64,000 nt of DNA from Pantoea phytobeneficialis (lineage in GTDB: Bacteria; Pseudomonadota; Gammaproteobacteria; Enterobacterales; Enterobacteriaceae): contig NZ_CP024636.1 in the NCBI RefSeq assembly GCF_009728735.1, forward strand, positions 3,076,155 to 3,140,154, in the 5' to 3' direction. This document shows, piece by piece, positions 1-64,000 of this stretch. The position numbers and the translations under genes were made by a program. The notes under the pieces were generated by a model that saw nothing but the letters and a program-made list of their open reading frames with translations, did no database searches and had not been told where the DNA came from. Position 1 is the first letter of the stretch. Each line of letters begins with the position of its first letter.

Positions 1-136
1 TATTTTCTGCGGTGTCAGCTCCGGTGGGGCGGTGGCAGGCGCATTACGTGTTGCCGCAGCGCAACCAGGCAGTGTGGTGGTGGCGATTATTTGCGATCGC
101 GGCGACCGTTATCTCTCCACCGGTGTTTTCCACTAA
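1..136 (+). CDS. cysM: cysteine synthase B (O-acetylserine sulfhydrylase B), C-terminal end only
   Basis: This is the last 44 codons of a gene that begins upstream of the window; the reading frame starts at base 2 and stops with TAA at 134-136. The visible tail has the glycine-rich FCGVSSGGAVAGALR stretch and then CDRGDRYLSTGVF, which match the recalled C-terminus of E. coli CysM. CysM is a PLP enzyme that makes cysteine or S-sulfocysteine from O-acetylserine and sulfide or thiosulfate. The protein ends just after GVF-H, about ten residues earlier than recalled E. coli CysM. The cysteine genes cysK and cysZ lie further on in the window. Confidence 0.88.
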   Translation, partial: IFCGVSSGGAVAGALRVAAAQPGSVVVAIICDRGDRYLSTGVFH

Positions 137-157
137 ACTATCCTCTTGTAAAAATGC

Positions 158-223
158 GTAACGGCGCGATTTATCGCGCTGTTTTCCTGTGTTTTAAATT
201 CGCGCGATAAATCGCGTCGCTAC
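158..223. repeat. palindromic intergenic repeat, copy 1 (full hairpin)
   Basis: Left arm GTAACGGCGCGATTTATCGC (158-177) and right arm GCGATAAATCGCGTCGCTAC (204-223) are near-perfect inverted copies separated by an AT-rich loop. The same arm sequence recurs at five other intergenic sites in this window. It lies just downstream of cysM and could form a strong hairpin in its mRNA. Confidence 0.85.
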
Positions 224-314
224 GGAGTATCGTCACTGTAAGGATCGAGTAAAACCGGCTGCGCTCAGGACGAACTCAGGACAAAATAGCGGCAATTTTG
301 TACGAGAGATAAAG

Positions 315-995
315 ATGAAAATTCTGCTTGTTGATGACGATTTAGAGCTTGGTACTATGCTGAGCCAATACCTGATTGCTGAAGGCTTTGATGCACAACT
401 GGTTTTAACCGGAAGTGCCGGGGTTGAAGGTGCGCTTTCAGGCAATTACACCGCCATGATCCTCGATATCATGCTGCCGGATATGAGTGGAATTGATGTG
501 CTGCGTCAGGTACGCCAGAACAGCCGTCTGCCAGTGATCATGCTGACCGCCAAAGGTGACAACATCGATCGCGTCATCGGTCTGGAAATGGGCGCTGACG
601 ATTATGTTCCAAAACCTTGCTATCCCCGTGAACTGGTCGCGCGCCTGCGTGCTGTGCTGCGTCGTTTTGAAGATCAGGCCCCGCTGCCGGACAAAAAAGA
701 GATACTGCGTTGGGGGGATTTAAGCCTCAATCCTGCCACCCGTATCACCGAATGGCAGGGTAAGGCGTTTGATCTCACCGCTTCGGAATTTAACTTGCTC
801 GACCTGCTGATGCGCGCCCCCGATCGTGTGGTATCGAAAGATGAACTGTCGGAAAAAGGGCTGGGGCGTCCGCGTGAAGCCTACGATCGCAGCGTCGATG
901 TGCATATCAGCAATATTCGCCAGAAACTGGCAGCGTTAACTGCTGACAACGTCAATATCGAAACTGTGCGCAGTATTGGTTATCGCATTCGATGA
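315..995 (+). CDS. OmpR/PhoB-family response regulator, CpxR-like
   Basis: 226 residues. An N-terminal receiver domain carries the acidic pocket D7-D9, phosphoacceptor D51 (ILDIMLP), T78 and K100 (VPKP). A C-terminal winged-helix DNA-binding domain spans about residues 130-226. The receiver resembles recalled CpxR (VIMLTA, GADDY, ELVAR), but the C-terminal half diverges, so this is probably a paralogue rather than CpxR itself. The next gene, a histidine kinase, starts inside its last codons (ATG at 992, TGA at 993-995), so the two are translationally coupled. It occupies the cysM-crr interval, where E. coli carries pdxK. The target regulon cannot be told from the sequence. Confidence 0.88.
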   Translation: MKILLVDDDLELGTMLSQYLIAEGFDAQLVLTGSAGVEGALSGNYTAMILDIMLPDMSGIDVLRQVRQNSRLPVIMLTAKGDNIDRVIGLEMGADDYVPKPCYPRELVARLRAVLRRFEDQAPLPDKKEILRWGDLSLNPATRITEWQGKAFDLTASEFNLLDLLMRAPDRVVSKDELSEKGLGRPREAYDRSVDVHISNIRQKLAALTADNVNIETVRSIGYRIR

Positions 996-2365
996 AGCAC
1001 AGCTACCGTGGCCGCATGTTCTGGAAGATCCTGCTGGGCTTCTGGATTGTATTTGTGATTATCAGTCAGCTGCTGTGGCTCGGTTTTTCGCTTTCCGGTA
1101 ACCGCCATGAACCGCCAGAAATCGTGGCGATCCGTCGTATTGTGAATTTACAGATGGCTTCAGCCGTCTCGGTGCTTGAGCGCGGTGGGCCGAGCGCACT
1201 CGACGACATGATGGCTGACTGGGAACCGAACGATCGCCAGTTTTTCTCGGTGATCCAGCACAGCAAACCCGTCGCTACGGTGAATGCGCCACCGGAAGTA
1301 TTGCCGCCATCAGGCTTTAACGAGCCGTTCCACGGTCCCTTCCCGGATGTGATTGTACGTTGGGTAAAAGGGGCTGATGCTAAAGAGTATGAACTGCGTT
1401 ACGACGTCAAAGCACTGCGGGAAGATAGCTCAATGGGTGTGGGTGGTCCTCGCCGCATCCTGAATATCCCGGAACCGATGTTCACCTTTGCGGGTGCGCT
1501 CGGTTTGCTGTTTAGCCTGTTGTTGGCCTGGAACCTGACGCGTCCGATGCGTCAGCTCCGTGAGGGCTTTGCCCGCGTCAGTAGTGGTGACCTGAGCGTG
1601 CGGCTCTATCCGGTAATGCGCAAACGCCATGACGAGCTTTCCAGCGTCGCGCAGGATTTTGATGCGATGGTGGAACGGCTGGATACGCTGGTGAAAGCGC
1701 GTGAGGAGCTACTGCATGATATCTCCCATGAGCTGCGTTCGCCGTTAGCCCGTCTTCAGCTCGCCACCGGTCTGGCGCGCCAGACGCCGGAAAGTGTCGA
1801 ATCCTCGCTTAATCGTATCGACGAAGAAGCGCGTCGACTGGACAAGATGATTGGTGAACTGCTGACGCTCTCGCGTGCTGAGCACGAGAGTATGCCGGGT
1901 GAACAGTACTTCGACCTGACCGGTCTGCTGCATGCGATAGTGACGGACGTCCGTTACGAGGCGCAGATTCCGGGGGTGAAGGTTGATTTTCAGGTCGATG
2001 AAAATGCGGATTACACCGTGCACGGCAATGCTGAGTTGATACGTCGTGGTGTGGAGAATGTGCTGCGCAACGCGCTGCGTTTCTCTCACAAGGGGCAGCA
2101 TATTCAGGTGCGCTTGCAGGCGGAAAACCAGTGGCTGGCGATTCGTGTGCGCGATCAGGGACCGGGAGTCGATGACGAAAAGCTTTCCAGCATTTTTGAC
2201 CCCTTTGTGCGCGTCAATTCGCCGCTGATGGGCAAAGGCTATGGGCTGGGACTGTCGATTGTGCGGAAGGTAGTGCTGGCGCATCATGGTGAAGTCCAGG
2301 CGGTAAATCGTCCGGAGGGTGGCCTGGAGCTGACGATCAGGCTACCACGCTGGAAACAGGACTAG
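992..2365 (+). CDS. sensor histidine kinase, CpxA-like, partner of the preceding regulator
   Basis: 457 residues. A hydrophobic segment at about residues 11-33 and a second at about 162-180 flank a periplasmic loop of roughly 125 residues. Then come a HAMP linker (about 181-235), a dimerisation and phosphoacceptor motif HDISHELRSPLARL with H246 as the likely phosphorylated histidine, an N-box (NVLRNALRFS), and G-boxes (RDQGPGVDD, GYGLGLSIVRKV). The cytoplasmic half is of CpxA type; the periplasmic sensor region is proline-rich and not one I recognise. It ends 15 bases before a bidirectional terminator shared with crr. The stimulus is unknown; an envelope signal is a guess from the CpxA-like layout. 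Confidence 0.87.
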   Translation: MKHSYRGRMFWKILLGFWIVFVIISQLLWLGFSLSGNRHEPPEIVAIRRIVNLQMASAVSVLERGGPSALDDMMADWEPNDRQFFSVIQHSKPVATVNAPPEVLPPSGFNEPFHGPFPDVIVRWVKGADAKEYELRYDVKALREDSSMGVGGPRRILNIPEPMFTFAGALGLLFSLLLAWNLTRPMRQLREGFARVSSGDLSVRLYPVMRKRHDELSSVAQDFDAMVERLDTLVKAREELLHDISHELRSPLARLQLATGLARQTPESVESSLNRIDEEARRLDKMIGELLTLSRAEHESMPGEQYFDLTGLLHAIVTDVRYEAQIPGVKVDFQVDENADYTVHGNAELIRRGVENVLRNALRFSHKGQHIQVRLQAENQWLAIRVRDQGPGVDDEKLSSIFDPFVRVNSPLMGKGYGLGLSIVRKVVLAHHGEVQAVNRPEGGLELTIRLPRWKQD

Positions 2366-2380
2366 ATTATCGTGGAAACA

Positions 2381-2407
2381 AAAACGGCACCCATTGGGTG
2401 CCGTTTT
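2381..2407. terminator. bidirectional rho-independent terminator between the sensor kinase gene and crr
   Basis: Perfect stem AACGGCACCC / GGGTGCCGTT with an ATT loop, preceded by A residues and followed by T residues, so it can terminate from both sides. It sits between the stop of the kinase gene (2365) and the stop of crr (2425). Confidence 0.85.
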
Positions 2408-2424
2408 ACTATCCAGACTGCGAA

Positions 2425-2928
2425 TTACTTCTTGATACGAATCACCGGGGTCTCGCCCACAGTGACCGGACCAGAGAGTTTGATCAGGTCTTTGATCTCG
2501 TCCATGTTCGAGATCACAACCGGCGTCAGCGTGGATTTTGCTTTCTCTTCCAGCAGCGGCAGATCAAACTCGATCACCACGTCGCCTTTTTTCACTTTCT
2601 GGCCTTCTTCAGCGATACGTTTGAAGCCTTCACCTTTCAGTTCAACCGTGTCGATACCGAAGTGGACAAACAGCTCGATGCCGTTGTCAGACTCGATTGA
2701 AAATGCGTGGTTGGTTTCGAAAATTTTACCGATGGTGCCGTCAACCGGGGCAACCATTTTGTTGCCGGTCGGTTTGATCGCAATACCGTCACCGACAATT
2801 TTCTCCGCGAATACCACATCTGGTACGTCTTCAATATTCACGATTTCGCCTGACAGAGGCGCTACAATTTCAATAGTCCCTGATGCGCTCTCTGTTTTAT
2901 CGCCAAAAAGTTTAGAAAACAAACCCAT
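2425..2928 (-). CDS. crr: glucose-specific PTS phosphocarrier protein EIIA(Glc)
   Basis: 167 residues, two fewer than recalled E. coli Crr and nearly identical to it. It is the cytosolic phosphocarrier that passes phosphate from HPr to the glucose permease, stimulates adenylate cyclase when phosphorylated, and causes inducer exclusion when not. Active-site histidines are at H74 (ETNHAFS) and H89 (LFVHFGID), the second being the phosphorylated one. The N-terminal amphipathic start MGLFSKLFG is typical. It is the last gene of the ptsHI-crr unit, 42 bases downstream of ptsI, and ends at the bidirectional terminator. Confidence 0.98.
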
Positions 2929-2970
2929 GATCTTCTCCTAAGCAGTAATTTGGGGCCAGCGTCTCGCGTA

Positions 2971-4698
2971 TCAGCAGAGTGTTTTTTCTTTGATGAACTT
3001 GTTAACCAGCGTCATCAAATCTTCCGCTGTGGGTTGAGCCAGAGCCTGCTCCGCCAATGCCTTCGCATCTTCAAAATTGGTATTACGGATAATTTTCTTG
3101 ATGCTTGGGATTGAAATGGCACTCATGCTGAATTCGTCCAGCCCCATTCCCAGTAACAGTAGTGTAGCACGTTCATCACCAGCCAGCTCACCACACATGC
3201 CGGTCCATTTCCCTTCGGCATGTGATGCATCGATCACTTGCTTGATGAGGCCCAGAACGGAAGGCGACATTGGGTTATAGAGGTGAGAAATCAAATCATT
3301 ACCACGATCGACCGCCAGAGTATACTGCGTCAGGTCGTTTGTCCCAATACTGAAGAAGTCGACTTCTTTTGCCAGATGACGAGCAATAACCGCTGAAGCC
3401 GGTGTTTCCACCATAATGCCCACTTCAATGGTCTCATCAAAGGGTTTGCCTTCTTCACGCAGTTGCGCTTTCAGGGTTTCCAGTTCAGCTTTCAGGAAGC
3501 GAACTTCTTCCACAGAAATGATCATCGGGAACATGATACGCAGTTTGCCGAACTTCGAGGCACGCAGAATCGCACGCAGCTGAGCATGCAGAATCTCTTT
3601 GCGGTCCATTGCGATACGAATCGCACGCCAGCCGAGGAATGGGTTCTCTTCTTTCGGCAGGTTCATGTACGGCAGGTCTTTGTCACCGCCGATGTCCATA
3701 GTACGCACGATAACCGCTTGTGAGCCCATGGCTTCCGCAACGGCTTTGTAGGCCTGGAACTGTTCTTCTTCGGTCGGCAGTGAATCGCGGTCCATGAACA
3801 GGAACTCAGTACGATACAGGCCCACGCCTTCCGCACCGTTACGCTCGGCACCGGCGACGTCACGTACCGTACCGATGTTGGCGCAGACTTCAACCTGATG
3901 ACCATCCAGCGTGATTGCCGGCAGATCTTTCAGTTTCGCCAGTTCATGTTTTTCTGACAGATATTGCGTCTGGATGGCTTTCAGCTCTTCCAGTACGTCA
4001 GGGGTCGGGTTGACATAAACTTTGTTGTTTACGCCATCCAGAATCAGGAAATCACCGTTGTTAACAGTCGCGGTCACGTTACCGGTACCGACAATCGCTG
4101 GCAGTTCAAGTGAACGCGCCATGATGGAGGTATGCGAGGTACGGCCACCGAGATCGGTGATAAAGCCCAGCACCTTTTTCAGGTTCAGCTGTGCGGTTTC
4201 TGACGGCGTCAAATCTTTTGCCACCAGAATGGATTCGTCTTCGATAGCGCTGAGATCGACGATATGCAGGCCGAGGATGTTTTGCAGCAGGCGTTTACCG
4301 ATGTCACGCACGTCAGCGGCGCGTTCTTTCAGGTATTCATCGTCCAGCTCTTCCAGGGCTTTCGCCTGGCCATCAATAACCGAATGGGCAGCAGCGTCAG
4401 CAGTCGCGTGATCTTTTTTGATCAGGTCGATGATTTCCTGCTCCAGCTCTTCGTCTTCCAGCAGCATGATGTGACCTTCAAAGATCGCCGCTTTCTCTTC
4501 ACCGAAGGTTTCACCGGCTTTAACTTTGATGGCTTCGAGCTGGGTAGCAGCCTTGCTGCGTCCGTCGAGGAAGCGCTGTACTTCCTGCTCAACCTGATCG
4601 TCAGAAATTTTTTTACGGTTGATGACGATCTCATCTTCCTTCAGCAGCAGTGCTTTGCCGAAGGCGATACCCGGTGATGCTAAAATGCCTGAAATCAT
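2971..4698 (-). CDS. ptsI: phosphoenolpyruvate-protein phosphotransferase, PTS enzyme I
   Basis: 575 residues, the full family length. Enzyme I takes phosphate from phosphoenolpyruvate and gives it to HPr, the first step of all PTS sugar uptake. The phosphohistidine motif [13 protein letters not shown] lies near residue 189, the PEP-binding signature [13 protein letters not shown] is in the C-terminal TIM barrel, and the active-site cysteine motif MCGELAGD is near residue 502. It ends with the usual C-terminal cysteine. It lies between ptsH, 157 bases upstream, and crr. Confidence 0.98.
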
Positions 4699-4779
4699 AA
4701 CCCTACCTTTTAATCACGATGGCTCGTTGACCCAATGCATTGCCATTGTCGCGGACGTGTAATCTACGGAAGCAATAAC

Positions 4780-4796
4780 GCGGACAAGTTGTCCGC
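4780..4796 (-). other. stem-loop in the ptsH-ptsI intergenic gap
   Basis: The 17-base sequence GCGGACAAGTTGTCCGC forms a 7-bp hairpin with a three-base loop in the ptsHI transcript. There is no clear U-run after it, so it is more likely a processing or mRNA-stability structure than a full terminator. Its role is an inference. Confidence 0.45.
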
Positions 4797-4855
4797 GATC
4801 AAGATGTTTGCACTCAATGGGGCAAAGGAGTCGGTTTAGTCACAAACTGAGTGGA

Positions 4856-5113
4856 TTACTCCAGCTCAGCCATCAGTTTTACCAGGTGTTCAACCGCTTG
4901 CTGCTCATCTTCACCTTCGGCAGACAGCGTAACAACCGTACCCTGAGTCAGACCCAGTGTCTGCAGTTTGAACAGGCTTTTCGCGCTGGCAGATTTGCCA
5001 TTCGAGGTCACAGTGATTTCTGACTGGAAAGCCTTGGCTTCTTTAACGAACTGAGCTGCAGGACGAGTGTGGAGGCCGTTAGGTGCGGTAATGGTAACTT
5101 CTTGCTGGAACAT
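4856..5113 (-). CDS. ptsH: phosphocarrier protein HPr
   Basis: 85 residues, the full length. HPr relays phosphate from enzyme I to the sugar-specific EIIA proteins in the cytosol. The active-site loop [13 protein letters not shown] places the phosphorylated histidine at H15, and S46 is present in [11 protein letters not shown]. The start has GGGGAAATAGA directly upstream. It is the first gene of the ptsH-ptsI-crr unit, and it and its leader closely resemble recalled E. coli sequence. Confidence 0.98.
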
Positions 5114-5151
5114 TCTATTTCCCCAACTTTATCAGGTTTGGTGTTATGGAT

Positions 5152-5184
5152 CTAAAGTCTAGCCTGGAGCCGTAACTTTAGCCT
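5152..5184 (-). promoter_or_regulatory. probable ptsH P1-type promoter block
   Basis: Read on the minus strand, this block is AGGCTAAAGT followed by CCAGGCTAGACTTTAG, just upstream of a leader (CATAACACCAAACC) that matches the recalled E. coli ptsH P1 promoter and leader. A TAGACT-like -10 is the best candidate. From 5185 to 5452 I see no convincing gene; it should hold the more distal pts promoters, but I could not find a clean CRP site. Confidence 0.5.
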
Positions 5185-5452
5185 GTGTAGGTGCACTGGA
5201 TGGCATCACGCTAACCAAAAAATGCGCATGCGATGTGAGCGTCATATCCAGCGGAAGGATCAAAAGCAGAGATGATCGCTCCATCTGCTCATTATGCCGT
5301 GATTCGCCGTATCGCCAAATCAGTAAATCGATTCAGCTTGATCCACTTCAAAGCCCGATTAATTTCAGGCATCGAAATAATTGGTTGCTTAAATACCAGA
5401 CCCACGTCACTGAAAGCAATCTGCCAGGTGGTAAAAGTGAGATCTGAGCCAC

Positions 5453-5480
5453 AAAAAAGCACCCATTTGGGTGCTTTTTT
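5453..5480 (-). terminator. rho-independent terminator of cysK
   Basis: Stem GCACCC / GGGTGC with an ATTT loop, flanked by six A and six T residues, located 22 bases past the cysK stop. The flanking A and T runs make it potentially bidirectional. Confidence 0.88.
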
Positions 5481-5502
5481 CGTCATTTCAGACTTTGACC
5501 GG

Positions 5503-6474
5503 TCACTGTTGCAGCTCTTTTTCAGTGAACAGATCGGCAAACAGCGCGGTACTCAGATAACGCTCGCCAGAGGAGGGCAGAATCACCACAATGTTCTTAT
5601 TGGCGAAGGCTTCATCTTCCTGCAACTTAAGTGCAGCGGCGACCGCAGCACCTGAAGAGATACCGGCGAGAATACCTTCCTCTTCCATCAGAAGACGTGC
5701 GGTGCTGATCGCTTCGTCATTGGTGATGGCGACCACACGGTCAATCAGCTTCAGGTCAAGGTTGCCCGGGATAAAACCGGCACCGATACCCTGGATTTTG
5801 TGCGGGCCAGGTTTGATCTCTTCGCCTGCGAGTGCCTGGGCGATAACCGGGGAGTCGGTTGGCTCTACCGCGACGGTGATCAGGTCTTTCTTGCCTTTGG
5901 TGTTTTTGATGTAGCGACTGACGCCAGTCAGCGTACCGCCAGTACCGACACCGGCAATGAACACGTCAACGTCGCCGTCGGTGTCTTCCCAGATTTCCGG
6001 GCCGGTGGTTTTTTCGTGAATTTCCGGGTTTGCCGGATTGCTGAACTGCTGCAACAACACATATTTGTCCGGGTCACTGGCCACAATTTCTTCAGCTTTG
6101 GCGATGGCACCTTTCATGCCTTTCGCGCCTTCGGTCAGCACCAGGTTGGCACCCAGTGCTTTAAGGAGTTTACGACGTTCGATCGACATGGTTTCCGGCA
6201 TGGTCAGCGTTAGCTTGTAACCGCGAGCAGCCGCAACGTAAGCCAGGGCAATACCGGTATTGCCGCTGGTCGGCTCAACCAGTTCTACGCCTTCTTTCAG
6301 GATACCGCGTTTTTCTGCGTCCCAAATCATATTGGCACCGATACGGCATTTGACGCTGAAGCTCGGGTTACGGGACTCGACCTTCGCCAGAATGCGGCCG
6401 TTACCGATGCGGTTCAGTCGAACCAGCGGCGTATGACCAATTGTCAGCGAGTTGTCTTCATAGATCTTACTCAT
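5503..6474 (-). CDS. cysK: cysteine synthase A (O-acetylserine sulfhydrylase A)
   Basis: 323 residues, full length. This cytosolic PLP enzyme forms L-cysteine from O-acetylserine and sulfide. The PLP lysine is K42 in [14 protein letters not shown], the substrate loop is [10 protein letters not shown], and the phosphate-binding motif is VGTGGT. AGGACGAGCT precedes the ATG. It is transcribed away from its own terminator, with cysZ about 140 bases upstream on the same strand. In relatives it is activated by CysB with N-acetylserine; I could not delimit a CysB site here. Confidence 0.97.
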
Positions 6475-6614
6475 AGCTCGTCCTTAACTGTATGAAATAT
6501 TGGGAACCCTCAGAGCATACCTTTTCTGCCCGTGTGCGGAAGGAAAGAAATCGTATATCTATATAGCCCTTGACCATAAGCCCCATGCAAAAAAGCATAA
6601 GGCTTTTTGATGGT

Positions 6615-7373
6615 TTAATGACGGCCATTTTGCTGGCGATAACGATCGACCCACATGGCGGTGGCACCACACACGGCAACGGGCATGATGGCCAGATTGA
6701 GGATGGGGATCATGGTAAACAGGCTGACCAGCGCCCCAAATTGCATATTGGCGCTTTTATGCCGACGTAACGCATGGCGCATCTGTTGAAAACTCACTTT
6801 ATGGTTATCAAATGGATAATCGCAATATTGGATTGAGAGCATCCAGGCGCTGAACAAAAACCATAAAACCGGAGCCACCGTTTGCCCGAAACCCGGAATA
6901 AAGTACAGCAGCAATAACCCAAGTGCGCGGGGCAAATAGTAGCCCAGCTTCTGCATTTCACGCTTCATGATGCGGGGAATGTCTTTGAACATGGCTACCC
7001 AGCCACTATCGGGCAAGGGTTTACCGGTCAGACGCCCTTCCAGTTGTTCTGCCAGCAGTCCGCAAAAAGGGGCCGCAATCAGGTTAGCGATGGTGGAAAA
7101 GAAGTAACTGAACACCAGCACAATCGAAATCACCGACAACGGCCAGAGCAGGTAACTCAACCATTGCAGCCAATCGGGGATATGTGCCATTAGCTGGGGA
7201 ATCCACTGGCTGAGGCGGTGGAAGAGCCAAATAAAGGCACCCCCCAACAGCAGGATATTGACCAGCAGCGGGATGATAACATAGCGGCGAATACCGGGCA
7301 GACGCACCAGCTTCCATCCCTCGGCGAAGTAATGAATACCATTCAAAGATGAGACCGATTTCTCAACGGGCAT
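6615..7373 (-). CDS. cysZ: sulfate transporter CysZ
   Basis: 252 residues from the chosen ATG. This start is preferred over upstream in-frame codons because it has a strong ribosome site (GGAGAAAGG) and gives the family's normal N-terminus and length (recalled E. coli CysZ is 253 residues). CysZ is an inner-membrane protein that brings in sulfate for the cysteine pathway. Several hydrophobic segments are visible, including [19 protein letters not shown] and [20 protein letters not shown], along with the conserved stretches [18 protein letters not shown] and [12 protein letters not shown]. It lies upstream of cysK and is divergent from zipA. Confidence 0.95.
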
Positions 7374-7590
7374 AACAAGCCTTTCTCCAATGTGTACGGG
7401 CGCGAACATCATAACCTGGCTTTTTATCGGCAACAGGGTCGCTTTGCACGAAAAAACAGCAAAAAAGCGTGGGGGAGCTATCTTATTTGTCAGAAAATAC
7501 TGCACAGACTTGCACTTGTGTAGCAGGGCAAATACAGTTAGAGGATAAAGTTTGCCGTGGTGGCAAGGTATTGGAACAACAGAGAATACA

Positions 7591-8559
7591 ATGATGCAGG
7601 ATTTGCGTCTGATATTAATCGTTGTTGGCGCGATCGCCATAATAGCGCTGCTACTTCACGGACTGTGGACCAGCCGTAAAGAGCGCTCCTCCGTGTTTCG
7701 CGATCGCCCGCACAAACGTCTGAAACAACGCGAAGAAGCGGATGATGATCTGCTGGGCGACGATGATGAAGGCGTCGGCGAAGTACGGGTTCGTCGCGAT
7801 ACGCATGATGAACCTGAGCTGGGCGGCTATTCAGAAAAGCCGGTCAGTGCGCCGCGTGCGCCTGAACCTGTTCGTCAGCCTGCACCGCGTCAGGAACCTT
7901 CAGTTGCACGCGATCCGCTGTTTGATGCGGAGCCGGAAGTGCGCCAGCAACCCGTACCGCCTGTTCCTCCAGTGGTAAAACCTGTTGTGCAGCCGCAACC
8001 ACAGCCGCAACCGATTCAGGCAGATCCGTTGCTGGATAACGACCCGCTGGTTAGCGCCGCACCGGTCGTGGCCCAACAGCCTGAGCCGGAAGAAGAGACG
8101 CCCGTTGCCCACGAAGAACAACCGCAGCCAGCCGCTGCGGGCAGCAAAAAAGAAGCCGTGCTGGTACTGCACGTTGCGGCTCATGCTGGCGGCGTGCTGA
8201 ATGGTGAAGCGCTGTTGCAGGGGATTTTGCAGGCAGGCTTCCAGTTTGGCGAAATGAATATTTTCCATCGCCATCTGAGTCCGGCCGGCAGCGGTCCGGT
8301 GCTGTTCAGCCTGGCGAATATGGTAAAACCCGGTTCGTTCAATCCGGATGAAATGGGTGATTTCAGCACGCCAGGCGTATCCATCTTTATGATGGTGCCG
8401 TCGTACGGCGATGCGAACCAGAACTTTAAACTGATGCTGCAATCCGCACAGCGTATCGCGGATGATGTCGGCGGCGTCGTGTTGGATGATGAGCGTCGAA
8501 TGATGACGCCACAAAAGCTGGAAACTTATAAAGCACGTATTCGCGAGGTTATCGGCTGA
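7591..8559 (+). CDS. zipA: cell division protein ZipA
   Basis: 322 residues from the ATG that begins MMQDLRLIL, as in E. coli; an upstream in-frame start is not needed. ZipA anchors FtsZ to the inner membrane early in septation. It has an N-terminal membrane anchor (residues 6-27), a basic and acidic linker, a long proline/glutamine-rich flexible region (about 70-190), and a C-terminal FtsZ-binding domain with [21 protein letters not shown] and RRMMTPQKL. It is divergent from cysZ and followed by its own terminator. Confidence 0.97.
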
Positions 8560-8594
8560 TAACCCGTGCAGGCGTCAACAATCTCTACTTATAA

Positions 8595-8617
8595 CCCCCG
8601 CCTGTCGGGGGTTTTTT
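8595..8617 (+). terminator. rho-independent terminator after zipA
   Basis: Stem CCCCCG / CGGGGG with loop CCTGT and six T residues, 36 bases after the zipA stop and 16 before ligA. ligA therefore relies on read-through or a promoter inside zipA. Confidence 0.88.
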
Positions 8618-8626
8618 ATCGGATGA

Positions 8627-10651
<2,025 letters not shown>

Positions 10652-10652
10652 T

Positions 10653-10868
10653 ATGGAAAAGCAGCAGCTGATTGAGATTGCCAACACGCCAATGCCGTTT
10701 GGTAAATACAAAGGCAGGGTGTTGATTGATTTGCCGGAGGAGTATCTGCTGTGGTTTGCCCGCAGCGGTGAGTTTCCCGCCGGTAAACTGGGTGAGCTGA
10801 TGCAGCTCACCCTGGCGATTAAGATTGAAGGGTTACAGGGTTTGGTGAAGCCGCTGAAACGTACATGA
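10653..10868 (+). CDS. ypeB: DUF3820 family protein YpeB
   Basis: 71 residues, close to the recalled 72-residue E. coli YpeB downstream of ligA. The conserved core is TPMPFGKYKG, then DLPEEYLLWFAR and FPAGKLGELM. Function is unknown; the fold is thought to be nucleic-acid related in some family members, which is not evident here. Its ATG lies one base beyond the ligA stop, so the two are probably translationally coupled. Confidence 0.93.
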   Translation: MEKQQLIEIANTPMPFGKYKGRVLIDLPEEYLLWFARSGEFPAGKLGELMQLTLAIKIEGLQGLVKPLKRT

Positions 10869-10870
10869 TG

Positions 10871-10931
10871 TAAGGCGACACGGTTTATCGCGCCGTTTTT
10901 TTACAACCCGCGCGATAAATCGCGCGGCTAC
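10871..10931. repeat. palindromic intergenic repeat, copy 2 (one degenerate arm)
   Basis: The right arm GCGATAAATCGCGCGGCTAC (10912-10931) matches the family consensus; the left arm (GGCGACACGGTTTATCGCGC, 10874-10893) is degenerate. It fills the gap between the convergent genes ypeB and yfeH. Confidence 0.75.
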
Positions 10932-10934
10932 GAA

Positions 10935-11939
10935 TCAGGATTTCTGCACTTCAACCTGTTGCTGCTGCGCCAGCCGTTTCGCATTGCTGGTTTTATAACG
11001 TTGGGCAATGAAAGAACACACCATCAACTGCACCTGATGGAAGATCATCAGCGGCAGCACGATAATCCCCACGCTGCTGGCCGGGAACAGGATATTGGCC
11101 ATCGGCACGCCGTTGGCGAGGCTCTTTTTCGAACCACAGAACAACACGGTAATTTCATCGGGACGCTTGAAGCCAAACAGGCGTGATGCGCCAAGGTTGA
11201 TCAACAACACCACAGCCAGCAGCAGCAGGCTACCGGCCAGAATCCACAGCAGCGTATCCACGCCCACGCGGTGCCAGATGCCGTTGACTACCGCTTCACT
11301 AAAGGCGGAATAAACCACCAACAGAATGGAGGTCTGGTCGGTTTTACCAATCAGGCTGCGATGCTTCTCCACCCAGCCGCCAATCCAGCGACGTGAAATA
11401 TGACCGAGCACAAAAGGCACCAGCAACTGCAACATGATTTTGCCAATCTGCTCCAGCCCGTTGCTCGGACCATCGCTGTGCACATTCATCACCAGATTCA
11501 CCAGCAACGGCGAAACAAATACGCCGAGTAAGCTGGATGCGGAAGCGCTACATACCGCAGCCGCCACGTTGCCTCCGGCCATAGAGGTAAAGGCGATTGC
11601 CGACTGCACGGTTGCAGGCAGAATGCACAGGTAAAGAAAACCGGTATAGATTTCAGCGCCTACATCAACCGGATGCCACCACACCAGCAGCAGGCCAAGG
11701 ATCGGGAACAGCACGAAGGTGCTGCACATAATCCATAAATGCAGTCGCCAGTGGCTGCTACCGGCGATGATTTTTTCGCGTGACAGCTTGGCACCGTGCA
11801 TAAAGAACAGCAGGGCGATGGCAGCGGTGGTCAGCCATTCAAAGAAGTCGACAAACCCGCCTTTGGCCGGTAAGAAGCTGGCCAGCAGCACGGTGATGAT
11901 GAGTTTGACCATCATCGGGTCGAGGCGTAAAAATCCCAT
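10935..11939 (-). CDS. yfeH: bile acid:sodium symporter family transporter YfeH
   Basis: 334 residues from the ATG at 11939; recalled E. coli YfeH is 332 and aligns throughout. The longer frame would need a TTG start and adds residues absent from the family. It is an inner-membrane protein with about nine to ten hydrophobic segments. Conserved stretches include LLFFMHGAKLSRE, LPATVQSAIAFTSMAGGNVAAA and FCGSKKSLANGVPMA. The substrate is unknown; the SBF/PF13593 fold suggests sodium-coupled uptake of an organic anion. It is divergent from the LysR regulator yfeR, which may control it. Confidence 0.92.
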   Translation of the reverse strand: MGFLRLDPMMVKLIITVLLASFLPAKGGFVDFFEWLTTAAIALLFFMHGAKLSREKIIAGSSHWRLHLWIMCSTFVLFPILGLLLVWWHPVDVGAEIYTGFLYLCILPATVQSAIAFTSMAGGNVAAAVCSASASSLLGVFVSPLLVNLVMNVHSDGPSNGLEQIGKIMLQLLVPFVLGHISRRWIGGWVEKHRSLIGKTDQTSILLVVYSAFSEAVVNGIWHRVGVDTLLWILAGSLLLLAVVLLINLGASRLFGFKRPDEITVLFCGSKKSLANGVPMANILFPASSVGIIVLPLMIFHQVQLMVCSFIAQRYKTSNAKRLAQQQQVEVQKS

Positions 11940-12038
11940 TGTTACAATCCGGTTAATTAAAATTTGATGTTGCTGATTGTGCGCCAATCGGGTTTAGAAA
12001 TAAAATTGATTTATTGCATTAATCTATGAGTGATATCG

Positions 12039-12959
12039 ATGAATTACACGCTGCGCCAGTTGCGCACTTTTGTCGCTGTGGCAAAACATGGCAGCTTCAG
12101 CCTGGCCGGGCAGGTCATTGGCCTGAGCCAGTCGGCGGTCAGCCACAGCATTAAAGAACTGGAAGCGGAAATGGGGGTGCGTTTGCTGGATCGCACTACG
12201 CGCGAGGTGCTGCTGACTGGTGCGGGACAGCAGCTGGCCACGCGCCTGGAGCATCTGCTGGAAGAACTTAACACCACGGTGCTGGATGTCCGTAGCTACG
12301 GTGAACAGCGTAGCGGTACGGTGCGGGTGGCGGCCAGCCAGACGCCTTCTGCGCATCTGATGCCGCAATGTCTTGCCAGCAGCCAACAACGCTATCCCGA
12401 TATTCGTGTGATCTTGCATGACCGCGCGCAGCAGTGGGTACTGCAAAGCGTGCGTAACGCGGAGGTAGACTTCGGCATCATCATCGGGCCATTGCGTGAT
12501 AGCGATTTTGACTACCAGACCATTATGGATGAACCCTTTTTATTGCTGTGTCGGGAAGATGATGTCCTGGCACAGGCGCTTCAGCCACAGTGGTCAATGC
12601 TGGATGGGCGTACTATGGTGCTTCAGGACTACGCTTCGGGCAGCCGTCTGCTCATTGACGCCGCGCTGCATCAGCAGGGGATCTCGGTCAACGTGGTGCA
12701 GGAGATAGGGCATCCGGCAACGCTATATCCGATGGTTGAAGCAGGGATTGGCATCAGTATTCTTCCGGCGCTGGCGTTGCCCTTACCGTCCGGGCGCAAA
12801 CTGACGGTGCGACGTCTTTACCCGGAAATAAACCGTAGCCTGATGCTGATTAAACGCCGAAACCGATCGTTGACGCCCGCAGCAGAGGCGATCTGGCAGG
12901 AAGTGCGTCAGCAGGCAGCGCTGCTGACGCAACAACGTTCTCTTAAACCGGCGTTTTAA
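12039..12959 (+). CDS. yfeR: LysR-family transcriptional regulator YfeR
   Basis: 306 residues from the ATG that begins MNYTLRQLR, as in E. coli YfeR; a GTG three codons upstream is in frame but less likely. It has an N-terminal winged helix (residues 1-60; [15 protein letters not shown]) and a C-terminal effector domain, with [10 protein letters not shown] and [11 protein letters not shown] as in YfeR. In Salmonella YfeR was reported to repress yfeH under osmotic control; here it is likewise divergent from yfeH across about 100 bases, the normal place for its operator. Its stop overlaps the stop of the next, opposed gene by four bases. Confidence 0.93.
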
Positions 12960-13303
12960 ACGTAAACGTTGATCTTATTGGTATCCGTCGGGCGGTTGAT
13001 ACCATCAGCTTTTGCCGTGGTGCTGGCGGTTTCCTGTTTTTGCTGCTGCTCCTGCTGTTGTTGCGCTTTTTCAGCCGCTTGCTGCTCGATTTGCGCAATC
13101 TGCGCTTCAATCATCTGAATCTGCGACTCCAGTAACTGCTCCTGTTCAGATTTTTGTTCATCTGTGAGGGTGTCATCACTGGACAGATCTTTGAGTTCTT
13201 TGGTCAGGCTCTGAATTTGTTTATTCAGGCTGGCGATTTGCGACGTGTTGCCGCTACTGCTGGCACTGGTGGTACTACTGGATACACTGGAAATGGTACT
13301 CAT
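12956..13303 (-). CDS. FlxA-like small coiled-coil protein
   Basis: 115 residues, starting at the ATG with AGGAGA nine bases upstream rather than at an earlier in-frame codon. The N-terminus is a Ser/Thr-rich tail (residues 2-21), followed by a long predicted coiled coil (about 22-90; repeated leucine, isoleucine and glutamine, then a poly-Gln run) and a short polar C-terminus. Layout and size resemble recalled FlxA-family proteins, which in E. coli are made with flagellar genes. No catalytic motif is seen. It overlaps yfeR tail-to-tail. Confidence 0.75.
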
Positions 13304-13409
13304 GGTTTTCTCCTTGCAATAGTTCACAGTCGTTATCGGCAAGGGGATAAAATCACATGAGGGTTCAAAGCGTTAAGGTTGTGAAAGGAATCTGTAAAAC
13401 GCGCATAGC

Positions 13410-13435
13410 AAAAAGGCGCCTTTAGGGCGCCTTTC
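13410..13435 (-). terminator. terminator of the valUXY-lysV tRNA operon
   Basis: On the minus strand the stem AAAGGCGCC pairs with GGCGCCTTT and a T-run follows, just past the 3' end of the last tRNA of the array. Confidence 0.82.
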
Positions 13436-13442
13436 TACATAA

Positions 13443-13518
13443 TGGTGGGTCGTGCAGGATTCGAACCTGCGACCAATTGATTAAAAGTCAACTGCTCTAC
13501 CGACTGAGCTAACGACCC
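13443..13518 (-). tRNA. lysV: tRNA-Lys (anticodon TTT)
   Basis: 76 bases including encoded CCA. Acceptor stem GGGTCGT pairs with ACGACCC, the anticodon loop is CTTTTAA and the T-loop is GTTCGAATC. It is the last gene of a four-tRNA array, as in E. coli valU-valX-valY-lysV. Confidence 0.97.
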
Positions 13519-13522
13519 GAAG

Positions 13523-13598
13523 TGGTGGGTGATGACGGGCTCGAACCGCCGACCCCCTCCTTGTAAGGGAGATGCTCTACCAACTGAGCTAATCACCC
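13523..13598 (-). tRNA. valY: tRNA-Val (anticodon TAC), third copy in transcription order
   Basis: 76 bases with encoded CCA, acceptor GGGTGAT / ATCACCC, anticodon loop CTTACAA. Identical to the two copies upstream. Confidence 0.97.
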
Positions 13599-13639
13599 AC
13601 TTCGGTACTACTTAACAAGAGTGTCATCAGACTAAGATA

Positions 13640-13715
13640 TGGTGGGTGATGACGGGCTCGAACCGCCGACCCCCTCCTTGTAAGGGAGATGCTCTACCAA
13701 CTGAGCTAATCACCC
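13640..13715 (-). tRNA. valX: tRNA-Val (anticodon TAC), second copy
   Basis: 76 bases, identical in sequence to its neighbours. The spacers between copies differ in length and sequence, so the array is not a recent exact tandem duplication of a longer unit. Confidence 0.97.
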
Positions 13716-13753
13716 ATATCTTATCTCTTGTTCACTGCGGGCCACCTTGAGAG

Positions 13754-13829
13754 TGGTGGGTGATGACGGGCTCGAACCGCCGACCCCCTCCTTGTAAGGG
13801 AGATGCTCTACCAACTGAGCTAATCACCC
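13754..13829 (-). tRNA. valU: tRNA-Val (anticodon TAC), first copy
   Basis: 76 bases with encoded CCA, first tRNA after the promoter. Same sequence as the other two tRNA-Val genes. Confidence 0.97.
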
Positions 13830-13846
13830 CCGCTGTGTGGAGTCGC

Positions 13847-13874
13847 ATTATAGGGATCCTTCGAAGTGAGTCAA
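13847..13874 (-). promoter_or_regulatory. promoter of the valUXY-lysV operon
   Basis: Minus-strand -35 TTGACT (13869-13874), a 16-base spacer and -10 TATAAT (13847-13852), followed by the GC-rich discriminator GCGACTCC typical of stringently controlled stable-RNA promoters. It lies 17 bases upstream of the first tRNA. Confidence 0.85.
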
Positions 13875-14102
13875 CGCTTTTTAAAACATAAATGTGCGTT
13901 CGCTTTAAAATTAAACATCTCGCGGCGCTTTTAGCCAATATGCTGGTTTTATTAGCAGAAAAACCACTATCTATTGTGACGCGTACCGCGACAATGATTG
14001 AGGAATCATGGTCAGCTGCTAGAATATGCGCACTGTTTTTTCGCGTTAACCTGTTTTTTGTCATCCAGACAACGAACCTCCGCGCATTTAAGGCAATGCT
14101 GA

Positions 14103-15524
14103 ATGAAAATCAAAACTCGCTTCGCACCCAGCCCCACTGGTTATCTGCATGTGGGCGGTGCTCGTACCGCGCTTTACTCCTGGCTTTATGCTCGTCATAA
14201 CAAGGGCGAATTTGTTCTGCGTATCGAAGATACCGATCTGGAGCGATCCACGCCGGAAGCCATCGAAGCCATTATGGATGGCATGAACTGGTTGAGCCTG
14301 GACTGGAACGAAGGCCCGTACTACCAGACCAAACGTTTTGATCGCTATAACGCGGTGATCGACGAAATGCAGGAAGCAGGCACTGCCTATAAATGCTACT
14401 GCTCGAAAGAACGTTTGGAAGCATTGCGCGAAGAGCAGATGGCGAAAGGCGAAAAACCGCGTTATGACGGTCGTTGCCGCGACAGCCACGAACATCATGC
14501 CGCTGATGAACCTTGCGTGGTGCGTTTCCGTAACCCACAAGAGGGTTCGGTAATTTTCGATGACCAGATCCGTGGTCCGATTGAATTCAGCAACCAGGAG
14601 CTGGATGACCTGATCATTCGCCGCACCGATGGTTCGCCGACCTACAACTTCTGTGTCGTGGTGGACGACTGGGATATGGGGATCACCCATGTGATTCGTG
14701 GTGAAGACCATATCAACAACACGCCGCGTCAGATCAACATCCTGAAAGCGATTGGCGCTGAAGTGCCGACTTATGCTCACGTCTCGATGATCCTCGGTGA
14801 CGATGGCAAAAAACTCTCCAAGCGTCATGGTGCGGTAGGTGTGATGCAGTATCGTGATGACGGCTACCTGCCGGAAGCGCTGCTCAACTATCTGGTGCGT
14901 CTGGGCTGGTCACATGGCGATCAGGAAATTTTCAGTGTGGCGGAGATGACGGAGTTGTTTACCCTTGATGCGGTCAGCAAGTCAGCCAGTGCCTTTAACA
15001 CAGAAAAATTGCAGTGGCTGAACCATCACTACATTAATACGCTGCCGCCGGAATATGTCGCCACCCATCTGCAATGGCACATTGAACAACAGAACATCGA
15101 TACCCGTACTGGCCCGGAACTGGCGAAGCTGGTTACGTTGCTGGGCGAGCGTTGCAAAACGCTGGTGGAGATTGCCGCTTCCTGCCGCTACTTCTATGAA
15201 GAGTTTGACGCGTTTGATGCCGATGCAGCGAAGAAACACCTGCGCCCGGTAGCGCGTCAACCGTTGGAAGTGGTGCGTGACAAACTGGCCGCCATCAGCG
15301 ACAACGACTGGACCGCTGAAAATGTGCATCACGCCATTCAAAGCGCGGCTGATGAGCTGGAGCTGGGGATGGGGAAAGTCGGCATGCCGTTGCGTGTTGC
15401 CGTAACCGGTGCCGGGCAATCACCCGCGCTGGATGTGACGGTACAGGCGATTGGTCGCAGCCGCAGCGTGGCGCGCATTGAAAAAGCGCTGGCCTTTATT
15501 GCGGAACGTGAAGCGCAGGCCTAA
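14103..15524 (+). CDS. gltX: glutamyl-tRNA synthetase
   Basis: 473 residues, close to the recalled 471 of E. coli GltX. It charges tRNA-Glu with glutamate. Class I signatures are present: HIGH-type [15 protein letters not shown] (residues 9-23) and KMSKS-type [11 protein letters not shown] (near residue 237). The zinc-binding region has CYCSKERLE and a later cysteine (DGRCRD). It is divergent from the valine tRNA operon, as in E. coli. The 270-base gap upstream shows only the tRNA promoter and an AT-rich leader. Confidence 0.98.
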
Positions 15525-15537
15525 ACCTGACGTGAGT

Positions 15538-15570
15538 AAAAAAGCCGGAAGCGTTGCTCCCGGCTTTTTT
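15538..15570. terminator. terminator between gltX and yfeC
   Basis: Stem GCCGGAAGC / GCTCCCGGC with one mismatch, flanked by six A and six T residues. It overlaps the stop codon of the convergent gene yfeC and could serve both directions. Confidence 0.8.
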
Positions 15571-15922
15571 ATTTTTCCTGAATTCCCAGCCGTTGTAATA
15601 CGCCTCTGATTCCTTCCCGCAACAGAAGTGCCACCAATTGTTCCTGTTCGGCGACTGTCATTTGCTGGATAGAATTTATTAATAACGCAGGTAACGTATT
15701 TTGCTGAGCACCGTAATGAGCTGCCGGTTCACTCGCGTGTCGGGTAGATTGGATAAAGCTTTTAACGCGTTCATCAATGTGGATCAAACGCGCCTTGCCG
15801 CCCTGTACGCCGGGCTTTGGCGTGGTTGTCCAGTTTTCGCGTTTAATCCATTTGTTAACAGTCTGGCGACTGTATCCGGTTTCCAGCGCGAGTTCTTCGG
15901 GTGTTAGCCATTCCTTTTTCAC
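15569..15922 (-). CDS. yfeC: YfeC-like putative DNA-binding protein
   Basis: 117 residues from a GTG start with AGGGAAAG upstream; recalled E. coli YfeC has a similar length and begins the same way. The N-terminus is a helix-turn-helix (about residues 4-30; TPEELALETGYSRQTVNKW), then comes the conserved PKPGVQGGKARLIH, and the C-terminus has the family ending LLLREGIRGVLQRLGI. It probably binds DNA, but no target is known to me. It is convergent with gltX, the same neighbourhood as in E. coli. Confidence 0.88.
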   Translation of the reverse strand: MKKEWLTPEELALETGYSRQTVNKWIKRENWTTTPKPGVQGGKARLIHIDERVKSFIQSTRHASEPAAHYGAQQNTLPALLINSIQQMTVAEQEQLVALLLREGIRGVLQRLGIQEK

Positions 15923-16033
15923 GACGCTTTCCCTGTTAAATACATTAGAATTACATATTACAACAAAACGTTTCAGGTGAAAGTCATCACGCAGCAAAAT
16001 GCCTTTTGCCCACCAGCAAAAGGCACCATTCGA

Positions 16034-16822
16034 TTAACGTGCTTCGCTCGCTGCCGCCATCGCCGGGCGGAAGGCGATAAAGTAGGTCAGACCGACAAAA
16101 ATCGCCCCGCCAACGCCATTACCGAGGAACACGGCGACAAAATTCGGCAGGTACTCAGTCCAGCTCAACTGTCCGGCGAAAATCGCGGCCGGCACGATAA
16201 ACATATTTGCCACGACGTGCTGGAAGCCAATCGCCACGAAGGCCATTACCGGGAACCACATACCAAAAATCTTGCCTACCACGTCTTTACTGGCAAACGC
16301 CAGCCACACCGCCAGGCACACCAGCCAGTTACAGCCAATGCCAGAGATAAAGGCATGCAGGAAATCAGCATTCACTTTGGCGGTAGCGATGGCGACCGTT
16401 TTCTTCAGGTAGTCTCCCTCCGTCATACCCAACATATGACCAAAGAACCAGGCGACGGCGATACTGCCGAGGAAGTTGGCGATGGTGACCCAGAACCAGT
16501 TGCGCAGCACGCTGAAGCCACTGATACGGCGTGCGAACCAGGCAATCGGCATGGTCATCATATTGCCGGTCAGCAGTTCACCACCGGCCAGCACGGTCAG
16601 AATCAGACCGACCGGGAAAACCGCCGCGCCCAACAGCCCGCCGAAGGAGCCCCAATCGGCGGGCAGTTGGTTAATAACGTGCAGATCAAGCAGAAAGCCG
16701 GTTGCAATAAATGCGCCCGCCATAAAGCCGAGGATCAATAAGGTAGATACCGGCGCCTGGCTTTTAACCACGCCAGACTGAATCGCCAGTTGGGCGATCT
16801 CTTTTGGTGTATGCAGTGACAT
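16034..16822 (-). CDS. formate/nitrite transporter (FNT) family channel
   Basis: 262 residues, six hydrophobic segments, the usual FNT size. Family signatures include AGAFIATGF near the N-terminus, the TGNMM motif (LAGGELLTGNMMTMP), GIGCNWLVCLAVWLA and GFQHVVANMF, which form the substrate loops and central constriction in FocA and NirC. It resembles FocA/NirC more than YfdC, another FNT protein encoded at 45.3 kb. Formate or nitrite is the likely substrate, but neither pflB nor nir genes are nearby to decide. It is monocistronic, between yfeC and the tRNA-Ala pair. Confidence 0.88.
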   Translation of the reverse strand: MSLHTPKEIAQLAIQSGVVKSQAPVSTLLILGFMAGAFIATGFLLDLHVINQLPADWGSFGGLLGAAVFPVGLILTVLAGGELLTGNMMTMPIAWFARRISGFSVLRNWFWVTIANFLGSIAVAWFFGHMLGMTEGDYLKKTVAIATAKVNADFLHAFISGIGCNWLVCLAVWLAFASKDVVGKIFGMWFPVMAFVAIGFQHVVANMFIVPAAIFAGQLSWTEYLPNFVAVFLGNGVGGAIFVGLTYFIAFRPAMAAASEAR

Positions 16823-17081
16823 AAATTCGCATTCTTATTAATAACAAGGGAAGGGACGTGCTGGCCGATCAAAAGAGGCAAAACCCCTGGTCGATGACCG
16901 GTTAATTAGCGTGCGAATTTTTACACCGACCATTAACAAAAAACAAGCGTTCTTACGATAGCAATTAACGATGGTTTAACCAGGCGGCATCAGAAAACGG
17001 GCGATGATGCTGAAAAAAAAGCCACAGCGACACGGGTTTGCCGCCTTTTTCAGCGATTGAACACAGAACGGAAATTTGACG

Positions 17082-17110
17082 TTGACACCCAGGAAGGGGT
17101 TTCATATTAT
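17082..17110 (+). promoter_or_regulatory. promoter of the tRNA-Ala pair
   Basis: -35 TTGACA (17082-17087), a 17-base spacer and -10 TATTAT (17105-17110), then the GC-rich discriminator GCCGTCCGTC. This is the classic form of a stringently controlled stable-RNA promoter. The stretch from 16823 to about 17075 upstream is non-coding and AT-rich, with nothing I can name. Confidence 0.85.
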
Positions 17111-17147
17111 GCCGTCCGTCGAGGTGACTCGGCGGTTTTTTCGGTTC

Positions 17148-17223
<76 letters not shown>

Positions 17224-17268
17224 AACTTCTTCCCAAAAGTTTGGCACTGAAAAAACGATTCCAGATGT

Positions 17269-17344
<76 letters not shown>

Positions 17345-17405
17345 TTTCTCTGTTCGTTCCGAACAAATTTTAAAAAAAAATCATACTATTGGGTACAAGT
17401 ACCCC

Positions 17406-17477
17406 GTAGCGGCGCGACTTATCGTGCGGTTTTTTTCTGCAACAAATTAAAAACAGCGCGATAAATCGCGCCGCTAC
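17406..17477. repeat. palindromic intergenic repeat, copy 3 (full hairpin)
   Basis: Left arm GTAGCGGCGCGACTTATCGT begins at 17406 and right arm GCGATAAATCGCGCCGCTAC ends at 17477, separated by an AT-rich loop. It lies between the tRNA-Ala pair and the 3' end of the rhodanese gene and may act as their shared hairpin. Confidence 0.85.
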
Positions 17478-17480
17478 CAG

Positions 17481-19097
17481 TCAGACGGTCACTGCCTGTG
17501 ACACTGGCTTGAGTACCCTGAATCCATGCGTTCCATCGCGATCCAACTGCGCCACCAGACCATATTCCCAGTCGAGATAAGCCTGCATCACCGTCGGCTC
17601 AATATCGGTGCCCTCATACGGACGGCGATAACGGTCAATCGCTGGTGACAGCAACCGCTGTTCTCCTTGTTCGGTTGGCAGGCCCGCCGCGCGCCAGGCG
17701 GCGTTACCGCCTTCCAACACATATACCGGCTTTCCGCTCAGCTCTGCAATCTGTTCGACCGCATAGCCCGCCAGCAAACTGCTGCCGCAGGTCAGGACAT
17801 AACGTCGCGCTTCAGGCAATAAGGCGTTGCCCTGTTGTTGCAGGGTGGAGCGCAGCAGCCAGGCTGCACCGGGAATATGGCTGTTGAGGTGATTGACGCG
17901 CGTGGTGAAATCCAACACCTGGGTTTGTCCTTCAGCCAGCCAACTGGCAAGCTGTTGCGGTGAGACAAATTCTGGCTGTGCGACAGGCGGAACCTGAGCT
18001 TGCCAGTTGCCCGTCACACTGAAATCACTGACCTGCAAACCCTCCAGCACCGCCACCTGCCAACCCAGTTGCGCCAGCCAGGAGGCCGCCATATTGGCAC
18101 GCACGCCGTCGTCGTCAATCAACACAATGCACGCACCACGTACGCTGGCGTAGTGATCGGTTTCCTGCACCAGTTGACCACCCGGAACATGACGACTGCC
18201 GGGGACATGACCGGCGGCATATTCCTGTGCATCGCGCACATCAAACAGATAAGTGGTGCGAGGCTCCTGTCGCAAACGATGCAGTGTGTCGAGCGTAATG
18301 CGTTCCACGCCCGCGCGATCCGCCAGTTCACGCGCTTTTGCCGCCGCCTGGCGCTGTGCGATTTCGCTGGTTGCACCATAACGGCGGTCCTGTCCCTTAT
18401 CCAGCGGATGTCCCGCCAGTGTCCAGCCGATAGTGCCGTTCCGTAGTGCAAACACCGGATTACGGATTCCGGCATTCACCAGTGACTGCGTGCCGATGAT
18501 GCTGCGCGTGCGGCCTGCGCAGTTAACGATCACTGTGGTTTCCGGAGAGGGGGCGAGGTCGCGCACCCGCAACACCAACTCACCGCCCGGTACACTGGTA
18601 GCGTGTGGGATGCTCATGGTCTGGTATTCATCAAAGCGGCGTGCGTCCAGCACCACCACATCGTGGTCGCCGTTCAGCAGGCTATGTACCTCATCGGCGG
18701 AGAGCGACGGTGTCTGGTTATGATGTTCCACCAGTTCACCGAAAGCTTTACTGGGGGAGTTCACGTCAATAAACAGCTCCCCTCCGGCGGCCTGCCAGCC
18801 TGGCAGATCATCCGCCAACAACGCGACATTGTGGTAACCCAATGCTGCAATGCGTTCCGCAGCCGTTTGCGCCAGACCCTCGCCATTGTCGTATAAGGTA
18901 ATGGCGGTAGCACGCTGCGGGATGCGATCCAGCCACTCCAGTTCAAGTTTGGATAACGGGATGTTCACCGCAAACAACGGATGACCCGTGGCATACAGCG
19001 CTTCATCGCGCACATCGACCAGTGCCACTTCCTGCTGCTGACGCAGCGCGGTCAGAATGTCGGCCGCCTGGCGTAACGGAAAAACCGGTTTAGTCAT
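17481..19097 (-). CDS. four-domain rhodanese-like sulfurtransferase
   Basis: 538 residues from the ATG that overlaps the upstream dioxygenase gene by eight bases; the longer open frame extends into that gene without a better start. Four rhodanese folds follow one another, at roughly residues 8-110, 130-235, 265-370 and 378-480. Domain 2 has a cysteine in the catalytic loop (C193, NCAGRTRS) and so does domain 4 (C438, LTCGSS). Domains 1 and 3 carry aspartate there (D70, YDNGEG; D328-D330, IDDDGVR), so they are probably non-catalytic. It likely moves sulfane sulfur, perhaps from products of the coupled cysteine dioxygenase. It is the last gene of a four-gene operon. The real sulfur donor and acceptor are unknown. 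Confidence 0.88.
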   Translation of the reverse strand: MTKPVFPLRQAADILTALRQQQEVALVDVRDEALYATGHPLFAVNIPLSKLELEWLDRIPQRATAITLYDNGEGLAQTAAERIAALGYHNVALLADDLPGWQAAGGELFIDVNSPSKAFGELVEHHNQTPSLSADEVHSLLNGDHDVVVLDARRFDEYQTMSIPHATSVPGGELVLRVRDLAPSPETTVIVNCAGRTRSIIGTQSLVNAGIRNPVFALRNGTIGWTLAGHPLDKGQDRRYGATSEIAQRQAAAKARELADRAGVERITLDTLHRLRQEPRTTYLFDVRDAQEYAAGHVPGSRHVPGGQLVQETDHYASVRGACIVLIDDDGVRANMAASWLAQLGWQVAVLEGLQVSDFSVTGNWQAQVPPVAQPEFVSPQQLASWLAEGQTQVLDFTTRVNHLNSHIPGAAWLLRSTLQQQGNALLPEARRYVLTCGSSLLAGYAVEQIAELSGKPVYVLEGGNAAWRAAGLPTEQGEQRLLSPAIDRYRRPYEGTDIEPTVMQAYLDWEYGLVAQLDRDGTHGFRVLKPVSQAVTV

Positions 19098-19680
19098 GTG
19101 AAAGATCCCAAATGTTTGGTAAGTAACGGTTGCTGTAGCCGGAGATAAACTCTTTTTCGCTGCCGTCTTCGCGATACACCGCGCGCTTAACCGCGCCGAT
19201 ATTGGCGCCATAGACGTGGATGCTGATGGATACCCGATCGTCAAAGGCATTGCTGACACGATGGATGTCGCCCACCGTAGGAGATACCGCCTCTACGCTG
19301 CCTGGCTCAAGGCGTACCGGCGGGCCTTCCGGTTGTAAACCGTTGGGGCCGGGTTGCCATGACTGGGATATCTCCGCGCCACGTAGCATGCCAATTAAGC
19401 CCCAGACGCGATGGTCGTGTATCGGCGTCTGCTGCCCCGGTCCCCAGACAAAGCTCACCACCGAGAAGCGCTGCTGCGCATCGGCGTACAACAAATATTG
19501 CTGATAATGTTGGGGATGCGGTTGGGTAAAGGCTTCGTCCAGCCAGTCGTCATGGTGGATCAACTCAGCCAGCCAGGCACTGGCGCGTTGCAACAGAGAT
19601 TGCTCATCAGGATGGCTATCGAGCAGTTGCGCCAGATTGCCGACAAAGGTACGTAACCGGTGATGCTGAAGTTCACTCAT
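19090..19680 (-). CDS. cysteine dioxygenase family thiol dioxygenase
   Basis: 196 residues, bacterial type I cysteine dioxygenase size. Cupin fold with all three iron ligands: H88 and H90 (PIHDHRVWG) and H140 (VGDIHRVS). The second-sphere triad SxHxY is present as S153-H155-Y157. It would oxidise cysteine, or a related thiol such as 3-mercaptopropionate, to the sulfinic acid. No residue I can see separates these two substrates with certainty. Its ATG overlaps the stop of the binding-protein gene (ATGA) and its end overlaps the rhodanese start, so synthesis is coupled. Confidence 0.88.
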   Translation of the reverse strand: MSELQHHRLRTFVGNLAQLLDSHPDEQSLLQRASAWLAELIHHDDWLDEAFTQPHPQHYQQYLLYADAQQRFSVVSFVWGPGQQTPIHDHRVWGLIGMLRGAEISQSWQPGPNGLQPEGPPVRLEPGSVEAVSPTVGDIHRVSNAFDDRVSISIHVYGANIGAVKRAVYREDGSEKEFISGYSNRYLPNIWDLSHD

Positions 19681-20657
19681 GATTTATCCCCCTGAACGCT
19701 TTTTGCCACCTGATTGGCCCCGGCGGCGAGGCTGAAATCAAACGCTTTGCTGACATCAACCTGCTTTGGCAACACCTGGTAACGGTGGAAAAAATCCGCC
19801 GATTTTTGCAGCGTACCAATCAGGCTGGCATCGAATACCAACGGACGAATGCGCGCATCAGCGATCCAACTGGCGGTAATGCTGGTTGGCATATTGAGGT
19901 TTTTTCCCAGAACCTGGGCGAACTCAGTGGGATGCTGCTGCGCCCAAACCTGCGCTTTGGCTAAGCGCACCAGCAAATCGGCGATGGCTTTGCGTTTTTC
20001 CGGGTTACTCAGTGCCTCATCACGCGCCAGCGCATAGGAATATCCCGACATAATGCCCTTGCCACCGCCTTGTGGCACACGCACCGTACCATCGACGGCG
20101 GTAGAGGTTGCGATATAAGGTTCCCACGGTGCCCAGGCGGCCACGGCACCCGAGGTTAACGCGGCACGTCCATCCACCGGACCAAGGAAGCGCAACGTCA
20201 CGTCGCTGGGCTTAAGGCCCGCGCGTTCCAGCAAACCGAGAATCAGATAATGGCCCCAGCCGCCGCGATTCACCGCAATTTGCTTGCCTTTCAAATCCTG
20301 CAAGCTGTGCACCCCGGCATTGGGACGAGTGAGCAGGGCGATACTATCCGGGTTGTTTTGCCACGCACCTACCGCTTTCACCGGGGCCCCCGCAGCATAG
20401 ACAAACAGGAACGGCAGATCGCCGGTGAAACCGACATCCAACGCCCCGGCGTTCAGCGCTTCCTGCACCGGTGCACCGGAGTCAAATGCCGTGAGCTTAA
20501 GGTCATAAGGCAGGTTGGTCAGCTCGCCAGACGCCTTCAGCGCTGCAAAGCGGTCACCCTTTACATCACCGAGGCGCAAAGTGACTTTCTCGGCGGCAAA
20601 CAACGGATTAAGCGATAGCGCCAGCGTCAGACCGGCAAATAAAGCAGCCAGCCGCAT
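19677..20657 (-). CDS. SsuA/TauA-type periplasmic substrate-binding protein
   Basis: 326 residues. The N-terminus is a clear Sec signal peptide (about residues 1-22; hydrophobic core, then LFAAE). The rest is an ABC binding-protein fold of the aliphatic sulfonate/nitrate type, with NAGALDVGFTGDLPFLF, DLKGKQIAVNRGGWGHYL and WAPWEP. The ligand is probably a sulfonate or another organosulfur compound. No ABC permease or ATPase gene lies beside it, so it must use a transporter encoded elsewhere or have another role. Its ATG overlaps the stop of the monooxygenase gene. Confidence 0.88.
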   Translation of the reverse strand: MRLAALFAGLTLALSLNPLFAAEKVTLRLGDVKGDRFAALKASGELTNLPYDLKLTAFDSGAPVQEALNAGALDVGFTGDLPFLFVYAAGAPVKAVGAWQNNPDSIALLTRPNAGVHSLQDLKGKQIAVNRGGWGHYLILGLLERAGLKPSDVTLRFLGPVDGRAALTSGAVAAWAPWEPYIATSTAVDGTVRVPQGGGKGIMSGYSYALARDEALSNPEKRKAIADLLVRLAKAQVWAQQHPTEFAQVLGKNLNMPTSITASWIADARIRPLVFDASLIGTLQKSADFFHRYQVLPKQVDVSKAFDFSLAAGANQVAKSVQGDKS

Positions 20658-21745
20658 CAGGCACTCCTTTTTTCATGGCGATCGACAGCCGCGACTTTTT
20701 CGCGCGTCAGTGGCAGCAATTCGCGGCCATATTCCACCGCATCGTTAAGGGGATCGAAACCACGAATCAGCACGTTATGGATGCCGAGGCGGTAGTAATC
20801 CAGCAGCGCGTCAGACACCTGTTCGGCCGTGCCAACCAATGCGGTGGAGTTGTAGCCACCCTGCACCAGTTTGGCGACGCCGGTCCACAGCACTTTATCG
20901 TGGCGTTCGCCCTCGTTGGCGGCAGCTAACAAGCGCTGTGCACCGACGCTCTGTGGTTTTGGCAAGCCGAAGGTATAACCGCTTTCCGCCAACTGTTTCC
21001 CGGCCGTTTCGCGAATGTACTCGGCACGTTCCCAGGCCTCTTTTTCGGTGCTACCGAGGATGGGGCGGAAAGAAATGTTGAAATCAATTTCCCGCCCCTG
21101 TTTTGCGGCGGCAGCACGAACGCTGCGCACCGTCTCTTCTGCGCCTTTCAACGGTTCGCCCCACAAGGCGAACACATCGGCATGGCGTGCCGCGACATCA
21201 ATCGCTTCTGCTGACGAACCGCCAAAATAGATCGGCAGCTTTTTCTGCAACGGCTTAATCGCGGAGAACGCCTGCTCGGCCTGGTAGAACGTTCCCTGGT
21301 GATTGTAGGGTTGCGTCGATTCCAGACTCAGCTTCAGCACCGTCAGAAATTCATCGGTACGCGCGTAGCGTTCGGCTTTATTGAGGAAATCACCATCGCG
21401 GCGTTGTTCACTGTCGCTGCCGCCGCTGATGATATGCACCGCCAGGCGGCCATCGGTGAGGTGATCGAGCGAAGCCAGTTTGCGCGCGGCAAGGGTGGGT
21501 GCCACAAAACCTGGGCGATGGGCCAGCAGGAATTTCAGCGTCGAAGTATGGGCGGCGGCATGGGCGGTGACGAGAAAACCGTCCGGTTGATCGGACCAGT
21601 AACCGACCAGGATGCGGTCAAACCCGGCGTCTTCATGGGCGCGGGCGAAGCGGGCGATGTAGTCTTTATCAAATAACGGGCCGTTGGCTGGAATGATTTC
21701 GGAGGCGAGGCGGTGGCCAATCATGCCAAGAAACTGAATGCTCAT
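20657..21745 (-). CDS. FMNH2-dependent alkanesulfonate monooxygenase-like protein (SsuD family)
   Basis: 362 residues from an ATG with AGGAGA nine bases upstream. It is a luciferase-like TIM-barrel flavin monooxygenase. Features shared with SsuD include HEDAGFDRILVGYWSDQPD, LLAHRPGFVAPTLAARKLASLD, GRLAVHIISGGSD and PIYFGGSS. Such enzymes cleave the C-S bond of sulfonates using FMNH2 from a separate reductase; none is encoded here. It is the first gene of the operon with the binding protein, cysteine dioxygenase and rhodanese. The substrate is unproven; a sulfonate is the best guess. Confidence 0.88.
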   Translation of the reverse strand: MSIQFLGMIGHRLASEIIPANGPLFDKDYIARFARAHEDAGFDRILVGYWSDQPDGFLVTAHAAAHTSTLKFLLAHRPGFVAPTLAARKLASLDHLTDGRLAVHIISGGSDSEQRRDGDFLNKAERYARTDEFLTVLKLSLESTQPYNHQGTFYQAEQAFSAIKPLQKKLPIYFGGSSAEAIDVAARHADVFALWGEPLKGAEETVRSVRAAAAKQGREIDFNISFRPILGSTEKEAWERAEYIRETAGKQLAESGYTFGLPKPQSVGAQRLLAAANEGERHDKVLWTGVAKLVQGGYNSTALVGTAEQVSDALLDYYRLGIHNVLIRGFDPLNDAVEYGRELLPLTREKVAAVDRHEKRSA

Positions 21746-21904
21746 AGTGTTCTCCTGATGTGAAGTCATGGAGAAAAGCTACGGGCGCGGGCGGTGGCAA
21801 CGGAAATTCAATATTGTGCAAAGGTTTTGCGTTTTGACGTGAAGCAGCGTCAGGCGCGGAGAGCGGGGTAAAAAAAGGAGATATAACGGATAGGAATAAT
21901 AAAG

Positions 21905-21930
21905 AAGAGAAGGGCGAGCCGAAGCCCGCC
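21905..21930 (-). terminator. terminator of nupC
   Basis: Minus-strand stem GGCGGGC / GCTCGCC with one G-T pair and a TTCG tetraloop, followed by a pyrimidine-rich tail (CTTCTCTTCTTT). It lies seven bases beyond the nupC stop and separates nupC from the sulfur operon. Confidence 0.7.
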
Positions 21931-21937
21931 TTTAACA

Positions 21938-23128
21938 TCAGAAGCCCAGCACCAGACCGGCAATCGCAGCGGAAAGCACGCTCACCAGGGTAGAGCCGTA
22001 CAGCAGTTTCAGACCGAAGCGGGACACCACGTTGCCCTGTTCTTCGTTCAGACCTTTAATCGCACCTGCCACAATCCCGATAGAGGAGAAGTTAGCAAAG
22101 GAGACAAGGAACACTGACAGAATACCTTCCGCATGCGGTGACAGCTGACCGGCAATTTTTTGCAGATCCATCATCGCCACGAATTCGTTAGAAACCAGTT
22201 TGGTCGCCATGATGCTGCCAACCTGCAACGCTTCGTTGGAAGGCACGCCCATCACCCAGGCAAACGGATAGAAGACATAACCCAGCACGCCCTGGAAGCT
22301 GATGCCGAAGATCACATCAAACAGCGCATTCAGGCCGGAAATCAGGGCGATAAAACCGATCAACATCGCCGCAACGATAATCGCCACACGGAAACCGGCA
22401 AGGATGTATTCGCCCAGCATTTCGAAGAAGCTCTGACCTTTGTGCAGGTCCTGCAATTGCAGATCTTCTTCGCTATCGACGCGGTACGGGTTAATCAGCG
22501 ACAGCACGATAAAGGTACTGAACATGTTCAGTACCAGCGCGGCAACCACATATTTGGGTTGCAGCATGGTCATGTAAGCGCCAACGATCGACATAGACAC
22601 TGTGGACATCGCGGTAGCCGCCATGGTGTACATGCGGCGCTGTGACATTTTGCCGAGGATATCCTTATAGGCGATAAAGTTTTCTGATTGTCCCAGAATC
22701 AGAGAGCTGACGGCGTTAAAGGATTCCAGCTTGCCCATGCCATTGATTTTTGACAGCACGGTACCGATGCCACGAATCACCCACGGCAGGATGCGGAAAT
22801 GTTGCAAAATACCGATCAGGGCGGAGATAAACACAATCGGGCACAGCACATTCAGGAAGAAGAAGGCGAGGCCTTTTTCATTCATATTGCCGAACACGAA
22901 GTTAGTCCCTTCTGCGGCGTACTTGAGCAGATGGTCAAACAGGCCTGCAAACCCTTTCACGAAGCCAAGACCCGCTTCAGAGTTCAGGAAGAACCAGGCC
23001 AACAGAACTTCAATCACCAGAAGCTGAACGATATAGCGAATACGGATGCTTTTACGATCGTGACTGACCAATAAGGCCAGCACGGCTACCACCACCAATG
23101 CCAAAAGAAAGTGCAAAATATGGGACAT
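21938..23128 (-). CDS. nupC: nucleoside:proton symporter NupC
   Basis: 396 residues, near the recalled 400 of E. coli NupC and similar throughout. It is an inner-membrane concentrative nucleoside transporter that imports pyrimidine nucleosides and adenosine with protons. Conserved stretches include [54 protein letters not shown] and [19 protein letters not shown] precedes the ATG. It is divergent from mntH. In E. coli it is controlled by CRP and CytR; a 12-base palindrome upstream is described separately. Confidence 0.97.
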
Positions 23129-23174
23129 GTCGGCTCCAAATTTGAGGAGGGTTGTATTTTGCTGCGTATTCTAT

Positions 23175-23186
23175 GTAACGCGTTAC
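23175..23186. promoter_or_regulatory. perfect 12-base palindrome upstream of nupC, possible operator
   Basis: GTAACGCGTTAC is a perfect inverted repeat 47 bases upstream of the nupC start. Its form would suit a LacI-family regulator such as CytR, but it is not the known CytR octamer, so the assignment is weak. Confidence 0.3.
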
Positions 23187-23377
23187 TTAAAAACGAGATC
23201 TAAACCACATTATAAGTATTAACTATCGACATATTTTTAAGATTAGTCTCAACCATCACAACTTCTTCACACACTTGTTACAACAAAAATAACCACAAAG
23301 TCATTGTCTATAAAATGAGCCGAGGGTAGATTGATTCCTGTTGCACACATTTTGGCAAAACCTGGCTTTACCGCAAT

Positions 23378-23395
23378 GTATAGCAAAGGCTATAC
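23378..23395. promoter_or_regulatory. MntR-type operator upstream of mntH
   Basis: GTATAGC-AAAG-GCTATAC is a perfect 7-bp inverted repeat with a four-base spacer. It matches the recalled MntR box of enteric mntH promoters (ATAGC-AAAG-GCTAT core). It lies about 105 bases upstream of the mntH ATG, so manganese-MntR repression is expected. Confidence 0.75.
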
Positions 23396-23500
23396 TTTAT
23401 AGCACTATCTATTAAAGCGATAACTATAACCATATTTCACTTGCCGCGCCTGCCCCGTAACCTGTTCGGGTCAACAAGCGTTAAGACAGGGTCAAAAACT

Positions 23501-24742
23501 ATGTCAGAAAGCCGCACCGCTGAGCGCGCTGCTCGCGGAGCCAGAAACATAAAACTTGCCTTGCTGGGACCGGCCTTCATCGCGGCTATCGGTTATATCG
23601 ATCCCGGCAATTTCGCCACCAATATTCAGGCGGGGGCTGCGTACGGCTACAAACTGCTGTGGGTGGTGGTCTGGGCGAATATCATGGCAATGCTGATTCA
23701 GCTCATGTCAGCTAAGCTGGGTATCGCTACCGGCAAAAATCTCGCGGAACATATTCGCGATCGCTTCCCACGTCCGGCGGTATGGTTTTACTGGGTACAA
23801 GCCGAAATCATCGCTATGGCGACCGACCTGGCCGAATTTATCGGTGCCGCGCTGGGCTTTAAGTTGTTGCTTGGTATCTCGCTTTTCCAGGGGGCGGTGC
23901 TGACCGGTATCGCGACCTTCCTGATTCTAATGCTGCAAAATCGTGGACAAAAGCCCCTCGAATTGGTTATTGGCGGGTTGCTGCTGTTTGTGGCCGCGGC
24001 ATATATTGTTGAGTTGTTCTTCTCTCAGCCCAAAGTCAGCGAGTTGATTACCGGCATGGCGCTGCCATCCTTGCCGACGGCGGATGCGGTATTCCTTGCT
24101 GCCGGCGTACTCGGTGCCACCATTATGCCGCATGTGATTTATCTGCATTCGGCACTGACGCAATACGGTAATCAGGGCACCAAAGGACAGCGTTACTCCT
24201 CCACCAAACTGGATGTGGCGATTGCCATGACCATTGCCGGGTTTGTTAACCTGGCGATGATGGCAACCGCAGCGGCAGCGTTTCACTTCAGCGGTCACAC
24301 CGGCATCGCCGATCTGGATCAGGCGTATCTGACGCTGCAACCGTTGTTAAGCCATGCTGCGGCGACGGTATTTGGTCTGAGTCTGGTGGCAGCAGGGTTG
24401 TCTTCTACGGTGGTGGGAACCCTCGCCGGGCAGGTGGTCATGCAGGGCTTTATCCGTTTCCAGATTCCGCTGTGGTTACGTCGCGCTATTACCATGCTGC
24501 CTTCTTTTATTGTGATCTGGGCAGGCTGGGATCCGACACGCATTCTGGTGTTTAGTCAGGTGCTGCTGAGCTTCGGTATCGCACTGGCGTTGGTGCCGCT
24601 GCTGTTTTTTACCGGCAACCGTGAGCTGATGGGGGCTGAGATGGTTAACTCACGTCTGATGCAAACCGTCGGTTGGGTGATTGTCGGGTTAGTGGTGGCG
24701 CTGAATATTTATCTGCTGGTCGGGCAGGCGCTGGGATTATAA
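23501..24742 (+). CDS. mntH: Mn2+/Fe2+:proton symporter MntH (NRAMP family)
   Basis: 413 residues from the ATG preceded by CAGGG; an in-frame start further up adds residues absent from the family. NRAMP signatures are intact: the metal-binding DPGN ([15 protein letters not shown]) in the first membrane helix and the MPH motif ([14 protein letters not shown]) in helix 6. Around eleven hydrophobic segments are seen. It imports manganese across the inner membrane, also in defence against peroxide. It is divergent from nupC and has its own terminator. Confidence 0.98.
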
Positions 24743-24769
24743 AAAAGGTGTGCAGATGCACACCTTTTT
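24743..24769 (+). terminator. terminator of mntH
   Basis: Stem GGTGTGCA / TGCACACC with a two-base centre, A residues before and five T residues after, directly at the mntH stop. Confidence 0.9.
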
Positions 24770-24772
24770 GTT

Positions 24773-24794
24773 GTAGCGGCGCGATTTATTGCGC
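24773..24794. repeat. palindromic intergenic repeat, copy 4 (single arm)
   Basis: Only one arm of the family is present (GTAGCGGCGCGATTTATTGC, then GC). It lies between the convergent genes mntH and ypeC. Confidence 0.7.
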
Positions 24795-24811
24795 AGAGGA
24801 ATAAGCCGAAA

Positions 24812-25165
24812 TTAGTAACGGTCGCGACCGTGGTCATGGCCGTGACCATGTCCATGATGGTCATGACGATGCTCATAACGCCAGCGCTCATGACGGCGAC
24901 GTTCCTGCTCGCGTTTCCACGCCTCATGTCGACGCCACTCCTCATGACGCCACCAACGATGATCGTGATAACGATAGCGATCATTCCACCAACGCGGTTC
25001 GCGCCAGCGGCCACCATCCCAGTAGTAACCTCGATGATCGCGATCGCCTAAATGCAGGGTGATGCCAGGGGCCAGATTAATGGTGGCACTACTGGCATGG
25101 GCTGTGTGTAGTGCCAGTGGGGACAGCGTTGCCAGCAAAGCGGCAAACAAAATTCCACGTTTCAT
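24812..25165 (-). CDS. ypeC: YpeC-like exported histidine-rich protein (DUF2502)
   Basis: 117 residues with AGGAGA upstream of the ATG. A Sec signal peptide covers about residues 1-24 (cleavage after HAS). A conserved block follows (INLAPGITLHLGDRDHRGYYWDGG), then a strongly basic and aromatic tail of Trp, Arg and His that ends in a histidine/glycine run. Recalled E. coli YpeC has the same layout and the same place beside mntH. The His-rich tail could bind metal ions in the periplasm, which would fit mntH next door, but no function is established. Confidence 0.85.
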   Translation of the reverse strand: MKRGILFAALLATLSPLALHTAHASSATINLAPGITLHLGDRDHRGYYWDGGRWREPRWWNDRYRYHDHRWWRHEEWRRHEAWKREQERRRHERWRYEHRHDHHGHGHGHDHGRDRY

Positions 25166-25296
25166 AATTCTCCTTTCCGGCAGCTTATCGATTGCTACCG
25201 TTGCGCTAGTCTGCCAGATCGGACCAAAAAGACCTTAAGACGTAGTCTGAATACATTGAGGATAATCTGAAATAAGAGTTTTCTGCCGGAAGGGAA

Positions 25297-25314
25297 GCCC
25301 GGCTTTGGCCGGGC
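25297..25314 (-). terminator. possible terminator of the aldo-keto reductase gene
   Basis: Perfect 7-bp stem GCCCGGC / GCCGGGC with a four-base loop, ten bases beyond the gene's stop. No clear U-run follows on the minus strand, so it may be a stabilising hairpin instead. Confidence 0.45.
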
Positions 25315-25324
25315 GGGAAAGCGG

Positions 25325-26314
25325 TTACACCAGAATCGCGTTGATGGCCTCTAACTCTGCTTCGCTCAGCGCAGGCTGGCTCAGCATGGCAACGGCATCA
25401 TCAATTTGCGCAGTTTTACTGGCACCAATCAATACTGAGGTGACGCGGGTATCACGCAGCACCCAACTCAGCGCCATCTGCGCCAGTTTCTGGTCACGCT
25501 GCTGTGCAATGTTTTGCAATGCACGGACCTTGGCCATTTTTTCCTGTGTCAGTTGGTCTTCACGCAGGAATTTGCTGCCGCTGGCCACCCTTGAATCCTC
25601 GGGAATACCTTGCAGATAACGGTCAGTCAGAACGCCACCAGCCAGTGGTGAGAAGGCGATGCAGCCGACGCCATTGTCGCCCAATACATCCAGCAACCCT
25701 TGTTCCGGCGCGCGCTCAAACATCGAGTAGCGTGGCTGGTGAATCAGGCAGGGCGTACCGAGGTCGCGCAGAATGGCAATCGCTTCAGCGGCGCGCTCTG
25801 CCGGGTAATTTGAGATGGCGGCATACAGCGCTTTGCCCTGGCGCACCACCTGATCCAGCGCCCGCATGGTTTCTTCCAGCGGGGTTTCCGGGTCCGGACG
25901 ATGGTGATAAAAGATATCCACGTATTCCAACCCCATGCGTTTCAGGCTTTGATCGAGGCTGGAAATCAGATACTTGCGCGAACCCCAGTCACCATAGGGG
26001 CCATCCCACATGGTGTAACCGGCTTTGGTGGAGATTAACAACTCATCACGATAGCCACGGAAATCCTCCCGCAGAATGCGCCCAAAATTCTCTTCAGCCG
26101 ATCCCGGCGGCGGTCCGTAGTTATTTGCCAGGTCAAAATGCGTGATGCCGCAATCAAAAGCGTGGCGCAGCAGTTCGCGGCTGTTATCAACCCGGGTGCT
26201 GTCGCCAAAGTTGTGCCACAAGCCAAGCGAAATCGCTGGAAGTTTCAGGCCACTACGACCACTGCGGCGATATTGCATCTGTTGATAACGTTCGGGATGG
26301 GGAAAAACACTCAT
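25325..26314 (-). CDS. aldo-keto reductase, YghZ/L-glyceraldehyde 3-phosphate reductase type
   Basis: 329 residues from the ATG beginning MSVFPHPER, with AGGAA upstream. It matches recalled E. coli YghZ (Gpr) over most of its length: QMQYRRSGRSGLKLPAISLG, HFDLANNYGPPPGSAEENFG, DQSLKRMGLEYVDIFY. The catalytic tetrad is visible as D (FDLANN), Y (NNYGPP), K (STKAGY) and H (YHHR). YghZ-type enzymes reduce L-glyceraldehyde 3-phosphate and methylglyoxal with NADPH. It is divergent from ipdC. The closeness to YghZ supports but does not prove the same substrate. Confidence 0.85.
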   Translation of the reverse strand: MSVFPHPERYQQMQYRRSGRSGLKLPAISLGLWHNFGDSTRVDNSRELLRHAFDCGITHFDLANNYGPPPGSAEENFGRILREDFRGYRDELLISTKAGYTMWDGPYGDWGSRKYLISSLDQSLKRMGLEYVDIFYHHRPDPETPLEETMRALDQVVRQGKALYAAISNYPAERAAEAIAILRDLGTPCLIHQPRYSMFERAPEQGLLDVLGDNGVGCIAFSPLAGGVLTDRYLQGIPEDSRVASGSKFLREDQLTQEKMAKVRALQNIAQQRDQKLAQMALSWVLRDTRVTSVLIGASKTAQIDDAVAMLSQPALSEAELEAINAILV

Positions 26315-26529
26315 GCAGCGTTCCTGTCTCAAAGGGGGAGAAAGTGTCATCAGCATAGCAGTGTATGCGTTTACACTAATGGCAAACGCGTCGGCGATCG
26401 CAACTTACGGATTTTTCCGTCATCGTAACGTTCTGTTGCCAGATCATTCTGAGAAATGATGTTGAAAATCTAACCAATTCAGCCGCATCGCTAATACTCC
26501 AGATATAACCCACCAAGGAGTCGCTGCGC

Positions 26530-28176
26530 ATGAAAACCCTCAAAGTTGGCGAATTTTTGTTGATGCGTTTACAGCAAGCGGGGATCCGGCACCTGTTTGG
26601 CGTGCCGGGGGATTACAATTTACAGTTTCTCGATAGCGTCATTGCGCATCCCGATATCACCTGGGTCGGCTGCGCTAACGAGCTGAATGCGGCCTATGCG
26701 GCGGATGGTTATGGCCGTTGTAACGGCGCTGCCGCCTTGCTGACCACTTTCGGCGTCGGCGAGTTAAGTGCGATCAACGGTATCGCTGGCAGTTACGCCG
26801 AATATGTACCGGTGATTCATATCGTGGGTGCACCGGCCAGCCAGGTACAGAGCCAGGGGGATTGTGTCCATCATTCTCTGGGCGATGGCGATTTCCGTCA
26901 CTTCAGCCGTATGGCGCAGGAGGTGAGTGCGGCGAGCGCGGTGCTGACCGCAGAGAATGCGGTACAGGAAATCGATCGCGTGATGGGTGAAGCCCTGTAT
27001 CAACACCGCCCTGGTTATTTGCTGTTGGCGGTCGATGTTGCTCAGGCCGAGGTCACCTTACCGCTGCCATCCTCTGCCATCACGTCGCTTCCTTCCGCGG
27101 TAGATGCCTTTGCGACAGCGGCGGAAGCTATGCTGTCATCGGCTCAACATGTGGCGCTGCTGGCCGATTTCCTTGCCGCGCGCTGGCAACTGCAATCCCC
27201 CCTGGCTGCCCTGCGTCAGCTGCGTGCCATTCCTGCCGCCACCCTGTTGATGGGCAAAGGCGTGCTGGATGAGCAGCAGCCAGGCTTTGTCGGCACCTAT
27301 GCCGGGGAGGGCAGTACGCCAGCGGTGCGGGCGGCCATAGAAGAAACTGACGTGACTGTCTGCGTCGGTGTTCGTTTCACCGATACCTTAACCGCCGGTT
27401 TTACCCAGCAGCTCCCCACAGAAAAACTTATCGACCTGCAACCGTTCCATGCTGTGGTTGCCGGGGAAACCTTCTCGCCCTTAAGCATGGCAGAAGCGCT
27501 GGGCGTGCTGGAACCTTTGTTCCGACGTTATGGCGAACGTTGGGCTATCGGTGGCATGGCGACACGGGAAGATACATCGGATGATGATGCTTTCATCAGT
27601 CAGCATGCCTTCTGGCAGGCAATGCAGCGTTTCCTGCTGCCAGGTGATATTATCCTTGCCGATCAAGGTACTGCCGCCTTTGGTGCCGCCGCTTTACGCC
27701 TCCCCGAGGATGTGCAATTGCTGGTTCAGCCGCTCTGGGGTTCGATTGGCTATACTTTACCCGCCGCCTTTGGTGCGCAAACCGCGCAGCCGCAACGGCG
27801 GGTAATTCTCATCATCGGCGACGGTTCGGCTCAGTTAACCATCCAGGAGCTGGGATCCATGCAGCGCGATGGTCAGCAGCCGATTATTTTTCTTCTCAAT
27901 AATGAAGGTTATACCGTCGAACGCGCGATTCATGGCGCGCATCAGCGTTACAACGACATTGCGCAGTGGAACTGGACTGCGCTGCCGCAGGCGCTCAGTC
28001 TGACGGGAGAAGCGCAAAGCTGGCGCGTCAGCGAAACGGTGCAACTGGAGGCGGTGATGGCACGGCTGGCGAATAATCAGCGTTTGTCGCTGGTGGAAGT
28101 GGTGCTGGATAAAGAAGATATCCCACCATTGCTGCGTAAAGTGACTGCCTCGCTGCATCAGCGCAACGGCGGCTGA
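26530..28176 (+). CDS. ipdC: indolepyruvate/phenylpyruvate decarboxylase
   Basis: 548 residues; the Enterobacter cloacae enzyme, recalled, is about 552. This thiamine-diphosphate enzyme decarboxylates indole-3-pyruvate to indole-3-acetaldehyde, the key step of the indolepyruvate route to indole-3-acetic acid. Catalytic residues are visible: D28 (VPGDYN), E51 (CANELNAAYAADGYGR), the His pair in CVHHSLGDGDF, the ThDP motif GDGSAQLTIQELG...NNEGYTVE, and the glutamate after it. It has its own promoter gap (215 bases) and terminator, with glk next. Position beside glk is typical of Pantoea. Confidence 0.93.
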   Translation: MKTLKVGEFLLMRLQQAGIRHLFGVPGDYNLQFLDSVIAHPDITWVGCANELNAAYAADGYGRCNGAAALLTTFGVGELSAINGIAGSYAEYVPVIHIVGAPASQVQSQGDCVHHSLGDGDFRHFSRMAQEVSAASAVLTAENAVQEIDRVMGEALYQHRPGYLLLAVDVAQAEVTLPLPSSAITSLPSAVDAFATAAEAMLSSAQHVALLADFLAARWQLQSPLAALRQLRAIPAATLLMGKGVLDEQQPGFVGTYAGEGSTPAVRAAIEETDVTVCVGVRFTDTLTAGFTQQLPTEKLIDLQPFHAVVAGETFSPLSMAEALGVLEPLFRRYGERWAIGGMATREDTSDDDAFISQHAFWQAMQRFLLPGDIILADQGTAAFGAAALRLPEDVQLLVQPLWGSIGYTLPAAFGAQTAQPQRRVILIIGDGSAQLTIQELGSMQRDGQQPIIFLLNNEGYTVERAIHGAHQRYNDIAQWNWTALPQALSLTGEAQSWRVSETVQLEAVMARLANNQRLSLVEVVLDKEDIPPLLRKVTASLHQRNGG

Positions 28177-28242
28177 ATTCGGACAGTTGCCTCTGTGCAG
28201 TCCAGCCACTGCATGGCAGGATGTGGTCGCACCTGAGTGATT

Positions 28243-28279
28243 ACGCCCATCTGACGCACTGATGGGCGTTGTTGTTTTA
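28243..28279 (+). terminator. terminator of ipdC
   Basis: Stem ACGCCCATC / GATGGGCGT with a nine-base loop, followed by TGTTGTTTT, about 65 bases beyond the ipdC stop. Confidence 0.8.
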
Positions 28280-28337
28280 TTGGCAGGCTTTTATAGTGTC
28301 TTGCAATTATTTATGACCCAAGCGGAGCAGCAGAAGA

Positions 28338-29303
28338 ATGACAAAATACGCCCTGGTCGGCGATGTGGGCGGCACCAATGCCCGTCTCGCCCTGTGTGAG
28401 GTGGAAACCGGTGCCATCTCCCAGGCCAAAACATTCTCAACAGCAGACTATGACAATCTCGAAGCGGTGATTCGTCACTATCTGGATGAGCAGAAGCAGG
28501 ATATTAAAGATGGCTGCATCGCCATTGCCTGCCCGATCACCGGCGATTGGGTCGAAATGACCAACCATGACTGGGCTTTCTCCACGAAGCAGATGAAAGA
28601 GAGCCTGGGTTTTGCTCATCTTGAGATCATCAATGACTTCACCGCCATCTCAATGGCGGTGCCGATGCTGGCGGAAAGTGATGTGATTCAGTTTGGCGGC
28701 AAAGCCCCGGTGAAAGATAAGCCGATCGCTATTTACGGCGCGGGCACCGGCCTCGGCGTCAGCCATCTGGTGCATGTCGATAAGCGCTGGGTCAGTCTGC
28801 CGGGCGAGGGCGGCCATGTTGATTTCGCGCCGAACAGCGAAGAAGAGGGCGAGATTCTGGAAGTGCTGCGCGCGGAACTGGGCCATGTTTCAGCGGAACG
28901 TGTACTGTCCGGTTCCGGGCTGGTTAATCTCTATCGCGCTATCGTCAAATCGGATCAGCGCGAGCCGGAAAACCTGAAACCTAAAGACGTGACCGAACGC
29001 GCGCTGAAAGACAGCTGCATCGATTGCCGCCGCGCATTGTCGTTGTTCTGCGTCATCATGGGACGTTTTGGCGGCAACCTCGCGCTGAATCTCGGCACCT
29101 TTGGCGGCGTGTATATCGCCGGTGGTATTGTGCCGCGTTTCCTCGACTTCTTTAAAGCCTCCGGCTTCCGCGCCGCGTTTGAAGACAAGGGCCGCTTCCG
29201 CGACTATCTGGTTGATATCCCCGTGTTTATGATTACGCACGATCAGCCGGGCTTGCTTGGTGCAGGCGCGCATCTGCGTCAGACACTGGGTCGCGTGCTG
29301 TAA
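28338..29303 (+). CDS. glk: glucokinase
   Basis: 321 residues, same length as recalled E. coli Glk and very similar. It phosphorylates free intracellular glucose with ATP. Motifs include the N-terminal phosphate loop [13 protein letters not shown], the catalytic aspartate in [22 protein letters not shown] and [23 protein letters not shown] precedes the ATG. It sits between ipdC and the convergent ypdB-ypdA pair, as in E. coli on the ypdB side. Confidence 0.98.
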
Positions 29304-29311
29304 TTTCCCGC

Positions 29312-29340
29312 AGGCGAGTGGCCTCCAGCGCTGCTCGCCT
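29312..29340. terminator. probable terminator between glk and ypdB
   Basis: Stem AGGCGAG / CTCGCCT with a 15-base loop in the 36-base gap between two convergent stops. It lacks a strong T-run, so efficiency is uncertain. Confidence 0.5.
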
Positions 29341-30068
29341 TATAAGCGCATCAGTTGCCGAAACGCTTTCACCTTGCTACGACTCACCGGCACCTGCGCA
29401 TCCAAATCGCGTAATTTCACCAGATAAGTATTGTTGAACCAGGGTTCTATCTCGCGGATTTTACTCAGGTTGACGCAGTATGAACGGTGGCAGCGAAAGA
29501 AAGCCGTCTCGGGTAAGCGGCTACAAAACTCGCTGATGGTCATCGACATCACATACGCTTCGCGTCGCGTATACACGAACGTCAGTTTCTCGTGGGCTTC
29601 AACATAATAAATATCGTTAATATCGGTGACGATGATGCGCTCATCCTTCACCAGATTTACCGTCTGCTGGGCAATAGCCTGCGGGCTGCTGGCGGGGGAC
29701 TGCTGCTGTTGCCAGCTCGCCTCCAGCTTGTTAAGCATGGTGATGATGCGTGATTCGTGATACGGCTTCAGAATGTAGTCAAAAGCCTCCAGCTCGAAGG
29801 CTTCTACCGCATGCTCTTTCCACGCGGTAATAAACACAATTAACGGCTTATGGGCGAATTGATTGATGTTTTGCGCCAACAACATGCCATCCAGCGAGGG
29901 GATATTGATGTCGAGGAAAATGACATCGACCCGATGGTTTTGCAGATACTTCAGGACTTCCAGTCCGTCATCAAAACAGGCTTCGATGGTGATCTGGCTG
30001 TGATGCTGAATCATCCAGCTCAGTTCCTGCTGTGCCAGAAACTCGTCTTCGACAATAATGGCTTTCAC
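29340..30068 (-). CDS. ypdB: LytTR-type response regulator YpdB (PyrR)
   Basis: 242 residues. The receiver domain has E7, D8 and phosphoacceptor D53 ([11 protein letters not shown]), with T ([13 protein letters not shown]) and K (YILKPY). A LytTR DNA-binding domain follows (about 140-242; [27 protein letters not shown]). It starts with GTG, overlapping the ypdA stop (GTGA). In E. coli YpdA/YpdB answers extracellular pyruvate and activates yhjX; a yhjX gene with matching promoter boxes is about 11 kb away in this window. Confidence 0.95.
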
Positions 30069-31780
30069 GCTGAAGTCTCCGTCACGCTGGCCTGTGTTGC
30101 TGGTAGTCGATGGCCATGTTTGCTGAGGGTAAAGGAGATTTCGGTGCCAGGTTGATGGCGCTCTATGGTCAATCCCTGGCCGGAGAGCAACTTCACCCGA
30201 TGATGTACATTCAACAGGCCGATTTTATTACCGGGCATCTCATCCCGCGCCACGCGTGCCATTACCTCTTCACTGATTCCGGCTCCGGTATCACGTACCG
30301 CCACCCGCACCCGATCACCGAGATCTTTGACGCTGAGAGTCACCACGCCTTTGCCGCGACAGGGCTGGATGCCGTGCACGATGGCATTCTCGACCAGCGG
30401 CTGAATCAGCAGACTGGGCAAGGTAAAATGCAGGTCTTCGTCGATGTCATAGATCATCGATAGCTTGTCACCAAAGCGTGCCTGTTCGATGGCAATGTAA
30501 TCCTTCACCTGCCACAGCTCTTTTTTGATATCGATTGGCTCGTCGTCATTCAGTTCCAGGTTGTAACGCAAATAGCGCGACAGATTAATTACCAACTGGC
30601 GTGCGGTATCCGGGTTCATTCGAATCGATGCTGAAATGGCGTTCAGGGCGTTAAACAGGAAATGTGGGTTGATCTTGCTTTGTAAGGCACGCAGTTCAGC
30701 TTTGTTTGCCATCTCACGCAGTTGCTCGGCGCGGGACACTTCCAACTGGGTAGAGATGATTTGCGACAGCCCCACGGCCATCTCTTTTAGTGATCCGGTG
30801 ATACGGTGAGCGCGGCGATAATAGATTTTTAGCGTGCCGGTGACTTCCCCTTTTTCCAAAAGGGGAATAACCAGCATTGAGTGAATATCCTTGGTACGGT
30901 GCGCTTCGTCATTATTCTTGATGATGATTTTACCGCTGGTGATCGCCTGCGCGGTGGTCGGGCTGAGGCCGTCGTCGCCATTCTGATAGTTTTGCGCGCC
31001 GTAGCCGACGTAGGCGAGAATCTGTTTGGTATTGGTGATCGCCACGGCGTCAGCATTGATTTCACAACGAATGATGTCGCATACCTGATGCAACGAGTGG
31101 CTGTTAATCTGGCGGAACAACGGCAGCGTCTTGTTGGCAATTTCCAGCGCCAGCTTGGCCTGTCGCGCGGCAATCGCCTCTTTTTCACCTTCGACACTCT
31201 GTACCAGCAACACAATCAAACCGATGCTGGAAGCGCCGAGGATCATCGGCAGCGCAATCTCGGAAACAATATCCAGGCCGAGTGACATCGGTCTGGCCCA
31301 CAGCACAATCAGCAGCATGGTGAGGGTTTCACATAACATGCCGCCGAGAATACCGGCGCGCCAACGCTGTTCCTTGCTCACCCGACGATTAATCGCCCCC
31401 GAGGCGATACCGGCAATGATGCTGGTAATCAGGCAGGGAATCGAGGTAATGCCATGAATATCAATCAGAAAACGATGCAAGCCGGCAATCACCCCGGTGG
31501 CGATGCCGACCCACGGGCCAAACAAAATGCCACCTGACATTACGGCAATCACGCGCACGTTAAGCAGTGAACCATCGACATCAATACCTGACCAGGTGCT
31601 GAACAGGGCAAACAGCGAAAAAATCGCTGTCACCACCACTTTTTCCTGACGCGAGTGTTCATCTTTCTGTAGTAACTGGCGAAATGCGCGCGTCCGGGTG
31701 AGAAAGAACAGGCAAATCAGCATCAGCGCGGCGCGGTCAAATACCGCCAGCAGCATGTCAAAGTGAGAAGGCACAGGCAT
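30065..31780 (-). CDS. ypdA: LytS-type pyruvate-sensing histidine kinase YpdA (PyrS)
   Basis: 571 residues, recalled E. coli YpdA 565, similar throughout. Domains: a 5TM LytS-type membrane sensor (about 1-205, with [20 protein letters not shown]), a GAF domain (about 220-350), a His_kinase phosphoacceptor region with [17 protein letters not shown], and an ATPase domain with [12 protein letters not shown] and [11 protein letters not shown]. The phosphorylated histidine is the H of NPHF. It is the first gene of the coupled ypdA-ypdB pair. The 228-base gap upstream separates it from a divergent acetyltransferase gene. Confidence 0.95.
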
Positions 31781-32008
31781 CTCGTCAGTAACCGGAGGGT
31801 AGGGCTATGATAAAAAATGTGATCGCGATCCGCCAGCGCCCTGACCGGCCTCAGACACTTCTTATGGCCAGGATCAATTTTTATCGTGTAAAACGCAAAA
31901 AGAGGAAAAGTTGAGTAGTAAAAAGAGGATTAGCTTTTCCCTGCGCTGAGACTGGTTGTCACCGGTGCGGTTTGTTATGTTGGCCTAAGCCTTTTTCGGA
32001 GCGCAGCC

Positions 32009-32533
32009 ATGCAATTAGTTACAGCCCGTTTGACCCTCAACCGCCTCCAGCCGGAAGACTGGCAGATTTTCAAAGCGGTACATGAAGATGCCGCGACCAT
32101 GATCTGGGTAAGTGAAATCCCCGATGAAGAGGATATCCGTCAGCGGTTTACGGAACGCCTTGCTCCCTGGCAGGTCAGCAGTTTTCACATGTTGTGCATG
32201 GTGGCCCGTTTGCGTGAAACCGGCGAAGCAATAGGCCTGTTTGGTTGCAACCCGGAGTGGGAACCCTATCGCCAGGCCGAGGTCGGCTACATGATGCTGC
32301 ATCGTTTTACCGGACAGGGGTATGGCAGCGAGGCGCTGGGTGCGCTTTGTACGTTTTTGCTGCAAGCCGAATTTCATAAGCTGAAAGCACTGGTGGTGGA
32401 GGGGAATTGGCCATCAAGACGCATTCTGGAGAAGAATGATTTTGTGCTGGAGGGGACGCTACGGGATAATTATCTGTTAAACGGCCAATGGGTGAACGAT
32501 TGGGTGCTGGGGCGTCTGAATCAGCAAAAATAA
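32009..32533 (+). CDS. GNAT-family N-acetyltransferase (RimJ/RimL type)
   Basis: 174 residues, one GNAT domain. The start TARLTLNRLQPEDW, the core EVGYMMLHRFTGQGYGSEALGAL with the acetyl-CoA loop (R/Q-x-x-G-x-G/A type; here TGQGYGSEA) and the ending VVEGNWPSRRILEKNDFVLEG are typical of RimJ/RimL-like enzymes that acetylate protein N-termini or small amines. The substrate is unknown. It lies between ypdA (divergent) and alaC (same strand, 118 bases on). Confidence 0.85.
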   Translation: MQLVTARLTLNRLQPEDWQIFKAVHEDAATMIWVSEIPDEEDIRQRFTERLAPWQVSSFHMLCMVARLRETGEAIGLFGCNPEWEPYRQAEVGYMMLHRFTGQGYGSEALGALCTFLLQAEFHKLKALVVEGNWPSRRILEKNDFVLEGTLRDNYLLNGQWVNDWVLGRLNQQK

Positions 32534-32590
32534 AAATATTATCTTCGGCTCTCGACAATCCTGTTATCACCGCGTTATGTTCTTGGTTCG

Positions 32591-32629
32591 GTCACAGCAG
32601 TGACCCACGTCGCTCGGACGGTCCGGGCG
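32591..32629 (+). promoter_or_regulatory. structured leader upstream of alaC
   Basis: Two hairpins stand in the 118-base gap before alaC: GTCAC-AGCA-GTGAC (32591-32604) and the GC-rich CGCTCGG-ACGGT-CCGGGCG (32611-32629, with one G-U pair). The second is not followed by T residues, so it is not a normal terminator. It may act as a leader or mRNA-stability element; no known riboswitch is recognised. Confidence 0.4.
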
Positions 32630-32651
32630 CTAACGTACTCCAGAGGACATC

Positions 32652-33884
32652 ATGGCTGATAACAGCACACCCCGTCGTTTTTCTCGTATTGACCGCCTTC
32701 CCCCTTACGTTTTTAACATCACCGCTGAATTGAAGATGGCTGCGCGTCGGCGCGGCGAAGACATCATCGATTTTTCGATGGGGAACCCGGATGGCGCGAC
32801 GCCGCCGCATATCGTAGAAAAACTGTGCCAGGTGGCCCAGCGCGAGGACACTCACGGCTACTCCACCTCGAAAGGGATCCCGCGCCTGCGTCGCGCGATT
32901 TCACGCTGGTACGCTGACCGTTATCAGGTGGATATCGATCCTGAGTCTGAAGCCATTGTCACCATCGGTTCGAAAGAGGGACTGGCGCATTTGATGCTGG
33001 CAACCCTCGACCACGGCGACACCGTGTTGGTGCCGAACCCCAGCTACCCTATTCATATTTACGGCGCGGTGATTGCCGGGGCGCAGGTCCGTTCTGTGCC
33101 GCTGGTGGCGGGCGTCGATTTCTTTAACGAGCTGGAACGCGCCATTCGTGAAAGCTACCCAAAACCGAAGATGATGATCCTCGGTTTCCCGTCCAACCCG
33201 ACTGCGCAATGCGTGGAACTGGATTTCTTCGAACGCGTGATTGCGCTGGCGAAGCAGTACAACGTGTTGGTGATCCACGACCTGGCCTATGCCGACATTG
33301 TCTACGATGGCTGGAAAGCGCCGTCGATCATGCAGGTGCCGGGTGCACGCGATGTCGCGGTTGAGTTTTTCACCCTGTCGAAAAGCTACAACATGGCGGG
33401 CTGGCGTATCGGTTTTATGGTCGGCAATAAAGAGTTGGTTTCGGCGCTGGCGCGTATCAAGAGTTACCACGATTACGGCACCTTTACGCCGTTGCAGGTG
33501 GCAGCAATCGCTGCGCTGGAAGGGGATCAGCAATGTGTACGCGATATCGCCGAGCAGTACAAACGTCGTCGTGATGTGCTGGTGAAAGGGCTGCACGAAG
33601 CGGGATGGATGGTCGAGATGCCCAAAGCCTCGATGTACGTCTGGGCGAAAATTCCTGACCATTACGCGCATCTTGGTTCGCTGGAGTTTGCCAAACGTTT
33701 ATTGCAGGAGGCCAAAGTGTGCGTGTCGCCAGGTATCGGCTTTGGTGACTACGGTGACACCCATGTGCGTTTTGCGCTGATTGAGAACAGCGATCGTATT
33801 CGTCAGGCGGTGCGGGGAATTAAAGCGATGTTCCGTGCCGACGGGATTTTGCCCGGAACCGTGAAAACCACAGAAGAAGAATAG
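32652..33884 (+). CDS. alaC: glutamate-pyruvate aminotransferase AlaC
   Basis: 410 residues; recalled E. coli AlaC is 412 and nearly identical over the core. This class I PLP aminotransferase makes L-alanine from pyruvate and glutamate. The PLP lysine lies in [43 protein letters not shown] and the arginine of HVRFALIEN are also present. CCAGAGGACATC precedes the ATG. It is next to the pyruvate-sensing ypdAB pair, as in E. coli. A structured leader lies just upstream. Confidence 0.97.
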
Positions 33885-33895
33885 CCTTCCGTTTC

Positions 33896-33919
33896 AGGGG
33901 CGACAATCCCGTCGCCCCT
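33896..33919 (+). terminator. probable terminator of alaC
   Basis: Nine-bp stem AGGGGCGAC / GTCGCCCCT with loop AATCCC, 12 bases after the alaC stop. The following tail is poor in T. Confidence 0.6.
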
Positions 33920-33930
33920 TCCTGGTGATA

Positions 33931-34002
33931 CTAGAGCATCAGCATGAAGGTGCCGACCCAGATTAACAGGAAAAAAGAGATTCCCATCAAAGCGTATTTC
34001 AC
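33931..34002 (-). CDS. ypdK: single-helix membrane microprotein YpdK
   Basis: 23 residues, too short for routine gene calling. The sequence reads (V/M)KYALMGISFFLLIWVGTFM, then LML, and starts with GTG at 34002 with AGGAG eight bases upstream. Recalled E. coli YpdK is also 23 residues, begins MKYFFMGISF, has the same WxGTF core and lies beside alaC. Almost the whole peptide is one hydrophobic helix, so it should insert in the inner membrane. Function is unknown. It is convergent with alaC. Confidence 0.85.
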   Translation of the reverse strand: MKYALMGISFFLLIWVGTFMLML

Positions 34003-34203
34003 ACTACAACTCCTCTGAGCGTTTACGACGATGGTGATCCCAGACCAGCGTAACGCGACAGAATAAGAGAAAGGTGGAGTTCATCACCGCTACACGCTTT
34101 CATCTCAGGTCGTTCAGAGCAAACTCAGAACAGGATCGAACGCTAATTTACGCGTAATTTTTCCGAAAAGAAATAGATCCATTCTGAGATATTTCTCACG
34201 TTT

Positions 34204-35232
34204 TTAGTGCACTTCAATTTCCGGGATCGCCGACATGCCAACGCGTAATTGCGCCAGATCGGCCTGGTTGGGATCCAGCACGATTTTCACCGGCAGGCGT
34301 TGCACCACCTTGGTGTAGTTGCCTGTCGCGTTATCGGGTGAAATGGCGGAAAAGGTTGCTCCCGTGGCGGGCGCAATGCTGTCAACATGGCCGGAAAATG
34401 TCTTGCCCGGCAGGGCATCCACCCGCACCAACACCTTTTGCCCCTCACGCACATCCGTCAACTGCGTTTCCAGATAGTTGGCGGTGATATAGGTTTGCTG
34501 CAACGGCACCACCGCCAGCAAACGGGTTCCCGCCGTAACATAGGCCCCGAGTCGCACCGAACGTTGTCCCACCATGCCATCGACCGGGGCGACGATACGG
34601 GTGTAGGACAGATTAAGCTGTGCCTGATCGACGCTGGCTTGTGCGGCGGTGACATCCGCTTCTGCCTGACGCAATGCTGCCTGCAAAACACCAACTTCCT
34701 TCACGGCGGCGGCCAGCGCCGCTTCGCTCTGGCGTACGGTGGCGGCAGCGGAGCGCTGAGTAGATGTGGCTTTTTGCTGCTCATCGGCGGCGATGGTGCC
34801 ACTTTTATACAGGCTGTCGTAACGCGCCGCACTCTGACCGGCATACTGAGCTGAAGCCTGGCTGGCGGCCAGTGTCGCTTTTGCCTGGTCAATGGTGGAT
34901 TGCTGTTGCTCCAGTTGCGCCTGGCTGCTCAGACGCTTGGCTTCACTGACCTGTAAATTGGCTTTGGCGGTTTCCAGCGCGACGCGATAATCACGGTCGT
35001 CGAGCGTCGCCAGCAGTTCACCCGCTTTGACGCGCTGGTTATCCTGCACATTAACGCTGGCGATATAGCCGGAGACTTTCGGCGCAACCAGCGTGTAATC
35101 CGCATTGACGTAAGCATCATCCGTTCGGTGATCATTGGCGGTCATCGACGACCAGACGAAAAAAGCCATGATCAGCAACACCAGCAGTAAGGCGCTCAGC
35201 AGCACCGTTCTTTTCAGAGCAAAAGCACGCAT
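34204..35232 (-). CDS. HlyD/EmrA-family membrane fusion protein
   Basis: 342 residues. One N-terminal membrane anchor (about 9-29), a lipoyl-like half (DDAYVNADYTLVAPKVSGYI), a long alanine/glutamine-rich coiled-coil hairpin (about 75-195), the second lipoyl half (APVDGMVGQRSVRLGAYV) and a beta-barrel domain. It would link an inner-membrane exporter to an outer-membrane channel. It is translated with the DHA2 transporter gene five bases upstream. EmrA-like by layout; the substrate is unknown. Confidence 0.9.
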   Translation of the reverse strand: MRAFALKRTVLLSALLLVLLIMAFFVWSSMTANDHRTDDAYVNADYTLVAPKVSGYIASVNVQDNQRVKAGELLATLDDRDYRVALETAKANLQVSEAKRLSSQAQLEQQQSTIDQAKATLAASQASAQYAGQSAARYDSLYKSGTIAADEQQKATSTQRSAAATVRQSEAALAAAVKEVGVLQAALRQAEADVTAAQASVDQAQLNLSYTRIVAPVDGMVGQRSVRLGAYVTAGTRLLAVVPLQQTYITANYLETQLTDVREGQKVLVRVDALPGKTFSGHVDSIAPATGATFSAISPDNATGNYTKVVQRLPVKIVLDPNQADLAQLRVGMSAIPEIEVH

Positions 35233-35237
35233 ATCAG

Positions 35238-36839
35238 TTATCTCGACGTGTTTGTAACAGGTTGAATCAGAGTTTGTGGCGGCCAGACACGTTTTGGCAG
35301 CCAGGCGGTGAGCAGCAGAAGCAGTGCGGCGAAACCGATCAGCATCACATAGCTATCACTCAAACTGAGCACCATCGCCTGATGCTTCAGCAGACTGGCG
35401 AAACCGCTCAGGTTTTCACTGCTGCTGGCGCTGCCATCCGGCAAAAGCGGGAAGCTGCTGCTTGCCTGTGCGCTGGTGGGTGCGGTCATCAACCACGAAC
35501 GGCTGGCGGCGTTACCCACCAGGATATTGGAATGAAACTGTTCGCGGTGGCTGATAAACCACTCCACCAGCGTACTGGCGGCGACGCTGGAGAAGCCGCG
35601 CACGGTATTAAACATCGCGGAGGCAAAAGGACCTTCCGGCGGGGCAACGACGCTGGTGGCGCTCATCAACACCGGCAAAATCACCATTGGCTGACCAAAA
35701 GCCTGCAAAATTTGTATCAGCCAGAAATTTTGTCGCCCCCAGTCGGTGGTGATTTGCATCCCGAGCAGGCAGGAGGTCACCAGCAATGCCACGCCTGCGG
35801 TCAGCATCCAGCGGCAGTCAATCCAGCGGATATTCAGCAGCGCGGCAATCAACGGTGCGATTAACAACTGCGGTAAACCCACCGTCAGTGCCAGCGGGGC
35901 AAATTGCAGGGTACGGAAACCCTCGATCTGGCCAAAGTAAGCCGAGGGTAGGGCTGAACCGGAAAGCGACAGAATCAGTACCCCGGCCAGTGCCAGCAGA
36001 CCGTGCGCGAGGTTGTGGCGTTGCAGCATCTGCAACTTGAACAATGGCAACGGGTGAAACCATTCATTAATAAAGAACACAATCAGCAATGCCGCGGCGC
36101 TAAATAATAGCGCGACGATTAATGGCGAGCTGAGCCAGTCCAATCGTTCACCCTGTGTCAGTGCGAGGATCAGCAACGCGATACCGCTGCAACCGGTCAG
36201 CATGCCGAACAGATCCATTTGCTGGAAACGCTCGAAACGCAGTGGGTCCTGGGGCAGGCCCCAGCCAATCAGCAACATGGCTACCAGCATAGCGGGCACC
36301 ACTTGCCAGAACACGAACATCCAACTGACGTCGTCGGTCCAGAAAGCAGCCAATGAGGCGGCAAGATTGGGGCCGAAGGTCGCTGTCAGCGCGTAAGCGC
36401 CAAGGCCATAAAGTTTGATCGGCGGAGGCAAGAAACGTAACGCGACCGTCATCAGTAACGGGGGCAGAGCGCCACCAAACAGCCCCTGGATAACGCGCAG
36501 GGTGATAAATAAGGTGGCATTGGGTAGCAGCGGCAGCAGAATGCCGGTGATCATGAAGCCAGCCGAGACGGTAAGCGCAAAACGGCGCAGCGAGAAGGTG
36601 ACGGCAAACCAGGGCGCAATCATCATGGTGGCCACTTCGGCAGCCTGGTAAGCAGAAATGATCCAGCTACCCTGATCGTAACTGATGCCAATGGCTGCAC
36701 GGATATCCGCCAGAGCAATATCGGTGACGCGATCGTTTAAACCGGCGGTCAGGGCGGCAATCAGCACACCCACCAGACCGAGCGCAAGGCGCAGGGTAAA
36801 AGGATGGGGTGCCGGGGCCGCTGCGGGCTGGGCATTCAT
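35238..36839 (-). CDS. DHA2-type MFS drug transporter, EmrB-like
   Basis: 533 residues from the ATG beginning MNAQPAAAP; the upstream extension runs across the operator region and has no better ribosome site. About fourteen hydrophobic segments are seen, the DHA2 number. The family's usual LDxTIVNVALP motif of the first helix is replaced by LNDRVTDIALADI, so it belongs to a divergent subgroup, and it has a polar insertion rich in Ser before the last helix. With the adjoining EmrA-like protein it should form a tripartite exporter. It is divergent from an IclR regulator with two shared boxes between them. Confidence 0.88.
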   Translation of the reverse strand: MNAQPAAAPAPHPFTLRLALGLVGVLIAALTAGLNDRVTDIALADIRAAIGISYDQGSWIISAYQAAEVATMMIAPWFAVTFSLRRFALTVSAGFMITGILLPLLPNATLFITLRVIQGLFGGALPPLLMTVALRFLPPPIKLYGLGAYALTATFGPNLAASLAAFWTDDVSWMFVFWQVVPAMLVAMLLIGWGLPQDPLRFERFQQMDLFGMLTGCSGIALLILALTQGERLDWLSSPLIVALLFSAAALLIVFFINEWFHPLPLFKLQMLQRHNLAHGLLALAGVLILSLSGSALPSAYFGQIEGFRTLQFAPLALTVGLPQLLIAPLIAALLNIRWIDCRWMLTAGVALLVTSCLLGMQITTDWGRQNFWLIQILQAFGQPMVILPVLMSATSVVAPPEGPFASAMFNTVRGFSSVAASTLVEWFISHREQFHSNILVGNAASRSWLMTAPTSAQASSSFPLLPDGSASSSENLSGFASLLKHQAMVLSLSDSYVMLIGFAALLLLLTAWLPKRVWPPQTLIQPVTNTSR

Positions 36840-36866
36840 AGCAGGTTTCTCGTTATGTTGATGCAG

Positions 36867-36885
36867 TGTATTGCGATGTGATACA
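36867..36885. promoter_or_regulatory. putative IclR-regulator box 1 in the pump/regulator intergenic region
   Basis: TGTATTGCGATGTGATACA: a 19-base site with TGTAT / ATACA ends. It is the same as box 2 except for one base and lies 28 bases upstream of the pump gene start. The spacing of 44 bases between boxes is close to four helical turns. Confidence 0.7.
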
Positions 36886-36910
36886 GATCGCATATTACAT
36901 CCCGGTATGT

Positions 36911-36929
36911 TGTATTGCAATGTGATACA
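36911..36929. promoter_or_regulatory. putative IclR-regulator box 2
   Basis: TGTATTGCAATGTGATACA, one base different from box 1, in the same orientation, 58 bases upstream of the regulator's ATG. Placement suits control of the pump operon and autoregulation. Confidence 0.7.
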
Positions 36930-36986
36930 GGGTGTAAAAGTGCGGTTAATCGCGCTAAAGTAGGGCAGGCCACAAAGGATCGCACT

Positions 36987-37772
36987 ATGGTTGAAATCCC
37001 CTCCTGCCGTGAGGATGAAAAAGCGGGCGGCATTCAGGTCATCGCCCGCGCGGCAAAAATTCTAAATGCATTGGGTGAGCATCCCGGCGGTATGAGCCTG
37101 GGGGAGATTGCTCAGGCGGTGGATTTACCCCGTTCGACGGTGCAACGTATTGTCGCCGCGTTGGATAATGCGCAACTGGTACGCAGCAGTGGCGCAGGCG
37201 GATTACGCCTCGGTCCGGCGCTGCTGAAGCTGATCTCCAGCGTGCACAGTGACGTGGTTGAAGTGGTGCGTCCTTTTCTTGAACGACTTTCCGCAGAGAC
37301 GAATGAAACTGTCTCACTGGCACGCGCCAGTGGTACCCAACTGGCTATCGTCCATTATGTGGTGGCGTCACGCGAACTGCGTGTGGTGCCGCGCATGGGG
37401 CTGAATCTGCCGCTCTACAGCACCTCGGGCGGTCGGGCCTTACTGGCGCTGGAGAGCGATGAAGATGTCAGGGTAATTGTCGGCGAAGCCTATAAAGAGC
37501 TGACGGAGATGACCATCAAAACGCTGCCGCAGTTGCTGGAGTTGATTGGTGAAGTGCGCAAAACCGGCTTCTCCTACGATCGTGGTGAGACGCTGGAGGG
37601 CATCTCAACCATGGCGGTGGCGATCGACACTTTATTTGGCCGCTTCTCTATTTCACTGCTGGTGCCGACAGCGCGTTTTCGTAAACACGAGGCGCGTTAT
37701 TGTGAGGAAATCCTGAAGTGTAAAGAGGCGCTGACCCGCGAAATTGGCAAAATGACCGCTGTTGAAGGATAA
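36987..37772 (+). CDS. IclR-family transcriptional regulator
   Basis: 261 residues from the ATG with AAGGA upstream; an earlier in-frame start would lie inside the operator region. The N-terminal winged helix (about 17-80) has GIQVIARAAKILNALGEHPGG and LPRSTVQRIVAALD. The C-terminal effector domain (about 95-255) has LPLYSTSGGRALLAL and the arginine-rich end. It probably represses the divergent EmrAB-like pump. The effector is unknown. A universal-stress gene follows after six bases, so the two are likely one transcript. Confidence 0.92.
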   Translation: MVEIPSCREDEKAGGIQVIARAAKILNALGEHPGGMSLGEIAQAVDLPRSTVQRIVAALDNAQLVRSSGAGGLRLGPALLKLISSVHSDVVEVVRPFLERLSAETNETVSLARASGTQLAIVHYVVASRELRVVPRMGLNLPLYSTSGGRALLALESDEDVRVIVGEAYKELTEMTIKTLPQLLELIGEVRKTGFSYDRGETLEGISTMAVAIDTLFGRFSISLLVPTARFRKHEARYCEEILKCKEALTREIGKMTAVEG

Positions 37773-37778
37773 CCGCAG

Positions 37779-38231
37779 ATGAAAACCTTGTTGATGGCCA
37801 TTGATAACTCTCCAGTGGCGGAGAAAGTGATCGCCCTGACGATTGAACAGGCGCTTGCGCACCAGGCGCAGGTAGTGGTGCTGTGCTGCATCGACCCGGC
37901 TTATTCTTCCTGCAACCAGCCGATTGAGATTGATGCCGGTGAAGATCCGGATGATTTTCTGGTGGCAAAGGATGAACAAAATACCGCTGAAATGGTGGTG
38001 CGCCATGCGCTGGCACCGATTATGCGCGCCGGGGTGACAGCAAAAGGGGTGATTCTGGCCGGGGAAGCGGCGGAAACCATTGTTGCACAGTCGGCTGCCG
38101 TGCAGGCCAGCATGATTATCATGGGACGACGCCATCTTTCGCCGTTCAACCGCCTGCTGAAAGGCTCGGTCAGCGCTGCCGTGATTGAACGCGCCAACTG
38201 TCCGGTTCTGATTGACGTACGCAAGGATTAA
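37779..38231 (+). CDS. universal stress protein, UspA family
   Basis: 150 residues, one Usp domain: MKTLLMAIDNSPVAEKVI at the N-terminus, a central acidic loop, and IIMGRRHLSPFNRLLKGSVSAAVIERANCPVLI at the end. The ATP-binding motif G-x2-G-x9-G-S/T is altered: histidine (GRRH) replaces the second glycine, while the later GSV is kept, so ATP binding is uncertain. It is in a tight cluster with the IclR regulator and a membrane protein gene, which suggests a stress response linked to the pump. Confidence 0.88.
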   Translation: MKTLLMAIDNSPVAEKVIALTIEQALAHQAQVVVLCCIDPAYSSCNQPIEIDAGEDPDDFLVAKDEQNTAEMVVRHALAPIMRAGVTAKGVILAGEAAETIVAQSAAVQASMIIMGRRHLSPFNRLLKGSVSAAVIERANCPVLIDVRKD

Positions 38232-38241
38232 TAACCGCTCC

Positions 38242-39045
38242 ATGCTCTCGCTTTTCATTATTACGCTGGTGGCATTTGGGCTGCTGGCGCTGATCATTAT
38301 TGTGCTGTTGCGTACCACCGCATTGCGTCTCTGGCAGGGTGTGCTGCTCTTTCTGTTACCGGTGTTGCTGGCCAATCTGCTGTGGTTTAGCTGGCTGCAT
38401 CCACGCCAGCAGCGGCAGGCGCTGGCGACTGAAGTCGCTAATCAACTCAGCGAGGCACCGGGTTATCGGCTGTTGAAAACCCAGGAACCCGTGTTGTGGC
38501 AGCTCCTGAATCGTGAGTTGTTGCATAAACGTCTGGCCGGGGTGCCACCGGAAGAAGCGTTGGGCGAGATGCGTGGCTGGCTATTCGATTTAGTTAATCA
38601 ACGTCTGGTCCGTGCCAGTGATACCGCCATCCTCAATTACATTCGCGTTTCCGTCGAGGAGATGCAGGCGCTGCAACAACAGAATGCACAAAGCTGCTTC
38701 CGGTTTCTTTACCCGCAGGTGAATGGCGGTGTCAATTTACAGCAATTGCTGCCACCACAACTGAATCAGCGTGATGCGCAGGCATTGGACGAATTGCTGG
38801 CGCAAAGCACCGGAGATGAGCAACCGCTGGATAATCAGGCGGCGCAGCGTGATTTGCAGAAAGTGGTGGAGACGTTGTACAGCAAATGGGGTGACCGTCT
38901 GCAACAACTTAATATGCCTGCGGATACCACGGTCGATCGTTCGGCGATGTGCGCGATGTCGATTGACCTCTACAACGGCATTCTCGCATTGCCTGACAAA
39001 CAAGCGGCTAATCTTCTGCGTAAAATGGTCAGTCTTACCGGATAG
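38242..39045 (+). CDS. unrecognised membrane-anchored protein
   Basis: 267 residues from the ATG at 38242, which lacks a good ribosome site and may be coupled to the universal-stress gene ending ten bases earlier. Two hydrophobic segments occupy about residues 3-25 and 31-53; the rest is soluble, Gln/Leu-rich and largely helical, with GYRLLKTQEPVLWQLLNREL, a single cysteine pair region (QSCFRFLYPQ; SAMCAMSIDLYNG) and no catalytic motif I know. Likely an inner-membrane protein with a cytoplasmic or periplasmic helical domain. I cannot assign a function. Confidence 0.75.
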   Translation: MLSLFIITLVAFGLLALIIIVLLRTTALRLWQGVLLFLLPVLLANLLWFSWLHPRQQRQALATEVANQLSEAPGYRLLKTQEPVLWQLLNRELLHKRLAGVPPEEALGEMRGWLFDLVNQRLVRASDTAILNYIRVSVEEMQALQQQNAQSCFRFLYPQVNGGVNLQQLLPPQLNQRDAQALDELLAQSTGDEQPLDNQAAQRDLQKVVETLYSKWGDRLQQLNMPADTTVDRSAMCAMSIDLYNGILALPDKQAANLLRKMVSLTG

Positions 39046-39297
39046 CGGGCAAAAAAAGCCCGCTCAGCACGGGCAATAAGGTCACAATCAGTCAGTCTTT
39101 TACGTTATTCACCTGGTGTGGCGTGGACTTCGTTTTGTCTGAGAAAAGTATGTCACTACAGAAGTGATAAGAATAGCCGTTTGGTTTTATTAATTTAATT
39201 GGTAAAATCTTTTCTTTGTTCAGATATTTCGCTCCCCATTCCTATAGCCAGACGCAGCGCTGCTTTTTACACTGCGGTGCTAAATGAGGACATCACA

Positions 39298-39579
39298 ATG
39301 AAAAATGGGTTAATGGGTGCCATCGCGCTGTTATTATTGTCTGGCTGTAGTGTCAGTCACCCAGGAGGATTTGAGCGTGTAGATGAAGATCCCAGCTCAA
39401 ATACTGTGCAGTATCGTTACGATCCGCAGACATTTAATAAAGATGCTATGGCAGTAGATTTGGCTGAATATTGCAGCAAGCGTGGATTTGATAAAGTTGA
39501 AGCGTTACCCGCCCAGGATAGTCATATTCCAGGACTAAAGAAAGCCTGGTATCAATGCAATTACGCAGTGAAAAGTTAA
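39298..39579 (+). CDS. small putative lipoprotein
   Basis: 93 residues with GAGGA ahead of the ATG. The signal peptide MKNGLMGAIALLLLSGC ends in a lipobox (LLSG-C, C17) followed by Ser, so outer-membrane sorting is expected. The mature part is polar, has two further cysteines (AEYCSKRG and WYQCNYAV) that could pair, and ends NYAVKS. I do not recognise the family. It is monocistronic and has a strong terminator. Confidence 0.8.
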   Translation: MKNGLMGAIALLLLSGCSVSHPGGFERVDEDPSSNTVQYRYDPQTFNKDAMAVDLAEYCSKRGFDKVEALPAQDSHIPGLKKAWYQCNYAVKS

Positions 39580-39584
39580 AAAAG

Positions 39585-39612
39585 AAGGGCGGGAAATTTT
39601 CCCGCCCTTTTT
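39585..39612 (+). terminator. terminator after the small lipoprotein gene
   Basis: Stem AAGGGCGGGAA / TTCCCGCCCTT followed by TTTCTTTTTT, five bases after the stop. Confidence 0.9.
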
Positions 39613-39648
39613 CTTTTTTATTATTTGCTGTGTGTTAGCTTTGCCCGC

Positions 39649-39810
39649 TTACCAGTGTCTGCCTGGTCCTGGCCCATGATGCCAGCCACCGTGCCAGCCC
39701 CCATGTGGCGGTCCCCAGCCAGGTCCACGTCCGTGACCACCATCAATAATACAACCACTCAGCATGGCAACGACGGCAACGACAGACGCAACTTTAATTA
39801 GTTTTTTCAT
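39649..39810 (-). CDS. very small Gly/His/Trp-rich lipoprotein
   Basis: 53 residues, below the usual calling length. AGGAGGA stands ten bases before the ATG. MKKLIKVASVVAVVAMLSGC is a complete lipoprotein signal (lipobox LSG-C, C20). The mature part of 33 residues consists of glycine, proline, tryptophan and histidine (GPGWGPPHGGWHGGWHHGP), which might bind metal or cell-wall sugars. Function unknown. It is convergent with the other lipoprotein gene. Confidence 0.75.
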   Translation of the reverse strand: MKKLIKVASVVAVVAMLSGCIIDGGHGRGPGWGPPHGGWHGGWHHGPGPGRHW

Positions 39811-40040
39811 GGAGAGTCCTCCTCTTTTCCAATGAGGCCAGATTACAGTGGAAAAGTGGAGCGAAGATGCAGCGAATGTAGAGTTATTTCTGGATCTATT
39901 TCTGAATATTTCAATTTGCAGAGAGGATTGTCAGGAAGGAATATAAACCAATCGGAATAAGCTGAATGCCTGATGATAATAACGCGATTAGTCTGAAAAG
40001 CAAGTCTAAATAATATCTGTTCTCAGTTAAAATAGATGAC

Positions 40041-40063
40041 GTTAGCGGTGCGATTTATCGCGC
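40041..40063. repeat. palindromic intergenic repeat, copy 5 (single arm)
   Basis: GTTAGCGGTGCGATTTATCG plus CGC: one arm of the repeat family. The surrounding gap 39811-40114 otherwise holds only AT-rich sequence in which I see nothing else, apart from the promoter that the lactonase gene must have. Confidence 0.7.
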
Positions 40064-40114
40064 AGGTTTCTGAAATACAGGTTACAGTCGGGACAGCATA
40101 AATAAGGAGCAATC

Positions 40115-40993
40115 ATGGCGCGTGAAGTGAGAAATGTACTGGCCTTGCAGGCCGAGTTGGCTGAGTGTCCTTTATGGTCAACACGCGAACAGGTGCTGTG
40201 GTGTGTGGATATTCTGGCACCTGCCATTCATCGTTTCGATCCCGTCAGTGGTGAGTTGCATACGTTTCCTCAACAGGAAGAGGTGGGTTGTATTGGGCTG
40301 CGTGAGCAGGGCGGCTTAATTGCGGCGCTGCGCAGTGGCGTCTGGCTGCTGGATCAACAGGGTAAACCCCAGCGTAAGCTGGCAGATAATCCGGGGGTTG
40401 CAGCGAAGAGTCGCTTCAACGACGGGCGTGTCGACCCCTGGGGGAATTTCTGGTGCGGCAGCCTGTGGGAGCCACAGGATAAAAATGGTGGGCTACTGTG
40501 CCGCGTTACCCCTGATGGTGTATTAGCGGTGATGGCTGAGGACGTGAAAATTTCCAACGGTCTGGCGTTCTCACCGGATCGCCAATGGATGTATCACAGC
40601 GATACCCCCAATGAAGTGCTGTATCGCTACCCACTGAATGTCCAAAACGGCGAACCTGGCGAGCGTCAGCGTTTTCGTCAGTTTGATGCCAAAGGGGGAT
40701 TGCCGGATGGTGCTGCGGTGGACAGCGAAGGTTACTACTGGTCTGCGCTATTTGACGGTGGTCGGGTGGTGCGTATTGATCCGCTGACAGCGAAGATCGT
40801 CGATGAGATTACGTTGCCGGTGCGCTGGCCGACGATGGTCGCGTTTGGCGGTGCCGATTTGAAAACCCTGTATATCACCTCATCGCGTGAACATCGAACT
40901 GCCGAGGAGCTGACACGTTATCCGCAGTCGGGCGATATTTTTGCTGTGGAGGTGGACGTGGCGGGAATAGCGGAGCCGTTATTTAAAGGATAA
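40115..40993 (+). CDS. SMP-30/gluconolactonase family lactonase
   Basis: 292 residues, six-bladed propeller of the regucalcin/SMP-30 family. Metal ligands match the family pattern: E17 (ELAECPLW), N in KSRFNDGRVDP, N in KISNGLAFSPD and D in LPDGAAVDSEG. AAGGAG precedes the ATG. Such enzymes hydrolyse sugar lactones (gluconolactone, arabinolactone). No sugar dehydrogenase or transporter gene is adjacent to fix the substrate. It is convergent with yhjX. Confidence 0.9.
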   Translation: MAREVRNVLALQAELAECPLWSTREQVLWCVDILAPAIHRFDPVSGELHTFPQQEEVGCIGLREQGGLIAALRSGVWLLDQQGKPQRKLADNPGVAAKSRFNDGRVDPWGNFWCGSLWEPQDKNGGLLCRVTPDGVLAVMAEDVKISNGLAFSPDRQWMYHSDTPNEVLYRYPLNVQNGEPGERQRFRQFDAKGGLPDGAAVDSEGYYWSALFDGGRVVRIDPLTAKIVDEITLPVRWPTMVAFGGADLKTLYITSSREHRTAEELTRYPQSGDIFAVEVDVAGIAEPLFKG

Positions 40994-41022
40994 AAACATG
41001 CCGTGCCCGAAAGCACGGCATG
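40992..41022 (-). terminator. terminator of yhjX
   Basis: Perfect 10-bp stem CATGCCGTGC / GCACGGCATG with a six-base loop, followed by TTTTT on the minus strand, nine bases past the yhjX stop. It probably also protects the 3' end of the convergent lactonase mRNA. Confidence 0.88.
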
Positions 41023-41031
41023 GCCTGGAAC

Positions 41032-42249
41032 TTAACTGCGATGTAGTACCGGCTCCTGTACATTGTGGCGTTGCGGCAGGCGGATGCTGAGTGACAGGAA
41101 CAATGAAATCACCAGCAAGGTCATAATCAGGCTGAAGGTGATAGTGAAGCCACCAAACACCGATGCCACCAGTGATCCCAGCACGCTACCGATACCAAAA
41201 CCCAGATAAATCAGGCCGTAATTTTTGGTCAGGTTGTTCAGGCCGAAGAAATCGCTGACCAGTGACGGGAAGACGGTGATGGTGCCGCCAAAGCTGAATG
41301 CCACGCAGGCCAGGGAAATAAAGAAGGTGGATTCATTCATGTGGGTGAAAAGCAAAATGCTCATCCCTGCCAGTGAAACCACCTGTGCCAGCGAAATCAC
41401 CCGGATACGCGCCATTTTATCGGACAGCACACCCAACACCAGACGACCACTCAGGTTAGCGATAGCAATCACCGTCACCGCATTCGCCGCAGTTTGTGTG
41501 CTGAGATGAACCAGACCCTCGCCAATATCTTTCGCCACGCCAATCACATACAAACCGCTCATGCAGGCAGTGAGGAACATCAGCGCCAGCATCCAGTATT
41601 GTGGTAAACGGATGGACTGCGCCAGCGTGTAATCTTTGCTTTGCACGGCGGAGGTGCTGCTGCTCTGCTGGACCGGTGCATCACGCATCAGCAGTGCGCC
41701 GAGGATGATCATGGTCATTGCCAGCACCCCCCAAATCACGAAGGTGTTTTCCAGCCCCTGGCTGTTGAGCAGCGCGCCGCAGATAAATTTAAAGCCCAGG
41801 CTACCCAAACCGTAGGCACCGATGGCACAGGCGGAGATCACCCCTTTACGTTCCGGGAACCATTTTACGCAGTTGGATAAGGTCATCAGATAACCGGCAC
41901 CATCAGCCAGCCCGACCAGTACCCCTGCGCTGAGGTACAGCATCATCAGGTTATCCGCATGCGCGGTTAACCAGAAACCCAGCGCCATCAATACACCGGC
42001 ACCAATGGTGACATTACGTACGCCGAAGCGTTCCTGTAATTTACCGGCCAGCGATGAAGCAATCGCCAGGCCGAGGCTCAGTAAACCAAACGAGAACGCG
42101 ACCTGACTGACCGGGGCATCAAGCTTATGCGCCAGTTGGCCGTTAAACAGGCTCCAGGTGTAGACCGAACCTAACGCAAATTGAGTCAAAATGGTGCCAG
42201 CCAGGGTGAGCCAGCGGGTGCGTTGATAATTTGATGTGGTGGTTTGCAT
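41032..42249 (-). CDS. yhjX: MFS transporter YhjX (oxalate/formate antiporter-type, pyruvate-responsive)
   Basis: 405 residues from the second in-frame ATG, which has GGGAGAG at good distance; the first ATG overlaps that ribosome site. Recalled E. coli YhjX is 402 residues and similar throughout: SNYQRTRWLTL, FALGSVYTWSLFNG, DAPVSQVAFSFGLLSLGLAI, DGAGYLMTLSNCVKWFPERKG. About twelve hydrophobic segments. In E. coli it is the main target of YpdA/YpdB and answers pyruvate. Two YpdB-type boxes lie about 100-130 bases upstream. In E. coli the two loci are far apart; here ypdAB is about 11 kb away. Confidence 0.93.
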   Translation of the reverse strand: MQTTTSNYQRTRWLTLAGTILTQFALGSVYTWSLFNGQLAHKLDAPVSQVAFSFGLLSLGLAIASSLAGKLQERFGVRNVTIGAGVLMALGFWLTAHADNLMMLYLSAGVLVGLADGAGYLMTLSNCVKWFPERKGVISACAIGAYGLGSLGFKFICGALLNSQGLENTFVIWGVLAMTMIILGALLMRDAPVQQSSSTSAVQSKDYTLAQSIRLPQYWMLALMFLTACMSGLYVIGVAKDIGEGLVHLSTQTAANAVTVIAIANLSGRLVLGVLSDKMARIRVISLAQVVSLAGMSILLFTHMNESTFFISLACVAFSFGGTITVFPSLVSDFFGLNNLTKNYGLIYLGFGIGSVLGSLVASVFGGFTITFSLIMTLLVISLFLSLSIRLPQRHNVQEPVLHRS

Positions 42250-42347
42250 ATTTTTCTCTCCCATCCGGGAATTCGGAAACTGAAGCGATGGTAATCCGCT
42301 CGCGCGTAGGCGTGGGGAGAAAAGGCGTGAGAGGCTGTAGCGACGGA

Positions 42348-42378
42348 ATGAAATGCAGTGAAACCGGTATGAATGGCA
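42348..42378 (-). promoter_or_regulatory. pair of YpdB (PyrR)-type direct repeats upstream of yhjX
   Basis: On the minus strand: TGCCATTCAT, 11 bases, then TGCATTTCAT. The E. coli YpdB site at yhjX is recalled as GGCATTTCAT-N11-GGCATTTCAT; the two units here match it at seven and nine of ten positions with exactly the same spacing and orientation. Confidence 0.8.
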
Positions 42379-42528
42379 TTGCGCTACTTGCTAGCACGCA
42401 TTGCGTGTCAGTGCATGAAAGATTGTTGCATCAGGTGGTGATATGTAACCAGATGCGTCTCAGGCCATTTATGGGCTGCAAACTAATAAAATTTTGCCAT
42501 GCTTAAAGCTCATCAAACAGGAGGAAAT

Positions 42529-42768
42529 ATGAAAGACCGAGCATATGAATCCGCGTCGAGTGAGGATGAAGTTTGCTGCATCATCGGTCAGGCGGTGATC
42601 GAGTTAAGCGATGAACATCAACCAGTGAATAAATCCACGCTGTCGTTGAAACTACTGGCAATGGCCGATCGCGACAGAGACGATGAGCGCATACTGCTTT
42701 ACTGGATCGCCAGAAAAGCGATCAATCAACCTCACCAGCTCAATATCGGCGTGCAGGGCTGGCGCTAA
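42529..42768 (+). CDS. AriR/YmgB-like small regulatory protein
   Basis: 79 residues with an excellent ribosome site (GGAGGAAAT-ATG). The central pattern IIGQAVIELSDEHQPVNKSTLSLKLL followed by a second helix ending IARKAI fits the YmgB/AriR family of small helical proteins linked to biofilm and acid resistance through the Rcs and BluF pathways in E. coli. Family assignment is by eye from a short sequence. Single gene, with its promoter in the yhjX/ariR gap. Confidence 0.72.
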   Translation: MKDRAYESASSEDEVCCIIGQAVIELSDEHQPVNKSTLSLKLLAMADRDRDDERILLYWIARKAINQPHQLNIGVQGWR

Positions 42769-42776
42769 GAGGACCA

Positions 42777-42801
42777 GAGAGCGGGCGCAATGCCCGCTCT
42801 C
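42777..42801. terminator. bidirectional hairpin between the AriR-like and EamA genes
   Basis: Perfect 10-bp stem GAGAGCGGGC / GCCCGCTCTC with a five-base loop, between two convergent stops. No long T-run on either side. Confidence 0.6.
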
Positions 42802-42806
42802 GTGCA

Positions 42807-43706
42807 TCAGGCCAGACGCAGGCGTTTTGCGGTCGGCCAGCGTAGGAACATCACCATATTTCCCGCCAGAATCATCACCAGGCCGACAATCGCGTTGCTA
42901 TGCCATTGATAACCTTCATACAGGGTGGATAACGTTAACGCCACCAGCGGGAACAGTAGCGTGCTGTAGGCGGCCTGACTGGCCCCGATTCGTCCCACCA
43001 GGGTGAAATAGGCACCAAATCCCAGTACCGAACCAAAAATCGCCAGATAGCTCATGGAACCCAACCATTGCAGATTGAGTGCCGGGGCCAGTGAATCACC
43101 GTTTAGCGTGGCCAGCACCGCCATGATCAGCGCGCCATAAAGCATTGCATAGCTATTGGTGGTCAGAACATCACGCTGACGACGCTGGTGGCGCGTCGAA
43201 ATCATATTGCCAAAGGAGAACCCCAGCGTGCCAAGCGCGCTCAAACCCACACCCCACAACAATTGTGGCGCTGGATGCGCAGCGCGGATATCGCCCCAGA
43301 ACAGCGCAACGATACCACCTAACCCGAGAATCGCGGCAGGTAACAGACGAAAGGGGGGACGCTGACGGAAGAAGATCCAGCTATTCAGGGCATTATAAAG
43401 CACCGCCATCGAAAAAATCACCGACTCCAGACCACTGCTAATCCATGCTGCGGCATGATAAAAACAGACGAAATTGAAGCCAAACACACAACAACCCTGC
43501 AAAACACAGAACAGGTGATCCTGCGCATCCAGTTTTTTCAGGCGACGAATCAGTTTCAATACCACCAGCATCACCAGCGAAGCCAGCAAAAAGCGCCAGA
43601 ACACCGCCACCAGGACCGGCGTATCAGCGGCTTCCTGCTGTAAAAAAATTGCTATCCAGGTGGTGCCCCAGATTAAAACCACCGCCAGATATAACACCAG
43701 GTTCAT
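42807..43706 (-). CDS. EamA/DMT-family inner-membrane exporter
   Basis: 299 residues from the ATG with GGAGAG upstream. Ten hydrophobic segments in two EamA halves: the first begins YLAVVLIWGTTWIAI, the second begins around LLWGVGLSALGTLGFSFGN and ends GLVMILAGNMVMFL. Such proteins export amino acids or metabolites. It is divergent from an AraC regulator, 180 bases away, which probably controls it. The substrate is unknown. Confidence 0.9.
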   Translation of the reverse strand: MNLVLYLAVVLIWGTTWIAIFLQQEAADTPVLVAVFWRFLLASLVMLVVLKLIRRLKKLDAQDHLFCVLQGCCVFGFNFVCFYHAAAWISSGLESVIFSMAVLYNALNSWIFFRQRPPFRLLPAAILGLGGIVALFWGDIRAAHPAPQLLWGVGLSALGTLGFSFGNMISTRHQRRQRDVLTTNSYAMLYGALIMAVLATLNGDSLAPALNLQWLGSMSYLAIFGSVLGFGAYFTLVGRIGASQAAYSTLLFPLVALTLSTLYEGYQWHSNAIVGLVMILAGNMVMFLRWPTAKRLRLA

Positions 43707-43885
43707 ATGCTCTCTCCACAACAGATTTGCGGCGAGTGTGACGTCCCTTGTGGTGGTTGGCTTGCATTCTCTTGCGCCACAATTGCAAAATCTTGCGCTT
43801 TTTACCTCTGCGTCCCAATGTGGCCTGTTTTCTGTCCGTCTGAATCCGTAAACTAAGCGCTATTGCCCAGCGAGTGATGTTGACC

Positions 43886-44755
43886 ATGCCTGATTACCAG
43901 ACTTTTACTATGCTTCAGCGCCATAAAGCGCAGTTGCGTGACAGCGTGCAGCTAAGCAGCGGCATCAAGCTGGCAGCCTGGTTCAACAGCGGCGATCGCG
44001 TGACTAATCTGAGTAATCACCACACCCTCAGCCTCTACACCGCGGATGGTTATGATACCTGGCACAAAACCCAGCATGGTTGGCGTAATGGCGGTGGCCC
44101 TGATCGTTTTTGTCTGATGCCTTCCGGCACCGAATCGGTGTGGGATATTCGCGCAGACCTGTCGTTTGTGCATCTTTACTGCACCGATCAACACCTGCGC
44201 CAGATGGCTGAACAAATCTGGGATCGCAGTCCGGCTCGGCTTAATTTGCATGAGAAGGTATTCTCGGCGGATGATCGCATCACTCAACTCTATCGTCATT
44301 TCCTGCTCAGCACCGACTGGCAACAACCAGCCAACCAGTTGATGCTCAGCAGCGCATCAACCTTATTAATGACGCATTTGTTGCAGCATTACAGCGATGT
44401 GCAATGGCAAGCACCGCAGATACGTGGTGGGCTGGCCCCGGTAGTGCTACGTCGTATTCTGGCTTATATCGATGCGCATCTGGGTCAACCGCTCACGCTG
44501 GCACACCTCGCGGCTGAGGCGGCGTTGAGTGAGTTCCATTTCGCGCGCATGTTCCGCGCCAGCGTCGGGGAGGCACCACACCAATATGTGATGCGCCGAC
44601 GCATGGACGAAGCCCTGACCTTGCTCAGGCACACGGCGTTACCGCTGACCGAGATTGCACTACGCTGTGGTTTCCACTCCTCCAGTCACTTCAGTAACCG
44701 GTTTCGCCAGTTACATGGGGTGACGCCTTCGGCGTGGCGGCAGACGCAGGGATGA
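43886..44755 (+). CDS. AraC-family transcriptional regulator
   Basis: 289 residues from the ATG beginning MPDYQTFTM; GTG (43874) and ATG (43877) lie just upstream in frame, so the start is uncertain by a few residues. The N-terminal half is a cupin-like sensor; the C-terminal 100 residues are a double helix-turn-helix with AAEAALSEFHFARMFRASVG and the AraC signature LTEIALRCGFHSSSHFSNRF. It is divergent from the EamA exporter gene and likely activates it. The effector is unknown. Confidence 0.9.
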   Translation: MPDYQTFTMLQRHKAQLRDSVQLSSGIKLAAWFNSGDRVTNLSNHHTLSLYTADGYDTWHKTQHGWRNGGGPDRFCLMPSGTESVWDIRADLSFVHLYCTDQHLRQMAEQIWDRSPARLNLHEKVFSADDRITQLYRHFLLSTDWQQPANQLMLSSASTLLMTHLLQHYSDVQWQAPQIRGGLAPVVLRRILAYIDAHLGQPLTLAHLAAEAALSEFHFARMFRASVGEAPHQYVMRRRMDEALTLLRHTALPLTEIALRCGFHSSSHFSNRFRQLHGVTPSAWRQTQG

Positions 44756-44935
44756 GATCTGTCACTCGCTGAGATCGTTCTGCAACGTCCTGCTTTTCCT
44801 GAGAGACCCTACGCATTTTGTGATTCTGGCCAGTGAATTAGCGTGATTTTCAATGCTGAGTAGTTAAAATGGTTTTGCTAACGTGGTGTGATTATCACTT
44901 GTTTCACAGTAGGTTCTTATGCGAGGAAGCCCAAT

Positions 44936-45124
44936 ATGGAAATTCGTGTGTCAAAGTTGGAACAGGATCTGAGCGAAATGAAAACCGATCTGGCGGTTAT
45001 TAAGTCAAACCACGCAACGCGTAGTGATCTTCTTGAGGAAATCGGTAAACAAACAAAATGGTTAATGGCGAGCATGGCTGCGATTGCCGGAGTGTCTCTG
45101 GCGCTGGCGCGTTGGTTGTTTTGA
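44936..45124 (+). CDS. small coiled-coil membrane protein, XhlA-like
   Basis: 62 residues with GAGGA upstream of the ATG. A coiled coil (residues 4-25; VSKLEQDLSEMKTDLAVIK) precedes one C-terminal membrane helix (about 43-60; LMASMAAIAGVSLALARWLF). The layout is that of XhlA-type phage haemolysin/holin-associated proteins. It ends 17 bases from the 3' end of tRNA-Arg(CCT), the usual side for integrated elements, so it may be a phage leftover. No other phage gene is seen. Confidence 0.65.
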   Translation: MEIRVSKLEQDLSEMKTDLAVIKSNHATRSDLLEEIGKQTKWLMASMAAIAGVSLALARWLF

Positions 45125-45141
45125 AGGGGTAACACCAGACA

Positions 45142-45216
45142 TGGCGTTCCCTGCAGGGATCGAACCTGCAACTAGCCCTTAGGAGGGGCTCGTTATATCC
45201 ATTTAACTAAGGGAAC
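45142..45216 (-). tRNA. argW: tRNA-Arg (anticodon CCT)
   Basis: 75 bases including CCA. Acceptor GTTCCCT / AGGGAAC, D-arm TTAAATGGATATAA, anticodon loop CTCCTAA, T-loop GTTCGATCC. It corresponds to E. coli argW by sequence and by position next to yfdC. In E. coli and relatives argW is a known integration site for prophages; here no integrase is seen. Confidence 0.95.
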
Positions 45217-45290
45217 GTCGGCGCGCAGTATACCCCAGCAGCTACGCAAATTTAACCGCCTGTTTCCCGTTTGCTTAATATCTCAACAAA

Positions 45291-46208
45291 TTAGCGTGAT
45301 TTCTCACACTTCGCCTGGCGTTTTTGCTCGGCACGGGCTTTGGCTTTTGCCGCCTCGCTCATATCGTTGCGAATCTGCGCATGGCTGATCAAAGCAAAAA
45401 TCAGCGTTCCGCCGGTAATATTGCCAAGCAACGTCGGCAGGGCGAATGGCCAGAGGAATTCATGCCAGGGAATACGGCCGGCAAACACCAGATACAGCAC
45501 CTCCACTGAACCAACCACGATGTGGGCTAAGTCACCAAGCGCCACCAGCCAGGTCATCATCACGATCACCACAATTTTCGCGGCACCGGCATAGGGAAAC
45601 ATCCATACCATGGTGGCAATGATCCAGCCGGAAATCACCGCATTAGCGAACATCTCTCCCGGCGGGTTTGCCATTACTTTTTCACTGATCACGGTGAAAG
45701 CCTGACGGGTTGCCTCATCAAAGATCGGCATATAATTAAACGCCAGCGCACCCAGTGCCGTCCCGATCAAATTACCCGACAGCACCAGCCCCCAGAAGCG
45801 CAGTAGCAGCAAAATATTCCCTGACGTGGGTTTGTGCATTACGGGCAGCACAGCTGTCACGGTGTTTTCAGTGAACAACTGCTGACGCGCCATAATTACG
45901 ATAACAAAACCAAAGGTATAGCCAAGATTTTCCAGTAAAAACCCCCCAGGTACGCCCTCCAGATGGACCTGGAAAATCCCCTTCGCCATCAGAGAGGCGC
46001 CCATCGACATCCCAGCTGCGATCGCTGACCACAGCAGCGCCATACCGTCACGCTCTAGTTCCTTTTCCCCGTCCTGACGTATCTCTTCATGGATGGCAGC
46101 GGCTCGTGAGGGTAACGCCTCCTCATCGACTTCAATCTCTGTGCCTTGCGTTTTTTCTTCGCTTTCAACGTCATTACTCGCTTGAGAAACCGATGGCGAA
46201 CGCTTCAT
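45291..46208 (-). CDS. yfdC: FNT-family inner-membrane protein YfdC
   Basis: 305 residues from the ATG with GGAGGA upstream; recalled E. coli YfdC is 310. A long acidic cytoplasmic N-terminus (about 1-60) precedes six hydrophobic segments of the formate/nitrite transporter fold: SAIAAGMSMGASLMAKGIF, GFVIVIMARQQLFTENTVTAV, GEMFANAVISGWIIATMVW. It lacks several residues of the FocA pore and may carry something else; function unknown. It is next to argW as in E. coli. In E. coli mlaA is close by; here the ccm operon stands between. Confidence 0.92.
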   Translation of the reverse strand: MKRSPSVSQASNDVESEEKTQGTEIEVDEEALPSRAAAIHEEIRQDGEKELERDGMALLWSAIAAGMSMGASLMAKGIFQVHLEGVPGGFLLENLGYTFGFVIVIMARQQLFTENTVTAVLPVMHKPTSGNILLLLRFWGLVLSGNLIGTALGALAFNYMPIFDEATRQAFTVISEKVMANPPGEMFANAVISGWIIATMVWMFPYAGAAKIVVIVMMTWLVALGDLAHIVVGSVEVLYLVFAGRIPWHEFLWPFALPTLLGNITGGTLIFALISHAQIRNDMSEAAKAKARAEQKRQAKCEKSR

Positions 46209-46369
46209 ATTTTCCTCCGGTGATAATGCCATTGCGTAATAAGCGTAGCCGTTTTGCGCAAGCTTGATTTGTTACGTGGATTCAATTTAAGAGTAACAAG
46301 ATTTTAACTGTGGTGGTTTTTTGAGCGATTTATTGATCTGAACCACCCGTTTACCCCGTTTGGGGTAGG

Positions 46370-46385
46370 TGTGACATGGCTCACA
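46370..46385 (+). promoter_or_regulatory. consensus CRP site upstream of ccmA
   Basis: TGTGA-CATGGC-TCACA, a full match to the CRP consensus, centred about 76 bases before the ccmA ATG. A TATTAT -10 candidate lies at 46412-46417 with no good -35, which would place the CRP centre near position -46, close to a class II site. A yfdC promoter facing the other way could also use it. Confidence 0.7.
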
Positions 46386-46452
46386 GACTACGGCCCACAG
46401 ATTCATTGTGGTATTATCCCGGCCTAATTTCATTGCCATGATTCCCCCTTTT

Positions 46453-47067
46453 ATGCTCGAAGTCATTAATCTCGCATGCGTTCGCGATGAGCGTACCCTG
46501 TTCAACGGGCTGAGCTTTCGTGTTGAAGCAGGCGACATCGTGCAAATTGAGGGGCCAAATGGCGCAGGTAAAACCTCGCTACTGCGCTTGCTGGCCGGAT
46601 TGAGCCGGGCGGAAGAGGGTGACGTGCTGTGGCAGGCGCAGCCGATTCGTCAGCAGCGGGAAATATGGCATCAAAATCTGCTTTATCTGGGCCATCACCC
46701 GGGAGTGAAATCGGTACTCTCACCATTAGAGAATTTGCATTTCTGGCATGGCGACAGCCACAGTGACGCGATTTTCCAGGCTCTGGAGCAGGTTGATTTG
46801 CTGGGATATGAAGAGGTGCCAGTGGCACAGCTTTCTGCTGGTCAGCAGCGACGCGTCGCATTGGCTCGCCTGTGGCTCAGTCCGGCAACCTTGTGGATTC
46901 TTGATGAGCCGTTGACGGCCATCGACAAAGCTGGCGTGGAAAAATTGATGGCGCGTTTTGCGCAGCATGCCGATAACGGAGGCGCGGTGATTTTAACCAC
47001 CCATCAGGATTTGCCAGACAGCGCAGAGCGGGTTCGTAAAATTCGTCTGGTATCGGAGTGGGCATGA
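46453..47067 (+). CDS. ccmA: cytochrome c maturation heme exporter, ATP-binding subunit CcmA
   Basis: 204 residues from the ATG that begins [17 protein letters not shown]; earlier in-frame ATGs have no better ribosome site. It is an ABC ATPase: Walker [10 protein letters not shown], signature [16 protein letters not shown], Walker [14 protein letters not shown]-loop TTHQ. With CcmB, CcmC and CcmD it releases holo-CcmE (heme-loaded). First gene of the ccmABCDEFGHI operon and coupled to ccmB (ATGA overlap). Confidence 0.95.
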
Positions 47068-47726
47068 TGCTGGGCCGTGTGATTCAGCGTGAGCTGAAAA
47101 TTGCCTTCCGCAGTGGTGCGGAAGTGATTAACCCGCTGTGGTTTTTCCTGATTGTCATTACGCTGTTCCCGCTGGGTATTGGCCCTGATCCGCAGCAACT
47201 GGCACGCATTGCCCCCGGTATCGCCTGGGTGGCTGCGTTACTGGCGTCGTTACTGGCGCTGGAGCGTCTGTTTCGCGATGACTTTCTGGACGGTTCGCTG
47301 GAGCAGCTGTTGTTACTGCCAACGCCATTGCCAGTCACGGTTCTGGGCAAAGTGATCGCTCACTGGCTGATTACCGGACTGCCGTTGATTTTATTGTCGC
47401 CGCTGGCGGCACTGCTGTTGTCACTCGACTTTGCCGGGTGGCGGGCAATGGCGCTGACCCTGTTGCTGGGAACGCCAACCCTGAGTTTTCTTGGGGCTAT
47501 CGGCACCGGCCTGACCGTCGGTTTGCGGCGCGGCGGGGTGTTATTGAGTTTGCTGGTATTGCCATTGGCGATCCCGGTGTTGATTTTTGCCAGCGCAGCG
47601 ATTGATGCCGCCGGACAGGGCCTGCCGATTGGCGGTTATCTGGCGATCCTCGGTGCCATGCTGGCAGGCAGTGCTACGCTGTCCCCGTTTGCTACGGCGG
47701 CGGCGCTGCGTATTAGTCTGCATTAA
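47064..47726 (+). CDS. ccmB: heme exporter membrane subunit CcmB
   Basis: 220 residues, six hydrophobic segments. Closely matches recalled Ccm[56 protein letters not shown]. It is the membrane partner of CcmA. Starts at the ATG overlapping the ccmA stop. Confidence 0.95.
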
Positions 47727-47775
47727 ATCGTGCATCCACAGAGATGCCGAAATCTCTCTTCTTATATTGTGAGCT

Positions 47776-48522
47776 ATGCAAATGTGGAAATGGTTACACC
47801 AGTGGGCAAAGCCTGAAAAGCTGTATCGGCTTTGTGGTCGCTTAATTCCCTGGTTCGCGGTACTTGGGGTCGCCACCTTGTTGTTGGGTTGGGTGTGGGG
47901 CTTTGGTTTTGCGCCAGCGGATTATCAGCAGGGCGATAGCTTCCGCATCATGTACATCCATGTACCGGCAGCAATGTGGTCAATGGGCGTCTATGCCTCA
48001 ATGGCGATTGCCGCGTTTATCGGTCTGGTGTGGCAGATGAAAATGGCTGACCTGGTATCGGCAGCGATGGCACCGGTTGGCGCTGTGTTCACCTTTATCG
48101 CGCTGGTCACGGGGTCCGCCTGGGGCAAGCCGATGTGGGGCACCTGGTGGATTTGGGATGCCCGCCTGACGTCTGAACTGGTATTGCTGTTCCTTTATAT
48201 GGGTGTCATCGCCCTCTATCACGCCTTTGATGACCGTCGCACTGCCGGTCGTGCTGCTGGAATTTTAATTCTGGTTGGTGTGATTAACCTGCCGATTATT
48301 CACTTCTCGGTGCAGTGGTGGAACACCCTGCATCAGGGGTCGTCCGGCATTCTGCAACAGGCGATTGCGCCGAGCATGCGTACCCCGCTGCGTTGGGCGA
48401 TCCTCGGTTATCTACTGGTATTCATCTCGCTGACGCTGATGCGTCTGCGCAATATGATTTTGTTTACTGAACGTCATCGTCCCTGGGCGATTGAGGTCGC
48501 ACAGGGAGGGCGCAAATCATGA
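47776..48522 (+). CDS. ccmC: heme-handling protein CcmC
   Basis: 248 residues, six hydrophobic segments. The tryptophan-rich WWD motif (GKPMWGTWWIWDARLTSELVLL) binds heme on the periplasmic side, and the two conserved histidines are in MYIHVPAA and NTLHQGS. CcmC passes heme to CcmE. It lies 49 bases after ccmB and overlaps ccmD by four bases. Confidence 0.96.
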   Translation: MQMWKWLHQWAKPEKLYRLCGRLIPWFAVLGVATLLLGWVWGFGFAPADYQQGDSFRIMYIHVPAAMWSMGVYASMAIAAFIGLVWQMKMADLVSAAMAPVGAVFTFIALVTGSAWGKPMWGTWWIWDARLTSELVLLFLYMGVIALYHAFDDRRTAGRAAGILILVGVINLPIIHFSVQWWNTLHQGSSGILQQAIAPSMRTPLRWAILGYLLVFISLTLMRLRNMILFTERHRPWAIEVAQGGRKS

Positions 48523-48752
48523 CGCCAGCTTTCTCTTCCTGGCAGGATTTCTTTGCCATGGGCGGCTATGCCTTTTATGTCTGGCTCGCCGTGGTCTTCA
48601 CGCTGATTCCGCTGATCGGTCTGGTGCTGCACACCGTGCTGTTCCGCCGTCGCCTGCTGGCGGAAATTCGCCAGCGTCAATCCAGGGAGCGTCGCATCCG
48701 TGCGGCTAAATCGAAAAAAGCCGCCAGTGAAGCGGCAGGAGAATCTGTGTGA
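48519..48752 (+). CDS. ccmD: heme exporter small subunit CcmD
   Basis: 77 residues: one membrane helix (about 16-41; [21 protein letters not shown]) and a basic cytoplasmic tail ([17 protein letters not shown]). CcmD holds CcmE near the CcmABC complex. Overlaps ccmC and ccmE. Confidence 0.93.
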
Positions 48753-49234
48753 ATATCCGTCGTCGTAACCGCCTGTATGTGGTGGTAGCGGTGTTGGTGG
48801 GCTTGGGCCTTGCCACTACGCTGGTGATGTATGCGCTGCGTTCCAACATCGATCTGTTCTACACCCCGAGCGAAATTCTGTACGGCAAGGGCGAAAATCA
48901 CCAGAAACCCGAGCCAGGCCAGCGTTTGCGCGTTGGTGGCATGGTGATGCCGGGGAGCGTCAAGCGCGATCCCAAAACCCTCGCTGTCTCATTCAAACTG
49001 TATGACGCCAACGGCGTGGTGAGCGTCAGCTATGAAGGCATTCTGCCGGACCTGTTCCGCGAAGGGCAGGGTGTGGTGGCACAAGGGGTGCTGGAGGACG
49101 GCAACCTGGTGAATGCCAAAGAAGTGCTGGCGAAGCACGATGAAAAATATACGCCACCGGAAATCCAGGACGCGATGAAGAAAAATCACACAGGACCTGC
49201 GGCCAACTATCAGCAGGCAGGTGCCCAATCATGA
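48749..49234 (+). CDS. ccmE: periplasmic heme chaperone CcmE
   Basis: 161 residues, GTG start that overlaps the ccmD stop. One N-terminal membrane anchor (about 8-29) and a beta-barrel domain; the heme-binding HxxxY motif is in [12 protein letters not shown], with the histidine near residue 130. CcmE binds heme covalently and delivers it to CcmF/CcmH. Overlaps ccmF by four bases. Confidence 0.96.
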
Positions 49235-51189
49235 TGCCAGAAATTGGCAGTTTTCTGCTCTGCCTGGCGCTGGGACTGGCGCTGCTGTTAAGTATTTATC
49301 CGCTATGGGGCGCGGTGCGTCAGGATGCACGTTTAATGGCGTTGGCGCGCCCGCTGACGGTCGGGATGTTTGCCTGTATCGCAGCGGCGTTTTTGCTGTT
49401 GGTACACGCGTTTATCGTGAACGATTTTACCGTGGCTTACGTCGCAACCAACTCCAACACCTTGCTGCCGGTTTATTATCGCATCGCCGCGACATGGGGA
49501 GCGCACGAAGGTTCGCTGCTGTTGTGGGTGCTGCTGTTGAGTAGCTGGACGTTGGCGGTGGCGATTTTCAGTCGCGGCATGCCGCAGGATGCGTTGGCGC
49601 GCGTGCTGTCGGTGATGGGGATGATTAACCTCGGCTTCCTGCTGTTTATCACCCTGACATCGAACCCGTTTACCCGTACCTTGCCTAACTTCCCGATTGA
49701 CGGCAGTGACCTCAATCCGATGTTGCAGGATATCGGCCTGATCTTCCATCCGCCGCTACTGTATATGGGCTATGTCGGCTTCTCCGTTGCCTTTGCGTTT
49801 GCCATCGCCTCACTGATGGCGGGGCGTCTCGATACCGCATGGGCGCGCTGGTCACGTCCGTGGACTACGGCCGCCTGGGTGTTTCTGACCATCGGCATCG
49901 TGCTGGGTTCGGCCTGGGCATATTACGAACTCGGCTGGGGCGGCTGGTGGTTCTGGGACCCGGTCGAAAATGCTTCCTTTATGCCGTGGCTGGCAGGCAC
50001 AGCGTTGATGCACTCGCTGGCGGTAACGGAAAAGCGCGGCAGCTTTAAATCCTGGACGGTGCTGCTGGCGATTACCGCATTCTCGCTGAGCTTGCTCGGC
50101 ACCTTCCTCGTGCGTTCCGGCGTGCTGGTATCGGTGCACTCGTTTGCCTCCGATCCGGCGCGCGGCATGTTTATTCTCGCTTTCCTGGTGATCGTGATTG
50201 GTAGCTCGCTGTTGCTGTACGCAATTAAAGGCGGTCAGGTACGCAGCCGGGTGCAAAATGAAGCCTGGTCACGCGAATCGTTCCTGCTGGGTAACAACGT
50301 ACTGTTGATTGCCGCCATGCTGGTGGTTCTGCTGGGTACCCTGCTGCCGCTGGTGCATAAGCAACTGGGGCTGGGCAGCATTTCGGTCGGCGAACCTTTC
50401 TTTAATACCATGTTCACCTGGCTGATGGCGCCGTTCGCGCTGATGCTCGGCATCGGCCCGTTGGTGCGCTGGCGACGTGATGAGCCGCAGAAACTGTGGA
50501 AACGTCTCGGCATCGCCTTACTGGTGACGCTGATCCTCTCCATCGCGCTGCCGTGGTTGTTGCAAGATCGTATTGAAGCGATGACGGTGATTGGCTTGCT
50601 GATGTCGATCTGGGTGATCCTGCTGACATTAATGGAGCTGCACGAACGCGCCACCCATCGTCATACTTTCTTCAAAGGCTTGCGCCATCTGACGCGCAGC
50701 CATTGGGGTATGGTGCTTGGTCATCTCGGTGTGGCAGTGACGGTGATTGGTATCGCCTTCAGTACCCAGTACAGCGTCGAGCGCGATGTGCGGATGAAGT
50801 CGGGCGATAATATTGATATCCACAATTACCACTTCATCTTCCGTGACGTGCATAACCTGCAAGGGCCGAACTACAGCGGTGGCGTGGCGATTATCGACGT
50901 GACCCGCAACGGTAAGCCGGAAGCGGTGCTACACGCGGAGAAACGCTTCTATACCGCCGCGCGTACCATGATGACCGAAGCGGCGATCAGCGGTGGCTTT
51001 ACCCGCGATCTCTATGCGGCGTTGGGCGAAGAGCTGGATGACGGCTCCTGGGCAGTGCGGATTTACTACAAACCTTTCGTGCGCTGGATCTGGTTCGGCG
51101 GCGTGTTTATGGCGGTGGGTGGCCTGCTTTGTCTGCTCGACCCGCGTTATCGTTCGCGCAAAAAAGCGCAACGGGAGGAGCAGGCATGA
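49231..51189 (+). CDS. ccmF: cytochrome c heme lyase subunit CcmF
   Basis: 652 residues, about fifteen hydrophobic segments. The WWD motif ([20 protein letters not shown]) and conserved histidines ([32 protein letters not shown]) are intact. It takes heme from CcmE and, with CcmG and CcmH/I, attaches it to apocytochrome c in the periplasm. Starts at the ATG overlapping ccmE. Confidence 0.96.
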
Positions 51190-51743
51190 ACAAGAAAATC
51201 CTTTTTATCCCGCTGGTGTTGTTTCTGCTGCTGGCGGCGGCGCTGCTGTGGCAGTTGACGCGCAATGCCAATGGCGACGATCCGACGTTGCTGGAGTCGG
51301 CGCTGATTGGCAAACCGGTGCCGGTGTTCAAACTCGAAGCGCTCGACAAACCAGGTAAAATATACGACCAACAGGTGCTGACTGATGGCAAACCGATTTT
51401 GCTGAACGTCTGGGCCACCTGGTGTCCGACCTGCCGCGCGGAGCACGAATATCTCAACACGCTGGCGGAAAAAGGCATTCGCGTGGTGGGCCTCAACTAT
51501 AAAGACGATCGCACCAAAGCGGTGACCTGGCTGAATACCCTGGGGAATCCTTATGCGCTGAGCCTGTATGACGGTGATGGCATGCTGGGTCTGGATCTCG
51601 GCGTCTACGGTGCGCCAGAAACCTTCCTGATTGATGGCAAAGGCATTATTCGTTATCGCCATGCCGGTGATATGAACGAGCGTGTCTGGCAGCAGGAAGT
51701 GAAACCGCTGTGGGATAAATACAGCAAGGGGGCAGGGGCGTGA
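51186..51743 (+). CDS. ccmG: thioredoxin-like CcmG/DsbE
   Basis: 185 residues from the ATG overlapping ccmF by four bases. An N-terminal anchor (about 5-24) precedes a thioredoxin fold with active site WCPTC (C80, C83), a following cis-Pro loop (GAPETFLID) and the CcmG acidic segment. It keeps the heme-binding cysteines of apocytochrome c reduced in the periplasm, taking electrons from DsbD. Also called dsbE. Confidence 0.96.
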   Translation: MNKKILFIPLVLFLLLAAALLWQLTRNANGDDPTLLESALIGKPVPVFKLEALDKPGKIYDQQVLTDGKPILLNVWATWCPTCRAEHEYLNTLAEKGIRVVGLNYKDDRTKAVTWLNTLGNPYALSLYDGDGMLGLDLGVYGAPETFLIDGKGIIRYRHAGDMNERVWQQEVKPLWDKYSKGAGA

Positions 51744-52195
51744 AACGGCTGCTTCTTTTGCTCGCAGGCGTGTTGTTGAGCACCAGCCTGTGGGCGGCGA
51801 TTGATACTTACCAGTTCGATTCGGTGCAGCAGGAGGAGCAGTATCGCGATCTGACCGGTTCGCTACGCTGCCCGAAATGCCAGAACAACAGCATCGCTGA
51901 CTCCAACGCGATGATTGCTGCGGATATGCGTCTCAAAGTTTATGAACTGATGAAGCAGGGGCAGAGCCGCCAGCAAATCATTGATTATATGGTGGCGCGT
52001 TATGGCAATTTCGTCACTTACGAACCGCCGGTGACGCCATCAACCCTGATCCTGTGGGTCGGCCCGGCTCTGTTTGTGGTGCTCGGTGGCCTGATCATTA
52101 TCCTGCGCAGTCGCCAGCGTAAAACGCGCAGCGAACTGGATGACAACGAACAACAACGCCTTGCGGCGATTCTGAAGCGTGACGGGAAGCCGTAA
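51740..52195 (+). CDS. ccmH: cytochrome c maturation thiol oxidoreductase CcmH
   Basis: 151 residues, GTG start overlapping ccmG. Signal sequence (about 1-19), a redox motif RCPKCQN (C43, C46) in GSLRCPKCQNNSIADSNAMIA, and a C-terminal membrane helix (about 104-123). In E. coli CcmH is fused to CcmI; here they are two genes that overlap (TAATG). Confidence 0.95.
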   Translation: MKRLLLLLAGVLLSTSLWAAIDTYQFDSVQQEEQYRDLTGSLRCPKCQNNSIADSNAMIAADMRLKVYELMKQGQSRQQIIDYMVARYGNFVTYEPPVTPSTLILWVGPALFVVLGGLIIILRSRQRKTRSELDDNEQQRLAAILKRDGKP

Positions 52196-53406
52196 TGAGT
52201 GGATTCTGGATTACCCTGATAATTTTACTGGCGGCAGCCACGGTGCTGTTTCTGAGCGCAGGCTGGCGTCAGCGTGTGGCGAGTAATGGCGATCGCGATC
52301 GTCTGAACACCGACTTTTATCAGCAGCGCCTGCGCGAGCTGGAGCGTGATGAAGATGAAGGTGTGGTGGCAGAGCGACCCGAGATGGTACGCGAGCTGCA
52401 ACAAACGTTGCTGACCGATGTGCCGCAACAGGATGAGGTGCGCAGCCATCAAAGCAGCCGCTGGGTCCTGCTCCCCGGTGTCGGTTTGTTGATCGTGGTT
52501 TCACTCGGCATGTACCTGAAAACCGGTGGATTGGCGCAACTGGCGGGCTGGACCTCGGTACAACAAGAATATCCGGCGTTACGTGCGCGCGTGATGGATC
52601 CGCAGGCGAAACCGTTGACGATGGAAGAACTGGCGCGTCTGCAACTTGGGCTGCGTACCTCGCTGCAATCCGACCCGCAAAACCTCAATGACTGGACCAT
52701 GTTGGGCCGACTTGGCATGGTGCTGAATAACGCCACCGATGCCAGTCAGGCATTCGAACGTGCGTTGCAACTGGCTCCGAATAATCTGGAACTGCAACAG
52801 GATTACGCAGAAGTGCTGACGCGCTCCAGCGATCCACAGGATAATCGTCAGGCCAGCATGTTGCTGCGTGACCTGCTGAAGCGCGATCACAGCAATGTCC
52901 GTACCCTGAGTTTGCTGGCGTTCAACGCTTTTGAGCAGCAGCAATATGATGAGGCGATTGGTGCCTGGCAGACGATGCTGAAATTGTTACCGGCGGGGGA
53001 CCATCGTATTGCGATGATCGAGCGCAGCATTGAACAAGCAAAAACCGATGCGGGACAGCAAAATAGCCACCTGGCATTGGCGGTAAGTTTAACGCCCCAG
53101 GCAGAAAAAATGTTACCGCAAGGCGGAGTGTTGTATATTTCTGTGACTGACGGTGTATCACCGGTGCCTGTGGCAGTGAAGCGTTTACCGCTCAGCCACT
53201 TCCCGTTATCGCTCACGCTGGATGACAGTAACGCTATGATGCCAGACCGTTTATTGTCGGCGCAGCATCAGGTGCAGGTCCGGGTGCGTGTCTCGCGCGA
53301 TGGTAGCGCCAATCCGCAGTCTGGAGACTGGTTTGGTTTAAGCGCAGTGACGCCCTGGGACGGTCATCAGCAACTGGCTGTAGAGATTAATCAGCAGCAG
53401 CCCTGA
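52195..53406 (+). CDS. ccmI: cytochrome c maturation TPR protein CcmI
   Basis: 403 residues. Two N-terminal membrane helices (about 3-24 and 91-112) and a periplasmic TPR region (about 140-285; DPQNLNDWTMLGRLGMVLNN, ATDASQAFERALQLAPNN). A C-terminal Ig-like domain with SVTDGVSPVPVAVKRLP follows. It binds the C-terminus of apocytochrome c and feeds it to CcmF/H. Last gene of the ccm operon, 38 bases before mlaA. Confidence 0.93.
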   Translation: MSGFWITLIILLAAATVLFLSAGWRQRVASNGDRDRLNTDFYQQRLRELERDEDEGVVAERPEMVRELQQTLLTDVPQQDEVRSHQSSRWVLLPGVGLLIVVSLGMYLKTGGLAQLAGWTSVQQEYPALRARVMDPQAKPLTMEELARLQLGLRTSLQSDPQNLNDWTMLGRLGMVLNNATDASQAFERALQLAPNNLELQQDYAEVLTRSSDPQDNRQASMLLRDLLKRDHSNVRTLSLLAFNAFEQQQYDEAIGAWQTMLKLLPAGDHRIAMIERSIEQAKTDAGQQNSHLALAVSLTPQAEKMLPQGGVLYISVTDGVSPVPVAVKRLPLSHFPLSLTLDDSNAMMPDRLLSAQHQVQVRVRVSRDGSANPQSGDWFGLSAVTPWDGHQQLAVEINQQQP

Positions 53407-53444
53407 AGCGATACACCCTAAAACTGCACGCACAGGGAGAGAAT

Positions 53445-54212
53445 ATGAATTACCGCCTGACCGGTCTGGCGCTGGCCAGTGTATTGCTGGTGGGATGCGC
53501 CAGCTCCAAACCGGCTGACAACGATCAACCTGCGCAGCGCAGCGATCCGTTTGAAGGCTTTAACCGCACGATGTTTAATTTCAACTACAACGTGCTGGAT
53601 CCGTATGTCGTGCGTCCGGTGGCGGTGGCCTGGCGCGATTATGTGCCGGTGCCTGCGCGTACTGGGATCAGCAATGTGCTCAGTAACCTTGATGAACCGG
53701 CGAGTATGGTCAACGCCTTCCTGACCGGCGAGCCGCGTCGTGCAATGATCCATTTCACCCGTTTCTTCCTGAACTCGACGTTAGGATTGGGTGGTTTTAT
53801 CGACGTAGCGGGCAAAGCTAACCCTGAGCTGGCGCGTGAAGAGCCGCACCGTTTTGGTAGTACGCTGGGCCGTTATGGCGTCGGTTATGGACCTTATGTG
53901 GAACTGCCTGCTTACGGTAGTTTTACCCTGCGTCAGGATGGCGGGGACTATGTTGATACCCTCTATCCAGTGCTGGGTTGGCTGACCTGGCCAATGTCGA
54001 TAGGTAAATGGACGCTGGAAGGGGTGGAAACCCGTGCGCAGTTGCTTGATAGCGATGCTATTCTGCGTCAGCAACAGGATCCTTATGCGTTTATCCGCAA
54101 CGCTTATTTCCAGCGTAATGATTTCCTGGCCCGTGGCGGTAAGCTGAAGCCAGAAGAAAACCCGAACGCTAAAGCGATTCAGGGCGATCTCAACGAGATT
54201 GATGCGGAATAA
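53445..54212 (+). CDS. mlaA: outer-membrane lipid asymmetry lipoprotein MlaA (VacJ)
   Basis: 255 residues. Lipoprotein signal with lipobox LLVG-C (C18). The mature protein has DPFEGFNRTMFNFNYNVLDPYVVRPVA and ends in an acidic tail. MlaA sits as a ring in the outer-membrane inner leaflet with porins and removes misplaced phospholipid through MlaC. AGGGAGA precedes the ATG. It may be read from the ccm promoter as well as its own. Confidence 0.96.
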   Translation: MNYRLTGLALASVLLVGCASSKPADNDQPAQRSDPFEGFNRTMFNFNYNVLDPYVVRPVAVAWRDYVPVPARTGISNVLSNLDEPASMVNAFLTGEPRRAMIHFTRFFLNSTLGLGGFIDVAGKANPELAREEPHRFGSTLGRYGVGYGPYVELPAYGSFTLRQDGGDYVDTLYPVLGWLTWPMSIGKWTLEGVETRAQLLDSDAILRQQQDPYAFIRNAYFQRNDFLARGGKLKPEENPNAKAIQGDLNEIDAE

Positions 54213-54216
54213 ATGA

Positions 54217-54250
54217 AAAGAAGGCGGCTGATTTAGCCGCCTTCTTATTT
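54217..54250 (+). terminator. terminator of mlaA
   Basis: Stem GAAGGCGGCT / AGCCGCCTTC with loop GATTT, preceded by A and followed by TTATTT. Confidence 0.88.
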
Positions 54251-54279
54251 GTAACGGCGCGATTTATCGCGCCGCTACG
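54251..54279. repeat. palindromic intergenic repeat, copy 6 (compact full palindrome)
   Basis: GTAACGGCGCGATTTATCGC continues directly into GCCGCTAC: both arms overlap with no loop, a compact form of the family. It lies between convergent mlaA and fadL. Confidence 0.8.
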
Positions 54280-54312
54280 AACGGGGTGCACAACAATGTA
54301 CACCCGTATTCA

Positions 54313-55593
54313 TCAGAACTTATAGTTAAAGCCTGCTGCATACAGCATCGCTTTCCCTTCCGATCTAAAGGTGTAGTCACCTTCTTTAATCGTTACGTTC
54401 TGGCCGTGCATGTAGGAAATACCAATATCCACTGACGCATCCTTGTTGAACGCATAGGACGCACCGGCGCTCAGCCACAGACGGTCCTGGTCCGGGATCG
54501 AGATAGAACGTTTATCTGCCGGTACCGGGCTGTCATCAAAGGCGATACCGCCACGGAAGGTCCAGTTATCGTCGTAGAAATAGGTGGTACCCAGCGCGAT
54601 ACGATAGGCGTCGTGGAAGCCTTCATCTTTATAGAACAGGGTCTGACCATTGTTGGTGGCTTTCAGCTCCTGGAACTGGCTCCAGCTGGTGTAGGTCAGG
54701 CTATAGTGCACCGCCCATTGTGGCGCAACTTTATGCCAGCCAGACACTTCCCACATTTCCGGCAGATTGAGTGTCAGTGAACCTGGGATCGTCGATCCCC
54801 CTGTGGCATACGGCAGACCTAAACCCATCGCCTGGTTAATGGCGTTAACAGAGGTCGGCAGGTCACTTTTGTAATCGCCATCAAAGTCGATTTTCACTTC
54901 AGAACGATAGGTAAAGCCAAAGCGGTTGTTTTTATCCACTTCATACAGGATACCAGCGTTCCAGCCATAGCCCCATTCGTCGCCTTTCAAATGGGCGATT
55001 TGGGTATTAGCCGGAAGACCCAGCGCAGCACCAGATTCACCGGCGTAACGTTCGATTTTCGCTTTGGCATACACCGCATCAAAACCGATACCAAAACTGA
55101 AATGTTCATTCAGACGATAAGCGGTGCTGATATTAAAATTACCGGTGGTTAAATCGGTAGTACCGCCGTAAGCGCCTGCGGTGTAACCGTTATTAAATTC
55201 TGTCGCCAGGCCATAGTTAGAGGTGACCGAAGCCCCCACCCACCACTGATCGTTAATCGGGTGCACATAGTGGATATTGGGAATCCACTGGTTCGGGGCG
55301 ATGTTTTTGGCGTCGAGGCTACGGCCCGTTGGGCTGGTGCCGCTAATATTCACATCCGGGTCGATATACACCGCACCAATTGAAAACTCGGGGCGGTCCA
55401 TCAACGCCATGGTTGCAGGGTTGCGGCTGGCGGAGGCGGCGGTATCACCCATTGCGCCTTCACCTGAATAGGCACGGCCTAATCCGATTGCTGAAAATTC
55501 ATTAAGTTGAAAGCCAGCAGCGTAAACATGAGAAGAGACGAGCGCGACTGCAGCTGCCACAGCTGACTTTGCAAACAGGTTCTTATGGTTCAT
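54313..55593 (-). CDS. fadL: long-chain fatty acid outer-membrane transporter FadL
   Basis: 426 residues from the ATG with GAGG upstream. Sec signal peptide (about 1-25, cleavage after VYA), then the FadL N-terminal hatch ([22 protein letters not shown] ... SRNPATMAL) and a fourteen-stranded barrel ending in F (AAGFNYKF). It lets long-chain fatty acids cross the outer membrane. FadR-type boxes stand upstream. Convergent with mlaA as in E. coli. Confidence 0.97.
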
Positions 55594-55680
55594 GACCACA
55601 ACCTCATCAATTATTATTAAACGTTGTTACATCGCGTAACAAGGGTCGGCGGATTGTAGGGACTGACGACAGAGACACAT

Positions 55681-55715
55681 ATCAGACCAGTGCGACGAGT
55701 ATAGGTCGGACCTGT
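55681..55715 (-). promoter_or_regulatory. FadR-type operators upstream of fadL
   Basis: Minus strand: ACAGGTCCGACCTATACTC followed by GTCGCACTGGTCTGAT. The first contains the FadR core GGT-CC-GACC, and the whole block closely resembles the recalled E. coli fadL FadR region. Repression without long-chain acyl-CoA is expected. The rest of the 55594-55949 gap holds the fadL leader and the yfcZ promoter, with no further gene. Confidence 0.75.
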
Positions 55716-55949
55716 GTATTTGTTGCAATAATGTTTTTAAAATATTTCCAATTTGATCGATAAAATCAGATCTGCTTAACAAAATCCTTGCCGTTACGTT
55801 CCAGCATAGCGAGTCAAATTTGTTTTGGATCAATTTTTAGTGTGATATTCGTCACTTAGCAGGTTGAGCGTGGCGACGGTAAGGCTTCAGGCGTACACTT
55901 TGTGGCAGAAAAAATTCCTTTTTGTCTGTTTTATCGTCAGGAGAAAGCC

Positions 55950-56246
55950 ATGACTGATGCCATTAATAAATGCAGCGCCAACGAAACCGCAGCCTGCTGC
56001 TGCGTTGATGTGGGGACTGTTGTCGACAACACCGATTGCACTGCCAGCTGGTCTGGATTGTTTGCCGACCGCCATGCGGCTGAAGCGATGCTGAAGCACC
56101 TGAGTGAGCGGGCGCGACAGGTTGAATCCGAGCCGTGCGATATCCGCCCACAACTGGAGAATGAAGCCGAAGGCGTGCGCCTGAATATCGATTTCATCTT
56201 CGCCTGTCAGGCAGAATCCCTGATTTTCCAGCTCGGTCTGCGCTAA
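55950..56246 (+). CDS. yfcZ: DUF406 family protein YfcZ
   Basis: 98 residues from the ATG with AGGAGA upstream; recalled E. coli YfcZ is 94. Cysteine-rich N-terminus (NKCSANETAACCCVDVGTVVDNTDC), a central helix, and the conserved end ESLIFQLGLR. Function unknown; its constant place between fadL and fadI suggests a link to fatty-acid use. No catalytic motif seen. Confidence 0.92.
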   Translation: MTDAINKCSANETAACCCVDVGTVVDNTDCTASWSGLFADRHAAEAMLKHLSERARQVESEPCDIRPQLENEAEGVRLNIDFIFACQAESLIFQLGLR

Positions 56247-56360
56247 TCCCCCCAACTGCCGGACTTGGTTCCGGCAGTGTTTGTTAATTTCGTGTTTCTC
56301 CTCGCACTTTTTTCCTCTGCATATTGGCGACTTACGCGCTCCTGGTTAACACTGATGATC

Positions 56361-56371
56361 AGGTCAGACCT
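56361..56371. promoter_or_regulatory. FadR-type box upstream of fadI
   Basis: AGGTCAGACCT, a perfect 11-base palindrome with the FadR core GGT-CA-GACC, 45 bases before the fadI ATG. This would put fadIJ under the same repressor as fadL. Confidence 0.65.
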
Positions 56372-56415
56372 CTTTGGGCAATGACGCCCCGGTCGAATAG
56401 CACAGGTGACAGGCA

Positions 56416-57726
56416 ATGAGCAAAGCGCAGCCGCTGCTGACGCGTCAGGGCGAACGCATCGCCATAACCCACGGACTCCGTACCCCGTTTGCCCGCCAGG
56501 CGAGTGATTTTCATGGTATCCCGGCGCTGGAGCTGGGACGGATGGTGGTGAGCGAATTAATGGCCCGCAGCGAATTGCCGGTGGAGGTTATCGACCAACT
56601 GGTGTTCGGCCAGGTGGTGCAAATGCCGGAAGCACCCAATATCGCCCGTGAAATCGTGTTGAGTAGTGGATTGAGCGTGCATACCGATGCGTACAGCGTC
56701 AGCCGGGCCTGTGCCACCAGTTTTCAGGCAGTGGCAAATGTGGCGGAAAGCCTGATGGCGGGTAGCATTGATGCCGGTATCGCTGGCGGCGCGGATTCCT
56801 CTTCGGTATTGCCGATTGGCGTCAGTAAAACCTTGGCGCGCGCGCTGGTTGATCTTAACAAAGCGCGTCGCTTCAGCCAGAAGCTGCAAATTTTACGTCG
56901 CCTGCGCCCGCGTGACCTGTTGCCGGTGCCACCGGCGGTGGCTGAGTATTCCACCGGACTGCGCATGGGGGACACCGCCGAGCAGATGGCGAAAACGCAC
57001 GGCATCACCCGCGAGCAGCAGGATGCGTTAGCCCTGCGTTCACATCAGCGTGCGGCGCGTGCATGGCAATCTGGTGTGCTGTCACAGGAAGTGATGCCTG
57101 CCTTTGTGCCGCCGTGGAAAGCCCCGATCGAGCAGGATAACAACGTCCGTTTTAACGCCAGCGCTGCCGACTATGCGCGGCTGCGTCCGGCGTTTGACCG
57201 TCAGCATGGCACAGTAACCGCCGCCAACAGCACGCCGCTTACCGACGGTGCAGCCGCCGTGATTCTGATGCGTGAAGGGCGTGCGCGTGAGTTGGGCATC
57301 ACTCCGCTTGGGTATCTACGCAGCTACGCGTTTAGCGCCATTGATGTCTGGCAGGATATGTTGCTGGGACCGGCCTATGCCTCGCCTCTGGCGCTGGAGC
57401 GTGCTGGTATTGGCCTCAACGACCTGACCCTGATTGATATGCATGAAGCTTTCGCCGCACAAACCCTGGCAAATTTGAAAATGTTTAATGATGAACGCTT
57501 TGCGCGCGAGGTGTTAAACCGCCCGCATGCGCTAGGTGAGGTGAATGAAGAACGTTTTAACGTGCTGGGGGGATCGATCGCCTATGGTCATCCCTTCGCC
57601 GCGACCGGCGCGCGGATGATCACCCAGACGTTACAGGAATTACGGCGACGCGGTGGCGGGCTGGGACTGGTGACCGCCTGTGCAGCGGGTGGCTTAGGCA
57701 CCGCAATGGTACTGGAGGCCGAATAA
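56416..57726 (+). CDS. fadI: 3-ketoacyl-CoA thiolase FadI
   Basis: 436 residues, recalled E. coli length. Beta subunit of the fatty-acid oxidation complex used mainly without oxygen; cleaves 3-ketoacyl-CoA. Catalytic C99 ([12 protein letters not shown]), the histidine motif [13 protein letters not shown] and [11 protein letters not shown], and the C-terminal [10 protein letters not shown] are intact. Its stop overlaps the fadJ ATG (TAATG). Confidence 0.97.
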
Positions 57727-59855
57727 TGCATGATTCTGCGTTCCACCTGCATATGCGCCTCGATCACATTGGCGTGATCACCATTGATGTACCGGGCGAG
57801 AAGATGAACACCCTGAAAGCTGAATTTGTGCCGCAAATTCAGGCGGTGCTGGCAGAAGCCCGCCGCGATCCCGAGCTGGTCGGGCTGGTATTGATCTCCG
57901 GTAAACGTGACAACTTTATCGCTGGCGCGGATATCAGCATGATTGACCGCTGTCAGACGGCGGATGACGCCGAAGCGCTGGCTCGGCAGGGACAAGAAGT
58001 GATGGCGGCTATTGCGGCGCTGCCGTTTCCTGTCGTGGCGGCGATTCACGGTGCCTGCCTGGGGGGCGGGCTGGAGTTGGCGCTGGCGTGTGATGCACGT
58101 ATCTGCTCGCTGGATGACAAAACCCGTTTGGGTCTGCCGGAAGTTCAGTTGGGATTGCTGCCCGGTTCTGGCGGTACGCAACGTTTGCCACGGTTAATTG
58201 GTCTTCAGCAGGCGCTGCCGTTGATCCTGACCGGGAAACAACTGCGGGCGAAGCAGGCGCTAAAGCTGGGGCTGGTTGATGACGCGGTCCCGCAATCCAT
58301 TCTGCTGGAAACCGCCATTGCGCGAGTGCTGAAGGGGAAAAAGACGCTGCGAACGCTGCCATGCCGTGATCGACTGTTGCAAGGGCCAATCGCCCGACAG
58401 GTGGTGTTCGCGCTGGCAAAACGTCAGACCGACAGCAAAACCCACGGCAACTATCCGGCTGTCGAGCGTATTTTACAGGTGGTGCGTAGCGGGCTGGAGC
58501 AAGGTAGCAGCGCCGGTCATGAAGCAGAAGCGCGTGCCTTTGGACAACTGGCGATGACCCGCGAATCGGTCGCGCTGCGCAGTTTATTCTTTGCCTCCAC
58601 GGCGATAAAGAAAGAAGCCTTTGCTGATGCTGAACCGCGCGAGCTTCAGCATATCGGCGTGCTCGGTGGCGGGCTGATGGGCGGGGGTATCGCCAGCGTC
58701 ACGGCGTTGAATGCCGGATTGCCGGTACGTATTCGCGATATTAACCTCAGCGGCATTAATCATGCGTTGCAATATAGCTGGGATCGCCTGACGCAGCGCC
58801 TGAAACGCCGCCAGATCAAGGCGGCTCAACGTCAGCAACAGATGGCGTTAATTAGCGGAACGCAGGATTATCAGGGATTTGCCCGGCGAGACCTGGTGAT
58901 TGAGGCGGTATTTGAAGATCTGGCGTTGAAGCAGCAGATGGTGGCAGAAATTGAAAGCCATTGTCAGCCGTATACCATTTTTGCTTCCAACACCTCATCG
59001 CTGCCGATTGGCGACATTGCTGCCAAAGCCCAGCGCCCGGAGAACGTGATCGGTCTGCATTTTTTCAGTCCGGTAGACAAAATGCCGCTGGTGGAGGTGA
59101 TCCCGCACGCAACCACCTCGGCAGCAACCCTGGCGACTACCGTGCAGCTGGCGCGCCAGCAGGGTAAAACCGCCGTGGTGGTGGCGGATAAACCGGGCTT
59201 CTACGTCAACCGTATTCTGGCGCCCTATATAAATGAAGCGATGCGTTGTCTGCTGGAAGGCGAACCAATTGAACATATTGATCGAGCGCTGGTGAAGTTC
59301 GGCTTTCCGGTGGGGCCGTTGCAGTTGCTGGATGAGGTGGGGATTGACGTTGGCAGCAAAATCAGCCCGATTCTGCAACAGGCATATGGCGATCGTTTTA
59401 GCGCGCCGGAGGCCGTCGCGGCGATTCTGGCTGACGATCGCAAAGGACGTAAAAACGGCAAAGGCTTCTATTTATATCAGCGCGCACGTTTCCCGATGAA
59501 ACGCAAAGCCGATCCGTCGCTTTACACGCTGCTCGGCATCAAACCGCAGGCCAGGCAAAGTGAAGGGCAAATCGCCACGCGCTGCGTCATGATGATGCTG
59601 AATGAGGCCGCTCGCTGTCTGAACGAAGCGGTGATTCGCAGCGCGCGTGATGGCGACATTGCCGCTGTGTTTGGCATCGGTTTTCCGCCGTTCCTGGGCG
59701 GCCCCTTCCGTTATATGGACACGCTGGGTGCCGCAGAAATGGTCAATACATTAAACGCCTTAATGCAGCAGCACGGTGATCGTTTCGCACCTTGTGACAC
59801 TCTGATGACAGCGGTACAAGAGCAAACGAAATTTTACACTTCTGCACAAATCTGA
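57726..59855 (+). CDS. fadJ: multifunctional fatty-acid oxidation complex alpha subunit FadJ
   Basis: 709 residues (recalled E. coli FadJ 714). N-terminal crotonase/enoyl-CoA hydratase domain (about 1-190) with both catalytic glutamates ([29 protein letters not shown]). Then a 3-hydroxyacyl-CoA dehydrogenase with Rossmann motif [26 protein letters not shown] and catalytic H in [17 protein letters not shown]. Works with FadI. Translationally coupled to fadI. Confidence 0.97.
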
Positions 59856-60050
59856 ATAGGCTTACAGATTCAGCGGGTTAGAAAGACGGTTCGGATAAGG
59901 CTTATGCGGTAGCATTCTGAGATATGCTTATTTAATAAACAACCGGTTGACTATACTGAAGCCATTGCGGTAAAACACAGCGTTCATTCGCAGAATGAAG
60001 CGTCTGGTGCTGTGGTACCGGATGATATCGACAAACAACAGCGGTGCTTT

Positions 60051-60533
60051 ATGCAAGTTTTTATCATGCGTCATGGCGATGCGGCTCTGGAAGCAGCAAG
60101 TGATTCAGTCAGACCACTCACGCTTTGCGGATGTGACGAATCACGCCAGATGGCGAGCTGGCTCAACGGCCAGGCGCTGGATATCGAACGGGTGCTGGTC
60201 AGCCCCTATCTGCGTGCCGGGCAAACCCTGGCAACGGTACGCGAAGCCCTGACGCTGCCGGAAGGGCAGGACGTGTTGCCAGAGTTGACGCCGGGTGGCG
60301 ATCCGGGGCTGGTGGCCTGCTATTTACAGGCGCTGGCGAACGAAGGGGTGAAATCGGTACTGGTGATTTCGCATCTGCCGCTGGTGGGGTATCTGGTTTC
60401 CGAGTTGTGCCCGCAGGAAACGCCACCGATGTTCGCAACCTCCGCCATTGCCTGCGTCAATTTTGACCCGGCAACCTGCGAAGGCAAGCTGGAGTGGCAG
60501 GTCAGTCCCTCGAAACTGGCCAAAGCGATGTAA
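60051..60533 (+). CDS. sixA: phosphohistidine phosphatase SixA
   Basis: 160 residues. Catalytic RHG (MQVFIMRHGD, H8) and second histidine in VISHLPLVGYL. In E. coli SixA dephosphorylates the histidine of NPr in the nitrogen PTS; it was first described on ArcB. The upstream frame extends through the gap but the family start is the ATG at 60051. It is convergent with smrB. Confidence 0.95.
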   Translation: MQVFIMRHGDAALEAASDSVRPLTLCGCDESRQMASWLNGQALDIERVLVSPYLRAGQTLATVREALTLPEGQDVLPELTPGGDPGLVACYLQALANEGVKSVLVISHLPLVGYLVSELCPQETPPMFATSAIACVNFDPATCEGKLEWQVSPSKLAKAM

Positions 60534-60542
60534 TCCCGCTAT

Positions 60543-60560
60543 GGGCCGCTGCGGCGGCCC
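60543..60560. terminator. hairpin between sixA and smrB
   Basis: Perfect 7-bp stem GGGCCGC / GCGGCCC with a TGCG loop between two convergent stops. No T-run. Confidence 0.5.
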
Positions 60561-60566
60561 CATCCC

Positions 60567-61115
60567 TCAAGGCAATTCTGGCGGTTGCCACTCTTCCACT
60601 TCAATCAATACCAGCAAGGCTGCATCGCCACCGAACAATTTTGGTGCCTGATGAAACGCCATCACCCACGGATGTTGTGCCAGCCACAGCGGCGTTTGCT
60701 GCTTGAGGATGTGTTTGCCGTGCCCGGTCATCACACTGGCGCAAAACAGGTGCTCGCGCCGACAGGCGGCGATTAGCGCACCCAGCTCCTGCTTGGCTTG
60801 CATCTGGGTTAAGCCGTGCAGATCGAGAAAGATCTCCGGGGTGTAGTCGCCACGCCGCAGTTTTTTCAACTCATAATGGCTGACATCGGCGCGCACGTAA
60901 CGCACCGGCCCGTCGCTGGACAGCAGCGGCTGAAACTCGTCGGAGAAATAATGGCTATTATCGGCCTGTTCGGAAAGCAGCCTTTTCAGCGGAACTTCAC
61001 GCGTTTTCACCACCGGTTTATGCACGATGGTGTCCTGTTTCAGCTTGCGTGTTCCGGTCATTAACTGGCGGAACAGCGCCTGATCGTCCTGGCTTAGCGG
61101 CGTCTTTTTACTCAT
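60567..61115 (-). CDS. smrB: ribosome rescue endonuclease SmrB
   Basis: 182 residues (recalled E. coli 183). Helical N-terminus that binds the collided-ribosome interface, then the Smr domain (about 95-175) with catalytic [15 protein letters not shown] and the GHG motif ([17 protein letters not shown]). It cuts mRNA between stalled and collided ribosomes. It is divergent from prmB; PrmB also acts on the ribosome. Confidence 0.96.
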
Positions 61116-61274
61116 GTCTCAATTGGTATCTTCAGGAATGGCGGGGGGTTCTGAGGTCCTACCTTACCTTTAAGTGTTAACAAATGTCAGCTTTTTCGCC
61201 TCGCCGCGCTGAATTCTGCCCGGCTTCGTGGCAAACTATCGGCCGATTGATTTTATGGCCTGCTGGAGGGCTAC

Positions 61275-62207
61275 GTGGACAAAATTTTCGTCGATGAGGC
61301 AGTCAACGAACTGCACACCATTCAGGATATGCTGCGCTGGGCCGTCAGCCGTTTTTCTGCGGCCGGTATCTGGTACGGTCACGGCACAGACAACCCCTGG
61401 GACGAAGCGGTACAACTGGTCCTGCCCACCCTCTGGCTGCCGCTGGATATCCCGGAAGATATGCGCCATGCGCGCCTGACTGCCAGCGAGCGTCATCGTA
61501 TCGTTGAACGCGTAATTCGCCGCGTTAACGAGCGCATTCCGGTGGCCTACCTCACTAACAAAGCCTGGTTCTGCGGCCATGAATTTTACGTTGACGAGCG
61601 CGTGCTGGTGCCACGTTCGCCGATTGGCGAATTGATTGACAACCGTTTTGCCGGACTGATCGCCGAAAACCCAAACCATATCCTTGATATGTGTACCGGT
61701 AGCGGTTGTATCGCCATTGCCTGCGCTTATGCTTTCCCGGAAGCCGAGGTGGATGCCGTTGATATCTCCACCGATGCACTGGCGGTCGCAGAGCAGAACA
61801 TCGAAGAACATGGTTTGCTGAACCACGTAACCCCGATTCGTGCCGACCTGTTCCGTGGCCTGCCAGAGGTGAAATACGATCTGATCGTCACCAACCCGCC
61901 TTACGTCGACGCCGAAGATATGGATGACTTGCCGGGTGAATATCGTCACGAACCGGAACTGGGGCTGGCCGCAGGTAGCGATGGCCTGAAGCTGGTGCGT
62001 CGTATCCTCGCCTGTGCGCCAAATTACCTGAGCGAGCAGGGCGTGCTGATTTGCGAAGTGGGCAACAGCATGGTGCATATGATCGAACAGTATCCCGATG
62101 TGCCTTTCACCTGGCTGGAGTTCGACAACGGTGGCGACGGCGTATTTATGCTGACTCGTCAGCAAATCGTTGACGCGCAGCATCATTTCTCATTCTTTAA
62201 AGACTAA
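61275..62207 (+). CDS. prmB: ribosomal protein uL3 glutamine methyltransferase PrmB
   Basis: 310 residues, GTG start with GGAGGG upstream. S-adenosylmethionine-binding motif [14 protein letters not shown] and the glutamine-methyltransferase signature [10 protein letters not shown]. It methylates a glutamine in ribosomal protein L3. aroC follows after 27 bases. Confidence 0.97.
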
Positions 62208-62234
62208 AAGCGAACAACGCAACAAGGATTCAGC

Positions 62235-63320
62235 ATGGCCGGAAACAGCATCGGACAATTTTTTCGAGTAACTACGTTTGGCGAGTCGCACGGTATTGCG
62301 TTGGGCTGTATTGTCGATGGCGTACCGCCGGGCATCCCTCTGACCGAAGCCGATATTCAACACGATCTCGATCGTCGTCGTCCTGGCACCTCGCGTTATA
62401 CCACCCAACGCCGCGAGCCGGATCAGGTGAAAATTTTGTCAGGCGTGTTTGAAGGTGTGACCACCGGCACTTCAATTGGCCTGCTGATTGAGAACACCGA
62501 CCAGCGTTCCCAGGATTACAGCGCCATTAAAGATCTGTTCCGTCCCGGCCATGCAGATTACACCTACGAGCAAAAATACGGCCTGCGTGATTACCGTGGT
62601 GGCGGCCGTTCCTCGGCACGCGAAACTGCGATGCGCGTGGCGGCGGGTGCCATCGCCAAAAAATATCTACAGATGAAACACGGCATTCAGGTGCGTGGTT
62701 ATCTGGCGCAGATTGGCGATGTGGCTTGTGAGTTGAAGGACTGGAGCATTGTCGAAGAAAACCCGTTTTTCTGCCCGGATGCTGACAAGCTGGAAGCGCT
62801 GGATGAACTGATGCGTGCGCTGAAAAAAGAGGGTGACTCCATTGGTGCCAAAGTGACGGTGATGGCAGAGAATGTCCCACCGGGCCTCGGTGAGCCAGTG
62901 TTTGACCGCCTCGATGCTGACCTGGCCCATGCGCTGATGAGCATCAACGCCGTGAAAGGCGTTGAGATTGGCGACGGTTTTGCGGTGGTGAACCAGCGTG
63001 GCAGCCAGCATCGCGATGAAATCCGTGCTAACGGTTTCCAGAGCAACCATGCGGGCGGTATTCTCGGCGGTATCAGCAGCGGCCAGACCATCAGCGCGAA
63101 CCTGGCGATGAAACCGACTTCGAGCATCACCGTACCGGGTAAAACCATCACCCGTGACGGCGAAGAAGTTGAGATGATCACCAAAGGTCGTCACGATCCC
63201 TGCGTCGGTATCCGCGCGGTGCCGATCGCTGAAGCGATGATGGCGATCGTGCTGATGGATCATCTGCTGCGCCAGCGTGCGCAGTGTGCTGACGTTAACT
63301 CCACTGTTCCACGCTGGTAA
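62235..63320 (+). CDS. aroC: chorismate synthase
   Basis: 361 residues, full length. Makes chorismate from 5-enolpyruvylshikimate 3-phosphate with reduced FMN, the last step of the common aromatic pathway. Signatures: [39 protein letters not shown] and [15 protein letters not shown]. Five-base gap before mepA, so probably the same transcript. Confidence 0.98.
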
Positions 63321-63324
63321 ATCG

Positions 63325-64000
63325 ATGCGTCGTCTGCTGCTTACCCTTGCCGCGCTGCTGTGTACCGCCGCCGTCAATGCTGCCACACCGTGGCAGCAAA
63401 TTTATCAACCGATTAGCGGTGCGCCACAGTCAATTGGCAGTTTTGCCAATGGCTGCATCGTGGGTGCCCAACAATTGCCGTTGAACTCGCCCGATTACCA
63501 GGTGATGCGTCAGGACCAGCACCGCTATTTTGGTCATCCTGATTTGATCGCCTTTATTCAGCGTCTCAGCAACCAGGTGCATCAACTGCAACTGGGGCAG
63601 GTGTTGATTGGGGATATGGGTATGGCGGCAGGTGGACGTTTTAGCAGCGGTCACGCCAGCCACCAAACCGGGCTGGATGTCGATATCTGGTTGCAACTGC
63701 CACGCAATCGCTGGACGGCGCAGCAACTGTTAAAACCACAACCTCTCGACCTGGTCGCCCCGGATGGCAAGCAGGTGGTGGCGCGTCATTGGCAGCCGCA
63801 GATCGATAGCCTGATCAAACTGGCGGCGAAAGATGATGAAGTGACACGTATCTTCGTCAATCCGGCGATCAAAAAGCAGCTTTGCGCCGATGCAGGAAGC
63901 GATCGCGGCTGGCTGAATAAAGTGCGTCCGTGGTTTGCGCATCGCGCACATATGCATGTCCGACTGCGCTGCCCGCCGGGGAGTCTGGAGTGTCAGGATC
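63325..64000 (+). CDS. mepA: penicillin-insensitive murein endopeptidase MepA, N-terminal part
   Basis: The first 225 codons; the gene runs off the window. Signal peptide (about 1-19), then [18 protein letters not shown] and the LAS-type zinc motif [19 protein letters not shown] with H and D ligands, and a later [11 protein letters not shown]. MepA cleaves D-alanyl-mDAP cross-links of peptidoglycan in the periplasm. It follows aroC as in E. coli. Confidence 0.95.

Follow-up and report, generated by a model that had tools for sequence, protein, structure and literature searches.

Upstream of the transporter gene yhjX, in a 5.7-Mb Pantoea genome, lies a pair of direct repeats which raises the question of whether the regulator YpdB binds there and, if so, through how many half-sites. 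The window, as we call the whole stretch of 64,000 nucleotides analysed (C1:3076155-3140154), contains both decamers of the original prediction, in the same orientation and with exactly 11 bases between them. The pair reads TGCCATTCAT-ACCGGTTTCAC-TGCATTTCAT on the minus strand (42348-42378), the decamers TGCCATTCAT and TGCATTTCAT being separated by the 11 bases of ACCGGTTTCAC, and stands directly upstream of the open reading frame of yhjX (41032-42264, minus strand). This gene was reportedly first described as a target in a 2013 study by Fried et al. In E. coli, yhjX is induced by pyruvate (PMC4847170, PMC5552118), with a 678-fold induction at 3 mM (PMC7660256), and YpdB binds to a site A and, depending on A, to a site B (PMC4847170).

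The locus and its repeat pair

The window contains the elements of the E. coli YpdA/YpdB-yhjX system: an adjacent kinase-regulator pair with the expected domains, an orthologue of yhjX and, upstream of it, direct half-sites in one orientation with an 11-base spacer (Table 1). The window YhjX is 73% identical to E. coli YhjX (293/400) and 100% identical to YhjX of Pantoea sp. AS-PWVM4; it scores above the cut-off of NCBIfam TIGR00890 and NF049980 and matches Pfam MFS_1, and the next-best match elsewhere in the genome is 25% identical. We consider the ATG at 42249 a likelier start than 42264, because a start at 42264 overlaps a good ribosome-binding sequence. The genes ypdA and ypdB overlap by 4 bases, and each product is 76% identical to its E. 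coli counterpart (427/564 for YpdA and 185/242 for YpdB, with 78/99 positions in the LytTR part of the latter), while AlaC is 92% identical to E. coli AlaC. The candidate -10 element lies 42 bases past the start of box 3, in columns of moderate conservation where relatives show, by eye, TTATnnT.

Table 1. Features of the yhjX-ypdAB locus, in window coordinates
Feature	Position	Strand	Basis or remark
Box 1, upstream half-site, TGCCATTCATACC	42366..42378	-	first decamer of the original prediction
Box 2, middle half-site, TGCATTTCATTCC	42345..42357	-	second decamer of the original prediction; equivalent of E. coli site A
Box 3, promoter-proximal half-site, AGCCTCTCACGCC, degenerate	42324..42336	-	equivalent of E. 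coli site B
Candidate -10 element, TTACCAT	42288..42294	-	putative
Candidate ribosome-binding sequence, GGGAGAG	42256..42262	-	putative, from reading the sequence
yhjX, MFS transporter, 405 aa from ATG 42249	41032..42249	-	NCBIfam, Pfam, identity
ypdB (pyrR), LytTR response regulator	29340..30068	-	domains Response_reg and LytTR
ypdA (pyrS), LytS-type sensor kinase	30065..31780	-	domains 5TM-5TMR_LYT, GAF, His_kinase, HATPase_c
alaC, alanine transaminase	32652..33884	+	NCBIfam NF006033, 868 bits (cut-off 647)

The surroundings hold other genes as well. A 79-residue open reading frame (42529-42768, plus strand), present in 46 of the 109 loci examined, is divergent from yhjX and has the upstream region in common with it; no NCBIfam or Pfam family was found for this frame. 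Between alaC and yhjX (34204-37772) stand an EmrA-type adaptor, an MFS pump and an IclR-type regulator, a set detected in many Pantoea and Erwinia loci. Near ypdAB, at 26530-28176, there is a thiamine-diphosphate enzyme with three TPP domains, which we presume to be perhaps an indolepyruvate decarboxylase.

Comparison with the published E. coli decamer GGCATTTCAT alone fails to set the pair apart from chance, because the window pair differs from a pair of such decamers at 4 of 20 positions and another place in the window (60651-60681, minus strand) ties with it; no window match to the exact published pair exists at three or fewer mismatches. The tie warns against reliance on that E. coli consensus by itself. 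For a degenerate pattern, 100 shuffles contained no match, but this pattern had been fitted to the site. Fairer than either test is a matrix of 13 bases, built from 51 yhjX upstream regions outside Pantoea and scored over 127,974 window positions: the two window copies, box 2 with 21.7 and box 1 with 17.0, are the top two, and the third-best position scores 11.9. With the same scan, the full three-box array at yhjX (see below) scores 41.1 and the next non-overlapping array in the window -15.8, none other coming near the array at yhjX. In the whole genome, the pattern GCNNTTCAT-N12-GCNNTTCAT has a single match with zero mismatches, which is the window site; with one mismatch allowed it has 12 further places, and a backwards control pattern has 2 in all. 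Inspected by eye under a strict pattern, and unscored, none of these 12 places carries the nCC extension after the first half-site. We judge from its conservation, described below, that the pair is more than chance, though not by the published decamer alone.

The original prediction took the pair for the published arrangement, A-N11-B. Its half-site core and its 11-base spacer are those of the published sites, but the pair aligns with site A and a box upstream of A: the common GCATTTCATTCC anchors the second decamer on E. coli site A, the first decamer being the upstream box, and the alignment also places the equivalent of site B. A distant blastn search of the window intergenic region against E. 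coli gave no match, and the comparison was made with the published E. coli upstream sequence. Against GGCATTTCAT the A equivalent matches at 9/10 positions and the B equivalent, AGCCTCTCAC, at 6/10, and the window does not present A and B both near GGCATTTCAT. Set against a three-box array, the window shows clear boxes 1 and 2 and, with a matrix score of 2.3 (p = 7e-4 at fixed offset), a box 3 that is weak but detectable.

Half-sites upstream of yhjX in other genomes

A third half-site is present in nearly every yhjX upstream region scanned or aligned. Three boxes at a period of 21 occur in 46 of 51 non-Pantoea upstream regions (40 from different genera, E. coli and ten others), each box with at least 9/10 matches to a relaxed consensus, and five regions miss this rule; at 15 other periods (14 to 29) the count is 0/51, the consensus having been drawn from the same sequences that it counts and being shared by the period controls. 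In an alignment of 52 upstream regions, which like the 51 are roughly, not strictly, one per genus, the mean pairwise column identity is 0.80, 0.91 and 0.80 for boxes 1, 2 and 3, whereas the upstream flank has 0.29 and the two spacers have 0.33 and 0.37, figures to be read with the caveat that the columns are not independent because the upstream regions are related. Conservation in this alignment extends beyond the published decamer into nCC. When the alignment was anchored on A and B only, the offset of -21 came top of 216 (6.53, against a mean of 2.57 and a standard deviation of 0.59), followed by the overlapping offset of -20 with 5.35; 51 of the 52 regions entered this comparison, the window itself being left out because its best pair is box 1 plus box 2. 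The E. coli yhjX upstream region also carries box 1 (CGTCATTCATTCC, aligned with TGCCATTCATACC of the window), and of 5426 E. coli genomes 5346 have a 56-base E. coli stretch, with an identity of at least 99% in 3577 and of 95-99% in 1769. The position, the spacing and the conservation of the three boxes are matters of direct observation.

Two genomes depart from the common layout. In G317 a second yhjX-like gene (L190), 61% identical to that of the window, has four consecutive 21-bp boxes upstream. In G026 (L173, L191) yhjX is found as two partial matches far apart, of which the piece bearing the start keeps the upstream boxes.

As had been anticipated, the repeat is conserved upstream of yhjX in close relatives, boxes 1 and 2 being kept in 30 Pantoea-clade upstream regions, where column identity is 0.89, 0.89 and 0.72 for boxes 1 to 3 and 0.27 in the flank; in 11 upstream regions from Erwinia and relatives the corresponding values for the boxes are 0.75, 0.95 and 0.94. 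By matrix score, the median of box 3 is 6.6 in 32 Pantoea-clade regions (3 of them labelled as other taxa) versus 18.5 in the 51 others, and box 3 reaches p < 0.001 in 26/32 versus 50/51, whereas the medians of box 1 (17.0 versus 16.8) and box 2 (21.2 versus 21.4) show no difference. Because scores and identity of box 3 are lower there than in the others, we assign to the Pantoea clade what, by these comparisons, is a weakened promoter-proximal box. Loss of the sensor BtsS was considered as the cause of this decay and found unsupported, as a good box 3 persists in some genera whose only LytS kinase is of the YpdA type; genus g116 (L098-L101) is such a case.

Linkage to ypdAB and the second pyruvate system

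ORF coordinates confirm that yhjX and ypdAB are about 11 kb apart, with alaC between them. In the family, YhjX-like proteins (E <= 1e-100) and YpdA (E <= 1e-150) are each found in 192 of 392 genomes; the two genome lists are nearly alike by eye, with some genomes in one list only. Linkage was counted in the 120 genomes that have both genes placed among the matches listed (149 for YhjX, 150 for YpdA) and not in all 192: yhjX and ypdA are within 14 kb on the same strand in 18, among which are the 5 of the window's genus without exception; in 37 a single contig carries both at a distance of over 490 kb, and in 65 they are on different contigs, from which no distance is obtainable. Within the 10-kb flanks of 80 named yhjX loci, alaC is found in 43 and ypdA in 17, flanks often ending before ypdA.

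In a further class of loci (class 2), a transporter 44-48% identical to the window YhjX stands beside ypdAB. All 14 have ypdB in the same 4-kb locus, and in the nine where YpdA could also be located the gap to ypdA does not exceed 1,520 bases; a further six loci (L172-L175, L190, L191) are outside these 14. Three boxes at 21 bp are present in 13/14, and none of the other periods between 14 and 29 gives such an array. In half of the loci (seven of 14) the 3' end of ypdB runs into box 1, and there protein conservation could account for the conservation of the box; in the other seven the box lies outside ypdB. A target close to the regulator genes is marked for Yersinia and Aeromonas in Table 1 of PMC5552118, the text of which says of Aeromonas that no YpdA-type homologue was found. 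The Yersinia, Aeromonas and class-2 genomes are alike in having a YhjX-like transporter near the regulator, and we infer that the class-2 arrangement is the published Yersinia case; in class 2, however, the more distant transporter directly follows ypdB, whereas the window yhjX is some 11 kb away.

In Pantoea and its relatives, then, the linkage is real and has been conserved, but it is not new in kind, given the proximity published for Yersinia and Aeromonas, the class-2 loci, and the divergent position of alaC next to ypdA in E. coli. The local module for pyruvate sensing, transport and use that had been proposed from it is accordingly true as a linkage but ordinary: a special role based on alaC was rejected, as alaC adjoins ypdA in E. 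coli too, and the window offers no second three-box array with a score near that at yhjX. Likewise, transport and use of pyruvate by YhjX holds only in part, since a triple mutant indicates that YhjX can mediate pyruvate uptake while its precise function is called elusive (PMC7730263), and export has been suggested (PMC9765748). The NCBIfam name of the family is L-lactate transporter.

E. coli has a second pyruvate system, BtsS/BtsR with the transporter BtsT. Of 40 Pantoea genomes, 37 gave exactly one LytS-type sensor domain (PF07694), three gave none, and no genome gave two; in the four genomes where places could be compared, this sole domain lies in ypdA. A single LytTR protein of the window genome, YpdB, is over the cut-off, and one weak match falls just under it (21.6 versus 22.6 bits). 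The best BtsT match in this genome is 59% identical and resembles CstA, compared with 80-100% identity for the BtsT matches listed for other genera. Because of this single LytS domain, the single LytTR protein and the CstA-like nature of the BtsT match, Pantoea appears to be without BtsSR and BtsT, and YpdAB appears to be its only LytS-type system; organisms with the YpdA type only are given as 1.7% in PMC5552118.

The btsT set comprised 31 loci (L194-L224), 30 of them from the 87 genomes with a match plus one from E. coli, and represents the closest relatives of E. coli BtsT. Three direct ACCRCTYA boxes with a period of 20-21 precede btsT in 30 of the 31, each box with at least 7/8 matches, and in the remaining one three boxes are found at 6/8 or better; no three-box array was found in this set at ten other period pairs, nor in 20 Markov resamplings. 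We take ACCRCTYA to be the BtsR half-site consensus, the published form of which is presumably two-box. The two systems are thus alike in having a LytTR regulator of a pyruvate transporter with three direct boxes upstream, and differ in the half-site, in the transporter family and in that BtsS/BtsR-btsT was not found in the window genome. Since btsT upstream regions show three boxes too, both of the enteric LytTR pyruvate regulators may as a rule have three-box arrays.

The array as a probable YpdB operator

The register conservation, the ypdA-ypdB pair and the identity of YpdB to its E. coli counterpart all support the original reading of the pair as a YpdB target, and we regard it as very probably the operator through which YpdB acts on yhjX. 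The stronger statement, that it is a YpdB (PyrR) operator of yhjX and at the same time part of a three-box array, we hold at a probability of about 75%. The locus resembles that of E. coli in sensor, regulator, target, half-site core, 11-base spacing and an operator placed upstream of yhjX. It differs in that the upstream box and A form the good pair while B is degenerate, whereas the E. coli model names A plus B, and further in that yhjX is linked to ypdAB and in the apparent lack of the BtsS partner system.

According to the mechanism that we propose, the operator would consist of three direct half-sites (about KGYMNTTCATnCC) with a period of 21 bp, that is, two helical turns, and box 3 would immediately precede the expected -35 region. 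In response to pyruvate, phosphorylated YpdB would first take the middle box (E. coli site A); further YpdB molecules, on the same side of the helix, would then bind cooperatively to the upstream and the promoter-proximal boxes, and the filled boxes would recruit RNA polymerase. In Pantoea, as the promoter-proximal box is weakened and the other two are kept, the stable pair would be box 1 plus A and not A plus B. Binding of YpdB to box 1, the order of binding and the effect of a weakened box 3 are what we infer.

The E. coli data bear on this mechanism and on its nearest rival, a two-site operator as published, in which each lineage uses two neighbouring boxes (A plus B in most lineages, box 1 plus A in Pantoea) and the third is an alternative register or a leftover. 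In the available parts of PMC4847170, sites A and B are the only ones named, and a two-site 'AB-BA' scheme is put forward there as a possible general LytTR mechanism. The fragment studied, which is said to cover every nucleotide protected from DNase I, includes box 1; surface plasmon resonance resolved two binding modes, mutation of site A abolished all binding with box 1 intact, and mutation of site B left a single mode with A and box 1 intact (PMC4847170). As the A mutation lost everything and the B mutation left one mode, box 1 shows no independent binding in the data seen from that source, which is the strongest evidence against the three-box mechanism; it would suit a high-affinity A in the centre, flanked by weak boxes, but also a silent box 1. 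The two resolved modes and the single one without B, together with the two good boxes that remain in Pantoea beside a weak box 3, speak for two sites. Box 1 is, however, conserved as much as box 3 (0.80 each), and all three boxes are kept in 46/51 upstream regions, unlike a leftover, so that we regard the two-site operator as unlikely, if still deserving of attention. We recognised no description of a third box in the literature compared on YpdB/PyrSR, LytTR repeats and BtsR/YehT, a comparison with the 2013 and 2019 primary papers outside it.

Box 1 might instead belong to another factor or to another promoter, and its consensus does depart from A and B at positions 4-5, which are CA or CG and not AT; a small gene divergent from yhjX in Pantoea would also suit this. 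But box 1 has the TTCATnCC core, the orientation and the exact 21-bp period of the other boxes, and in E. coli no divergent promoter is needed because yhjX and the gene upstream of it, yhjY, share a strand, which makes this explanation highly improbable. That the repeat has no function in Pantoea and its resemblance is due to chance, as its distance from the published consensus and the tie at 60651 could suggest, is scarcely credible: its copies hold the top two matrix scores of the window, it is the only exact match to the pattern in the genome, and in the 30 Pantoea-clade regions boxes 1 and 2 stand far above their flank in identity.

Beyond the single locus, we see about even odds that the enteric LytTR pyruvate regulators, YpdB at yhjX and BtsR at btsT, act on three-box arrays and that decay of box 3 has retuned the switch in Pantoea. 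If true, cooperative filling of three sites would make the switch steeper and more pulse-like, and three boxes would explain why E. coli binding is totally lost without the central site A. The two-site kinetic model would then be incomplete and the half-site mutants would need to be read again, in a class of regulators, LytTR, that controls toxin, competence and nutrient functions. Pantoea, in which box 3 is weakened and a second pyruvate sensor is apparently lacking, would offer a natural experiment on such a switch.
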